Of a stretch of 45,845 nt of DNA, positions 1-45,845 are shown one piece after another. The stretch comes from a virus, in IMG/VR virus record IMGVR_UViG_3300028388_001884, positions 5,024-50,868 of that record; one strand, 5' to 3'. The position numbers and the translations under genes were made by a program. A model generated the notes under the pieces. The model was not told where the DNA came from. It searched no databases and saw only the letters and a program-made list of their open reading frames with translations. Within the stretch, counting starts at the first letter, position 1. The number at the start of each line of letters is the position of its first letter.

Positions 1-456
1 AAAAAAATTAAGTATGATGATATGTATTATGTCAATAATGGTGTAATATGTAATCATAAAACTGGTTATCCTGGACAAGAAAAATTTAATAATATAAATG
101 GTGGTCTTGGTTGGATGCCTTGTTATGATATATCAGGTACAAGACAACATAGTTCTGTTGAATATATTGAAGTTGAAAGACTTGATGATGGTTTTGTATT
201 TGAGGTTGGTCATACAGTTATTATCAATGAAGGTCCTATCAAAAGACTTAGACTTGTAGCTGGTTTATATCAATACTCTTGTCAAGATGAAAATGGTTGG
301 AGAAATCTTGATGATATACCACTTGTAGATAAATCATTGACTATTACTGAAGATTTAAATCAGAAAGTAAAATCTTTACAAGAAGAAGTTGCTGATTTAA
401 GAGTAAGAGTAGATGAATTTATAAAAAGAGAAAAATCTTTAATTTTATTATTATGA
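1..456 (+). CDS. Hypothetical phage protein, probably cut by the left edge
   Basis: I do not recognise this protein. The reading frame is open from base 1; the first in-frame ATG is at position 22 (144 residues), so the true start may lie outside the window. The C-terminal 35 residues are a likely coiled coil (heptad-like LNQKVKSLQEEVADLRVRV) and the protein ends in a short run of Ile/Leu. A central ERLDDGFVFEVG segment resembles ERLSDGTFFSYQ in the next gene, so the two may share a small fold. The stop overlaps the next start as ATGA (453-456), indicating translational coupling. Function unknown. Confidence 0.6.
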   Translation, partial: KKIKYDDMYYVNNGVICNHKTGYPGQEKFNNINGGLGWMPCYDISGTRQHSSVEYIEVERLDDGFVFEVGHTVIINEGPIKRLRLVAGLYQYSCQDENGWRNLDDIPLVDKSLTITEDLNQKVKSLQEEVADLRVRVDEFIKREKSLILLL

Positions 457-695
457 TACCAAAAGGATATAGAATAGCTACATTGTATGGTACTACTAAT
501 AATAATAGAGGTATTACCTATGAAGTTTTAGAATCAGGTCATGTATATGGTCCTGCTAGTAAATATATTGGTCACATGTCTGATATTATTATTGGAGCAG
601 GTTTTGAGATTGATATGATAGAAAGATTATCTGATGGTACTTTCTTTTCATATCAGTATTTTATTAAACAACAAAAATTACTGTTATTATTATGA
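453..695 (+). CDS. Small hypothetical protein, possibly related to the upstream gene
   Basis: 80 residues, unknown function. It contains MIERLSDGTFF, resembling ERLDDGFVFE in the preceding protein, and like that protein ends in a Leu-rich tail (LLLLL) encoded by TTATTATTATGA. It overlaps both neighbours by ATGA (453-456 and 692-695), so the first three genes are probably translationally coupled. The resemblance is short and could reflect a shared beta-hairpin rather than homology. Confidence 0.55.
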   Translation: MIPKGYRIATLYGTTNNNRGITYEVLESGHVYGPASKYIGHMSDIIIGAGFEIDMIERLSDGTFFSYQYFIKQQKLLLLL

Positions 696-1240
696 CAATA
701 AATGAAGAAATTTACCCTATACTCAAGGAGTATGGAATAGTGAGAGAAGATGGAATATCCTATTTATTGATGAGGTATTTTGGTTGTAAACCTACTTTTA
801 TTCCTGATAGTCTTGTAACAAAGATTAATATGACAGGTATCATATATATGGATAAAAACAATACTCTTCAATGGAAGATACCATTGTTTAATGACCAGAT
901 TACTGCATTTGATTGGGTAAAGAAAGAATATCAACAATTATTCAAGGATGCAAATCCTGAAAAAGCAGGTAATGGTAATACTTGTGTAAGATTGATGAAA
1001 TCTTTCTTTGCTGCTAATCCTGATGTGAGAAAAGATGAGGTAATTGAAGCTACTAAAATGTATATTAGGAACAATGACCCAAGGTATATTAGATTTTCTC
1101 ATTATTTCATCTCTAAAGGTAAAGGACTAAACAGGATAGAAGAACTTAAAGATTGGATAGAGAAGTATAGACTTTGGCAGAAAGAAGGTCAAGGTAGAAC
1201 TTCTACAGCCACAACAATGCATTTATGCAGTAACAAATAA
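692..1240 (+). CDS. N-terminal part of a frame-broken DnaB-type helicase, or a stand-alone replication accessory protein
   Basis: 182 residues. Residues about 95-155 (ANPDVRKDEVIEATKMYI, then HYFISKGKG and LKDWIEKY) resemble a small helical domain seen in phage replication accessory proteins; this is a family resemblance from memory. From about residue 165 the frame reads KEGQGRTST, which looks like a Walker A loop with Arg in place of the usual Lys. The expected continuation of a RecA-type helicase fold (AQQCIYAVTNN, then YFSYE) is in the +1 frame, starting after the CC at 1209-1210. The last residues TTMHLCSNK are therefore probably an out-of-frame tail. See the next entry. Confidence 0.5.
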   Translation: MTINEEIYPILKEYGIVREDGISYLLMRYFGCKPTFIPDSLVTKINMTGIIYMDKNNTLQWKIPLFNDQITAFDWVKKEYQQLFKDANPEKAGNGNTCVRLMKSFFAANPDVRKDEVIEATKMYIRNNDPRYIRFSHYFISKGKGLNRIEELKDWIEKYRLWQKEGQGRTSTATTMHLCSNK

Positions 1241-2177
1241 CATACCTATTGAATATACTTATTTCTCTTATGAGATTGATAGGATTAGTAAAGAATATGA
1301 TTTTGCTGCTTATTTCTTAGCTTATGATTATGAGATATTTGAAGTAACATTACCTGAAGGTATTACACATGAAGAAGATAGTGTTATTCCTATATCTGCT
1401 GATTATTTGTTAGGTAAACTTCAAGATGATAATGGAGATACTATTTTAGTAAATCCAGAAATTAAAGAAAAATTACAAGCAGTTTATGATAATCGTATTG
1501 TAAAGATATTTGGTAGATATGCTACTGATGGTACTCAACTGGAAAGAGGTTATATTACCTTTATAGAAGAAAAAGATAATCCAACAGGTGTAAGAAATTA
1601 TATCTTAGAGTATGCTAAGAGAAGAGGTACATTTACTTATGATAAGTTTAAAACCAATGATGGTAAAAGAGGTAAAAGAATTACTGGATATAATCCTCAT
1701 AATCCAGACAAATTCAATATATTTGTAATTGACCACCTCAGAAAATTGATTCCTGAAAGAGGTTTCAAAACTAAGCAAACTGTAGATAAAATGATTGAAT
1801 ATCAGGTAGAACTGAGGAATTGGTGTGGTTATACTTTTATTGATATTATTCACCTTAATAGGTCTATGGCTGATATTCAAAGAGCTAAGATGATGGGTGA
1901 TATGTTGTATCCTAATTCAGATGATATTAAGGATACAGGTAATTTATCAGAAGAAGCTAATCATTTATTTACTATGATGAATCCTAATGATGATAAGTAT
2001 AATTTGAGGAAGCATTTTGGTGCTGAAATCAAAGATACAAAAGGTAATCATTTATATCCTTTAATGAGAACTATACACCTTGTAGAGTCAAGACATACAT
2101 ATTATCCACAACACTTCAGGGTAAATATGCATGGTAATATTAAACAATTTGAACAATTAAAATTAGAACAAAAATAG
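1212..2177 (+). CDS. DnaB-like replicative helicase, RecA-type domain without its own ATG
   Basis: This frame encodes the core of a DnaB/KaiC-type hexameric helicase. IEYTYFSYEIDR matches the strand ending in FSLE of DnaB, NIFVIDHLRKL is the Walker B strand, FIDIIHLNR matches the conserved LNR strand, and DTGNLSEEANHLF matches the SG.IEQDAD segment. The frame has no ATG upstream; the first conventional codon is a TTG at 1407, inside the domain and after the FSYE motif, so it cannot be the true start. Joining it to 692-1209 by skipping one C at 1209-1210 places the P-loop-like GQGRTST about 20 residues before FSYE, the spacing found in DnaB. Either a one-base insertion (mutation or sequence error) or a +1 frameshift would restore one protein of about 495 residues. 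It would unwind DNA at the fork beside the primase at 4170. Confidence 0.7.
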   Translation, partial: QQCIYAVTNNIPIEYTYFSYEIDRISKEYDFAAYFLAYDYEIFEVTLPEGITHEEDSVIPISADYLLGKLQDDNGDTILVNPEIKEKLQAVYDNRIVKIFGRYATDGTQLERGYITFIEEKDNPTGVRNYILEYAKRRGTFTYDKFKTNDGKRGKRITGYNPHNPDKFNIFVIDHLRKLIPERGFKTKQTVDKMIEYQVELRNWCGYTFIDIIHLNRSMADIQRAKMMGDMLYPNSDDIKDTGNLSEEANHLFTMMNPNDDKYNLRKHFGAEIKDTKGNHLYPLMRTIHLVESRHTYYPQHFRVNMHGNIKQFEQLKLEQK

Positions 2178-2178
2178 T

Positions 2179-2886
2179 ATGGCAAAGACATATTGTGTAG
2201 TTGGAGCTTCAGGCTCTGGCAAATCCACTTCATTGGGTAAGGTGGAAGAATTAGGCTTAATAGGCTTAGACCCAAAAGAAACTGCAATTATTAATGTTAT
2301 GGACAAACCATTACCTTTTAGAGGTTCTGGTAGAGATTATGGAACTCCAATTAGTCAAGGTGGTAATTATGCTGCTGTATCTGATGGTGTTACAATGCTT
2401 AAAGTCTTAGCTGCTCTAAATGAGAGAACTGACATTAAGAATGTAGTGATTGATGATGGTCAATATATCATGGCTGAAGAATTTATGTCAAAGGCATTAA
2501 AAAAAGGTTATGATAAATTCAATGAAATAGGTAAGCACATGTATGATGTAATTACTTATGGTAAAAAGATGAGACCAGATATGAATTTCATTATGCTTAT
2601 GCATTCTGAATTAGATGGTACTGGTGGTAGTTACAAGTTAAAGACCATTGGTAAAATGTTAGATGACAAAGTTACTTTAGAAGGTTTGTTTACTGTTGTA
2701 TTATATACTCATGTAGTATTTGATTCAAAAGAAAAGAAAGCTGATTACTACTTTGTTACTAACAAATATAGTGACAATACTAACACAGAAATACCTGCTA
2801 AATCACCTATTGGAATGTTTGATGAATTACTCATTCCCAATGATTTAGGTTTGGTAATTCAAAAAGCAGATGAATATTATGGATAA
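2179..2886 (+). CDS. AAA/RecA-like phage nucleotide-binding ATPase (AAA_24 type)
   Basis: 235 residues. Walker A is GASGSGKST at residues 9-17 and the Walker B strand is NVVIDDGQYI with Asp92-Asp93. This arrangement, an N-terminal P-loop directly at the start and a short RecA-like core, is that of the phage ATPase family called AAA_24, to which Sak4-like recombination ATPases belong. Such proteins are common in Bacteroidota phages next to single-strand-binding proteins and are thought to act in recombination-dependent replication. The start lies one base after the helicase stop. Exact role not shown by the sequence. Confidence 0.8.
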   Translation: MAKTYCVVGASGSGKSTSLGKVEELGLIGLDPKETAIINVMDKPLPFRGSGRDYGTPISQGGNYAAVSDGVTMLKVLAALNERTDIKNVVIDDGQYIMAEEFMSKALKKGYDKFNEIGKHMYDVITYGKKMRPDMNFIMLMHSELDGTGGSYKLKTIGKMLDDKVTLEGLFTVVLYTHVVFDSKEKKADYYFVTNKYSDNTNTEIPAKSPIGMFDELLIPNDLGLVIQKADEYYG

Positions 2887-3049
2887 TTGTATAGCAATTG
2901 TTGCAGCTATATTATCTATAGTTGCATTATTTACTTCTGGTTATGTAATAGTAACCAATAGTAATAAAAAAATCAGGGAAGAAAAAGACCTTGAAACAAA
3001 ACGTCTTGCTGATGAAGCCTGGGAGCTTGAGCAAGATAGATTAGATTGA
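2879..3049 (+). CDS. Small single-pass membrane protein
   Basis: A 56-residue frame that starts inside the end of the ATPase gene (ATGG overlap at 2879) and ends at TGA 3047-3049. Residues 4-25 form one hydrophobic helix (IAIVAAILSIVALFTSGYVIV), followed by a highly charged tail (KKIREEKDLETKR). Coding is supported by tight coupling to the gene before it and by the membrane-helix plus charged-tail pattern. Function unknown. Confidence 0.6.
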   Translation: MDNCIAIVAAILSIVALFTSGYVIVTNSNKKIREEKDLETKRLADEAWELEQDRLD

Positions 3050-3054
3050 GTTTT

Positions 3055-3070
3055 TTTGTTAATTAACAAA
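3055..3070. promoter_or_regulatory. AT-only palindrome in the intergenic leader
   Basis: TTTGTTAATTAACAAA is a perfect 16-base inverted repeat between the membrane gene and the DNA-binding protein gene, followed by another AT-rich block (AAATTTTAAATTT). It has no GC stem, so an intrinsic terminator is unlikely. An operator for the helix-turn-helix protein encoded just downstream, or a promoter region, is possible. A similar AAATTTTAAAATTT block precedes the ubiquitin-like gene at 5925. Confidence 0.35.
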
Positions 3071-3086
3071 TTTTAAATTTTTTATT

Positions 3087-3365
3087 ATGTCTGAAAGAAA
3101 ACAGATAAAAGTTACTGATGTTCTGGAATTACTTAAACAAGGTATGACCAGAGCTGAAATTAGAGAACACTTGGGATTGACCCATAGTGGATTGAGAACA
3201 TTGTTTTCTCACCCTAAGCTGAAAGGTAAAAAACCTCACAAACAACCTGAATTTATCATCATTGATGATACTGAAGCTGATGTGCAGGAATCACCTGATG
3301 CTTCACCTGGCTCAGATAGTCATGCTGATACTGATGTTCATGCAAATGCTGACCAGCAACTTTAA
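3087..3365 (+). CDS. Small helix-turn-helix DNA-binding protein with acidic tail
   Basis: 92 residues. Residues about 8-45 form a helix-turn-helix (VLELLKQGMTRAEIREHLGL, then THSGLRTLFSHPKLKG), followed by a basic KGKKPHK patch and a C-terminal half rich in Asp, Glu, Ser and Ala. The basic DNA-binding head with acidic tail suggests a transcription or replication accessory factor. It sits between the ATPase and the putative SSB with an AT-rich leader and no Shine-Dalgarno site. The palindrome at 3055-3070 could be its operator (inference). Confidence 0.6.
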   Translation: MSERKQIKVTDVLELLKQGMTRAEIREHLGLTHSGLRTLFSHPKLKGKKPHKQPEFIIIDDTEADVQESPDASPGSDSHADTDVHANADQQL

Positions 3366-3396
3366 ATCATTTATTAATTCTTAAAAAAAGAAAATT

Positions 3397-4152
3397 ATGT
3401 CAGAACAGGCACAAATGATGGGATATGGTTATATTGATGATACTGATGAATCCCTAAAATCAAAAACAGGTGGTCAATTTGGATTGAACACTCCTGCTTT
3501 CTTAACGAAATTTGAACTTAATCCTAATGCTGGAGCTGATGGAGCTGCACAAGATGCAATTGACATCACTATCCAAGTAGAGGATAAAGAGTTCAGAAGT
3601 CGTATTTATCCAACTAACAAGGTGTATAACAAAGATGGTGATGAAATTACTGATAGAACTACACCTGAGTATGTGAAAGCATACAATTTAGATTGGTCTC
3701 AGAAAAATGCTGTAATTGTACACTTACTTAAAGCATTCAGAACAGAAGAAGAAATCAAACAGGCTCTTTCAACGCCATTGAACTCTTTTGCTGATTTTGC
3801 TAGAGTAGTTACAGGATTATTACCAGCAGATTCTGAGAAGAAACCTCTTGATGTATTCCTTGAATATCAATGGAGTATTGGTGATGGACAAGATAGAACT
3901 TATCTTCAGTTACCAAAAAACATGAAAGGTGGTTATTTTGTATGTGCTACTGTAACACCTAATGGAACTTGGACTAAGGTTCAAGATGACAAAGGTTTAC
4001 GTTATGTAGATGCAAATGGAAATGAACATCCTTTTACAAGGGATAAAAACTTCAAGTCAGGTAAAAAAGCAAACCAGCAGATAGAAGGAGAAGAAGCTAG
4101 TAATGCTGCTTTAGAAGGAGCTGCATCATCTGCTTCTGAAGGAACTTGGTAA
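3397..4152 (+). CDS. Putative single-stranded DNA-binding protein
   Basis: 251 residues. No catalytic motif is visible. The beta-rich core (DITIQVEDKEFRSRIYPTN, YFVCATVTPNGTW), the low-complexity C-terminal tail rich in Glu, Ala and Ser ending in a terminal aromatic (SEGTW), and the position directly upstream of the primase fit the phage SSB that crAss-like phages encode in this module. A tail ending in an aromatic residue is typical of SSBs that recruit partners. This is an assignment by context and overall character, not by a diagnostic motif; another beta-sandwich protein is possible. Confidence 0.45.
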   Translation: MSEQAQMMGYGYIDDTDESLKSKTGGQFGLNTPAFLTKFELNPNAGADGAAQDAIDITIQVEDKEFRSRIYPTNKVYNKDGDEITDRTTPEYVKAYNLDWSQKNAVIVHLLKAFRTEEEIKQALSTPLNSFADFARVVTGLLPADSEKKPLDVFLEYQWSIGDGQDRTYLQLPKNMKGGYFVCATVTPNGTWTKVQDDKGLRYVDANGNEHPFTRDKNFKSGKKANQQIEGEEASNAALEGAASSASEGTW

Positions 4153-4169
4153 TTTTAAAATAATAAACT

Positions 4170-5177
4170 ATGAGTTATGGTTACTCTTCTGATAATTTAG
4201 ATAGGAGAGGTTTCATAGATAAGAATAAAATTCTAAAATATGTTTCAGAAAAACAAATCTATGAATTAGTATTTGGATTTCAACCTGAAGAGTATCAGTA
4301 TGTTAGGTCTCCTTTAAGAGATGATAACTCACCTGGTGCTTGGTTTGAAACAACAGAATTTGGTCTTGTCTTTAGAGACTTCAATTATAAAAATAGACCT
4401 TTGGACTGCTTTGCTGTAGTACAGGACTATTTCAACTTACCTAATTTTTATGCTACTCTTAATTTTATTTATGAGAAGTTGATTGAAGGTAAAAGTCTCA
4501 ATGAGAGACACTTTACTCAAAAGAGTAACAAGAAAAAAGATGTTGAGATATTTTGTGAAAGTAGAAACTTTACTAAACAGGATAGAAGATTCTGGACTAA
4601 GTATGGTATCTCAAAGCAGAATTTGATTGATGATAAAGTATTTCCAATAAGGAAGTATCAGATGACCAATACAAAGTCAGGAGATATAAATGTAAAAGTG
4701 AGACAACTTTCTTATCTTTTTGGAGAGTTTGGAAAGAGAAAGAAATTATATTTTCCCAATGCTGAAAAGTCAAAGAGATTCCTTACTAATTGTACCAAAA
4801 ATGATATTGGTGCATTGGATACTTTATCACCTTATGGAAGACAATTATTACTAACAAAATCTTATAAAGATTGTAGAGTGATGAGAAATCAAGGAAAAAA
4901 TTCATGCTGGTTACAGAATGAAGGTATGTTTCCATCAATTGATTTACTATTATCTATAGTTAAAAGATTCTCTTATGTGATAGTCTTCTTTGATAATGAT
5001 GCACAAGGTATCAAAGCATCTCAACAATTAACTCAAATTATTAATAATCATTTTCCAGGAAAGGCTAGTCCTTTGTGGCTGCCAGAATCATTGAATCAGC
5101 AGGGTATTAGTGACCCTGCTGATTTATATGAAAAGAAAGGTAGAAATGAATTAAATCAATTCCTTAATAGATTATGA
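4170..5177 (+). CDS. DnaG-type primase
   Basis: 335 residues. The N-terminal region has SPLRDDNSPGAWF (47-59) and FRDFNY (69-74), the pattern of DnaG-family zinc-binding/CHC2-like domains, but without the zinc-ligand cysteines. The TOPRIM domain is clear: LLLTKSYKDCRVM (226-238) holds the conserved Lys, VIVFFDNDAQG (270-280) supplies the metal-binding Asp275 and Asp277, and DPADLYEKKG is the later KDPDD-like strand. It would make RNA primers for the fork together with the DnaB-like helicase. Its end overlaps the next gene by ATGA (5174-5177). Confidence 0.85.
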   Translation: MSYGYSSDNLDRRGFIDKNKILKYVSEKQIYELVFGFQPEEYQYVRSPLRDDNSPGAWFETTEFGLVFRDFNYKNRPLDCFAVVQDYFNLPNFYATLNFIYEKLIEGKSLNERHFTQKSNKKKDVEIFCESRNFTKQDRRFWTKYGISKQNLIDDKVFPIRKYQMTNTKSGDINVKVRQLSYLFGEFGKRKKLYFPNAEKSKRFLTNCTKNDIGALDTLSPYGRQLLLTKSYKDCRVMRNQGKNSCWLQNEGMFPSIDLLLSIVKRFSYVIVFFDNDAQGIKASQQLTQIINNHFPGKASPLWLPESLNQQGISDPADLYEKKGRNELNQFLNRL

Positions 5178-5905
5178 ATCCTAAAGAAATAATAGATGAG
5201 TCTTGGAATCCTATTTTACCAAAATTGAACCAAGAACCATTAACAACACTTAATAAGGATATATTACCTAATATATCTTATCAACCCAGACCTGAAAACA
5301 TCTTTAGAGTGTTTTCTATGCCTGTAAATCAGATAAAGGTGGTAATACTAGGGCAAGACCCATATCCTACACCAGGTGATGCTATAGGATACTCATTTGC
5401 TACCATACCTGAAAGAAAAATACCAGCAAGTCTAAGAATTATTGCTAAAGAAATTGAAAATGAAGGATTAAAAACAGGATTTTTTGATTCTGATATTCCT
5501 CATTGGAAAACTCTTGAGCATTGGACACATGAAGGTATATTTCTATTAAATACAGCATTGACTGTAGAGACTGCCAAAGCAGGTAGTCATTTAAAATATT
5601 GGTCAGATTGGACTAAAACTGTCATTCAATTTATATCTAGTCAGAACCCATGTATTTGGATACTCTGGGGAAAGAAAGCACAGAGCTTCATCCCAAACAT
5701 CTTAAACCCATTTCATGTTAAAGGTTATGATAAAGATACTATTGAAGATATACCATCTAATCCTGACTATAATTATATTCTGACTGCACCACACCCAGCA
5801 GCAGAATTATACTCTGGTGGAAACGCTGGATTTTATGGGTGTAATCATTTTATATTTGTTAACAAAATTCTTACTAAATTAGGTAAGGATACAATTATTT
5901 ATTAA
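5174..5905 (+). CDS. ung: Uracil-DNA glycosylase, family 1 (Ung)
   Basis: 243 residues, close to the usual length for the family. The water-activating loop GQDPYPTPG begins at residue 60 (catalytic Asp62), the uracil-recognition Asn lies in LLNTALT (Asn126), and the leucine-loop region has APHPAAELYSG with catalytic His207. The enzyme removes uracil from DNA. With the dUTPase (21,526), thymidylate synthase (17,214) and ribonucleotide reductase (18,760) it forms a set that keeps uracil out of phage DNA. It overlaps the primase gene by four bases, so the two are probably translated together. Confidence 0.95.
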   Translation: MNPKEIIDESWNPILPKLNQEPLTTLNKDILPNISYQPRPENIFRVFSMPVNQIKVVILGQDPYPTPGDAIGYSFATIPERKIPASLRIIAKEIENEGLKTGFFDSDIPHWKTLEHWTHEGIFLLNTALTVETAKAGSHLKYWSDWTKTVIQFISSQNPCIWILWGKKAQSFIPNILNPFHVKGYDKDTIEDIPSNPDYNYILTAPHPAAELYSGGNAGFYGCNHFIFVNKILTKLGKDTIIY

Positions 5906-5924
5906 TTATTAAATTTTAAAATTT

Positions 5925-6608
5925 ATGAGTACTCAAGCAATGAGAACTGTTACAGTTTTCTCAACAAAAGGAAGTAGAAGAGCAAAAATTGAAACTGATG
6001 TTACCACATGGGGTGAACTTAGGTCTTTGGTTGAAAAAGAAGGTTATGATGTAGATAAACTACATGCAACTGAGAACATTAGACGTACTGATTTAACACA
6101 CAAAGATGCTGTGTTACCTATGTCAGCTTTCACACTTTTTATGAGACCTAAGAAAACCAAGTCTGGTGGAAACTATGACAATATGGGTTTTACTCAGCTC
6201 AGAGGTGAATTAGATGATGAAGATAAATCCATCATTTCTGAGCAAACTGGTAAAAATTGGACTCAATGTTCAACAGAGGATTTGAGGAATTATTTAAATT
6301 CTAAGACTCCAGGTACTTCAAGTCCTGAACAAGTGGTTGAACAAGAAGTAATTGGAGAAGAAGTAGTTGAAGTATCAGAAGAAACATCTGAGAGAATCAA
6401 TGAAATTAATTCTCTTTTAGATAATATTAGTCAAAAAGTCAATGAACAGATTTCTGAAGTAAAGGAAAAAATCAATAACTTGGCTAATATTGAAGATTTA
6501 GTTGAAAAAGCTAAATTACAAGCAGAAGCTGAGATATTAGAAAAAGCTGAACAAGAAGAAATTGAAAGATTACTTCATGAAGCTGATGATTTAATGTCTG
6601 GATTCTAA
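5925..6608 (+). CDS. Ubiquitin-like beta-grasp protein with internal Gly-Gly and coiled-coil tail
   Basis: 227 residues. Residues 6-82 have the size and pattern of a beta-grasp ubiquitin-like domain: two N-terminal strands (RTVTVFSTKGSRRAKIET), a helix (TTWGELRSLVEKEG), then strands ending FTLFMRPKKTKSGG, with Ser80-Gly81-Gly82 where ubiquitin-type proteins end. After the Gly-Gly come about 145 further residues: an acidic linker rich in Val and Glu and a long coiled coil (about 150-220). A JAB protease such as the one at 7840 could cut after Gly82 to expose the C-terminus. The gene has an AT-only leader, is followed by a strong terminator (6634-6664), and precedes E2-, JAB- and E1-like genes. 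It resembles prokaryotic Prok_Ub/PRTRC-C proteins (recalled, not searched). Confidence 0.7.
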   Translation: MSTQAMRTVTVFSTKGSRRAKIETDVTTWGELRSLVEKEGYDVDKLHATENIRRTDLTHKDAVLPMSAFTLFMRPKKTKSGGNYDNMGFTQLRGELDDEDKSIISEQTGKNWTQCSTEDLRNYLNSKTPGTSSPEQVVEQEVIGEEVVEVSEETSERINEINSLLDNISQKVNEQISEVKEKINNLANIEDLVEKAKLQAEAEILEKAEQEEIERLLHEADDLMSGF

Positions 6609-6633
6609 GAAAACTTTAAATTATTTTACTTAT

Positions 6634-6664
6634 AAAGTGTGCAGTATATCTGCACACTTTTTTT
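6634..6664 (+). terminator. Intrinsic terminator between the ubiquitin-like gene and its enzymes
   Basis: AAAGTGTGCAG and CTGCACACTTT form a perfect 11-bp stem around the loop TATAT, followed at once by a run of T (6658-6664). It lies 25 bases after the ubiquitin-like stop codon. It would end most transcripts there, letting some read through into the enzyme genes, so modifier would be made in excess over its enzymes (inference). A possible start codon at 6639 lies inside this hairpin and is not credible. Confidence 0.85.
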
Positions 6665-6677
6665 AAATCGTTTTACT

Positions 6678-7928
6678 ATGAGAAAAATCAATATGAACCA
6701 TGTAGAAACTCATTCTTTTTCTACATACAGAGGTCAATATATCAAAAATCTTAGGAGATTAGGTATGACAAAGAAGAAATCATGGATTGAAAGAATGGTT
6801 AAATCTGGTTATATAGGTGTTAATAAAGATACTGTTGCTAGTTCTACTTCTGAGTTATATTGGAAATCTGATTGGGAACAGGCATATTTAAAACAAATAT
6901 TTGCTATTATAGATACTCTTGAAGTTGCTCATCCTGGAAATTGGGATATGCATATTCAAGAACATCTTAATAAATATCGTAATGAATCTAATGAAAAAAG
7001 GTATCTTTATTCATTACATCCTATAATTAGATACCCTAAATTTATTATAAGTAATAGTGATGGTGAAGAAGCAGAAATTAGAGATTTGATAGTAGCTTTA
7101 CCATTAGCTAAAAACCCTGATTTCTTAGATTTTACTTTTGAAATTAATATTATAATGGGTACTAGATATAATTTTTGTTATGAACATTATACATCTCGTT
7201 ATCTTCATAGTCATTTAGTTTCATCAAGTTATCCTGCTGGAGATATACTTAGTTTTTGTCTAGGTGAAGATGATTTACAAGATATAATAATGGAAATCTC
7301 AGGTAACGGTTTTGATGAAAATATGTTTGGTCTTTTTATATCTATGTTAGATAATATGGTTAAATGGGAATCTTTAGAAGGTGTTCCATATAATTATATT
7401 GCAGAAATAGTTACTAAAAATGAAGACAATAGAATCTCACCAACTAGTAGTGAAATTAGTGTTTTATATAGAAATACTTTTAGACCTTGGCTTCAATCTG
7501 AATCAGAACTTCCTGTAAACTTTGTTTATAATAAAGGTAGGTATCAGATTAAAAAAGATGATGATTACAATCAGTTTGTTAAAAAATTTATCATGACTTA
7601 TGAAAGATTGATATATTTATATTTGTGTAAAGAGAAAGATGGTTATTACTATTCCCCTAAACAATCATCACAAAATGATATACCTGATTTATTAGAATCA
7701 TTACAAAATTATTATGAATATTCAGAACCCCCATTTACCTATATATCAGGTAAAAAAATAAAAACTCAGATTCGCAGAACAAAATTTGACGAAACTGAAG
7801 ATATTAACACATTTAATGTACACCCAAAATTATTAGATTATGTCGCAACTCAACTCGAAAGAGAACTTTACGAAAAAGCAGTTATCAGTAGTGCAGTTGA
7901 AGCAAGAGCTGAAATTAGTAATGCCTGA
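6678..7928 (+). CDS. E2-like (UBC-fold) protein of the ubiquitin-like cluster
   Basis: 416 residues from the ATG at 6678, chosen because the upstream in-frame ATG at 6639 lies in the terminator hairpin. Residues about 115-200 fit a prokaryotic E2 fold: RYPKFIISNSDGE, then strands LIVALPL and FTFEINIIM, then RYLHSHLVSS (His177, His179) and GDILSFCLGEDDL with Cys194. An HxH shortly before a CLG cysteine is the pattern of bacterial E2-like proteins, in which the Cys carries the ubiquitin-like thioester. The remaining 200 residues are not recognised. The gene follows a ubiquitin-like gene and precedes JAB and E1 genes, which supports the reading. The fold assignment is inferred from motif and context. 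Confidence 0.55.
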   Translation: MRKINMNHVETHSFSTYRGQYIKNLRRLGMTKKKSWIERMVKSGYIGVNKDTVASSTSELYWKSDWEQAYLKQIFAIIDTLEVAHPGNWDMHIQEHLNKYRNESNEKRYLYSLHPIIRYPKFIISNSDGEEAEIRDLIVALPLAKNPDFLDFTFEINIIMGTRYNFCYEHYTSRYLHSHLVSSSYPAGDILSFCLGEDDLQDIIMEISGNGFDENMFGLFISMLDNMVKWESLEGVPYNYIAEIVTKNEDNRISPTSSEISVLYRNTFRPWLQSESELPVNFVYNKGRYQIKKDDDYNQFVKKFIMTYERLIYLYLCKEKDGYYYSPKQSSQNDIPDLLESLQNYYEYSEPPFTYISGKKIKTQIRRTKFDETEDINTFNVHPKLLDYVATQLERELYEKAVISSAVEARAEISNA

Positions 7929-9060
7929 AGAGGTATTGAACAAGATTAAATATTTGTGTAGTAAAATCTATGCAGATGAATGGTCTGGAATATTGTTTTA
8001 TTCCATTGAAGGTACTATTAAAGAACCTTCAAAAATGAAAATTACATTGGAAGATATTCTTCCTATGGATAAAGGTAGTAAAGCCTATACATCTTATGAT
8101 ATTGATGAAAGGTATGTCAATTATCTTATGGATGATGAAAAAAGAATGGATTGGCACATGGGTCATATTCATTCTCATAATACCATGCCTGTATTCTTTT
8201 CAGGTACAGATATGGAAGAACTCAATGATAATTCTCAATCACATAATGTGTACTTATCATTGATAGTCAATAACTTTATGGAGTTTTGTGCTAAAGCAGC
8301 TTTTGTTGCTGAAGCTACAGCAGAAGTAAAAGAAATTCCATATATGGCTAAAGATGAAGAAGGTAATGATTATGTTATCGAAACATCTAAATTCAATATC
8401 AAGAAAGAGAAAATGTTTGTTTATGACTGTAATGTTATTTCAGAGCAGGAAGAAATACTTATTGATAAAGATTTTGCTGAGAAAGTAGAAGATATATGTA
8501 AACCAAAAGTTACTCATACAAGAGTTAAAACATATAATGGTAGTCAATGGAAACATAAAACCAACTTTGATGCTCTTGGTAATCAGAACAATAAACATAA
8601 AGGTGTAGTTAGTAAGAGAATGTCAGATAGAAAAATTGACAATTCAGCTTATCATCAGTTCATGAAGGACTATCAAGATGAAATAGTTAATGATTATCCT
8701 GTTCATCCTAATGTTGAAGAAGACCATACTGATATTGAAATCTTTGCTATGATGCTTCTTAATTTTACTAACCATCTTAGTTCTGATGATACTATAGATA
8801 GTCTTATTAGTGATATAGAAGAGTTAGAAATTGATGAAAATCAGTTAGCATTAACTATATTGGAACATTTACCTGCTTTATTTGAGCAACAATTTCCTAA
8901 TTATGATGAAAATGGACAAATGTTCATTTCTGTTGTAGAACAGGTTGTTGAACTTTTTGAAGAAAATGTTACAATTTATCCAATTTTAAACCAGACTATA
9001 GACCTTTTAAAATCTACAGTCACAAAATTTGAAGATTATGCAGCAAGAACAACAGTTTAA
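7840..9060 (+). CDS. JAB/JAMM metalloprotease (deubiquitinase-like)
   Basis: 406 residues. The JAMM zinc-protease motif is complete: Glu47 in ADEWSGILFY, and GHIHSHNTMPVFFSGTD supplying His111, His113, Ser121 and Asp124 (H-x-H-x7-S-x2-D). This family removes or matures ubiquitin-like proteins by cutting after their Gly-Gly. The start at 7840 overlaps the E2-like gene by 89 bases; an ATG at 7921 would overlap by 8, but the residues before it (LKLV) look like the first strand of the JAB fold, so 7840 is preferred. The C-terminal half (about 230-406) is acidic and unrecognised. The natural substrate is probably the precursor encoded at 5925. Confidence 0.85.
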   Translation: MSQLNSKENFTKKQLSVVQLKQELKLVMPEEVLNKIKYLCSKIYADEWSGILFYSIEGTIKEPSKMKITLEDILPMDKGSKAYTSYDIDERYVNYLMDDEKRMDWHMGHIHSHNTMPVFFSGTDMEELNDNSQSHNVYLSLIVNNFMEFCAKAAFVAEATAEVKEIPYMAKDEEGNDYVIETSKFNIKKEKMFVYDCNVISEQEEILIDKDFAEKVEDICKPKVTHTRVKTYNGSQWKHKTNFDALGNQNNKHKGVVSKRMSDRKIDNSAYHQFMKDYQDEIVNDYPVHPNVEEDHTDIEIFAMMLLNFTNHLSSDDTIDSLISDIEELEIDENQLALTILEHLPALFEQQFPNYDENGQMFISVVEQVVELFEENVTIYPILNQTIDLLKSTVTKFEDYAARTTV

Positions 9061-9721
9061 TAGATTTAAAGATGCTCCTTGGTTTCCTGAAACTGATGAG
9101 CTTTGTCTTGTTGGTGGTGCAGGTGGTATAGGTTCATGGTTATCTTTCTTTTTAGTAAGAGCTGGTTTTAAACCTATTGTGTATGATTTTGATATTATTG
9201 AAGCACACAATTTAGGTGGTCAGTTATTTAGAAAGTCAGATGTAAATATTGCTAAAGTAGTTGCATTACATGACATCATTAAAACTTTTTGTGGTGAAGA
9301 AATATCTACTTTTAATGAAAAGATAGATGAAAATTCACCTACACATCATTTCTGTTTCTCAGCTTTTGATAATATGAAAGCTAGAAAAGATTTGTTTGAA
9401 GTTTGGAAAAAATCTATACCTGGATGTCCTGTACAACCTGTCTTTATTGATGGTAGGTTAACTATGGAACAGTTACAGATTTTTTGTGTGACTCCTGATA
9501 GGATTGTTGAATACGAAAATGAACACTTATTTGATGATTCTGAAATTGAAGATGCTCCTTGTACTATGAGACAAACATCACATACAGCAGCAATGATTGC
9601 TAGTAAGATGGTGTCAATGTTTACAAATCATATTACAAATATTTATGAAAGACAAGTGGTAAGAGATGTACCATTTTTCTATGAACATTTTGTACCAGTT
9701 AATTTAACAATAATAGAATAG
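9038..9721 (+). CDS. E1/ThiF-like ubiquitin-like-protein activating enzyme
   Basis: 227 residues from ATG 9038 (a TTG at 9029 is the alternative). The nucleotide-binding loop LVGGAGGIGSWL (residues 24-35) opens a Rossmann fold; VYDFDIIEAHNLGGQLF (48-64) has the acidic pair (Asp50, Asp52) and the Asn58 typical of E1/MoeB/ThiF adenylating enzymes, followed by Lys73. FIDGRL and APCTMRQTSHTAAMIASKMVS (Cys175) match the region where E1-like enzymes place the crossover helix and catalytic Cys. No CxxC zinc pairs are present, unlike MoeB. It would adenylate the Gly-Gly terminus of the 5925 product and pass it to the E2-like Cys. It overlaps the JAB gene by 23 bases. Confidence 0.85.
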   Translation: MQQEQQFNRFKDAPWFPETDELCLVGGAGGIGSWLSFFLVRAGFKPIVYDFDIIEAHNLGGQLFRKSDVNIAKVVALHDIIKTFCGEEISTFNEKIDENSPTHHFCFSAFDNMKARKDLFEVWKKSIPGCPVQPVFIDGRLTMEQLQIFCVTPDRIVEYENEHLFDDSEIEDAPCTMRQTSHTAAMIASKMVSMFTNHITNIYERQVVRDVPFFYEHFVPVNLTIIE

Positions 9722-9723
9722 TT

Positions 9724-11109
9724 ATGAATATAGATTTATCCAATTATGGCAATTTTACTAGAGATGAATATGCTATAGGAACTACATCTAAAAATTCTTA
9801 CTATCCGCTTTATTCTTTACTTGATAATAACAGAATTGGAAGAAACCAATTTATGTACTATAAACCTAGTATAGTAACATTATCAGCTATAAGTAGGTAT
9901 AATGAATTGTTTGAAACTCTTAGGTCAAAAATGTATTTTTCTAGGTTCAATTTTATAAGTAACGATGAAAATCATTTTATACTTGTAATGAAAGGTTATA
10001 TTGCCAATCATTTACAACAACCTTTGCTTATGATTGGCATTAATACTTTTGAACATGGTTTGAGTATATATGATAGTGATGAAAAATCAGAAGAAACAAA
10101 AGCTAAATTGAAAGTTTTTGTAGCAACTGAATTATTGACTAATGATATATATACTAATATATGGAGAAAGATTGATAGAGATTTCATACAATTATGTTAT
10201 GAAGATGGAATTGCTGTAGAATTTTGTACTATAGAAACAATTGAAAAGACTTTCTTTTCAAATGAATTTGTTGTTGAGTATAATAATCTTACAGAATTGA
10301 ACAATCATCTTAAAAATGATGTAGCAGATTTATTATTTAGAAGATTTCCTACTTATACTTATGATGATACATTAGATTTAAATTCAGAAGTAGTTACAGC
10401 AGAGTCTATTGTTTATACAGAAGGAAATAACAGAGAAGCATCTCTTATTCCTACTGATATGGTAGTTGATTTTGTGAAAAGGTATTATGAAATACATGGT
10501 TCTTTACCAGAAAGATGTTATTTCAGAAATAATGGTAATGTTATATTTACTTTTGAAAGTGGTATCAATCATATGTTTGCACCAGATGATATTAGATGTT
10601 TTGTACAGGAAGCAACTCCATATCATGTACCTAATCCTACAAGTTTAGATAATGAAACTGTAACAAGGTATGTTCCTGATGTACCTTCTCGTTTACAAGT
10701 AGATACAAATGCATTGGAAAGTTCAATTGTTGATATAATTTGTTCTGATATACCTATTACTGAAGAGGAGATTAGAGCTATTGTATTTCATTATCAAGGA
10801 GTTAGGTCTGATGGTGTAAGAATGGTATATACTAATGATGATGAAAATCTTCATATACTTTATGGTGATTATACTTCAGTTACATTTACTGAAGAGCAAT
10901 ATGAAGCACTTTTACGTGAAGAATTAGGTTTCAGAAATGAATCAGTTTCAGTAGCTGCTTCAGAATCAGATGTTGAAGATGAAGAAATTCGTGTGCTTGA
11001 TGATGAATTTGTTTTAGTAGATGATACTGATGAAGATGCAGAAGCAAGTGATGAAGAAGTTTTAGATGAAAATGAACCACAACAAGATGTAGAAGATATA
11101 TCTTGGTAA
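9724..11109 (+). CDS. Large unknown protein linked to the ubiquitin-like cluster
   Basis: 461 residues, not recognised. It follows the E1-like gene by two bases and so is probably co-transcribed with it. The N-terminal 200 residues are mixed alpha/beta (FILVMKGYIANHL, PLLMIGINTFEHGLSIYDSD). The last 70 residues are extremely acidic (Asp/Glu-rich, with SDVEDEEIRVLDDEFVLVDD), a likely disordered or charge-mimic tail. Cysteines are few and no catalytic triad is visible. It could be a target adaptor, scaffold or substrate of the conjugation system (inference from position only). Confidence 0.5.
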   Translation: MNIDLSNYGNFTRDEYAIGTTSKNSYYPLYSLLDNNRIGRNQFMYYKPSIVTLSAISRYNELFETLRSKMYFSRFNFISNDENHFILVMKGYIANHLQQPLLMIGINTFEHGLSIYDSDEKSEETKAKLKVFVATELLTNDIYTNIWRKIDRDFIQLCYEDGIAVEFCTIETIEKTFFSNEFVVEYNNLTELNNHLKNDVADLLFRRFPTYTYDDTLDLNSEVVTAESIVYTEGNNREASLIPTDMVVDFVKRYYEIHGSLPERCYFRNNGNVIFTFESGINHMFAPDDIRCFVQEATPYHVPNPTSLDNETVTRYVPDVPSRLQVDTNALESSIVDIICSDIPITEEEIRAIVFHYQGVRSDGVRMVYTNDDENLHILYGDYTSVTFTEEQYEALLREELGFRNESVSVAASESDVEDEEIRVLDDEFVLVDDTDEDAEASDEEVLDENEPQQDVEDISW

Positions 11110-11121
11110 AATTAGAACTAT

Positions 11122-11517
11122 ATGGGAGTTGGTAAAACTAACAAGAGAAAGGGTTCTAATGCAGAAAGACTATATGCCAGGCTTTTTAAAGAGCTTGGCT
11201 TTAGTCATTGTGTTACTGCTAGATATGGTAGCAGGATACATGATGATGCAGGAATAGACCTTATAAATTTACCTTTTAATGTACAAGTTAAAGCAGGTAA
11301 GCAAAAAGGTATGAATATCAGCAATGTTTTAGAAGATATTAAAGGTAGAATGCCAACATATTTTCCAGAAACAGCACCAGAACATGATTATCCTTTAATA
11401 CTTATACATAGAAAAGATGTAGGTAGAGGTAAACGAAGAGGTGAATTTGATGATATTGTATCAATGAGTTTTGAAGATTTTAAAAATATAATTGAAAAGA
11501 TAAAAGAATGGGATTAA
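11122..11517 (+). CDS. PD-(D/E)XK nuclease, Holliday-junction-resolvase-like
   Basis: 131 residues. KRKGSNAERLYARLFKELGF carries the first acidic residue (Glu in the first helix), and ARYGSRIHDDAGIDLINLPF, then VQVKAGKQ, supply the Asp and the Q-x-K of a restriction-endonuclease-like active site. Small size and order of motifs fit resolvase-like or VRR-NUC-like phage nucleases that process branched replication intermediates. It overlaps the next nuclease gene by ten bases. Confidence 0.7.
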   Translation: MGVGKTNKRKGSNAERLYARLFKELGFSHCVTARYGSRIHDDAGIDLINLPFNVQVKAGKQKGMNISNVLEDIKGRMPTYFPETAPEHDYPLILIHRKDVGRGKRRGEFDDIVSMSFEDFKNIIEKIKEWD

Positions 11518-12668
11518 TAATTGCAAGTCCTGAAGAAGTACAAGAGTACTATGATATGGATAAAATGAGTCAATCCAAGATGAAATTGCTCTTAAAAGGC
11601 ATGGACAATTTTTTATCTAACCGAGATACATCTGAAGAAGAATTGTATTATTCAGAAGTACCACATTTTATTATTGGTAAAGGTGTTGATACTAAATTAA
11701 CAGCACAAAGTCATATTTATGAAAATGATTATTACATCTCTCAGATTGAAGTTAAACCTTCAGAAGTAGAGATGAGTATCTTGAATATGGTGTTTGATGA
11801 TGTTACAGATTCTTATCCACCACATGTAGTAGAAGAGGAAGGATTTGAATTTGAAGCACTTAGTCAATATAGAGGTAGTATTTTATCAGCATGTGATGAA
11901 CATGGTTGGCAATCCAGATGGAAAGATGAAACCAGAATAAATAAAATTATTGAAGTTGGTACTGCTTATTTTGAAGACCTTAAAAGAGCTTATGGAAAGA
12001 CTGTGTTATCACAGGAACAGGATTTATTGATTAGTGATATAGCGATGTCTTTAGAAAGTAATCTTAGAACATCTGCTTATTTTAACAGAGAGTTATATAT
12101 GCATAATAATATATTAGATATGTATTATCAATTACCTATTTATTTTGAGTATATGGGTATTGAGTGTAAAGCATTACTTGATATGTTGATAGTTGAAAAG
12201 AATGAAAATGGTAAAATTATCAAAGTTATACCTGTTGATTTGAAAACTATGTCAGGAAATACTATTAACTTTATGACTTCTGTTAAAGCAAGAAGATATG
12301 ATATTCAAGCTGGTTGGTACACATTAGCTGTTGCTTTTTGGTTACAACAACAAGGATACACATCTAATGATGTTCAAATTGATAACTTTAGATTTGTTGT
12401 AGAATCAACTACTCAACCAGGTAGTCCATTAGTATATGAATGTGATTATGAATTACTTGATATAGGTAAAAATGGAAGACCTGAGATTATAGAGTATATT
12501 GGTAATGATAGTACATCAGGTTATCCTATTAAATATAAAGAAGTTAAAGGATATGACCAGTTACTAGATGAGTATCTTTGGTTTGAAGATAATGATTGGA
12601 AAGAAGAAAAAGTAGTTAAGGAGAATAATGGATTTTTGAAGATAAATTGGAATGGAATAATTACTTAA
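11508..12668 (+). CDS. PD-(D/E)XK exonuclease, RecB/Cas4-like
   Basis: 386 residues. MSQSKMKLLLKG near the N-terminus (about 20-31) and GKGVDTKLT resemble the S-x-S-x-x and G-x-x-x-H-helix start of RecB/YqaJ-type nucleases. MGIECKALLDMLIV (about 222-235) gives G-x-x-x-K-x-x-x-D, and VIPVDLKTMSG (about 245-255) gives the D-L-K catalytic strand; a later RRYDIQAGWYTLA helix matches the Q-x-x-x-Y motif of this family. Such enzymes are standard in crAss-like replication modules. It likely resects DNA ends in recombination or replication. Confidence 0.75.
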   Translation: MGLIIASPEEVQEYYDMDKMSQSKMKLLLKGMDNFLSNRDTSEEELYYSEVPHFIIGKGVDTKLTAQSHIYENDYYISQIEVKPSEVEMSILNMVFDDVTDSYPPHVVEEEGFEFEALSQYRGSILSACDEHGWQSRWKDETRINKIIEVGTAYFEDLKRAYGKTVLSQEQDLLISDIAMSLESNLRTSAYFNRELYMHNNILDMYYQLPIYFEYMGIECKALLDMLIVEKNENGKIIKVIPVDLKTMSGNTINFMTSVKARRYDIQAGWYTLAVAFWLQQQGYTSNDVQIDNFRFVVESTTQPGSPLVYECDYELLDIGKNGRPEIIEYIGNDSTSGYPIKYKEVKGYDQLLDEYLWFEDNDWKEEKVVKENNGFLKINWNGIIT

Positions 12669-12669
12669 A

Positions 12670-13260
12670 ATGCAAATTAAAATAGGTCAATATTATGTAA
12701 ACAAGACTTGGAAGTATTTACTACCTTGTCTTAAAGATTATGGTATTACCTTTGAATCGAAATACAATTCGCTTTTTAAATTCGCAGCAGGTATCCATGA
12801 TACTGCATTAGATGGTTCTGACCTTGAAAATCAGAAACTTATCTATGTGTTAATAGACAAAAAATACAAGCCTAAAATTACATATAATATTATGGATTAT
12901 ATGGATAACCAGGATTTCTGTATTGCAAATTATGCTTTTGATGACCTTGAAGAAGGTAGGAAGCATATGTTTATTTTTGAGATACCAGAGAAATATCATG
13001 ATGCTTATGATGAATTTCTCAAAGGTAGATATAGTAGCATGTACACACCTGATGAAATTCAAAGATTATTCCCATCAGAAACTTCTGAAGCTAGACAAGT
13101 ATTTGATAGAACAGATGAAGCAATTGATAGAATGATTAGGAATGTTAAAAATAGCTTTGGAACTACTATCACCAAAAAGGATTTAGTAGGTGCAGAGCTT
13201 GATTTTCCAATTGAAAAAGTAAAAGAAATTTTTAATTACAAAGAGGAACTTGCAATATAG
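12670..13260 (+). CDS. Hypothetical protein
   Basis: 196 residues, not recognised. It starts with a beta-rich segment (QIKIGQYYVNKTWKYLLPCL), has a central run of alternating strands, and a mainly helical last third. It follows the exonuclease by one base, and its stop codon lies in the loop-side arm of the terminator at 13,240-13,272, so it ends the operon that includes the ubiquitin-like enzymes and nucleases. Confidence 0.65.
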   Translation: MQIKIGQYYVNKTWKYLLPCLKDYGITFESKYNSLFKFAAGIHDTALDGSDLENQKLIYVLIDKKYKPKITYNIMDYMDNQDFCIANYAFDDLEEGRKHMFIFEIPEKYHDAYDEFLKGRYSSMYTPDEIQRLFPSETSEARQVFDRTDEAIDRMIRNVKNSFGTTITKKDLVGAELDFPIEKVKEIFNYKEELAI

Positions 13261-13272
13261 TTCCTCTTTTTT
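13240..13272 (+). terminator. Intrinsic terminator overlapping a stop codon
   Basis: AAAGAGGAAC and GTTCCTCTTT form a perfect 10-bp stem with loop TTGCAATATA, followed by TTTTTT up to 13,272. The TAG stop of the preceding gene (13,258-13,260) lies inside the structure. It closes the transcription unit that runs from the E2-like gene onward. Confidence 0.85.
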
Positions 13273-13285
13273 AACAACAATAATT

Positions 13286-13432
13286 ATGGAAATATTATTT
13301 GTAATTGTACCTATAGTAATAGGTGTATTATGGTCTTTAAAAATATGGATTGATTATAGAAGAGATGTTAAAGCTCTAAATGATGAATTTATAAGAGAAG
13401 CTAAAAGAATAAATAGACGTTATGGACAATAA
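13286..13432 (+). CDS. Small single-pass membrane protein
   Basis: 48 residues from ATG 13,286, the first start after the terminator. Residues 2-20 are a hydrophobic helix (EILFVIVPIVIGVLWSLKIW), followed by a charged amphipathic tail (DYRRDVKALNDEFIREAKR). A longer frame start at 13,250 lies in the terminator and is rejected. It overlaps the next gene by 11 bases. Function unknown. Confidence 0.55.
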   Translation: MEILFVIVPIVIGVLWSLKIWIDYRRDVKALNDEFIREAKRINRRYGQ

Positions 13433-13811
13433 AGGAGATAGATTTAATGAGGGAAAACCTAAATGGAGTTTAGTACCTCAATCAGCATTAATACCAATGG
13501 TAAGAGTGCTAGAGTTTGGAGCAGAAAAATATGCTGCTCATAATTGGATGAAAGGATTATCAGTTGTAGAGATTTGTGAGAGTCTTAAAAGACATCTTGA
13601 TGCTTTCATGGAAGGAGAAGATAATGACCCAGAAAGTTTATTATCCCATATAGGTCATATGCAATGTAATACATTGTTTTTATCATGGATGATGCAAAAT
13701 AGACCTGATATGGATGATAGGTTTAAATATGAAACACCAGAACATTTAAAAAAAAAGATAAATTTTAATTGGGATTTAATTAAGAAAAAAGATGAGACAA
13801 CAGAAGATTGA
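13422..13811 (+). CDS. dATP/dGTP diphosphohydrolase-like, MazG-related fold
   Basis: 129 residues. GDRFNEGKPKWSLVPQSAL, then VRVLEFGAEKYAAHNWMKGL and SLKRHLDAFMEGEDNDPESL, then HIGHMQCNTLF, follow closely the phage family recalled as dGTP_diPhyd_N, an all-alpha relative of MazG-type pyrophosphohydrolases. The EFGAEKY and GEDNDPES acidic clusters would bind Mg2+. Such enzymes hydrolyse purine dNTPs or clean modified nucleotides. It begins a nucleotide-metabolism block running to the dUTPase at 21,526. Confidence 0.75.
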   Translation: MDNKGDRFNEGKPKWSLVPQSALIPMVRVLEFGAEKYAAHNWMKGLSVVEICESLKRHLDAFMEGEDNDPESLLSHIGHMQCNTLFLSWMMQNRPDMDDRFKYETPEHLKKKINFNWDLIKKKDETTED

Positions 13812-14274
13812 AAAAGTATTAGAAAGTACAAAACAAGAGATTAAGGTTTTACTAAAAGAAATGTATCCTAATGATGGAATGATAATAGATTATCACTTCA
13901 AAGAATCATTTGTTGAATGGTTTGCTTTTCTTTTTGATAGTCCAAAATGGATATTACAAGGACCTAAAGAGATTCCTATACATAATATTCTAATTTCACA
14001 GACCAAATTCAATGAAGTTCAAGAGCAAATGGAAGCTAATAATATCTTGTTTCAAGAGTTTGATGCTGAAATGCTCAATCATTTAACAGTTGTAAAACCT
14101 GATGACAAATATAGAGTTGTTGATGGGTGGCATAGATTATATAGATGTTGTAATCAAGATTTAGTCAATGTACCTGTATATGAATGGGTTAAATTAAATC
14201 CTTTACAAGGTAATCATCCTAAAATTGAATATGCTTTAAAGATTAGACAACTTATAATTGATGGAATATCATGA
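13792..14274 (+). CDS. ParB/sulfiredoxin-fold protein
   Basis: 160 residues. YRVVDGWHRLYRCCNQDLVNVPVYEW (about residues 104-129) matches the DGxHR core of the ParB/Srx superfamily, in which this strand-loop binds a nucleotide or DNA. The usual upstream strand is likely PIHNILISQTKFN. No helix-turn-helix of a chromosomal ParB is visible, so a stand-alone ParB-like nuclease/NTPase domain is more likely than a partition protein. It overlaps the preceding gene by 20 bases and the next by ATGA. Confidence 0.6.
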   Translation: MRQQKIEKVLESTKQEIKVLLKEMYPNDGMIIDYHFKESFVEWFAFLFDSPKWILQGPKEIPIHNILISQTKFNEVQEQMEANNILFQEFDAEMLNHLTVVKPDDKYRVVDGWHRLYRCCNQDLVNVPVYEWVKLNPLQGNHPKIEYALKIRQLIIDGIS

Positions 14275-14462
14275 CAACGTTTACAAAGTTAAGGGAATAT
14301 GTAGATGAGAAAAAACAATCTCATCCACATTTAGCAGAAGTTTTTGAAGATTATTATGCTTTGGCAATAGCTGAAGTAGAACAAGGTGGCTCAAGACAAC
14401 ATGAAATCAATTTATGTTATGGGTCTATTGATGAATTAATAGAAGAAGAAAAAGTATCATGA
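14271..14462 (+). CDS. Small hypothetical protein
   Basis: 63 residues, not recognised, mostly helical and acidic. It is linked to both neighbours by ATGA overlaps (14,271-14,274 and 14,459-14,462), so it is translated with the ParB-like and helicase genes. No motif supports a function. Confidence 0.5.
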   Translation: MTTFTKLREYVDEKKQSHPHLAEVFEDYYALAIAEVEQGGSRQHEINLCYGSIDELIEEEKVS

Positions 14463-15955
14463 CACCAAGTAGAAAGCAACAAGCAATTTATGATGTTTGG
14501 AGATTAGAAGAAGAAGAGCAAACAAATATTCTTATTCAAGCTGTAGCTGGTTCTGGAAAGACTACTACATTATTAGAACTTCTTGGAATGTGCAGACATA
14601 GAACTTTGTTTTTGGCTTTCAATAAGTCTATACAAACTGAAATCCAACAAACTATAGAAGATAGAGGATTAGCTCAAGGTAAAGCATTAACTATGCACAG
14701 CCTTGGTTTACAGGCTATTAGAAAGCATTCAAAGTTCAGGATTAATAATAACAAGAATTTTGAACTCATAAAGAAAGTTCAAGATTTACATAGATTATTA
14801 TTCAAGGAATTAAAGTGGGAAGATAAAGTAAAATTATCTTATACACTTATGGACATGAATGATGTATCAAGAATATTTCTAACAGATGACCTTGAAGAAA
14901 TTCGAGAACACATGGTAGAAATGGATAAGAACTTCTTTGATGTAGAATTTGAAGGAGAAATGGCAGTAAATAGATTATGGGATGATTTCTTAGAACTCAG
15001 AGAGTTAACTTACACTAGTAGGATAATGGAGATAGATTTCAATGACATGATTTATGTACCTGTTAAAATGGAATTGACTATACCAATTCATCCTTATTAT
15101 TTAATGATTGATGAAGCACAGGATTTAAATATAGCTCAACATGCATTGATTGATTTATTATTAAATCAAGGTACTGTTAGAAGATGGATAGCAGTAGGTG
15201 ATAGAAATCAAGCTATTTATGGATTTTCAGGTGCTTATGCTTCTTCATTTGATAAATTTAAGGAAAAAGACAATGTAAAGGAATTACCTTTAGATATTTG
15301 TTATAGATGTCCTGTAGATGTAATTAATTCAGCTAATGAGGTTTATCCTGTAATGGAAGGATTTAGAAGAGAACCAGGTATTGTTAGAACAATAAGTAAT
15401 CCAGAACTCATCAAAGATGAATCTATGGTTATTTGTAGAAACTCTACACCATTATTTGAATTATATTTTACTTTATTATCATTTAATAAGAAGGTATATA
15501 TTAAAGGTGAAGACATCTTAGGAAATCTTATGAAGTTTTTGAAACCATATACTTATAAAACAATTTCAGCAGCAAGAAGTCAAATGGATAGAACTCTTAG
15601 AAGATTGGAAGCTAAAGTACATAATTCTGATACTGATAGGTTTAAGTTTTTTAAATTTAAATCTAATGTTGAAGATTTTATACTTATTTCAAATAGTATG
15701 GCAAAACCAAGTGATACTATCAATGAACTATTTCAAAAGCTCAAAAGCATATTTGAAACACCAGGAATTGATGCTATTACTTTATGTACTATACATAAAG
15801 CTAAAGGTTTAGAATCAGATGTAGTTTATATAGTAAATGAACATCTGATACCATCTAAGTTTGCAAGGTCTGATAAGCAATTACAACAAGAACAAAACTT
15901 GAAGTATGTTGCTAGAACCAGAGCTAAGAAGGAATTGTATTTTTTAAATATATAA
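14459..15955 (+). CDS. SF1 DNA helicase, UvrD/Rep-like
   Basis: 498 residues. All main SF1A motifs are visible: Walker A AVAGSGKTT (28-36), motif Ia FLAFNKS (51-57), motif II LMIDEAQDLN (215-224), motif III AVGDRNQAIYGFSGA (245-259), motif IV-like LPLDICYRCP, motif V TIHKAKGLESDVVYI and motif VI KYVARTRAKKELYF. It is shorter than UvrD (about 720) because the 1B/2B insertions are reduced, as in many phage relatives. It likely helps replication or recombination by 3'-5' unwinding. It overlaps the next start by one base. Confidence 0.9.
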   Translation: MTPSRKQQAIYDVWRLEEEEQTNILIQAVAGSGKTTTLLELLGMCRHRTLFLAFNKSIQTEIQQTIEDRGLAQGKALTMHSLGLQAIRKHSKFRINNNKNFELIKKVQDLHRLLFKELKWEDKVKLSYTLMDMNDVSRIFLTDDLEEIREHMVEMDKNFFDVEFEGEMAVNRLWDDFLELRELTYTSRIMEIDFNDMIYVPVKMELTIPIHPYYLMIDEAQDLNIAQHALIDLLLNQGTVRRWIAVGDRNQAIYGFSGAYASSFDKFKEKDNVKELPLDICYRCPVDVINSANEVYPVMEGFRREPGIVRTISNPELIKDESMVICRNSTPLFELYFTLLSFNKKVYIKGEDILGNLMKFLKPYTYKTISAARSQMDRTLRRLEAKVHNSDTDRFKFFKFKSNVEDFILISNSMAKPSDTINELFQKLKSIFETPGIDAITLCTIHKAKGLESDVVYIVNEHLIPSKFARSDKQLQQEQNLKYVARTRAKKELYFLNI

Positions 15956-16230
15956 TGAAAATCACTAAAGAAGAAATTATGGAATTAACTAAAGCATTTT
16001 TAGTAGTAGCATTAACATATGTTCTTATAATATATCCAGTAATACTTAAAAAAGAATCAAAGTATTGTGATGGATGGGAAAAAGGATATAAAGCAGGTTG
16101 GTGCTATGAGATTGTTAACTGTATTGAACCTATTGTTCCTGTATGTCCTGTACCAAAACCAGGTTTAGATACTTATGAAGATGGATACAATAGAGGATTT
16201 ACTCAAGGAAAAAAGAAAAGAAATGAATGA
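15955..16230 (+). CDS. Small membrane-anchored hypothetical protein
   Basis: 91 residues. Residues 11-31 are a membrane helix (TKAFLVVALTYVLIIYPVIL), followed by an exposed part with three cysteines and a Pro/Val linker (EPIVPVCPVPKPG). Two short repeats are visible, DGWEKGYKAG and DGYNRGFTQG, both of the form DG(W/Y)xxG(Y/F)xxG, a pattern also found in phage proteins of unknown role. Function unknown. Confidence 0.55.
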   Translation: MKITKEEIMELTKAFLVVALTYVLIIYPVILKKESKYCDGWEKGYKAGWCYEIVNCIEPIVPVCPVPKPGLDTYEDGYNRGFTQGKKKRNE

Positions 16231-16387
16231 TTATTTGATAACTGTTTTGAGTATGGGTATAATAAATTCTGTACCTGTATTTGAAGAAAGACTTATTGAA
16301 GTATCTAAAGATTATGCAAATGGTTATTTTGATGCAGTTAAAAAACAATATCCTAATAATCAAGTATATATAAATCAAATATTATAA
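16223..16387 (+). CDS. Small hypothetical protein
   Basis: 54 residues from ATG 16,223, which overlaps the previous stop by eight bases. A further in-frame ATG at 16,175 would overlap by 56 bases and is less likely. It contains FEERLIEVSKDYANGYFDAVKKQ, with a G-Y-F-D-A motif loosely like the repeats in the previous protein. Function unknown. Confidence 0.45.
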   Translation: MNDYLITVLSMGIINSVPVFEERLIEVSKDYANGYFDAVKKQYPNNQVYINQIL

Positions 16388-16618
16388 ATGGAAATAGTAA
16401 AAACAAAATGGTTTTCTGTTCAACATTACATTGTAGGTATAGTTATAGTAAAATCAGATGAACCAAAAGATTTGATTCCTTATGATTATTATCTTGGTGT
16501 AATTGATAAAGATAATAGAAAACTTGAACTTTTATTAGAGAACAAAGACCATGCTCAATATGTAGTTGAGCATGGATTGAAATTGAATTTTAATGAATTA
16601 AGAAACTTATTCAGATGA
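16388..16618 (+). CDS. Small hypothetical protein
   Basis: 76 residues, not recognised. The N-terminal half is beta-rich (KWFSVQHYIVGIVIVKSDE) and the rest helical. It starts directly after the previous stop (16,387) and overlaps the zinc-ribbon gene by ATGA. No functional motif. Confidence 0.5.
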   Translation: MEIVKTKWFSVQHYIVGIVIVKSDEPKDLIPYDYYLGVIDKDNRKLELLLENKDHAQYVVEHGLKLNFNELRNLFR

Positions 16619-16833
16619 AACAATATAATGATGGTCAAAAATCTGACCAAGGACATCTTGTAAAAGAAGGAATTTGTCCAGTTTGTAATAAAGAAGATTT
16701 AGATTATGGTGTTTTAGAATTGAATGGTAGTATGGCATATTATCCTTGGGATTGCATGTCATGTAATTCTTCAGGACAAGAGTGGTATAATATGAATTTT
16801 TCTGGACAAAATGTTAAAATAGAAAACACATGA
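16615..16833 (+). CDS. Small zinc-ribbon protein
   Basis: 72 residues. CPVC (about 21-24) and CMSC (about 47-50) form a Cys4 zinc-ribbon, with beta-hairpins between (YGVLELNGSMAYYPWDCMSC). Small Cys4 ribbon proteins of this kind are common in phage genomes and may bind nucleic acid or protein. Coupled by ATGA overlaps to both neighbours. Confidence 0.6.
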   Translation: MKQYNDGQKSDQGHLVKEGICPVCNKEDLDYGVLELNGSMAYYPWDCMSCNSSGQEWYNMNFSGQNVKIENT

Positions 16834-17213
16834 AAAAAATATATGTAGCCATACCTTATACAAGGATGGAAGAAAGTAGCTATAAACAAGCTACATTAGC
16901 AACAGCAGTTATAATGGCACAAGGTGGACATAATCCATTTAGTCCTATAACTCATTCACATCCTTTAACTAAAATTGAAGGTGTTAAAATACCAGGTACT
17001 TGGGAGTTTTGGTCTCAAGTAGATTACCAATATATTGATTGGTCAGATGAAGTTTGGGTTTGTATTCCTGAAGAAGGATTAGATAGAATCCCAGCATCTA
17101 CAGGTGTAATGGCTGAAATAACTTATGCTGAAAACAGAAATATACCTGTAAGATTTTTTAGAATAATTGATAACACAGTAGTTTTTGAAAACTACGAAAT
17201 ACCTATTGAATAA
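16830..17213 (+). CDS. DUF1937-type, nucleoside 2-deoxyribosyltransferase-like protein
   Basis: 127 residues. IYVAIPYT at the N-terminus, FSPITHSHPL, EFWSQVDYQYIDWSDEVWV, and STGVMAEITYAENRNIPV follow the pattern of DUF1937, a family with a nucleoside 2-deoxyribosyltransferase-like Rossmann fold. The S-x-G-V-x-A-E-I segment holds the Glu that acts as nucleophile in that superfamily. Position directly before thymidylate synthase supports a role in nucleotide salvage or base exchange. Substrate unknown. Confidence 0.7.
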   Translation: MKKIYVAIPYTRMEESSYKQATLATAVIMAQGGHNPFSPITHSHPLTKIEGVKIPGTWEFWSQVDYQYIDWSDEVWVCIPEEGLDRIPASTGVMAEITYAENRNIPVRFFRIIDNTVVFENYEIPIE

Positions 17214-18170
17214 ATGGCAATAGTAGATAAATCATATCATCAATTGTTGTATGCAATAATGCAACATGGTTATGAATATGAAACAGAAAATAGACCAGGA
17301 ATAGTTTGTAAACAACTATCATCAGTAAATATGGAAATACCACTTTATAAAGAGTTTCCATTGATTACTACTAAACAAATGTTTACAAAAGGTATTGTTG
17401 GTGAATTAATTTGGTTTTTGAGAGGAATGAGTAATATAGAATATCTTAATGATAATGGTATTCATATTTGGGATAAAGATGCTAACACTTTTAGTGATGA
17501 TGGTGAAGTAGGTAGAAATTATGGTGTACAATGGAGACATTGGACAGGTGTTAATATTATTAATCCTGTTAATCATGAACTTGAAACATATAGTTTTGAT
17601 GTATATGAATTTGACCAGATTCTTAATCTTATTATTAATCTTAGAAAACCAAATCCAATCAATAGAAGACATATTGTAACATCTTGGAATCCAGCAGAGT
17701 TGGATGATACAGCTTTACCACCATGTCATTGGAGTTTTGAAATAATAGTAAGACCATTATTAACTTTAGAACAAGATGAAACAGTTAGATATGGTCTTTA
17801 TTTAAAATGGAATCAGAGAAGTGTAGATACTTTCTTAGGATTACCTTTTAATATTGCATCTTATGCTTTGTTAGCACACATAATTGGTTTATTAACTAAT
17901 ATTAAACCATTAGGTCTTATTGGTAATTTAAGTAATGTTCATATATATGAACCTCATTTTGAAGTAGTTGAAGAACAATTCAGTAGAAATCCAGAAGAAT
18001 ATTCTGGTTGTCAATTAGAAATTGCTGAAAATAAATTAGGTCATACTGAAGATTTTAATGATATAGATAGTATCTTTGACAATCTACAAATCTCAGATTT
18101 TAAATTTAATAATTATGAGAGCTATCCAGCTCTGAAAGCTGAGATGTTTGAACAAATTAAAACAAAATAA
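17214..18170 (+). CDS. thyA: Thymidylate synthase ThyA
   Basis: 318 residues. The catalytic cysteine is Cys171 in LPPCHWSFE; the phosphate-binding QRSVDTFLGLPFNIASYALL (201-220) keeps Asn213, the residue that selects dUMP over dCMP, so a dCMP hydroxymethylase is unlikely. Also present are RPGI near the N-terminus, GRNYGVQWRHW and NVHIYEPHF. It methylates dUMP to dTMP using methylene-tetrahydrofolate. It follows the DUF1937 gene without a gap. Confidence 0.95.
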   Translation: MAIVDKSYHQLLYAIMQHGYEYETENRPGIVCKQLSSVNMEIPLYKEFPLITTKQMFTKGIVGELIWFLRGMSNIEYLNDNGIHIWDKDANTFSDDGEVGRNYGVQWRHWTGVNIINPVNHELETYSFDVYEFDQILNLIINLRKPNPINRRHIVTSWNPAELDDTALPPCHWSFEIIVRPLLTLEQDETVRYGLYLKWNQRSVDTFLGLPFNIASYALLAHIIGLLTNIKPLGLIGNLSNVHIYEPHFEVVEEQFSRNPEEYSGCQLEIAENKLGHTEDFNDIDSIFDNLQISDFKFNNYESYPALKAEMFEQIKTK

Positions 18171-18173
18171 ATT

Positions 18174-18533
18174 ATGAAACTAGGAGTGAATCCATTGGGT
18201 AACAGAGTGTTACTTGAACAAATTATGGTGAAGAAAGACACAAAAGTTATTCTTCCAGGTAAACAACAAGATGAAAGTCAATTTGATATTTATTTTAGGG
18301 TTGCAGCATTAGGTGAAAAAGTACCTGAAGATAGTAAACTCAAAGTAGGTGATGTACCTGTACTTGCTAAATATGTTGATTTAGGTACAATGAAAGTTAT
18401 ACATAAGAGTGACAAGAAAGGTATGTATGCCTTGATTGTAGTACATTATGATGAGATTGCTGCTACTGAAGACCCTGATGACAAAAACCAATTTCCAGAA
18501 AATTGGAAGAAAAAACTTGGAATAGAGAGTTGA
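18174..18533 (+). CDS. GroES-like co-chaperonin
   Basis: 119 residues. NPLGNRVLLEQIMVKKDTKVILPGK resembles the PLxDRVLV...GIxLP start of Cpn10 proteins; RVAALGEKVPEDSKLKVGD, then VLAKYVD and YALIVVHYDEIAA, match the G-x-V-x-A-x-G, V-G-D-x-V and DI-L-A parts of the fold. A region between 26 and 40 would be the mobile loop that docks on GroEL. Phage co-chaperonins such as T4 gp31 help host GroEL fold capsid protein. The match is in the order and spacing of motifs, not strong identity. Confidence 0.6.
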   Translation: MKLGVNPLGNRVLLEQIMVKKDTKVILPGKQQDESQFDIYFRVAALGEKVPEDSKLKVGDVPVLAKYVDLGTMKVIHKSDKKGMYALIVVHYDEIAATEDPDDKNQFPENWKKKLGIES

Positions 18534-18555
18534 TATTTTTATCTTTGGAGAACAT

Positions 18556-18590
18556 AAAAAACTGGTAAATTATATCAGTTTTTTGTGTCT
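18556..18590 (+). terminator. Intrinsic terminator after the co-chaperonin gene
   Basis: AAAAAACTG and CAGTTTTTT form a 9-bp stem (18,556-18,564 and 18,576-18,584) with an 11-base loop and U-rich 3' side. The stem has few GC pairs, so strength is moderate. It lies 23 bases after the stop of the GroES-like gene. Confidence 0.65.
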
Positions 18591-18610
18591 TCACTAAATA
18601 ATACAGAAGT

Positions 18611-18763
18611 ATGAAAGTAGTTATATGTATAGTTTTTTTAATAATTATTGAACTTGTATTTTTTCCAAGAGCAGATATTACTGATGAAGATGAAATTCTT
18701 CTTTGGTACACACCTTTGTTTTCTAAAAAGAGAAAATACATAAAACTATATCCATTATTATGA
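18611..18763 (+). CDS. Small membrane or secreted peptide
   Basis: 50 residues. Residues 2-19 are very hydrophobic (KVVICIVFLIIIELVFFP), then comes an acidic and a basic part. It is the first frame after the terminator, begins after an A/T-rich leader, and its stop overlaps the ribonucleotide reductase start as ATGA (18,760-18,763), supporting that it is real. Function unknown. Confidence 0.5.
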   Translation: MKVVICIVFLIIIELVFFPRADITDEDEILLWYTPLFSKKRKYIKLYPLL

Positions 18764-20772
18764 ATGAAAAATTATTAGAGTATTTTAATAATGATGAATT
18801 AGCTGCTAGTGTGTGGCTAAATAAATATGCTGATGAAGGTGAAATAACACCTGATGATATGCATAGAAGATTGGCAAAAGAATTTGCTAAAGTAGAAGAA
18901 AACTATCAAATTGATGAGAAAAAAGATTATGAAGATGCATCTTTTGATTTAGATAACTTATCTAAATATTGTTTAGAAAGAGAAAACCTAACAGAAGAAA
19001 CAATTTATAGTCTTTTTAAAGATTTTAAATACATAGTGCCACAAGGTTCTATTATGAGTCAATTAGGAACTAAATCAATAGGTTCATTATCTAATTGTTT
19101 TGTTATAGGACAACCACATGATTCTTATGGTGGTATATTCCAGAAAGATGAAGAGATGGCACAACTTGAAAAAAGAAGAGGTGGTGTTGGATTGGATATT
19201 TCTACATTAAGACCTGAAGGAGTAGCAACTACAAATGCTGCTAAATCTTCTACAGGTGCAATTTCATTTATGCATAGGTTTAGTAATACTACTAATGAAG
19301 TAGCACAGAATGGTAGAAGAGGTGCTTTGATGCTTTCAATTGATATTAACCATCCAGATGTATTGGAATTTATTAAAATCAAAAGAGACCTTACTAAAGT
19401 GACTGGAGCAAATATTTCTATTAAACTTAATGATGAGTTTATGAAAGCTGTGGAAAATGATGAAAGATATATTTTAAGATTTCCATGTAATTTAAATGAA
19501 ACTTTAGATTGGTGGAATGAATTAGAAGAAATGAAAAATGATGATGATGTTCCATTAAATGAATTACATCCTGTAAAAAGCAGAGAAGAAATTGATGATG
19601 AAATTTTACATGGTTACACTAAAGTTATTAAAGCAAAAGAATATTGGGATGAGATTATTAAATCTGCTCATGGTGTAGCTGAACCAGGATTAATGTTCTG
19701 GGATAACATGGTTAATTATTCTCCTGATGGTGTATATGACCAATTTAGACAAGTGACAACAAATCCTTGTTCTGAAATTGCTATGCAACCTTATGATGCT
19801 TGTAGATTAATTGCAGTTAATTTATATTCATTTGTAAAGAATCCATTTACATCTGAAGCCGAGTTTGATTTTGATGAATTTTACAAAGTCAATTATGAAG
19901 CTATGAGATTATCTGATGATTTGATTGATTTAGAAATGAATCATATTCAAAAGATATTAGATAAAATTGATGCAGACCCTGAACCTGAAGAAGTTAAAGC
20001 AACAGAAAGAGCTTTATGGCAAAAAGTATTTGATGTTGCTAAAAGTTCAAGAAGAACTGGATTAGGATTTACAGCTCTTGGTGATACATTAGCTGCATTA
20101 GGACTTAAATATGATGAAGATAATGCATTAAACATGATTGAAAATATCATGGATAATAAAATAGCTTCTGAATTGGATTGTACTATTGATTTAGCTATTC
20201 TTAGAGGTACATTTGATGGTTGGAGTAGAGCAATTGAATTACATAAAAATCATAATATTACAGTAGATGGTGAAAATTTACCTTTTATTGGAGAAAATGA
20301 TTTTTATAAATTTATTGTAAAACAATATCCAGACCAAGCTGATAGAATGGCTAAATATGGAAGAAGAAATGTTTCATGGTCAACAGTAGCACCAACTGGC
20401 ACAGTTAGTCTTATGACTCAAACTACTAGTGGTATTGAACCTTTATTTCAACCTTTTTATATGAGAAGAAAAAAAGTTAATCCTAATGATAAAGATGTTA
20501 GAGTTGATTTTGTTGATGAAGTTGGATTATCATGGCAGGAATTTCCTGTATTACATCCTAAATTTAAACAATGGTGTATTATTAATCATCCTCATTATGG
20601 TGATGTAGAAAGTCCTAATTATGGTAAAGTTGATATTGATTTTGAGAATATTCCAAAAGATGTATTACAAGAAATGTTTGAAGAATCTCCTTGGTTTGGT
20701 AGTACAGCTAATGATATTGATTGGGTAAAGAAGGATTTACTCAACATGATGCACCTAAAAGACCAAAGGTAA
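18760..20772 (+). CDS. nrdJ: Ribonucleotide reductase, class II (NrdJ-like), main part
   Basis: 670 residues. SLSNCFVIG (Cys113), NPCSEIAMQPYDACRL (Cys337 and Cys348) supply the redox pair and the thiyl-radical cysteine; the radical/substrate loops include RRGGVGLDIS, GRRGALML and APTGTVSLMTQTTSGIEPLF. The order and the C-terminal zinc ribbon in the next entry fit the adenosylcobalamin-dependent class II, which needs no NrdB subunit. After GSTANDIDWVKK the frame leaves the family pattern and stops after LLNMMHLKDQR. The usual next 50-60 residues (HSIS..NLP and GC.G.T.YRDGSR) are missing, and the family sequence resumes in another frame. Confidence 0.85.
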   Translation: MNEKLLEYFNNDELAASVWLNKYADEGEITPDDMHRRLAKEFAKVEENYQIDEKKDYEDASFDLDNLSKYCLERENLTEETIYSLFKDFKYIVPQGSIMSQLGTKSIGSLSNCFVIGQPHDSYGGIFQKDEEMAQLEKRRGGVGLDISTLRPEGVATTNAAKSSTGAISFMHRFSNTTNEVAQNGRRGALMLSIDINHPDVLEFIKIKRDLTKVTGANISIKLNDEFMKAVENDERYILRFPCNLNETLDWWNELEEMKNDDDVPLNELHPVKSREEIDDEILHGYTKVIKAKEYWDEIIKSAHGVAEPGLMFWDNMVNYSPDGVYDQFRQVTTNPCSEIAMQPYDACRLIAVNLYSFVKNPFTSEAEFDFDEFYKVNYEAMRLSDDLIDLEMNHIQKILDKIDADPEPEEVKATERALWQKVFDVAKSSRRTGLGFTALGDTLAALGLKYDEDNALNMIENIMDNKIASELDCTIDLAILRGTFDGWSRAIELHKNHNITVDGENLPFIGENDFYKFIVKQYPDQADRMAKYGRRNVSWSTVAPTGTVSLMTQTTSGIEPLFQPFYMRRKKVNPNDKDVRVDFVDEVGLSWQEFPVLHPKFKQWCIINHPHYGDVESPNYGKVDIDFENIPKDVLQEMFEESPWFGSTANDIDWVKKDLLNMMHLKDQR

Positions 20773-21248
20773 TGCCTTGTGAAGTACATCAAAGTACATC
20801 AAAAGGAACACCTTATCTTGTGATAGTTGGATTAATGGATGGTAAACCTTATGAAATATTCTGTACAAAAAACATATTTTATTTACCACAAGGTATTATT
20901 GCTGGTACTCTTACTAAAGTTAAAAGAGGAAAATATGATTTAGATATGCCTGATGTTCTTGATATTGAAGATATTACAGGACAAATGAGTGATGAGCAAG
21001 AAGCAATAACAAGATTAGCAAGTACTAGTCTTAGACATGGTGCTGAAATTCAATTTGTAGTAGAACAACTTCAAAAGACTCCAGGTGATATGTTTAGTTT
21101 TAGTAAGTCTGTAGCAAGAGTTTTGAAAAAATATATACCAGATGGTGTTAAATCTACAGTCACATGTAATGATTGTGGTTCTGATAATGTAATTTTTGAA
21201 GAAGGCTGTTATAAATGCAGAGATTGTGGAAGTTCTAAATGCGGTTAA
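20721..21248 (+). pseudogene. nrdJ: C-terminal part of the class II ribonucleotide reductase, out of frame
   Basis: This frame overlaps the end of the previous gene and reads GKEGFTQHDAPKRPKVMPCEV, then LVIVGLMDGKPYEIFC, which is the domain after the YRDGSR segment of NrdJ. It ends in the family's zinc ribbon, CNDCGSDNVIFEEGC, YKCRDCGSSKCG. The only nearby starts are a TTG at 20,721 and an ATG at 20,772, so independent translation is doubtful. The two reductase parts are probably one gene from which about 150-180 bases and the reading frame were lost at the GGTAAAGAAGGA at 20,723-20,734. Confidence 0.7.
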
Positions 21249-21288
21249 TAACTACACCTCTATGGGTATAAATAAACAATATACATAT

Positions 21289-21316
21289 ATGGGTACACCT
21301 GATTGGGTGTACTCAT
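21289..21316 (+). promoter_or_regulatory. 11-bp hairpin in the leader of the next gene
   Basis: ATGGGTACACC and GGTGTACTCAT pair over 11 bases (one G-T pair) around the loop TGATTG. No T run follows, so it is not a classic terminator. It lies between the reductase fragment and the small gene at 21,332 and could be a structured leader, an mRNA processing site or a protein-binding site. The remaining bases of this 83-base gap show nothing else I can name. Confidence 0.4.
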
Positions 21317-21331
21317 TATATATCGAAAATA

Positions 21332-21529
21332 ATGAAGAAGACAATAAATGTGATTAGTACTGTATCAGATATTTGTGATACTATTATGGTAGATATGCCA
21401 CAAGATAGGTTTCCAAATGGATTAATACAAGAAGTCAATGGAGATATTCGATATACTAAAGAAGCACAAGAAGTTTTTAATGAACTATATAAAACATATT
21501 ATTCAATAATAGAAGATAACGAAGTATGA
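21332..21529 (+). CDS. Small hypothetical protein
   Basis: 65 residues, not recognised. It overlaps the dUTPase start by ATGA (21,526-21,529). The sequence (CDTIMVDMPQDRFPNG, then a helical end) shows no motif. Position before dut suggests it belongs to the same transcript. Confidence 0.5.
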   Translation: MKKTINVISTVSDICDTIMVDMPQDRFPNGLIQEVNGDIRYTKEAQEVFNELYKTYYSIIEDNEV

Positions 21530-22044
21530 AAATAAATAATGTGAAGGTTATATTGGAAGAAAACGTAGAAGTTCCAGTATATGCAACAGAGCAATCTGTA
21601 GGGTTTGATTTGAGAGCAAATAAAATTCTCAAAGTATTTAAAGGTGACACAGAAGTAGAAGGTGAAAAGCTAGAAAAAGTAAGAGATGGATTTCTTAAAA
21701 GAGGATACATTAAACTTAGAGCTTTTGAAAGAGTTCTGTTTGGCACAGGTCTTAAAGTAGAATTACCAGAAGGTACAGAACTACAAATCAGACCTAGAAG
21801 TGGTATGACTTTAAAACAAGGTGTTACTGTATTGAACTCACCAGGAACTATTGACCCTGATTATAGAGGTGAGATAGGTATTATTGCTTACAATAGTACA
21901 CCTTTTTTAAGTACTATCAATCTAAATGACAGAATTGCACAAGGAGTTTTAAAGGAATATTTAAAAGCTGAATTTGTAGAAGAAGTAGTTTTATCTGAAT
22001 CAGATAGAGGTGCAGGTGGATATGGCTCAACAGGTAAAGAATAA
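21526..22044 (+). CDS. dut: dUTPase (trimeric Dut)
   Basis: 172 residues. All five trimeric dUTPase motifs are present: SVGFDLRA (24-31), RPRSGM (89-94), GTIDPDYRGEIGI (107-119, catalytic Asp110), NDRIAQ (134-139) and the C-terminal RGAGGYGSTG (161-170). An insertion of about 20 charged residues lies between motifs 1 and 2 (GDTEVEGEKLEKVRDGF). The enzyme turns dUTP into dUMP, the substrate of the ThyA encoded at 17,214, and lowers uracil incorporation. Confidence 0.95.
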   Translation: MKINNVKVILEENVEVPVYATEQSVGFDLRANKILKVFKGDTEVEGEKLEKVRDGFLKRGYIKLRAFERVLFGTGLKVELPEGTELQIRPRSGMTLKQGVTVLNSPGTIDPDYRGEIGIIAYNSTPFLSTINLNDRIAQGVLKEYLKAEFVEEVVLSESDRGAGGYGSTGKE

Positions 22045-22049
22045 ATATT

Positions 22050-22610
22050 ATGTTTGAAAAAGAACGTAGATGGGCAGATTTTAATGGTAACAGGTTTGAT
22101 GGAAGAATTGATTTTAAAGTTAGTCAAGACATGTTAAAACATGCTTTTGAATTACAAAATGAAGAAATTGGTGTATATGAAGACCAATTATCTGAAGGGT
22201 TTCAAGTAGAACTAAAAAGATTCTTTTCTCAAGGTCAGAGAAGAAAATTTAGAAGTACTATACTTGCAAGAGTATTGGTTGAAACAGCTATTGAAACTGG
22301 TAAGTTTATTAATTATGTTGACCATCATAGTATTTTTGATGATGAGACAAGTAGTAAAAGACATATTAGAGAATTAATTAAGAAGTATCTTGATGATTTG
22401 AAATATAAACATAATGTTGATTTCTTTGTTAATATAGATAATTATAATGGAATCAAAATAAGTATTGACCCTAGAAGTATTGAAAGATATAAAAGGACAA
22501 GACTTGAAGAAAATCCTATTAAATTATTTAGAAGAGAAGATGTAACAATTTTAGACCATAATGTTTTATTAGACAGACAAAGACAGTTAAAATTAATGAT
22601 TTTATTATAA
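22050..22610 (+). CDS. Hypothetical protein
   Basis: 186 residues, not recognised. Highly charged: a helical middle (FFSQGQRRKFRSTILARVLVETAIE) and SSKRHIRELIKKYLDDLKY. No cysteines or catalytic motif. The next gene starts on its stop codon region (22,610), indicating coupling. Possibly nucleic-acid-binding from its basic surface (inference). Confidence 0.6.
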   Translation: MFEKERRWADFNGNRFDGRIDFKVSQDMLKHAFELQNEEIGVYEDQLSEGFQVELKRFFSQGQRRKFRSTILARVLVETAIETGKFINYVDHHSIFDDETSSKRHIRELIKKYLDDLKYKHNVDFFVNIDNYNGIKISIDPRSIERYKRTRLEENPIKLFRREDVTILDHNVLLDRQRQLKLMILL

Positions 22611-22840
22611 TGTCAAGAAGAAAGGAAATGCATCTCAAAAGAGAAGCAAGAAGGAATGCTAAAAAGTATCCTACAGGATATAATCATGAACAAAGAGATT
22701 TGAATTTAATGTCATTAGTTTTTTTTAAATTTGTAAGACATCCTAAAGTTGATGAGAATGGACAGATTATCAGACCATCAGCTAAAGAGATGATTGAGCT
22801 TTTAAGAGAATTTAATGAACAAATACCTTTAGATTTATGA
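22610..22840 (+). CDS. Small basic hypothetical protein
   Basis: 76 residues. The first 25 residues are strongly basic (SRRKEMHLKREARRNAKKYP), the rest is helical. It overlaps the next gene by ATGA (22,837-22,840). It may bind nucleic acid; no family recognised. Confidence 0.5.
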   Translation: MSRRKEMHLKREARRNAKKYPTGYNHEQRDLNLMSLVFFKFVRHPKVDENGQIIRPSAKEMIELLREFNEQIPLDL

Positions 22841-23499
22841 AAACTTTTTTGCCCTTTATATTACTACTTACCTATTTTTCTTATGGACAAATTCAAAATC
22901 CCCCTTATATATCCTGTGGAGATGACATACAACCATTTACAATTGAAAATCATGATGAATTGATTTTTAATCCTAATGGTAGATTGTTATTAATGTTCCC
23001 AGGAAGTGAGCTACACATCTGGAATAGACTTGGAACAGAGAATATTCCAGATGGAGCTTTCATATTTGCGGAAACAGGTAATGTTGAACTTGATACCATA
23101 TCAGCTAAAATAATATTCCATAATTGTGATAGTTATTTTAATGCTGGTGAATGGACTAATCCTGATACAGGAGAAGTTGTTACAGGTGAAATACATTTTG
23201 ACCAAGGATTTGGAACACCAGGAGACTTAAACATAGCAACAGGTAGTATAGAAGTATTATTTAAATGTGAAACTTTATCAAATGATGAAGTTGTATATGA
23301 AGATTTTACTGATAAAGAACTGTATAAGTATGATTCTAGGATATATAATATCAAAGGACAACTTTTACATAAAGGAAAGTTTGGTAATGTATTCTACAAT
23401 GATAGAATAGCCAATCACCTAAGACAACAAATAATATTTGTTCAGATAATAGTAAATGGACAAGTAGTAGCAATAAGAAAAAGAATTTATAATTATTAA
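22837..23499 (+). CDS. Secreted protein with T9SS-sorting-like C-terminus
   Basis: 220 residues. An N-terminal signal peptide (residues 2-17, FLPFILLLTYFSYG, cut before QIQ) is typical of Flavobacteriia. The middle is beta-rich. The last 60 residues (YDSRIYNIKGQLLHKGKFGN, then IIFVQIIVNGQVVAIRKRIYNY) resemble the C-terminal domain of type IX secretion substrates: V-x-I-Y-N-x-x-G-Q-L-x ... V-x-V-x-x-x-G-x-x-x-x-x-K. The phage may export this protein to the host surface through host machinery, for example for superinfection exclusion or adhesion (inference). Known as a sorting domain only by pattern. Confidence 0.6.
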   Translation: MKTFLPFILLLTYFSYGQIQNPPYISCGDDIQPFTIENHDELIFNPNGRLLLMFPGSELHIWNRLGTENIPDGAFIFAETGNVELDTISAKIIFHNCDSYFNAGEWTNPDTGEVVTGEIHFDQGFGTPGDLNIATGSIEVLFKCETLSNDEVVYEDFTDKELYKYDSRIYNIKGQLLHKGKFGNVFYNDRIANHLRQQIIFVQIIVNGQVVAIRKRIYNY

Positions 23500-23513
23500 A
23501 AGAAGAAAAAAGT

Positions 23514-23951
23514 ATGAGAGTATATGATGTAATGGGAAGGTTAGTTGGTAGAATATCTAACTGGATGAAAAGATTAGGATGGAAAAACATTGCAAGTATA
23601 AGATTAGGATTATTTGATGAAATAATTATTGGAATGAAAGAAGGACCAGATGCAATGATTAAATTTTTAGAACCTGGTCAAGCATGTGTAGTATGGTCTG
23701 TAGAAGATTTTGAAAGTCAGGCTAAAAATAGATGGGAAAATTTTACTACAGATACAGTAGTAAATGGTAAAGTAGCATGGAAAGCTAGTCATCCTAATGC
23801 TACAAAAATGGAAGATGTATATGACCCAGAAAAATTTGAATATGCATTACATTCAATGGTAGAAAGACATGATGCTGAGTATGGTATAACATGGGATACT
23901 GTTGACATCTATTTAGATGACCATTGTATGAAAGAATCTAAAAACGATTAA
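23514..23951 (+). CDS. Hypothetical phage protein
   Basis: 145 residues. VVWSVEDFESQAKNRWENF, YDPEKFEYALHSMVERHDAEYGITWDTVDIYLDDHC are typical of a small, widespread phage protein family without known role, ending in a helical ERHDA.YGITWDT segment. The first ten residues (RVYDVMGRLV) look like a piece of a type IX sorting domain; a later ATG within it is possible. Function unknown. Confidence 0.6.
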   Translation: MRVYDVMGRLVGRISNWMKRLGWKNIASIRLGLFDEIIIGMKEGPDAMIKFLEPGQACVVWSVEDFESQAKNRWENFTTDTVVNGKVAWKASHPNATKMEDVYDPEKFEYALHSMVERHDAEYGITWDTVDIYLDDHCMKESKND

Positions 23952-23954
23952 ATT

Positions 23955-24695
23955 ATGACAAAGCAACAATTATACATCATATTGGCAGTAGCAATTGGTG
24001 TAATCATTTGGTTATCAACTCAAGTGATAAACAAAAACTCTGAAATAGCAGAGCTTGAAGGATTAAATGAAGCAGCAGCTTCTGAATTACAGACTTGGAA
24101 AGACAAGGATGGATACAATAGAGGTAGAATTGCTGTTTTGGAAACTGAATCAGCAAAGACATTCTTACAATTTAAAACCTCAGATTCATTGATTAAAGAA
24201 TTACAATCTGAAGTTAAGAGAATGGAGAAGAAAATTAGTAAACAAGGTTCTGTAACTATCATTAAAACAGAGACTAAAGTAGATACAGTTTATAAGAGTG
24301 GTAAACAATTTAAGAAGTTATTTAATTCTTGGATTACTGATACCATTACTAATAAATGGGTTGATACTAAGTTTGGTTTTAAACTTGATTCATTACCTAA
24401 TGGTTTATTTAAAATTGATAGTACATTATATAAACTTAGTTTGAAGAATCAATATTCATTAACAATTGGTAGAGAGAAAACAGGATTTTTAGGTTTAGGT
24501 AAATCAAAACCTTTTGCTGATGTAAAGAATTACAATCCATATACATCTACTAAAGCATTAAGAACATATCAAGTAGCACTACCCCCCCCTAAGAGGTTTG
24601 GAGTTGGTCCTGTCTTTGCTTATGGTCTTGGACCAAATGGACAATTTGGATGGTTTGTAGGTGTAGGTGGTACATGGACATTAATAAGATTTTGA
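23955..24695 (+). CDS. Membrane-anchored coiled-coil protein with outer-membrane-like C-terminus (spanin candidate)
   Basis: 246 residues. Residues 6-27 are one membrane helix (LYIILAVAIGVIIWLSTQVI), then a coiled coil to about 105 (NKNSEIAELEGL, LIKELQSEVKRMEKKIS). The C-terminal 40 residues are Gly/aromatic-rich and end in a terminal Phe (RFGVGPVFAYGLG, FGWFVGVGGTWTLIRF), as in outer-membrane strands. An inner-membrane anchor joined by a periplasmic coil to an outer-membrane-like end is what a single-chain spanin would need for the last step of lysis. Assignment is structural inference. Confidence 0.5.
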   Translation: MTKQQLYIILAVAIGVIIWLSTQVINKNSEIAELEGLNEAAASELQTWKDKDGYNRGRIAVLETESAKTFLQFKTSDSLIKELQSEVKRMEKKISKQGSVTIIKTETKVDTVYKSGKQFKKLFNSWITDTITNKWVDTKFGFKLDSLPNGLFKIDSTLYKLSLKNQYSLTIGREKTGFLGLGKSKPFADVKNYNPYTSTKALRTYQVALPPPKRFGVGPVFAYGLGPNGQFGWFVGVGGTWTLIRF

Positions 24696-24696
24696 T

Positions 24697-24957
24697 ATGA
24701 ATCCAATAGAGAAGGTTTTAGAGACTTTAATGGATAAAGGGTATGATAAGGTTAGTGCATATTGGATAATGCAAATGAGAGGTATAACACCTAGTGCAAT
24801 AGAATTATTTGACCTAAGCATATTACCTTATTATGTAGATGAAGAATATATAAATAATCTTCGTGAAAAATGTAGAATAAGTAATCAAAAAAGAAGAGAA
24901 AAATCAGCAGAAGAATTTCTAATAGAATTAAACTATTGGAAACCTAGCTGGAATTAA
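24697..24957 (+). CDS. Small hypothetical protein
   Basis: 86 residues, not recognised. Helical, rich in aromatic residues, with a basic stretch (CRISNQKRREKSAEEF). It starts one base after the previous stop. No motif suggests a role. Confidence 0.55.
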   Translation: MNPIEKVLETLMDKGYDKVSAYWIMQMRGITPSAIELFDLSILPYYVDEEYINNLREKCRISNQKRREKSAEEFLIELNYWKPSWN

Positions 24958-24964
24958 TAATATC

Positions 24965-25474
24965 ATGGAAGAAGAAATAGGAAGAGAACCAACTCAAAAT
25001 GAAATAGTAGAAGCATGGACTCTTGTTACACAAGGAAGGAAGTTAGCAGCAGTTAAACTTATTCATCAAGCTACTAAATTAGAGTATGAAAATGAAGAAG
25101 GTCATACTTATAAAAAAGGTTGGGGATTAAAGAAAAGTAAAGAATTTGTTGATAATATTGAAAATCATTTAGATGTGGGAAAGTTAAAACAATCATATGT
25201 TATAGGTAAAACATTTGAAAATAAGAATACAGATATAGCACAAACTGTAGTTGGTTTTTCATTAAGAGATATTGAAGAACCAACAGGATATGTAGGTACA
25301 ATAGTAGAATCAAGTATTTCACAATTAGCTGCTTATCATATACTTACTGACCCACAATGTATTTTGGTTGAGAAAACTATCAATGATAAGAGAGTTTTTA
25401 TAGCAGGGCATTATTTCAGATTTAAAAAAGATATTGAAAACCCTGAATTTTATAAATCAATAATTAAACTTTAA
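24965..25474 (+). CDS. Hypothetical protein
   Basis: 169 residues, not recognised. The N-terminus is helical (EPTQNEIVEAWTLVTQGRKLAAVKLIHQATKLEY), the second half beta-rich (TVVGFSLRDIEEPTGYVGTIVE, CILVEKTINDKRVFIAGHYF). It precedes the possible anti-CBASS gene by one base. Function unknown. Confidence 0.55.
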   Translation: MEEEIGREPTQNEIVEAWTLVTQGRKLAAVKLIHQATKLEYENEEGHTYKKGWGLKKSKEFVDNIENHLDVGKLKQSYVIGKTFENKNTDIAQTVVGFSLRDIEEPTGYVGTIVESSISQLAAYHILTDPQCILVEKTINDKRVFIAGHYFRFKKDIENPEFYKSIIKL

Positions 25475-25475
25475 G

Positions 25476-25952
25476 ATGGATTTTAAACAAATAAGACAAG
25501 ACATCATGGTTATAGTGAACACCATAGAATCACTAACAATTAACTCAAGAGAATTATCAATAGCTAAAACATCAGCACAAAATGCTATGATGTGGTGTGG
25601 TACTTATTTAAAAGTATCAAAAACAGGAGATAATCCTTATGCAGAAAATGATGGTAAGAGAAAATCTGTAGAAGATATTAAACCATTATTTGATGCTACA
25701 GAACACATTTTTGTAAAGCAAGGAGCAAATCATATTGAAACAGTAGATATGATTAGAGAAGAAGTAGCTAAAGTAACTGATAATATTTTCAATTTCTTAA
25801 AAGACCCAAACAGTATAAATAGTTTAGAATTAGAAGAGGAAGAAGAAATGCTTGTTTTTCAAGCTATATTTAATTGTCATACTAGACTTACTGAAAGTAG
25901 AATGTGGTTAGGTATGGAATTAGGAAGAATTAGAGATGAAGAAAAATCATAA
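25476..25952 (+). CDS. Acb2-like cyclic-nucleotide sponge candidate, two hairpin repeats
   Basis: 158 residues. Two copies of a helical pattern of the Acb2/Tad1-hairpin (DUF7681-type) proteins are visible: SRELSIAKTSAQNAMMWCGTYLK (24-46) followed by NPY and KRKSVEDIKP, and NCHTRLTESRMWLGMELGRI (133-152). Acb2 proteins bind the cyclic di- and trinucleotides made by CBASS and so block that defence. Two repeats in one chain would be unusual. The gene lies near the end of the plus-strand arm, a common place for counter-defence genes. Assigned by recalled motif, not by search; a structural helical protein is the alternative. Confidence 0.45.
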   Translation: MDFKQIRQDIMVIVNTIESLTINSRELSIAKTSAQNAMMWCGTYLKVSKTGDNPYAENDGKRKSVEDIKPLFDATEHIFVKQGANHIETVDMIREEVAKVTDNIFNFLKDPNSINSLELEEEEEMLVFQAIFNCHTRLTESRMWLGMELGRIRDEEKS

Positions 25953-25958
25953 TTAATT

Positions 25959-26163
25959 AAACTCTTTGATTGAAGATAAACGATAATGGAAATCCCTTTA
26001 TAATTAGTGTTAAACTTGTGTGGGAGAGCAAATCAAGTCATTATTAAACTGAATCAGCAGTTGTGTTTATTCGAGATATAGTGAAAGTAGGTACAATTAA
26101 AATATCCTAGGTGAGTACTGATTTATTAACTATCCCAACTGATATTTGGGCAAAGAGTTTTTT
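25959..26163 (+). ncRNA. Candidate structured RNA with paired ends
   Basis: About 205 bases with no convincing frame. The ends pair perfectly over 10 bp, AAACTCTTTG (25,959-25,968) with CAAAGAGTTT (26,151-26,160), followed by a T run (26,158-26,163). Inside are several local helices: ACTTG with CAAGT then CATTA with TAATG, AACTG with CAGTT, ATAGT with ACTAT, and a CCCAA/TTGGG hairpin at 26,134-26,150 directly against the closing helix. It lies between the Acb2-like gene and a 54-codon gene, so it could be a free RNA with its own terminator or a leader that controls the small gene. No known class recognised. Confidence 0.5.
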
Positions 26164-26179
26164 AAAATAAAATATTATT

Positions 26180-26344
26180 ATGACAAAAGAAGAATTAAAA
26201 AATTACAAACCACCAAAAAATTATCAAGGTTTAAAAAACTATCCTTATTCGATTAAACATTGTCCTGGATATGATGGTTATATACCTGATAATTTAAATC
26301 ATGAAATATGTAAATATTGTGGTAATATTAACTATTATCATTAA
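26180..26344 (+). CDS. Small zinc-binding protein
   Basis: 54 residues. Cysteines in KHCPGYDGY and EICKYCGNI (C28, C44, C47) with nearby His could bind zinc. Rich in Tyr, Asn and Lys. It is the last gene of the plus-strand arm, has an A/T-rich leader (AATATTATTATG), and is followed by a strong terminator, both of which support it. Function unknown. Confidence 0.5.
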   Translation: MTKEELKNYKPPKNYQGLKNYPYSIKHCPGYDGYIPDNLNHEICKYCGNINYYH

Positions 26345-26361
26345 AAAAAAGTAATTTATAC

Positions 26362-26402
26362 AACAAAGCCATTGATATAGTGTCAATGGCTTTGTTTTTT
26401 TT
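26362..26402 (+). terminator. Strong terminator at the convergence of the two gene arms
   Basis: AACAAAGCCATTGA (26,362-26,375) and TCAATGGCTTTGTT (26,383-26,396) form a perfect 14-bp stem with a 7-base loop, followed by a T run to 26,402. It ends the plus-strand arm. On the minus strand the stem is the same but the T run is weaker, so it may also slow transcripts of the virion arm. Confidence 0.9.
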
Positions 26403-26414
26403 CTCTGATACCGT

Positions 26415-26555
26415 TTATTTTTCTGATGTAATATCATCAACAGTATCAACAATCCCAGCTACTTTTTTAGCAAGTTTAGGATTGTTTCTCAGCACCAGGT
26501 AGAATATTACAGCACCTGCTACTCCACCTAATATTAATCCAGATATAAAATCCAT
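26415..26555 (-). CDS. Small glycine-rich membrane protein
   Basis: 46 residues (start 26,555, stop 26,415-26,417). Residues 2-22 are a glycine-rich membrane helix (DFISGLILGGVAGAVIFYLV), followed by a basic amphipathic helix (LRNNPKLAKKVAGIVDTVDD), much like YtxH-type or small holin-like proteins. It is the last gene of the minus arm. A role in lysis or in the host membrane is possible but not shown. Confidence 0.5.
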   Translation of the reverse strand: MDFISGLILGGVAGAVIFYLVLRNNPKLAKKVAGIVDTVDDITSEK

Positions 26556-26580
26556 AGTCTCAGTATTTTAAAGTTAAGTA

Positions 26581-26588
26581 CAAAGATA
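26581..26588 (-). promoter_or_regulatory. Possible Bacteroidota -7 promoter element
   Basis: On the minus strand TATCTTTG matches the Bacteroidota -7 consensus TAnnTTTG, 25 bases before the small membrane gene start. No clear TTG -33 element lies at the expected distance, so this is weak support for a separate promoter for that gene. Confidence 0.3.
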
Positions 26589-26592
26589 CAAA

Positions 26593-29500
26593 TTAATCTT
26601 GATACTTTTCTACTTTTCTTTTCTTAGTAGGTTTTAATGAACCATCAGGATAAAAGTATTTTTTAATTGTAGGAAACTCTTTTCTTAATTTTCTTTGTAT
26701 TTTTTTCTCAATCTTATCTTTAGAATATTGTGGATACCTTTTTTCATATTGTTTTCTAAGTTCAAGTTTTCTTTCATTTCTTTGACTCTTTCTTTCATCT
26801 TCAAGTTTATCAAAATCACTTCTATATATTCTATTAATAGGGTCTTTAAGTTGATAGTCTTGATTCATAGTTCTACCAAATCCTAATGTGAAATCACTAA
26901 GACCTTTTGGTACTATTGTTTTACCAAGATTAACAAGGATTCTGTTTTTACCTTCATTTGGTCCTCTTTGATAATTACCATTATTATATTGTTCAATGAA
27001 AGAATTTAATAAGAATTGATGTTTATTATAAGTACTTGTCATTGAACCAGATAAGAATGTTTGACTTAAAGCTGCTGGGTCATTCATAAGATTAGCATCA
27101 CTAGCAAATCTTGTTAACATGTTTTCCAGAAAGTAATAAAATGCTACATCAGGTTGATTGATATATCTTTCAGCAATATTGTTATCAAGAGGATTAGACC
27201 AATCAAAATCTTCAGTACCTTTATCATCTTTGTATTTTTCTTCTTCGTCTTCATCTGGAAATAATGTAGCATTTACTAATACTTTTAACATTAATAAAGT
27301 AAGTGTAGTACTTGCTTCTGTTAATAAGAATTGTAATCTAGCCTTATTCTTTTCAAATTCATCTGTAGTTTCACCATCCATTTGCTTAAATCCAGCAACA
27401 TCATTAATTAAATCATTTGATAAATATCTTTTACCAAATAATAAATCAGTTCCTTGTTGTACTGTTTTAACACCTGTAGCAGCACCAATTCTAACTATAC
27501 CAAGACCAAATTGTAAATCAAAAATACTTTTCTGAATATCTTTTAATAAGTTTCTTAAATAATTTCCTTCTTCAGCTATAAGTTTTCTATGTTTTTTATA
27601 TCCTAAATAAGCACCAGTTAAACCTGCTGCCAATAATGGTGATACTAATATACCTGCTCCAATTCCACCATACATTAAAGCTGTCATTGCTGATAATGAT
27701 ACAGCTTGACCACTTCTTCCACTTTCACCTAAACCACTTATAACACCATCTTTTTTACCATATCTTCTCATTATAAAAGCTGGTAGCCATGTTTTAAACA
27801 TCATCATTAAAGAACCTACAGATGTTTCTTTAATTAATGTAGAAGATGTACTTCTATAATCACCATTAATTCTAGCTATCATACTTGGTACAATACCAGA
27901 TTCACCAAATAAATCTACATATTCTTGAGAGTTTCTTTTAATCCATGTATCCTGATTCTCTTTAGTATCAAATTCTTCTTTGAGTTTCAAGTTACCATTA
28001 CTATCTAATTCAAAGGCAGGATGTGGGTCACTTGTATTGTTAACATCAAAAGCTGGTACAGTATTACCATTCTTATCTTTGATTAGTACATCACCCATCA
28101 TGGCAAGAATTTGTGGTCTCTGAATAGTTTTTTCCATTTCACCTACAATATGTAATGGATTGGATACAAATTTTAGTAATTTGTTTTGATATGCAGATTC
28201 TTTTATTCTATCTAATTCATTAGCTGAGTTCTGAAATATACCTAAACCATCAATTAATGTATTGGTAAGTTTATATTTCTGCTTCTCTTTTTTAGTTAGT
28301 TTTCTTCTAGCTATCTTCCATTTTCTAGTATAAGAAGCAGCTTTAGGATAATTACCTTCAGACCATTCAAGACCATCATTTTGTCTTCCTGCAATATTAC
28401 CCATAAACCAGTTACCAATTTGAGAAGGTACATTAAGACCTAATCCAACTAAGATATTAAGTTTGATAGCAACTGTTTCAAATAATGAACCTGTTGTAAC
28501 AACTTTACCTTTTGAGTCTCTGATTTGTTCTAATTCTTTGATGTCTTCAAGAGCTTGTTCTTTATTAGCTTCAGTTATATTCTCTTTAATGAAATTGATA
28601 GCTTTATTTAACTCTGCTATCATTTCTCTTTCATGAGTATCGAATACAGCACCAAAGTTCTTGTCAGACTTCTTATAAGTCATCCAGTTAGGTCTATTAT
28701 TTACACCATATAAATGCTTATTGATAAATGCTCTAACAACATTAATAGCATGTTTTTTTCTGTATCCATCACCAATCTTCTTGACTTTTTCAATCATGTT
28801 TCTAGCAAAGAGCATTTTAGTTTCAATCTCTTTTTTAGCTTTAAACATTTCTACATTTTCTAATTGACTACTCAATGTATCAATAAGGTCTAGTTTTTGT
28901 CCATCAAGAACACTTCTTTCAACCATTTGTCTAAATGCATCTTTAAGAACAAAACCAGGTTCAATATTAGGTATTTCTTTTATAATCATGTTTCTCATTG
29001 ATTCAGGTAAAGAATCAAGTGCATAAACTTGATTTACCTTTAAACCTTGAGCTTCAGCCATTGCAATCAATGGTTTCATTTTTTGTTCTATTACTTCATC
29101 AATACTTCTGATAGAACCTTGTAGTTTCATATCTTTATTGGTATCAACATATTTTGTAGTAGAAAAGACATTTTGGATTCTATCTCTAAGAGATTTACCA
29201 AAATAACCTATCATACCTAATAAATCAGTAGCATGTTGTTTATACATGTCATACTCATAGGTCAATGAATCATCCATAGATTTACTATCATTCTTAGAAT
29301 ACTTTCTGTTTCTATTGATATATTCTAAAGAATCTTCAAACATTTCCCATGCTTTATAAAGTGTAGGGTCAGAAGCAATCTCTGTTTCAAATTTAGTATC
29401 CATAAATCTATTACTCTTAGGTAAATAAGATATGTATCTCATATCACCAACTTCAGATGCAGTTTTCTTTACATTATCATTGTAATAAACTTTAGTTACA

Positions 29501-30432
29501 TTAGGAGTACCTGTAGCTTCATAGGCTTCAGCAAAAGCAAATGGAGACTCTGTATAATATTTTTGTAAAAAAAAGTTTCTATCAGTCTCTGGAAGATTTT
29601 CTATACTATCTACACCATTCTTTTTGAATAGTCTTGATTTGTACTGCTCCATAGAAATCTCAAAAGCATATATCTTATTTCTTTGGTCTTCAATCATCCT
29701 ATTATATATTCTTTCAGCAACTTGTCTGTTACCACTAGAACCAATTAAAGATTGAATAATTTCTTCTTTATAGTCTTCAGCTTCATCTCTTTTAAAAAAT
29801 GTACCAAAATTAGCTTGAAGTTCAGGGTCATTCATAAGTTCAGGTAATTTCCTGATGTCCATGAATGTAACATCTTGATTAAGTGTGTCGAATAATCTTC
29901 TACGAGATTGTTTAATTTGTGTATAATCTTGGATGTCTTTATTTTTCTTAAAGATAAGTTGTTCAATAGCATTGAAACTACTTTGTATTTTATTTTCAAA
30001 AGTGTTCCAGGAATCATTGTATTTTCCTGCTATCTTATTACCACCATTTTTGGTTTTTCTTTTGAAGATGTCATAACTAACAGTAGAGAATAATTTACCA
30101 AGAAAACCATCTGTATTAGTATGACCTAACTCTTTAAGTCTAGCTTCTAATTCTGGTTTTAATGATTTAAGTCTTTGTCTTAAATCGTATGTTTCTTTCT
30201 TACCTATAGTATCATCATAAGTCTTTCTAACAAACTTTTGTAATGGAGAAGATTTAGTATCACCATCAATAGGTAAAACTAAAGCAGATAACTCAGATAT
30301 GTCTCTGGCAACTCTTTCTAACCTACTTGCATCTTCATCAGCAGAATCATGAGCTTGATTTTTTATAGAAGCATCAATTTGTTCTAGTGTAAATTGTATT
30401 TCTTTAGCTTCTAATGCATCATCAACAGTGGA
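26593..30432 (-). CDS. Giant virion protein, C-terminal part (frame-broken)
   Basis: About 1,279 codons. The first ATG in this frame is at 29,862 (1,089 residues), but the frame is open and clearly protein-like for another 190 codons upstream (to 30,432) with no start codon; the peptide there (STVDDALEAKEIQFTLEQID and on) is helical like the rest. The gene at 30,411-31,175 supplies the missing start. Mostly charged coiled helices, with a Gly/Ala-rich hydrophobic stretch encoded near 27,600-27,715 (MTALMYGGIGAGILVSPLL) and another near 27,250-27,330 that could insert in membranes. In crAss-like phages the proteins around the virion RNA polymerase are packaged cargo injected with DNA; this one fits that class by position and size. 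Confidence 0.65.
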   Translation of the reverse strand, partial: STVDDALEAKEIQFTLEQIDASIKNQAHDSADEDASRLERVARDISELSALVLPIDGDTKSSPLQKFVRKTYDDTIGKKETYDLRQRLKSLKPELEARLKELGHTNTDGFLGKLFSTVSYDIFKRKTKNGGNKIAGKYNDSWNTFENKIQSSFNAIEQLIFKKNKDIQDYTQIKQSRRRLFDTLNQDVTFMDIRKLPELMNDPELQANFGTFFKRDEAEDYKEEIIQSLIGSSGNRQVAERIYNRMIEDQRNKIYAFEISMEQYKSRLFKKNGVDSIENLPETDRNFFLQKYYTESPFAFAEAYEATGTPNVTKVYYNDNVKKTASEVGDMRYISYLPKSNRFMDTKFETEIASDPTLYKAWEMFEDSLEYINRNRKYSKNDSKSMDDSLTYEYDMYKQHATDLLGMIGYFGKSLRDRIQNVFSTTKYVDTNKDMKLQGSIRSIDEVIEQKMKPLIAMAEAQGLKVNQVYALDSLPESMRNMIIKEIPNIEPGFVLKDAFRQMVERSVLDGQKLDLIDTLSSQLENVEMFKAKKEIETKMLFARNMIEKVKKIGDGYRKKHAINVVRAFINKHLYGVNNRPNWMTYKKSDKNFGAVFDTHEREMIAELNKAINFIKENITEANKEQALEDIKELEQIRDSKGKVVTTGSLFETVAIKLNILVGLGLNVPSQIGNWFMGNIAGRQNDGLEWSEGNYPKAASYTRKWKIARRKLTKKEKQKYKLTNTLIDGLGIFQNSANELDRIKESAYQNKLLKFVSNPLHIVGEMEKTIQRPQILAMMGDVLIKDKNGNTVPAFDVNNTSDPHPAFELDSNGNLKLKEEFDTKENQDTWIKRNSQEYVDLFGESGIVPSMIARINGDYRSTSSTLIKETSVGSLMMMFKTWLPAFIMRRYGKKDGVISGLGESGRSGQAVSLSAMTALMYGGIGAGILVSPLLAAGLTGAYLGYKKHRKLIAEEGNYLRNLLKDIQKSIFDLQFGLGIVRIGAATGVKTVQQGTDLLFGKRYLSNDLINDVAGFKQMDGETTDEFEKNKARLQFLLTEASTTLTLLMLKVLVNATLFPDEDEEEKYKDDKGTEDFDWSNPLDNNIAERYINQPDVAFYYFLENMLTRFASDANLMNDPAALSQTFLSGSMTSTYNKHQFLLNSFIEQYNNGNYQRGPNEGKNRILVNLGKTIVPKGLSDFTLGFGRTMNQDYQLKDPINRIYRSDFDKLEDERKSQRNERKLELRKQYEKRYPQYSKDKIEKKIQRKLRKEFPTIKKYFYPDGSLKPTKKRKVEKYQD

Positions 30433-31175
30433 CTATCAGAATCAAATTCATAGACAAATTTCATCATATCTATGAAATTTCTAGCTGCCATTAAATTATC
30501 CAGGGTAGGATTTTCTAATAAGATTTCATTGATAATATCTAAATCACTATTAAAGTATGCAAAGAAGTTATCAAGCACAGCATTCTCATTATCAAGATTT
30601 TTAATATCTCTTGAAAGTCGCTGTACTATTTCAGTAAATTCTTGTATTTGTTCTAAATCCTGCTTAGTTTTATTGGACATCTCTTCAAGTACTGCAATTC
30701 TTTGAGAGAAGTAATTTCTCATTTTCTTTTTATTCTCTAGGTAAAGATTGTAATTATAACCATCAGCAGAAGCAGGTAAGAAATCAAACATATAATCATC
30801 CTGAAAATCAGAAGGGTCAATACCCATTCTTTCTGCATCAGCCATTTGTATTTCTCTTGCTTCTTCTTCTCTATGTTTCTTAACAAAGGCATCAAGAAGT
30901 GAATTGGGAATGTGAATGTTAACACTAGTACCATTGTTATACCCGTTATTAACAGAAACAGGATTACCAAAAGATTTTCCATAATACTTTTTATTAATCT
31001 CATTAACTTTTCTTTTAGCGATTTCATAACTAGCTTTTTTATTTTTAACCTTACCACTAGGGTCAAAAGGTATGAATATTTCAGTATCTGTGACAGTATA
31101 TGATTTAGCATTACCTACAACCATAGATTTAATGTCATCAGTTATCTGTTTCTTATAATTTAATCTACAACTCAT
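30411..31175 (-). CDS. Giant virion protein, N-terminal part (frame-broken)
   Basis: 254 residues, starting two bases after the stop of the RNA polymerase gene (normal coupling). It has a beta-rich first part (SYTVTDTEIFIPFDPSGK) and long helices after. It stops just after YEFDSDSP with LLMMH. One base less or a -1 shift near 30,430-30,432 reads on into STVDDALEAKE of the C-terminal part, giving one protein of about 1,530 residues. No slippery heptamer is seen, so mutation or sequence error is more likely than programmed shifting. Confidence 0.65.
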   Translation of the reverse strand: MSCRLNYKKQITDDIKSMVVGNAKSYTVTDTEIFIPFDPSGKVKNKKASYEIAKRKVNEINKKYYGKSFGNPVSVNNGYNNGTSVNIHIPNSLLDAFVKKHREEEAREIQMADAERMGIDPSDFQDDYMFDFLPASADGYNYNLYLENKKKMRNYFSQRIAVLEEMSNKTKQDLEQIQEFTEIVQRLSRDIKNLDNENAVLDNFFAYFNSDLDIINEILLENPTLDNLMAARNFIDMMKFVYEFDSDSPLLMMH

Positions 31176-31176
31176 C

Positions 31177-34100
31177 TTAACATCTTTTTATATTATCTGG
31201 TAATAATGATACATCTGGTGTTCCAGTATCAGTATCAGGGTCTCCAAGTTCAGTAAATCCTGCATCAGGGTCTGAGAAATCATCATTCATTTGGTCTAAA
31301 GGTGGACCAAATATATCATCTTGTTTGATAACATGTTTAAACTCTTCCATTTCTTTTATACCTACTTCTTGTTTGATTTTCTTTTTATTTAGAACTTCAA
31401 CAGTAGCAAGTGATGTACCTAATATTTGTTCAGCTAAATTGTTTTCAACACCTGAGAACTTATTCAATAAAGCATCAAGTACTTTTTTGAATTTAGCAAA
31501 AATATCTATACCTGTTTTCTTATATGGTATAGCAGATGTTTCTTGTATGAATAATTGGTTGTTACCTAATGATACAGATAAGAACTCTTTAACATTCATA
31601 GCTGGATAAAGTACTTCTATTTCAAAGTCACTAAAACCTTGTGGCTGTTGAGTTTCTACAAATTTATTATATTTTTCAACAAATGAAGCATATTCAGTAG
31701 CATATTTTTTCTGAATCTTATTTCTATATTCATTGAACAATATATTTAATTGTACAACTTCTTTAGGTGCATTTTCAGTTAAGAGATTACCTTGAGTATC
31801 CATGTAAGGTTTTAATTCTCTAGTAGTTACACTATGAATAAATTCATGTAAAAATGTTTCAGCCATTTTAGGTTTCTTAGGATTGATAAATATTGTATTA
31901 GTATTATCACTTCTTCTAATATTAGCACCTCTTCCTGCCATTTCAGTATCAATAACTACATTAACATCTAACATTTTATCACCAAATATTTCAAATAATG
32001 TATTTGCTATTTCACTTAGTGATGGGTTATAAGTAAACTTATTATTCTTAATTCTTTCAAGAATATCTTTTACATTATCACCTGTAGAAATACTGAATAC
32101 TTTATTATCATTTTGTTGTCCTGGTATATTAGCAAGTGATTGTTGCAGACTTGGTGTAGATTCAACAGGTTCAGGTTTTTTGATAATAGTATTCATATTA
32201 CTACTGTCATAGTCATATTCAGCCATACCAAATTCACCTAATACATCAATCTCTTTATACTGATTACCATTCACTACTTTATATAATGACCATTTAGATT
32301 GTTTAAGTTTCTCTTTAGTTTTGTTCTTGATAGACACATACTTAGGATATTCATCCATTTTTTCATTAATCCATAATTTACCATCTTTAACAGTTCTCTT
32401 AAAGTCTTTAGGTAATTGAGTAGCAAATTCTGGATTGTTCTGGAAGAACTGCTCTGTAAAATTCTTTAATCTATCTCTACTAGACCAATTAGATACTAGG
32501 GTATCATAATTCTGTAAAGCTCTTGTTACATTATTAGCTCTAGGATGGTCTAAACTATCATAATATTCAATAGGTATAAATCTATGGAACTCAATAGCTT
32601 CTCTTACAATACCACCTGATAAATGAGAATAAGCAACTAATTCCTGTGCTAACATTCTTGTAGTATATGGTTGTCCATTTCTATCTGGTAATGGTATATC
32701 TTGTATTAATAATTCTTTAAAAGCTGAGTGAAAATGTTCTTCACTTACATTAGCAATCTCAGTATTATCAAACTTAATAAGACTAGGTTTACCATTTTCA
32801 CCTTTTTCATAAGATAAGTATGATAACAAGTTATTATTCTTAACTGTGTTAATACCTTTAGTGTCATCTTGTGAGTTAAGAATATTAGCTAAGTATGTAC
32901 TTAAAGAATCATTCTCTTCAGTATCCATAAACAAAGCACTCCTTTCTTCTGATGGTGTATCTAAAAATAAGTTATTTCTACTAGCAGCAGTTATAAACTT
33001 TTTCATTTCTTGGAAAATAGTTTCTTTGAGTTTTACTTCATTACCACTATATCCTGAAAGTTCTATAATATCATTAACTTTTCTATTTATGTAACTATCA
33101 TAATAAGGGAAGTATTTAAAGAATAGATTTCTACCTAATGATAAAGCAGTACCAATCATAGCTCCTTGATTTGTAGTAGGAGTAAAATATAACCCACCTA
33201 AATCAAGTTCACCTTGTTTTTCATCAAACTCACCAAGTAATTCAGTAGCATTAGCAAAATCATTATTTTGAGTAATATTCATGAATTTTTCAATGTTATC
33301 TTGTAACTCCCACATAGATTTACCAAGGTTAGACATATCAATTACATCTTGTAATTCCTTCATCTTTTTAGCATCTTGAATAAGTCTTCTGTATAACATC
33401 AATACTTCTTTCTGAAAATCACTTTCTATATTATTAGCTTTGATTTCATCAACTAAGTTTTTACCAGTAAAGTTTTCAGAATAACCTTCTTGTCTATCAT
33501 AAGTATGTATTAGGTCATCCATAATTTCTTCTTCAACTTGCTTACTAACAAATCCATTAAGTATTGCTTTTTCATTCTTTAATCTTGTAAAGTATTCTTT
33601 TATAATAGGTTGAGAATGTAATAAGTATGGAAGAGAATATTCTTCATAGTAAACTTGCTCACCATCTATGATAGCAGTTCTATGGAAAGGATTATTTTCA
33701 TCATAGTTATTTTTGTTGATTTGATTAACTTCAGCATCAATACCAAGTAATGATAATAAGTTATCTACAGCAACAGCATCTATATGTGTAATACCTACTC
33801 TACCTAAAATTTGTGCTTTTTCATTATCAGTTGCAGTATTTACTCTTTCATCTTGAACTTCAGCAGTATTTCTAACTAATTGAGATTCAATACTATTAGC
33901 ATTAGATTTAGCAATAGTTTGTCTTAATCCTAAAGTACCATTACTTACTACATTACCAATTCTAATATCAGCAGCAACCATTTCACCCATTTCATTTTCT
34001 TCTAATAATTGAATAGGTCTATTAGATTGTTGTGCTATAGAATTAAACGTTACACCTTTAGCATAGATACCAATTGCTAATGAACCTGTAGAACCAGAAA

Positions 34101-37100
34101 TCATTTTATTCATCTGGTATGTAGGTGATAAGATATTGAATGCACTCTTATCATTGTTAGTATTCATTGTATCAATTGCATCAGCTTGTTTCTCAGCAAA
34201 CTCCATAGATAATACTTTGTTTATCTTAGTTTGCACTTCAGCACTTTGATTACTGTAAACAGAGTTATGAATTTCAATGAAATCATTTTGTGCTAATTTA
34301 AGGTCAAATGCTCTTTCTAATGAAGCAATCTTAGCAGCATCAGTATCAAGTTTAAGAGCTAAGTCTAACTCTTCTTGACCAAATATAGCCACTAATAAAT
34401 CATCAGCCATTATTTCATTGATACCACCTGCACCTTGTTTAAGGTCTCTATTCAAGAATCTATTTTTCATTCTTTGAATAGCGTTCTCTTTATGAGATTC
34501 ATTCAGTTTTTCAATTCTACCATTATTATTGATATGATGATATTGATATGCAGTTAATTTATCAATATCAAAATCCTGACCCATTTGAGTAACAAAGTTC
34601 TTAGGTGTTATAAGTAAGTCACCCATTACAGCAGGAATAAAACCTACTATTTTAATGTTACTACCAGAACCATGAGATGATGTTGGTGTTCTAAATGTAA
34701 AGTTTTCTAATAGTTGAGGGTCAATAACTTCTTCATTAATTCTAAATCCTTTATTGTCTTCAGCAGGTAACAAATAGATTAACTTACCATCCTTATCTTT
34801 TTCAAATAAGTCTATTAATTTACCATCTATTTTAATCTTAGAAGGTGCTAATACTTCAGTACCTTTAAGTTCTCCACCTTCATAATCACCAATATAAACT
34901 ACATCATTTATAACTCTTTCACCTTGAGTTTCAAGTTGTAAACCAGCTTCTGAACCAACTACGAAACCATTTCCAGGTAGCTTTTGTTTGAATATCTTGT
35001 TGTTAATGATAGCATTAAGCATAGATTCAAACTTGTTAGAGTTACCTGAAAACCATAATGGTAATTTAAAATGATATACATCTTTACCATTAATATTCTT
35101 CTTTTGTATCTCAAGAGCTTTAATATCATTTTCTGGGAATCCTCTTTCTTCAGCTTCAGCAACTAATAATTCTTGAAGTTTCTCAGCAGCATATTCAGGA
35201 TTATCAGTAGTATAGTCATCTTCTAATCCTAAACTATCTAATAACTTATCTTTCTGAATATTGACCATAGATGAGAATGTCTCAAAGAATCTCTGTTGTA
35301 ATTCTCTACCATTTAAAGTCTCACCTTTAAATTCAAATCCATTGATGTCTGTCATACCATCACCAAAAAGAAGTTTGAATATTTGAGTACCCATAGATAC
35401 TTTATCTTCAGCTTGATAATCAGATTTGAAAGGAACATCTTGTTGTATCTTAAAATCAATTCTATTAAGTTCTACAGCATTAGCAGGTCTTCCTGTTTTA
35501 GTATCAAGAACATCAAGTTCTTCTAAAGACTCAGCATCAAAAGGATTGATAGCATTCTTCATAGCACCAACCTTGTTAGCTGATTGATATGAAGCTCTTA
35601 CATGTACACCTTGTTCTTTTTCTATATTCATCATCTTATTCATCAAAGGTTCTAATTTAGTACCTTTAACTAAGTCTGGAACTAATGGAAATGAAGATGA
35701 TTTCACATACATGATTCTTCTTACTCCTTGTTCTTTATCTATGATGTCTCCTGTATGAACTGGTTTAAGTGGTTGTAAAACTAAATCTAAATCTTCTTTT
35801 TCTAAAGACTCTCCTTTTTCAACCTTATCATTTATTGCATCAACCTGGCTTTGACTGATTCTACCCATACCATGTAGTACTCTTAAATGCTCTGCAACAG
35901 TTGTATATTCTTGAGCATCAGTAGTTTCAATCTGTAAGAAATCTGCAACTTTAGCAAATTTTAATTTAAGTTGGTTCAAATTTGCATCAGAAATGTTCTT
36001 ATTTCTAAGGTCATTAATATGTTCTTGATATGTTTTATCATTAAATTCTTCTTTAAGAACATCTTTACCATAATGCCAACCAATTATCTCTTCAACATTT
36101 TGTGCAACTTCTTCTTGGTCTTCTAAAAATAATTGTAAATAAGTTTCATCTTGAGCATCATTTAATACTACACCTGGTGCAATCATTAATGCCATTCTCT
36201 TACCTAAGTTTATACCTAAGTCTCTTGACATTTTAATTTGTTCATTAGCATCAATTGATGTAGGTTCACCTTTTGATTTGTAATACATAGCAGGGTCTCC
36301 TGCAATAAGTTGTAAAGTATTCATATTACCAATCATAGAGTTGATTACATAATCTAACTCTGCAACAAATGCTCTTTCTTCAGCAATTTCACCTTCTACT
36401 TTTCTAGTTTTAAGATATTCGTTGTTATTAAACTTATCAGTTTTACCACCATCTTCCATATATGGTATCATGGCATCATGATTAGTATTAGCTTCTTTGT
36501 AAATAGAGTCTTCTAAAAAACCTGTAATTTTATCAAAGAACTTTGCTTTAAATGCTTCTTCACTTTTATTATTTGATAAGAACTCAAGAACAGTTTCATT
36601 ACCAGAAACCATAGTATTGATTTCAGGTATTAAATTAAATCTAACTGCACCTTTATCATAATCTTTGATATTAGTATCTTGATGTTTTATGATTCTTTTG
36701 AGTTCAGGAACTATTAAAGATTCATATAATAATTCTTTTACTTCAGAAGAAAATACATACTTACCTTCTTCATTTTTTTGAAAAGCTGTAGGATTAGAAT
36801 ACAAATCATAAACAGCAGTTTTAAGCAACATCATTCTACCTTTATCAGAATTTGTAGGTGTACTTAAATGTCCTACTCTCATATCAAATCCATGTTTATC
36901 TACTTTAAAATTTTCTACTCTTTGATATTGGAACATAGTTCTTTGATGGAACATGTAATCTACTGGTGATAACTGGTCCACTTTAGAGAACATAGGATTT
37001 TTATTATACATTCTCTTCATAGCCATAAGACCTACTTCACCATACTCAAATATATCAGCAAAGTCAGGATTGTTCTGTAATAAATCTAATAGTACAGAGT

Positions 37101-39756
37101 TAGAAGAAAAATCTAATTCTGCAAGGTCTTCTAAGTATGATTTATCACCTTGAGCAGATTGTATTAACTTCTTAACATTATTGAAAAAGAAAGTAGGGAA
37201 TATAATTTCACTAACTGTCTTATCTCCATCTCTTCTTGTAATATTCATTAGAGATGTATTATGTCCAGCTTCTATAGGGATTAATGCTTTAAGAATATCA
37301 TTCATATCATGGTGTGGATGTAATGTCTTATTGTTTACATAATCCAATGTATTCTGTTTAGCATCTTTATGTACTCTAGCATAATTAGCTAGGTTAGAGA
37401 ACAGTCTATCTAGTCTATTACCTGTATCAAAAAATAAATCTTCAAAAGATAAGTTTCTAGCTTTTCTTCCTTTTCCTGTAACAAACTTACCATCTTTAAG
37501 TTCTTTCCATGTACCATCAGATAAAAAGATACCAAAATCATATAACCATTCTCTTAGTACTTCATCAGGTTGTTCATGCTTATTATCTCCCCATGATTCC
37601 CATTGAGCATATAATTTAGATAATTTCTCTGTGTTGATAGTATTTCCATTGGTAAGATTACTTCTTCTCAGATTGTTATTCCAGGATTCTTTTATTTTTT
37701 GTTGAATGTTATTAGCATTACTGAACCATAAAGAAGATTCCATACCATCACCTTGTTCTGTAAACATTACAAACTTAGCTTTAGCAGCATATTTGTACAT
37801 GTTAGATACAAATGATGCTTTGGTATCATCATCAGCTTTTTTCAATTCTGTAATAAGTGTTTGCATCCAGGGATAAGTTTCATTGAATAACTCTAACCTT
37901 TCTACCATTGCATCAAAGTTAGGATTAGCAGGTAATGGAGAAATGAGTATTGTAGCAACTGTGTTGTACATTGTATCATATCCCTCATGTTTATCTATTC
38001 CTAAGAAACCTTTACTACCATTAGTAATAGTAGAAAATAATCTTCTGAGTTTTTTACTTACTTTATCTTTATGAATAACTTCATTAGAAGATTTAGAATG
38101 GTCTTTCACATACATTTCTTTTTGAGAGTGTTCCATAAGTTCATCTCTAAGTTCATCAGTAGTCTTAATTGAAGATGGAATGAATCCATTTCTCATACCT
38201 TCCATATAAGCCTTTTCAAAAAACTTAGGATAGTTCTTAGTTACCTTATCTACTTTAGCAATGTTTTTCTGTAAAACATTCATTACTGGTTGCAGTCTCT
38301 CATTTTTCTGACTATCTTGTTCATATAGTTTGTTGAGATTATCATATTGCTTTTCCAGTTTAGCTTTAAGATTTCCAAATCTCATTCTAAAAGTGTTGGC
38401 AATAGTATCATTAAATTCACCTACTGTCATCTCTTTAGAGTTATCATAGTTCTGAGAGATAAGAGATAGAACATAATTTACTACTGTACTTTGTTGGTCT
38501 AAAGTTAAACCTGGAATAAGATTAAGACTTTTCTTTAAACTATTGGTATCTTCAAGTGTAGGTAATAAATAATCAATATCATCTTCTAAACCTTCAAATC
38601 CATTGATACTCTCTAATAATTCTCTTGCTTCTGCAATAGCTTCAGCAGCATCTGGTGATTCAGTAACTTCTTGATTTTCTGTTACTTCTGTAAATGTAGT
38701 TTCTTCAACTTCTATTTCTTCAGCTTCTACTTTGATGATAGGTTGTACAGAATGTGTATAAGCTGGATTCTCTTCAGTACCCATATTATAACCCATAACA
38801 TTAGTAGTTAACCTTTCTCTTAAAAAGTCTTCATAAGTATCTGCAACTTTCTTAACTTCAAAAGTATTACCTTTTTGTTTTACAGATACACCTGCACTCT
38901 TACTTGCTAACAAGTTTGTATTCTGAACAGCAGTATAATCTCCAAAGAATAATGCATCAATAAAGTATCCTGTCTTACCATTAGGTAATGGAATATTTTT
39001 AGAGTTAGCTGTATATTTTTTGTTACCTTTTTGTAATGCAATTAAAGAATTTACTAAATTGATAGTGTTATCAAAGTTTCTGATGTCAATACCAGTTTGT
39101 TGTCTTATTTGATTTCTGATATTTTCAGCTTGTTCTATAGATAAATTGTAACCTGGTTTATTTCTATTAAGTACAGAGTTAGCAGCCATTATCCATTTAG
39201 CTGTTTGAATATCTTCAGTCATAGCTTTGTTCTCACCTTTCTCATTTTTTCTAAGAACATTGATAGCTACATATCTTGTTTTCTTATCTGTCTTGTTTAT
39301 AGGAGATAAATAGAATGTAGAATTGGTAATACCTTTTTGTCTTTTGATTTCATCAAGATTTGTAATCTCAACATTATCTAAACTAAGAGGTACACCATCT
39401 AAATCTACAAAGTAATCACCTTTAAAGAATACTATAGGATTATCCTTAGCTACTTCAGATAATTTTTTTGATGGTATAGGATTACCATCTTTGTCTTTTG
39501 TAGGAACTTTAATAAAAGGACTACCATTTTTTGAAGTGATAGTGACTTGTTTCACTCTACCTTCAGAGATAGCCTTTCTCATATTCATAGCATTATCCTT
39601 ACCTTCTTGGATAGCTCTTTGATGATGGTCAGTAGGATTATCTATAAATACTACATCACCTGTTTCTTTAGATGTATCTCTTACTGTCATTGGAGAATAC
39701 CAATCTACATCAGGAATAAAAGCTACATTAGAACCTTGTGCATCTTGATACACCAT
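31177..39756 (-). CDS. Virion RNA polymerase of the crAss-like type (giant, with metalloprotease-like motif)
   Basis: 2,859 residues. TQMGQDFDIDKLTAY holds the metal-binding catalytic DFDID (Asp1728, Asp1730, Asp1732; bases 34,561-34,575), the signature of the crAss-like virion RNA polymerase described for phage phi14:2 gp66, a single-chain enzyme with both double-psi barrels related to eukaryotic RNA-silencing polymerases. It is packaged and transcribes early genes after injection. It is longer than the 2,180 residues I recall for gp66. Near the C-terminus MAETFLHEFIHSVTT (His2637-Glu-x-x-His2641) is a zincin-type HExxH. The start lies 11 bases after the previous stop; the frame before the ATG (DFIAKVP) also looks protein-like, so a fusion with the upstream gene is possible. 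Confidence 0.85.
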   Translation of the reverse strand: MVYQDAQGSNVAFIPDVDWYSPMTVRDTSKETGDVVFIDNPTDHHQRAIQEGKDNAMNMRKAISEGRVKQVTITSKNGSPFIKVPTKDKDGNPIPSKKLSEVAKDNPIVFFKGDYFVDLDGVPLSLDNVEITNLDEIKRQKGITNSTFYLSPINKTDKKTRYVAINVLRKNEKGENKAMTEDIQTAKWIMAANSVLNRNKPGYNLSIEQAENIRNQIRQQTGIDIRNFDNTINLVNSLIALQKGNKKYTANSKNIPLPNGKTGYFIDALFFGDYTAVQNTNLLASKSAGVSVKQKGNTFEVKKVADTYEDFLRERLTTNVMGYNMGTEENPAYTHSVQPIIKVEAEEIEVEETTFTEVTENQEVTESPDAAEAIAEARELLESINGFEGLEDDIDYLLPTLEDTNSLKKSLNLIPGLTLDQQSTVVNYVLSLISQNYDNSKEMTVGEFNDTIANTFRMRFGNLKAKLEKQYDNLNKLYEQDSQKNERLQPVMNVLQKNIAKVDKVTKNYPKFFEKAYMEGMRNGFIPSSIKTTDELRDELMEHSQKEMYVKDHSKSSNEVIHKDKVSKKLRRLFSTITNGSKGFLGIDKHEGYDTMYNTVATILISPLPANPNFDAMVERLELFNETYPWMQTLITELKKADDDTKASFVSNMYKYAAKAKFVMFTEQGDGMESSLWFSNANNIQQKIKESWNNNLRRSNLTNGNTINTEKLSKLYAQWESWGDNKHEQPDEVLREWLYDFGIFLSDGTWKELKDGKFVTGKGRKARNLSFEDLFFDTGNRLDRLFSNLANYARVHKDAKQNTLDYVNNKTLHPHHDMNDILKALIPIEAGHNTSLMNITRRDGDKTVSEIIFPTFFFNNVKKLIQSAQGDKSYLEDLAELDFSSNSVLLDLLQNNPDFADIFEYGEVGLMAMKRMYNKNPMFSKVDQLSPVDYMFHQRTMFQYQRVENFKVDKHGFDMRVGHLSTPTNSDKGRMMLLKTAVYDLYSNPTAFQKNEEGKYVFSSEVKELLYESLIVPELKRIIKHQDTNIKDYDKGAVRFNLIPEINTMVSGNETVLEFLSNNKSEEAFKAKFFDKITGFLEDSIYKEANTNHDAMIPYMEDGGKTDKFNNNEYLKTRKVEGEIAEERAFVAELDYVINSMIGNMNTLQLIAGDPAMYYKSKGEPTSIDANEQIKMSRDLGINLGKRMALMIAPGVVLNDAQDETYLQLFLEDQEEVAQNVEEIIGWHYGKDVLKEEFNDKTYQEHINDLRNKNISDANLNQLKLKFAKVADFLQIETTDAQEYTTVAEHLRVLHGMGRISQSQVDAINDKVEKGESLEKEDLDLVLQPLKPVHTGDIIDKEQGVRRIMYVKSSSFPLVPDLVKGTKLEPLMNKMMNIEKEQGVHVRASYQSANKVGAMKNAINPFDAESLEELDVLDTKTGRPANAVELNRIDFKIQQDVPFKSDYQAEDKVSMGTQIFKLLFGDGMTDINGFEFKGETLNGRELQQRFFETFSSMVNIQKDKLLDSLGLEDDYTTDNPEYAAEKLQELLVAEAEERGFPENDIKALEIQKKNINGKDVYHFKLPLWFSGNSNKFESMLNAIINNKIFKQKLPGNGFVVGSEAGLQLETQGERVINDVVYIGDYEGGELKGTEVLAPSKIKIDGKLIDLFEKDKDGKLIYLLPAEDNKGFRINEEVIDPQLLENFTFRTPTSSHGSGSNIKIVGFIPAVMGDLLITPKNFVTQMGQDFDIDKLTAYQYHHINNNGRIEKLNESHKENAIQRMKNRFLNRDLKQGAGGINEIMADDLLVAIFGQEELDLALKLDTDAAKIASLERAFDLKLAQNDFIEIHNSVYSNQSAEVQTKINKVLSMEFAEKQADAIDTMNTNNDKSAFNILSPTYQMNKMISGSTGSLAIGIYAKGVTFNSIAQQSNRPIQLLEENEMGEMVAADIRIGNVVSNGTLGLRQTIAKSNANSIESQLVRNTAEVQDERVNTATDNEKAQILGRVGITHIDAVAVDNLLSLLGIDAEVNQINKNNYDENNPFHRTAIIDGEQVYYEEYSLPYLLHSQPIIKEYFTRLKNEKAILNGFVSKQVEEEIMDDLIHTYDRQEGYSENFTGKNLVDEIKANNIESDFQKEVLMLYRRLIQDAKKMKELQDVIDMSNLGKSMWELQDNIEKFMNITQNNDFANATELLGEFDEKQGELDLGGLYFTPTTNQGAMIGTALSLGRNLFFKYFPYYDSYINRKVNDIIELSGYSGNEVKLKETIFQEMKKFITAASRNNLFLDTPSEERSALFMDTEENDSLSTYLANILNSQDDTKGINTVKNNNLLSYLSYEKGENGKPSLIKFDNTEIANVSEEHFHSAFKELLIQDIPLPDRNGQPYTTRMLAQELVAYSHLSGGIVREAIEFHRFIPIEYYDSLDHPRANNVTRALQNYDTLVSNWSSRDRLKNFTEQFFQNNPEFATQLPKDFKRTVKDGKLWINEKMDEYPKYVSIKNKTKEKLKQSKWSLYKVVNGNQYKEIDVLGEFGMAEYDYDSSNMNTIIKKPEPVESTPSLQQSLANIPGQQNDNKVFSISTGDNVKDILERIKNNKFTYNPSLSEIANTLFEIFGDKMLDVNVVIDTEMAGRGANIRRSDNTNTIFINPKKPKMAETFLHEFIHSVTTRELKPYMDTQGNLLTENAPKEVVQLNILFNEYRNKIQKKYATEYASFVEKYNKFVETQQPQGFSDFEIEVLYPAMNVKEFLSVSLGNNQLFIQETSAIPYKKTGIDIFAKFKKVLDALLNKFSGVENNLAEQILGTSLATVEVLNKKKIKQEVGIKEMEEFKHVIKQDDIFGPPLDQMNDDFSDPDAGFTELGDPDTDTGTPDVSLLPDNIKRC

Positions 39757-39767
39757 AGGAACTTTAG

Positions 39768-42700
39768 CTATAAATCATTTAGAATAGGAATTTCTAAAGC
39801 ATCTTGCTTAGTATATACAATAATCTTTTTACCATCTTGCTCTTCTACTTTTCTTTGATTAGTATATCTTAAAGAATTATAATTAGCTTTAGGTGTAGTT
39901 ACTGATGTTTTACCTTGAACAGGAGTTATTTTAATAGATTCACCAGTTATAGGATTGATACCTGCACTAGGTTCAGGTTTCTTTGTAGTACTTTCTTCAG
40001 TATTTGTGTTTACTGTTTCAGGTTCTACAGTATCTTCTTGTTCTTCTTTGAAATTAGTCAATACATCATTAACAAGACTTTTCATTACTGATTGTCTTGA
40101 TGTATAATTTTCTCTATATATTCTTTCCCAATTAGATTTACCTAATCCAGCTTTTTCCCAAGATTCACCCATGAACTTAATAATATTCTTATTGAATGCA
40201 GACTTTTCACCATCTACAGATTCAAGAGCTTCTCTAAAGAAATCATCAAATGTTGGCTTAGTTTCATTTTCACTTTCATAGATTCTTGACCATTCTGAGA
40301 ATTGATTACCCATACTATCAGAAGGAAGGAAATCTATGGTATCATTATTGACAACATCAATATCATTATCTGTATCAAATGGGTCTGATAAATTAGAATC
40401 ATCTTCAACTACTTGTTCTGCACTTTGTAATACAACATTTTCCATTACAGACTGAGTGGCTTGTTGAGTTTGAGTTGGTTCTGGTGTATCTGTTTCAGGA
40501 GTATCAGGTACTACATTATCAGGAGTAGTATCAGTTACTGTCTCTGCTTCAGTAGGAGCTTCCTCAGTTTCTTGTTTAGGAACATTAACTTGTTTTTTCT
40601 TCTGTTGCATCTCAAGAACATTCTGGACTTGTTTATGTACCTCATCTATTCTCTTTTTTGGTATTCCTTTTTGTTTTCTTTTAGGAACTTTTTTAATTAC
40701 TCTTTCAAATTGAGCAGGTGTCATATTACCATTAAATACTTTCTTGTTAATAGCATCAAGATATTTAAAATAATTTTCTTGATTTAACAACATAGTTTGA
40801 TGGTCATAAGATGTTACCTCACTAATTTTCTTGTTAAACTTCTCAAGTACTTTTTGCGAATCATTAATCTGTGAATTTAAAGTCAGAGATAATTTTAAAT
40901 CATCAGAAAGTTTATCAAAGTTCTTTTTAAAGTAATCATTAAGAACTGGGTTTTTCTTATCTACTGTAGCATAACTATCTTCAATACCTAGTTTTTCTAA
41001 GATACCATCTACCTCATCATTTATCTTACCATAATCAAGTTTGTTCTTTTCAGCTTCTAAATCATTGATTGTCTTTTGTGCATATCTTCTTTTTGATTTT
41101 AATCCAATAACTTCAGAATTATTTCTGTATTGATTATCATCAGACATCATTTCATTAATCTCACCTCTTACTTGTTCTATTACTGCAATAGTATCAGGTG
41201 ATAAATTACTATTAAACTTAGCTTTGTTCATAGCTTTTTGAAACTCTTTGAGTTTACCATATTTCTGAGCAACAACAGCTTGTTTATAAATTTTTTCTTG
41301 TTCTATTCTATTAGCTTCCTGAATTAGACCATTTTTTCTAAGTTCATTAATAGTATTGGTATATTCTTGTATAGAGAAATTACCTTCACCAGCTTTCATC
41401 ATTGCTTTATTGAAATCAGCTTGAGACATATTTCTATTACCCATCTCTTTGTAGAGTTTGGCATATTCTTTTCTCTTAGCTCTTTCAGAAGCATCCATGT
41501 TGGCTATATCATAATACTTTTTAGCCATACCAGCTCCTTGAAAAGTTTTCTGCATTAACATAGTTTGAGCAGCAACTTTAGCATAGAAGTCAGTAGTACC
41601 TAATTCACCAACTTGTTGTTTATATTCTTCCCAAGATTGACCAACAGAAGGTGTAGCTTGTACTAAAATCTCTTCAAAGATTTCTTCAGTATTACTACCA
41701 ATTAATTTAGTTCCAGGAACACCACCAAAGTTTCTATTGAGTATATCTTTACCATAAGAGGTCATATCATTAAGACCTTTGGTAAATTTGTTTTGGAATA
41801 CAGCTTTACCTAACTTAGTTTGTGTAGCTAGGTTTTCAATTCTTTTAAGACCAATAGCACCATATAGTTTACCACCATATTGTTCTGCTAAGTTCTCTTT
41901 TAATATTTCTGTAAAACCATAAGCTAAAGATTCACCAGTACCTGCTGGTGCTTTAATAGATGCATCATATTCTTCAGCTTTAACAATAGCATCTTTAATT
42001 TCTTTAATTTTTTCTTCATTTCCTTCCTCTTTAGCAATAGCAAGGTTTTCTTCCATTTGCTCTATAAACAATGCATTTTCATGTTTAAGAGTATTGTATA
42101 ATCTTCTTCCTGCTAGTATTTCTTCATTTCCATCTTCATCTGTTCTAATCTCAAAATCACCAGCATATTTTTCAAAAGCATTTTTATAAGTATGTGGATG
42201 TAATGCAGCTTGAGTTAATAAATTACCTGATGTACCTACTATAAGGTTTGAAGTACCAGATAAATATTTACCTGTTGTAGCAGATACAACTTTACCTACT
42301 CTTCTACCTAAAGCACCATAACCTAAAAACTTTAATGATTCATTAGTTCCACCTGTTACTTCATGCCAAAAGTTTTGTTCAAATCCTTCTTTCTGTGTAG
42401 AACCTACAAGAGCATGAGATTCAGCAATAGCTTGTTCAGCAGAATTTAATTCTTCTTCTGCATCTAACTTATCTTTTATATCAGCAACATATTTTTTACC
42501 AATAAATGCATCATATAAACCTAATGATGCCCAATCAGCAGCATTATTTACACTAAAAATATTACTGTCTAAATTATCATCATTTATATAATCCTTGAGA
42601 TTGTTTTCTTGTTTCTCAAGCATTGTAATAGCATAAGCATATTTATCATTATCAATAGAAAAATAATCAGTTTCTTCTCTTTCAGCTCTTAATTGTTCAA

Positions 42701-43448
42701 GTAATCTTTGAGTCTTGGTTAATTTTCTATCAGCTATTGGCATCATTAATTTCTTTTTCTCTGCCAAAAGCTCATTATATTTTTGTTTTACTTTTTCATT
42801 ATCCATTCCTACACCATCAGGAGTAAGAGTATTAATGATACCATAAATACCATCCCATAATGCATCACCACCTTTTTCAAAGATGTTTCTATCTGGGTCT
42901 CTTTCTTCAGTAAGAATAGATTCCATAATAGCATCAACATCAGCATCTTCTTTTTCAATAAGTTTTATTTTCTTATTGATTTCTTTAAGTTTGTTCTTGT
43001 CTTCTATATTATCAATCTCTTCAAGAATAGTATTCTCTTCAAGATTTTCTACCATAGCATCAGGAGTAAGATAAGCAGAACCTAATTGTTCTTGTTGCTC
43101 ACCTTGTAATTCGTCAAAGGCTTGTTTAGTATATGGGTCTAAGAAATCAGGTTGAGGTTCTTCAGTTGGATTTTGTTGATACTTTTTGATTTTATTTTTA
43201 GCAAGAGCAGTCATCTTTTGAGTTTCAAGATTATCTTGACTCTCTGGATTAGGTTCAAATCCTATTTCTTTTAATTGTTGCTCTCTAGCAATCATATCAT
43301 TGTATTCATCTCTAGTTTGAAATGATTCAATAATTTGACCTTCATAATCTACATTATCTAAATACTCACCTTCAGGGGAAATAATTCCACCAAATTCATT
43401 AACTGTATAACCTAATGATTTGAGTAATGCAATTTGTTCTTCATTCAT
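39768..43448 (-). CDS. Large virion (cargo) protein upstream of the RNA polymerase
   Basis: 1,226 residues, mostly charged coiled helices (EDKNKLKEINKKIKLIEKED and many similar). A Gly/Ala-rich weakly hydrophobic stretch lies near residues 370-410 (LKFLGYGALGRRVGKVV, LIVGTSGNLLTQAAL). A Pro/Thr/Glu low-complexity linker (about 990-1,045) splits it from a C-terminal domain. No enzyme motif recognised. By place (just before the virion polymerase) and size it corresponds to the internal cargo proteins of crAss-like phages. It stops with TAG at 39,768, 11 bases before the polymerase ATG; adding one T in ATTTA (near 39,771-39,774) would join both frames. Confidence 0.65.
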   Translation of the reverse strand: MNEEQIALLKSLGYTVNEFGGIISPEGEYLDNVDYEGQIIESFQTRDEYNDMIAREQQLKEIGFEPNPESQDNLETQKMTALAKNKIKKYQQNPTEEPQPDFLDPYTKQAFDELQGEQQEQLGSAYLTPDAMVENLEENTILEEIDNIEDKNKLKEINKKIKLIEKEDADVDAIMESILTEERDPDRNIFEKGGDALWDGIYGIINTLTPDGVGMDNEKVKQKYNELLAEKKKLMMPIADRKLTKTQRLLEQLRAEREETDYFSIDNDKYAYAITMLEKQENNLKDYINDDNLDSNIFSVNNAADWASLGLYDAFIGKKYVADIKDKLDAEEELNSAEQAIAESHALVGSTQKEGFEQNFWHEVTGGTNESLKFLGYGALGRRVGKVVSATTGKYLSGTSNLIVGTSGNLLTQAALHPHTYKNAFEKYAGDFEIRTDEDGNEEILAGRRLYNTLKHENALFIEQMEENLAIAKEEGNEEKIKEIKDAIVKAEEYDASIKAPAGTGESLAYGFTEILKENLAEQYGGKLYGAIGLKRIENLATQTKLGKAVFQNKFTKGLNDMTSYGKDILNRNFGGVPGTKLIGSNTEEIFEEILVQATPSVGQSWEEYKQQVGELGTTDFYAKVAAQTMLMQKTFQGAGMAKKYYDIANMDASERAKRKEYAKLYKEMGNRNMSQADFNKAMMKAGEGNFSIQEYTNTINELRKNGLIQEANRIEQEKIYKQAVVAQKYGKLKEFQKAMNKAKFNSNLSPDTIAVIEQVRGEINEMMSDDNQYRNNSEVIGLKSKRRYAQKTINDLEAEKNKLDYGKINDEVDGILEKLGIEDSYATVDKKNPVLNDYFKKNFDKLSDDLKLSLTLNSQINDSQKVLEKFNKKISEVTSYDHQTMLLNQENYFKYLDAINKKVFNGNMTPAQFERVIKKVPKRKQKGIPKKRIDEVHKQVQNVLEMQQKKKQVNVPKQETEEAPTEAETVTDTTPDNVVPDTPETDTPEPTQTQQATQSVMENVVLQSAEQVVEDDSNLSDPFDTDNDIDVVNNDTIDFLPSDSMGNQFSEWSRIYESENETKPTFDDFFREALESVDGEKSAFNKNIIKFMGESWEKAGLGKSNWERIYRENYTSRQSVMKSLVNDVLTNFKEEQEDTVEPETVNTNTEESTTKKPEPSAGINPITGESIKITPVQGKTSVTTPKANYNSLRYTNQRKVEEQDGKKIIVYTKQDALEIPILNDL

Positions 43449-43452
43449 GATT

Positions 43453-45303
43453 TTATCTGTAATTTACTCTGAGGTCTTTTTTATCAACTTGTACCTCAGT
43501 TTCAATAAGTTTTCTTTCTCCTGTCTTCTTATTGACTTTAAAGAATTTATTATTTCCTACATAAACACCTGATGTGTCTATAGTTCCATTTTTCTTAATT
43601 TCAAAGTTATCAAATTCTTTGACATTTCCTTCATCAAATGTCAATAAACTTTCATTAGTATCATAAGTAGGAATTGAAGCAGTTTTATAAACAACATCAC
43701 CACCTTGTCCACTTCTTACTGCTGCTGCATAAGTTTTAATAGGTTTATCATCATCTTTTGTATCTGGGTCTCCAATATCCATTAATGGGTCTCCATCAGC
43801 ATCTATTAATACACCATTAGAATTTTTCTGTAACTCTTGAGTTTTAGTAGTACCTGTAGCTGGTATAAAAACATAGTCTTGATTATCTTGAATAAGTTCA
43901 GCCATAGTTTTATACTGTTTTTCTTTAGGTACACCATCTTCATATATAATGATACTTTTAAGTCTATCATTATTATTCATTCCATTCATACCATCTACAA
44001 CAGTTTTCAAATAAGTTTGTTGTTTTCTTACCATATCAGGATTCTGGTCTTTTTCTTCTTCTGTCATTTCATCATATCCTGGAAGATGTGGTGTTTTTAA
44101 TGTTTTATTATCATTCTGATAATTAATGTAAGATATAACTTCTTGTTTAGTTAAACCAGCTTCAGCTAGTTCATCCATAATAGAATTAATACTTTGACCT
44201 GGTGTAGCAAAATATTCTTTTTTAAATACATCTAAGTCATCAATACCTATTTTTTGACCTAAAGCAATCATCTTACCTCTAGTTTCATTTTCAAACTTTG
44301 TAATTTGAGCATCTGAATATTTTCTTTTACCATCAGAATTAAGAACTTTTCTATAATCCCTTTCATCTTCAATAATGAAACCTTCTCTGGCTTTCATTTG
44401 TCTTTCTCTTTGTGCTTGTTTAAAAGTGTAAAGACCATCTACAGATACAGATTTAGAAGCAGTTTCTTTTTTGTATCCAAGTTTATTTTTAGTTTGGTCA
44501 ATAATATTAGTTTTTTGTCTTTGAATCTCATTATCAACATCAATATCTTCACCAAGTTCTTTTCTCCATTCAAGTTCTTGTCTTAATTGGTCTTCCCATC
44601 CAGCTTCAGATAAAGCAGTTTCCATATAGTTTGCTACATCTTCTTCACTTCTAATCTCTACACTACCTTTATTAGTCCATATATAACCTCTTCCATCTGG
44701 TCCAGCACTAGCTGAAGCAGTAGTATCAGGTTTAAAATTTGTAGCAATAGTATTAATTAACTCTTCTGTATTAACATCTTCAAGTGGAGTTTCAAATAAA
44801 TCAGAGATTTGATTATAAGTGTTTTCATCTTGAAAAGCAAGACCACCTTGTTTCTTGTACCTATCTTGGATAACTTGTTTGATTAAATCTTTCTTGTCTG
44901 AACTTACATTATCTAATTTACTAATTCTATCCATTTCAGTATTAAAACTAGTAAGTTGTTCTTGAGCCTTACCAAGAATACCTTTATTCAAATCAGAATC
45001 TAATTCTCTGGATAGATTACCTATTTGACCTCTAAACCTTCTATAATCTAATGGATTTTTATAAATATCATCAGTAACCTTATTGATTCTTTCTTGATAT
45101 TGTTTAAGAACATCATTAACAGCAGGGTCATCAGTTTTTAAGTTCTCTATTTCTAAAGACTCATTAAATGCATCAATCTTCTCAATGTTTTCATCAACAC
45201 CTTTGTCTTTAGATTGAATTACTTTAGCCATCATTTCAGCAGGTAATTCAAACATCTTATCATCTACAAAGATTGACTTTGCTGTTTTATAAAATCTGCC
45301 CAT
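43453..45303 (-). CDS. Virion protein, probably internal/cargo
   Basis: 616 residues, highly charged and mostly helical, with an Asp-rich loop region (DADGDPLMDIGDPDTKDDD) and a beta-rich C-terminus (GVYVGNNKFFKVNKKTGER). It starts two bases after the previous gene stop and ends four bases before the next start (43,448). No enzyme motif seen. The operon position in the virion arm supports a structural or injected role; exact role unknown. Confidence 0.6.
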   Translation of the reverse strand: MGRFYKTAKSIFVDDKMFELPAEMMAKVIQSKDKGVDENIEKIDAFNESLEIENLKTDDPAVNDVLKQYQERINKVTDDIYKNPLDYRRFRGQIGNLSRELDSDLNKGILGKAQEQLTSFNTEMDRISKLDNVSSDKKDLIKQVIQDRYKKQGGLAFQDENTYNQISDLFETPLEDVNTEELINTIATNFKPDTTASASAGPDGRGYIWTNKGSVEIRSEEDVANYMETALSEAGWEDQLRQELEWRKELGEDIDVDNEIQRQKTNIIDQTKNKLGYKKETASKSVSVDGLYTFKQAQRERQMKAREGFIIEDERDYRKVLNSDGKRKYSDAQITKFENETRGKMIALGQKIGIDDLDVFKKEYFATPGQSINSIMDELAEAGLTKQEVISYINYQNDNKTLKTPHLPGYDEMTEEEKDQNPDMVRKQQTYLKTVVDGMNGMNNNDRLKSIIIYEDGVPKEKQYKTMAELIQDNQDYVFIPATGTTKTQELQKNSNGVLIDADGDPLMDIGDPDTKDDDKPIKTYAAAVRSGQGGDVVYKTASIPTYDTNESLLTFDEGNVKEFDNFEIKKNGTIDTSGVYVGNNKFFKVNKKTGERKLIETEVQVDKKDLRVNYR

Positions 45304-45305
45304 AA

Positions 45306-45845
45306 TTATTCAGGATTTTGTAAGTTCATGTCTTCATCAAATGTAATTCCATACTTAGACAATTGATTTAACATTTTCATAATAACTTCTTGTTGTTTAG
45401 CTTGATTAAGGTCTTTACCAGTTTGTTGTAAACCTTGACCTTTACTAACAATATCTTGAGCCATTTGACTATAGAAATTATCTCTATCTTGTCTATCAGC
45501 CAAGTCTCTGTTCTGTTCACCTTGCATAACAACTTGGTCTTGTTGGTTTTCTAATGATGCTTCTTGAGATAAGATACCCATCATTTGTTTAGCAAAGTTA
45601 TCATAGATATTTTCTCTTGATTGATTAGCTGCCATATCAGAAGATAAGTCTAATGCTCTCATTTGATTAACACCTCTTGCAGTATTTCTACTTCTTGATT
45701 TATTACTAGTTACAGCTCTATCAACATCTTTAAGTGCATTATCTCTTTGTCCAGCAACATAACCTTTAGTATCATCAATAACATCTAATGCATCATTTCC
45801 AAAATCTTTAAACATATTTACATTAGGTGTATCACCAGCTCTATT
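45306..45845 (-). CDS. Glutamine-rich helical virion protein, cut by the right edge
   Basis: At least 180 codons. The first in-frame ATG is at 45,815 (169 residues), but the frame stays open to the edge (peptide NRAGDTPNVN before it), so the start is probably outside the window. Strikingly rich in Gln, Asn, Asp and Arg (NKSRSRNTARGVNQMRALDL, LENQQDQVVMQGEQNRDL), almost all helix. Such proteins are common in phage heads or tails as internal proteins. It is in line with the following virion genes. Confidence 0.55.
   Translation of the reverse strand, partial: NRAGDTPNVNMFKDFGNDALDVIDDTKGYVAGQRDNALKDVDRAVTSNKSRSRNTARGVNQMRALDLSSDMAANQSRENIYDNFAKQMMGILSQEASLENQQDQVVMQGEQNRDLADRQDRDNFYSQMAQDIVSKGQGLQQTGKDLNQAKQQEVIMKMLNQLSKYGITFDEDMNLQNPE

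Follow-up and report, generated by a model that had tools for sequence, protein, structure and literature searches.

A candidate ubiquitin-like conjugation cassette in the replication region of crAss-like phages

A cassette of four consecutive genes on the + strand, encoding a ubiquitin-like (Ubl) modifier precursor, an E2-like protein, a JAB/JAMM metalloprotease, and an E1/ThiF-like activating enzyme, was found in the window, the whole 45,845-nt stretch analyzed here, which covers most of a 50.9-kb virus record (IMG/VR IMGVR_UViG_3300028388_001884, positions 5,024 to 50,868). We consider it reasonably probable that with this cassette the phage encodes a ubiquitin-like conjugation system complete in itself, whose parts form a working cascade, and proteins would most likely be tagged reversibly during early infection; we infer every enzymatic step, the role of the E2-like protein, and the targets. 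The four genes and the motifs that an earlier note on this DNA had named from the letters alone were all present, and the catalytic residues were invariant among distinct relatives. In bacteria, operons of the ubiquitin-like type are known from plasmids and from defence against phages; an intact, full set carried by phages would reverse this picture, with the protein-tagging pathway in the hands of the virus.

The window derives from a crAss-like phage, as had been proposed. Phages of this type are related to the most common viruses of the human gut. The giant protein encoded at 31177-39756 was matched almost end to end by Flavobacterium Fpv phages and over part of its length by Crassvirales RNA-polymerase subunits. 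The replication-region setting given in the earlier note was also recovered. In the window, UDG, primase, and phrog_15339 genes lie upstream of the cassette, and a conserved fifth gene and an exonuclease gene lie downstream; across the window and the annotated relatives, the neighbourhood includes primase, UDG, Holliday-junction resolvase, and exonuclease genes, a replication/recombination context. The E2-like, JAB, and E1 genes overlap one another, and these overlapping enzyme genes are probably translationally coupled. The frequency of promoter-like sites was not above that in shuffles.

The modifier gene (5925-6608, + strand; phrog_15560), delimited by its ORF, encodes a precursor of 227 aa. 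The AlphaFold (AF2) model (pLDDT 86.5) showed an N-terminal beta-grasp domain, a three-helix domain, and a C-terminal coiled coil. A single beta-grasp of beta-beta-alpha-beta-beta order was confidently predicted at residues 7-75, followed by a flexible end with K-S-G, three short helices, and the coiled coil. When the model was compared with the PDB, the best matches were nearly all ubiquitin, ISG15, SUMO, or UBX, with match probabilities reaching 1.00 and target-based TM-scores reaching 0.72. The tag is thus of predicted ubiquitin fold, and its predicted beta-grasp together with the C-terminal Gly places it among the ubiquitin-like beta-grasp proteins, consistent with the ubiquitin-like domain and the beta-grasp expected for the gene at 5925. 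Searches of Pfam, NCBIfam, and PADLOC gave no Ubl family match for the cassette.

The K-S-G motif (residues 79-81; 6159-6167, + strand) lies at the end of the beta-grasp and is the predicted point of JAB cleavage and conjugation. In the window protein, KSGG occupies residues 79-82, beyond the last predicted beta strand. The Ser-Gly-Gly ending described earlier is therefore present, but the conserved motif is K-S-G: in 54 diverse sequences, K79 and G81 were invariant (54/54), Ser was kept in 50/54, and residue 82 was free. The Gly was also found in 76/76 distinct relatives, and the invariance of K and G beside a free residue supports KSG as the true end. Nor did the view of the Ubl domain as the end of the protein hold, as the domain continues into a tail of some 146 residues (6168-6605, + strand), consisting of a helical domain, an acidic linker, and a coiled coil ending in DLMSGF. 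The precursor nature of the tag and the KSG motif had been missed in the earlier note.

In five distinct loci, the Ubl gene stops 1–2 codons past the KSG Gly, and the natural ends observed were KSGE, KSGI, KSGR, KAGA, and KSGKF, each followed by the stop codon; in L066, L089, L093/L094, and L098, the gene ends one codon past the Gly. In cr106_1, an HNH endonuclease gene lies between the KSGKF end and a separate tail gene, which retains the terminal EISDMF motif of the tail. A short additional ORF, which is likely the tail, begins at an overlapping TAATG in L089 and L093. These three of the five early-ending loci seem to encode the tail as a gene of its own, and no tail was found adjacent to the Ubl gene in L066 and L098. 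The natural ends one or two residues past KSG, together with the split genes, strongly suggest that JAB cuts the precursor after KSG and that tag and tail act as separate polypeptides, the fused form being cut at this point. JAB maturation of a Ubl has a precedent in BilC/BilA (PMC11354881), as does a single conjugated Gly in CBASS, with cGAS (PMC10097602). The fused, split, and tail-less precursors form a natural series for the study of Ubl precursor maturation.

The second gene (6678-7928, + strand; phrog_15310) encodes the E2-like protein of 416 aa, with H177-S178-H179 at 7206-7214 and C194-L-G196, in which the Cys194 codon is 7257-7259. H179, C194, and G196 were each kept in 79/79 distinct relatives, in a family with a mean column identity of only 18%. 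The AF2 model was fairly confident (pLDDT 84.8) and contained a helix (64-84), a meander of four strands (89-97, 109-125, 131-140, and 160-167), the HSH at 177-179, Cys194, and two helices (199-209 and 214-228), which is the UBC order. In the Foldseek search of the full-length model against the PDB, nothing was significant (best E 0.026, an unrelated protein). The top 25 held three UBC-fold relatives, none of them significant, namely 8ow1_OO, the match with the highest probability, which we take to be an RWD protein; CENP-P (7pb8_P), presumably another RWD protein; and the Vps23 UEV (3r42_A). These relatives point to a UBC fold in a suggestive manner only. Against BFVD, the model matched only crAss-like phage proteins and unnamed proteins.

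Profile searches gave a similar result. No Pfam E2 family was among the matches listed for 57 members of the E2-like family, no E2 family of Pfam, NCBIfam, or PADLOC matched the cassette, the PDB profile search with the E2-like protein returned no E2s, and the hhalign comparison with PRTRC B was not significant, also after trimming. A Prok-E2_D search of 299 genomes of one phylum yielded one match and was uninformative. In a control search of the PDB, E2s came first for a small profile of PRTRC B, but with an E of 0.5, indicating greater divergence of the phage protein. Based on the model, a UBC fold is likely. The E2 claim of the earlier note, and the UBC fold expected for the gene at 6678, fit the predicted topology and the position and absolute conservation of the Cys but were not fully supported, as no match to a Pfam E2 family or to PRTRC B and no significant match to a PDB fold was found.

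The JAB/JAMM metalloprotease gene (7840-9060, + strand) encodes a protein of 406 aa with a long C-terminal extension and was recognized by Prok-JAB, PADLOC JAB, and its motif. The motif HSH-x7-S-xx-D is located at 8170-8211, with the catalytic Glu upstream and about 46 residues before this Glu. The start is probably ATG 7840 rather than GTG 7918, as the 26 added residues align with the N-termini of relatives; from ATG 7840, the gene overlaps the E2-like gene by 89 nt, and the overlap is present in relatives too. The JAMM protease with a full HxHx7SxxD reported in the earlier note was confirmed: Prok-JAB (Pfam) matched 22/23 family members (best 1.1e-6), the PADLOC JAB match in the window reached 8e-5, and the motif residues E, H, H, S, and D were found in 79/79 distinct relatives.

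The E1/ThiF-like gene (9038-9721, + strand) encodes 227 aa forming one ThiF domain (Pfam ThiF 2.9e-15), with GGAGGIGS and the candidate catalytic Cys175 at 9560-9562. The Cys was invariant where the sequence reaches it (78/78), and the nucleotide-site residues were kept in 78-80 of 80. Among solved structures, many E1, ThiF, and MccB chains were matched (best 4.6e-13), so that the activating-enzyme assignment agreed with what had been proposed. The best NCBIfam match was ThiS adenylyltransferase ThiF (best 1e-20), a sulfur-carrier enzyme, which counts against the conjugation reading, although the E1 is below the ThiF equivalog cut-off (52.7 bits versus 159 bits, NF006395).

At the junction of the Ubl and E2-like genes, an intrinsic-terminator-like hairpin (6634-6666, or 6634-6660 in a narrower delimitation; + strand) with an 11-bp stem, a 5-nt loop, and a T-run was found. 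Such a hairpin stands after the Ubl gene in 59/75 distinct loci, whereas the junctions after E2, JAB, E1, and the fifth gene gave 1/76, 1/79, 2/76, and 1/49, respectively, in the same test, and the junction before Ubl gave 0/76. The hairpin sequences differ among distant loci, indicating that conservation concerns where the hairpin lies and not its sequence. The simplest reading is that a hairpin after the tag gene predicts an excess of tag over enzymes, and an excess of modifier over enzyme is the expectation for a tagging system. This conserved hairpin was not recorded in the earlier note.

The E1 search yielded 78 phage records and 233 IMG/VR contigs, 80 of which were retained, and the residue counts were obtained from 76-80 distinct relatives. 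The order Ubl–E2-like–JAB–E1 was observed in every relative with enough contig upstream (about 95 loci), including crAss001, where gp79–gp76 form the four-gene cassette in identical order; a shared gene order in other Crassvirales, which had been suggested as a check, was thus found. The exceptions were truncated contigs and one jumbo phage with a distant E1 only. The cassette is also present in DAC15, cr106, cr128, cr111, cr85, cr126, frurule, bajarodcaudo, Dulem 41, and Fpv3, and the carriers include gut Steigviridae, the Flavobacterium Fpv phages, and related environmental phages. All checked catalytic residues of the four proteins were intact in 74/75 distinct loci, and in the sole failing locus the E1 was cut by the contig end. 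This alignment pattern is that of enzymes under strong constraint, and the retention of the residues argues against a decaying or non-enzymatic set.

In a quick tree, the phage E1s formed one clade separate from the PRTRC E1s, with two groups, the gut Steigviridae and the environmental phages, the latter with the window and the Fpv phages. A search for the E1 was negative in p-crAssphage (Carjivirus), crAss002, three Suoliviridae, and Cellulophaga phi14:2, indicating that the cassette is a lineage trait and not universal in Crassvirales. That it is common to Steigviridae and related environmental phages, and not peculiar to this genome, had escaped the earlier note. The ThiF of Xanthomonas/Erwinia jumbo phages was considered as a relative and rejected, the Xanthomonas phage having no adjacent JAB, E2, or Ubl.

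The plasmid PRTRC cassette, whose order is ParB-E-C(Ubl)-F-B(E2)-A(JAB)-ThiF(E1), fits, in our reading, operon type 6d of Iyer et al. 2006, in which Ubl, an alpha-helical protein, E2-like, JAB, and E1 genes occur (PMC1779556). The resemblance to PRTRC noticed earlier is real: the phage order matches C-B-A-ThiF, except that the F gene between Ubl and E2 is missing. Both systems have a small Ubl with a conserved C-terminal Gly (KSG in the phages, KG in PRTRC C), and some PRTRC C proteins carry a tail, as the phage Ubl does. The E1 is homologous to PRTRC ThiF (hhalign 99%, 3e-19) and the JAB is homologous by HMM-HMM comparison (76-83%, about 1e-5), whereas the Ubl and the E2-like protein gave no HMM-HMM match to ten PRTRC C and B sequences, also when trimmed. 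TIGR03736 matched 24/24 phage E1 members (best E 8.2e-14) and TIGR03735 matched 16/23 JAB members (best E 8.8e-4), but the window proteins scored only 27.5 bits against the cut-off of 144.75 bits and 12.3 bits against the cut-off of 101.8 bits, respectively. The E2-like protein was not placed in family D (PF14460/TIGR03737), with no Pfam E2 match listed for the 57 members, and its conserved His precedes the Cys, whereas PRTRC has PxxN...C with a downstream His. PRTRC-type JABs have an N-terminal alpha+beta domain with conserved Arg and Trp (PMC1779556), which the phage JAB lacks. No ParB or PRTRC E was seen beside the cassette in the window, nor is either listed there in the annotated relatives, and the phage E1s form their own clade in the quick tree. 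The phage cassette probably shares the origin of at least its E1 and JAB with PRTRC. As the curated PRTRC cut-offs are unmet and several defining features are missing, it is not a PRTRC member.

The set of Ubl, E2, JAB, and E1 is shared with BilABCD, in which the JAB matures the Ubl (PMC11354881), as predicted for the phage JAB. However, BilA has two Ubl domains (PMC11354881), whereas the phage model has one beta-grasp; BilB has a C-E-H-H motif after the Cys, whereas the invariant phage His precedes the Cys and no conserved His follows it; and BilD has an inactive and an active adenylation domain, whereas the 227-aa phage E1 has one ThiF domain. Type II CBASS likewise combines an adenylation domain with a JAB and conjugates through a mono-Gly (PMC10097602), but its Cap2 is an E2-E1 fusion acting on the cGAS-like enzyme, whereas the phage genes are separate and include a dedicated Ubl. 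No CD-NTase was found next to the cassette, and the PADLOC E1-E2 hits on the cassette span the adenylation domain only. Lambdoid TAPI/TAPK also pair a phage Ubl that has a C-terminal domain with a JAB (PMC1779556), but they lack an E1 or E2 and lie among tail genes, not replication genes. The phage cassette would work like these systems but is neither Bil nor CBASS; membership in either family, which the earlier note had raised, was not supported, as their defining features are absent.

In the proposed pathway, JAB would cut the precursor after K-S-G and expose a single C-terminal Gly, which E1 would adenylate and take up as a thioester on Cys175. The Ubl would then be passed from E1 to Cys194 of the E2-like protein and placed on protein amines, and the same JAB would take the tag off its targets. 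The terminator-like hairpin would hold the tag in excess over the enzymes. The targets may be phage or host DNA replication/recombination proteins in early infection, which is the best guess, though a rather doubtful one, based on the primase, UDG, and exonuclease genes that adjoin the cassette in both clades (gut Steigviridae and environmental) and on the partition genes that PRTRC adjoins on plasmids. The fullest reading, plausible though somewhat short of probable, is a complete viral ubiquitin-type pathway from precursor to deconjugase, inherited in one crAss-like branch within the replication module, with a modifier that is kept in excess by a position-conserved terminator, is freed from its tail when the phage JAB cuts it, and is attached reversibly to proteins of replication or of the host.

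It is rather unlikely that the E2 slot holds another Cys-containing adaptor, with E1 transferring the Ubl straight to targets. This would fit the lack of a Pfam, PDB, or HMM-HMM link to E2s, whereas the invariant Cys-x-Gly and upstream His (79/79), the UBC order of the predicted elements, the nonsignificant UBC-fold relatives in the PDB list, and the gene slot shared with PRTRC B argue against it. A sulfur-carrier role, in which JAB would free the C-terminal Gly, E1 would convert it to a thiocarboxylate in the manner of ThiS/ThiF or CysO, and sulfur would be delivered by the Ubl for cofactor, tRNA, or DNA modification, agrees with the best NCBIfam match of the E1 (ThiF, 1e-20) and with the thiamine biosynthesis ThiF annotation of phage E1s. 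We regard it as quite unlikely, as the genes for Ubl and JAB always flank one for a Cys protein whose H/C are invariant, and the annotated relatives showed no nearby gene for a rhodanese, a cysteine desulfurase, or a sulfur-accepting synthase; furthermore, the conserved end is KSG, whereas most sulfur carriers end in GG.

Two further explanations involve defence. Host Bil tags phage tails. The phage tag could similarly be put on structural proteins of competing phages, protecting the persistently infected host cell; Bil has the same set of parts (PMC11354881), and stable coexistence with the host is reported for crAss-like phages (PMC12118408). Such superinfection exclusion appears unlikely, given that Bil-specific features are absent, the cassette sits among early replication genes, and the single-lineage E1 inheritance is less like a mobile defence module. 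Alternatively, the JAB, possibly with the Ubl and E2 as decoys, could inactivate conjugation by a host Bil or type II CBASS system, as processing or removal of Ubls is what JAB proteases do there; in Bil, the JAB matures the Ubl (PMC11354881). This is very unlikely, as neither a decoy nor a protease needs an E1 and E2-like protein that remain intact in 74/75 loci. The sulfur-carrier and decoy roles were ranked below conjugation.

In the public annotation of crAss001, gp76 is thiamine biosynthesis ThiF, gp77 is metalloprotease-domain, and gp78 and gp79 are hypothetical. A search of the open literature found no paper that presents these four genes of crAss-like phages as a ubiquitin-like system. 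With the conjugation reading, four genes that abundant gut viruses carry under the labels "hypothetical," "metalloprotease," and "thiamine biosynthesis" would gain likely roles. Because the cassette is present in cultured phages (crAss001, DAC15, and Flavobacterium Fpv), viral tagging is directly testable, and mass spectrometry could be used to look for substrates.

A fifth conserved gene, absent from the earlier account, follows E1 in the window clade and in Steigviridae (9724-11109, + strand; gp75-like, phrog_15446). It was considered as PRTRC F or E, and comparison with both showed no relation. The window-clade and Steigviridae versions of this gene are homologous (hhalign 95%, 2e-8).

In the cr106_1 locus (L018, 1746-2949), the Ubl domain and the Ubl tail (the part of the precursor after the KSG motif) were separated by an HNH endonuclease gene. 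The JAB genes of the Flavobacterium phages Fpv1, Fpv2 and Fpv20 were also interrupted, each being split into two pieces, and an endonuclease was annotated in some of these records. It appears that the cassette has repeatedly been a target of homing. The Ubl tails of the window (6576-6605) and of L015, L017, L019 and L021-L024 ended in a short acidic-hydrophobic motif, such as ADDLMSGF, SEIDDMFSFV, or SEINDLFGGWAK. This motif is reminiscent of SSB C-terminal tails and could possibly act as a docking peptide.

Both clades had UDG beside the cassette, but its side differed between them (window, 5174-5905; L015, 7510-8175), which represents a local rearrangement. Downstream of UDG, a separate gene of ~180 aa (L015, 8176-8736; equivalents in L017, L018, and L020-L024) was homologous to the JAB C-terminal part. 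This gene corresponds to crAss001 gp73 (best E-value of the similarity, 2e-17), and a domain duplication is likely.

With regard to E1, the protein of the gut Steigviridae and of two environmental contigs (L015, 5557-6000; L018, 5506-6000; L012, 5416-6000) was extended at its N-terminus by up to ~190 aa, and this extension was absent from the window E1. In L088, an in-frame TAA (6502-6504) broke E1 just ahead of the catalytic Cys region, and the downstream frame was well conserved; readthrough, an assembly error, or a real truncation could each account for this codon. A distant E1 relative was found in Xanthomonas and Erwinia jumbo phages of ~228 kb (L025, 7932-8612). In the Xanthomonas phage, no JAB, E2, or Ubl occurred near this E1, which adjoined the gene for an ~890-aa protein and DNA topoisomerase genes. 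Finally, the phage cassette or its E1 was carried by three contigs (L027-L029) that had been assigned to MAGs of Clostridium and Spirochaetia; these are likely phage contigs within the bins.
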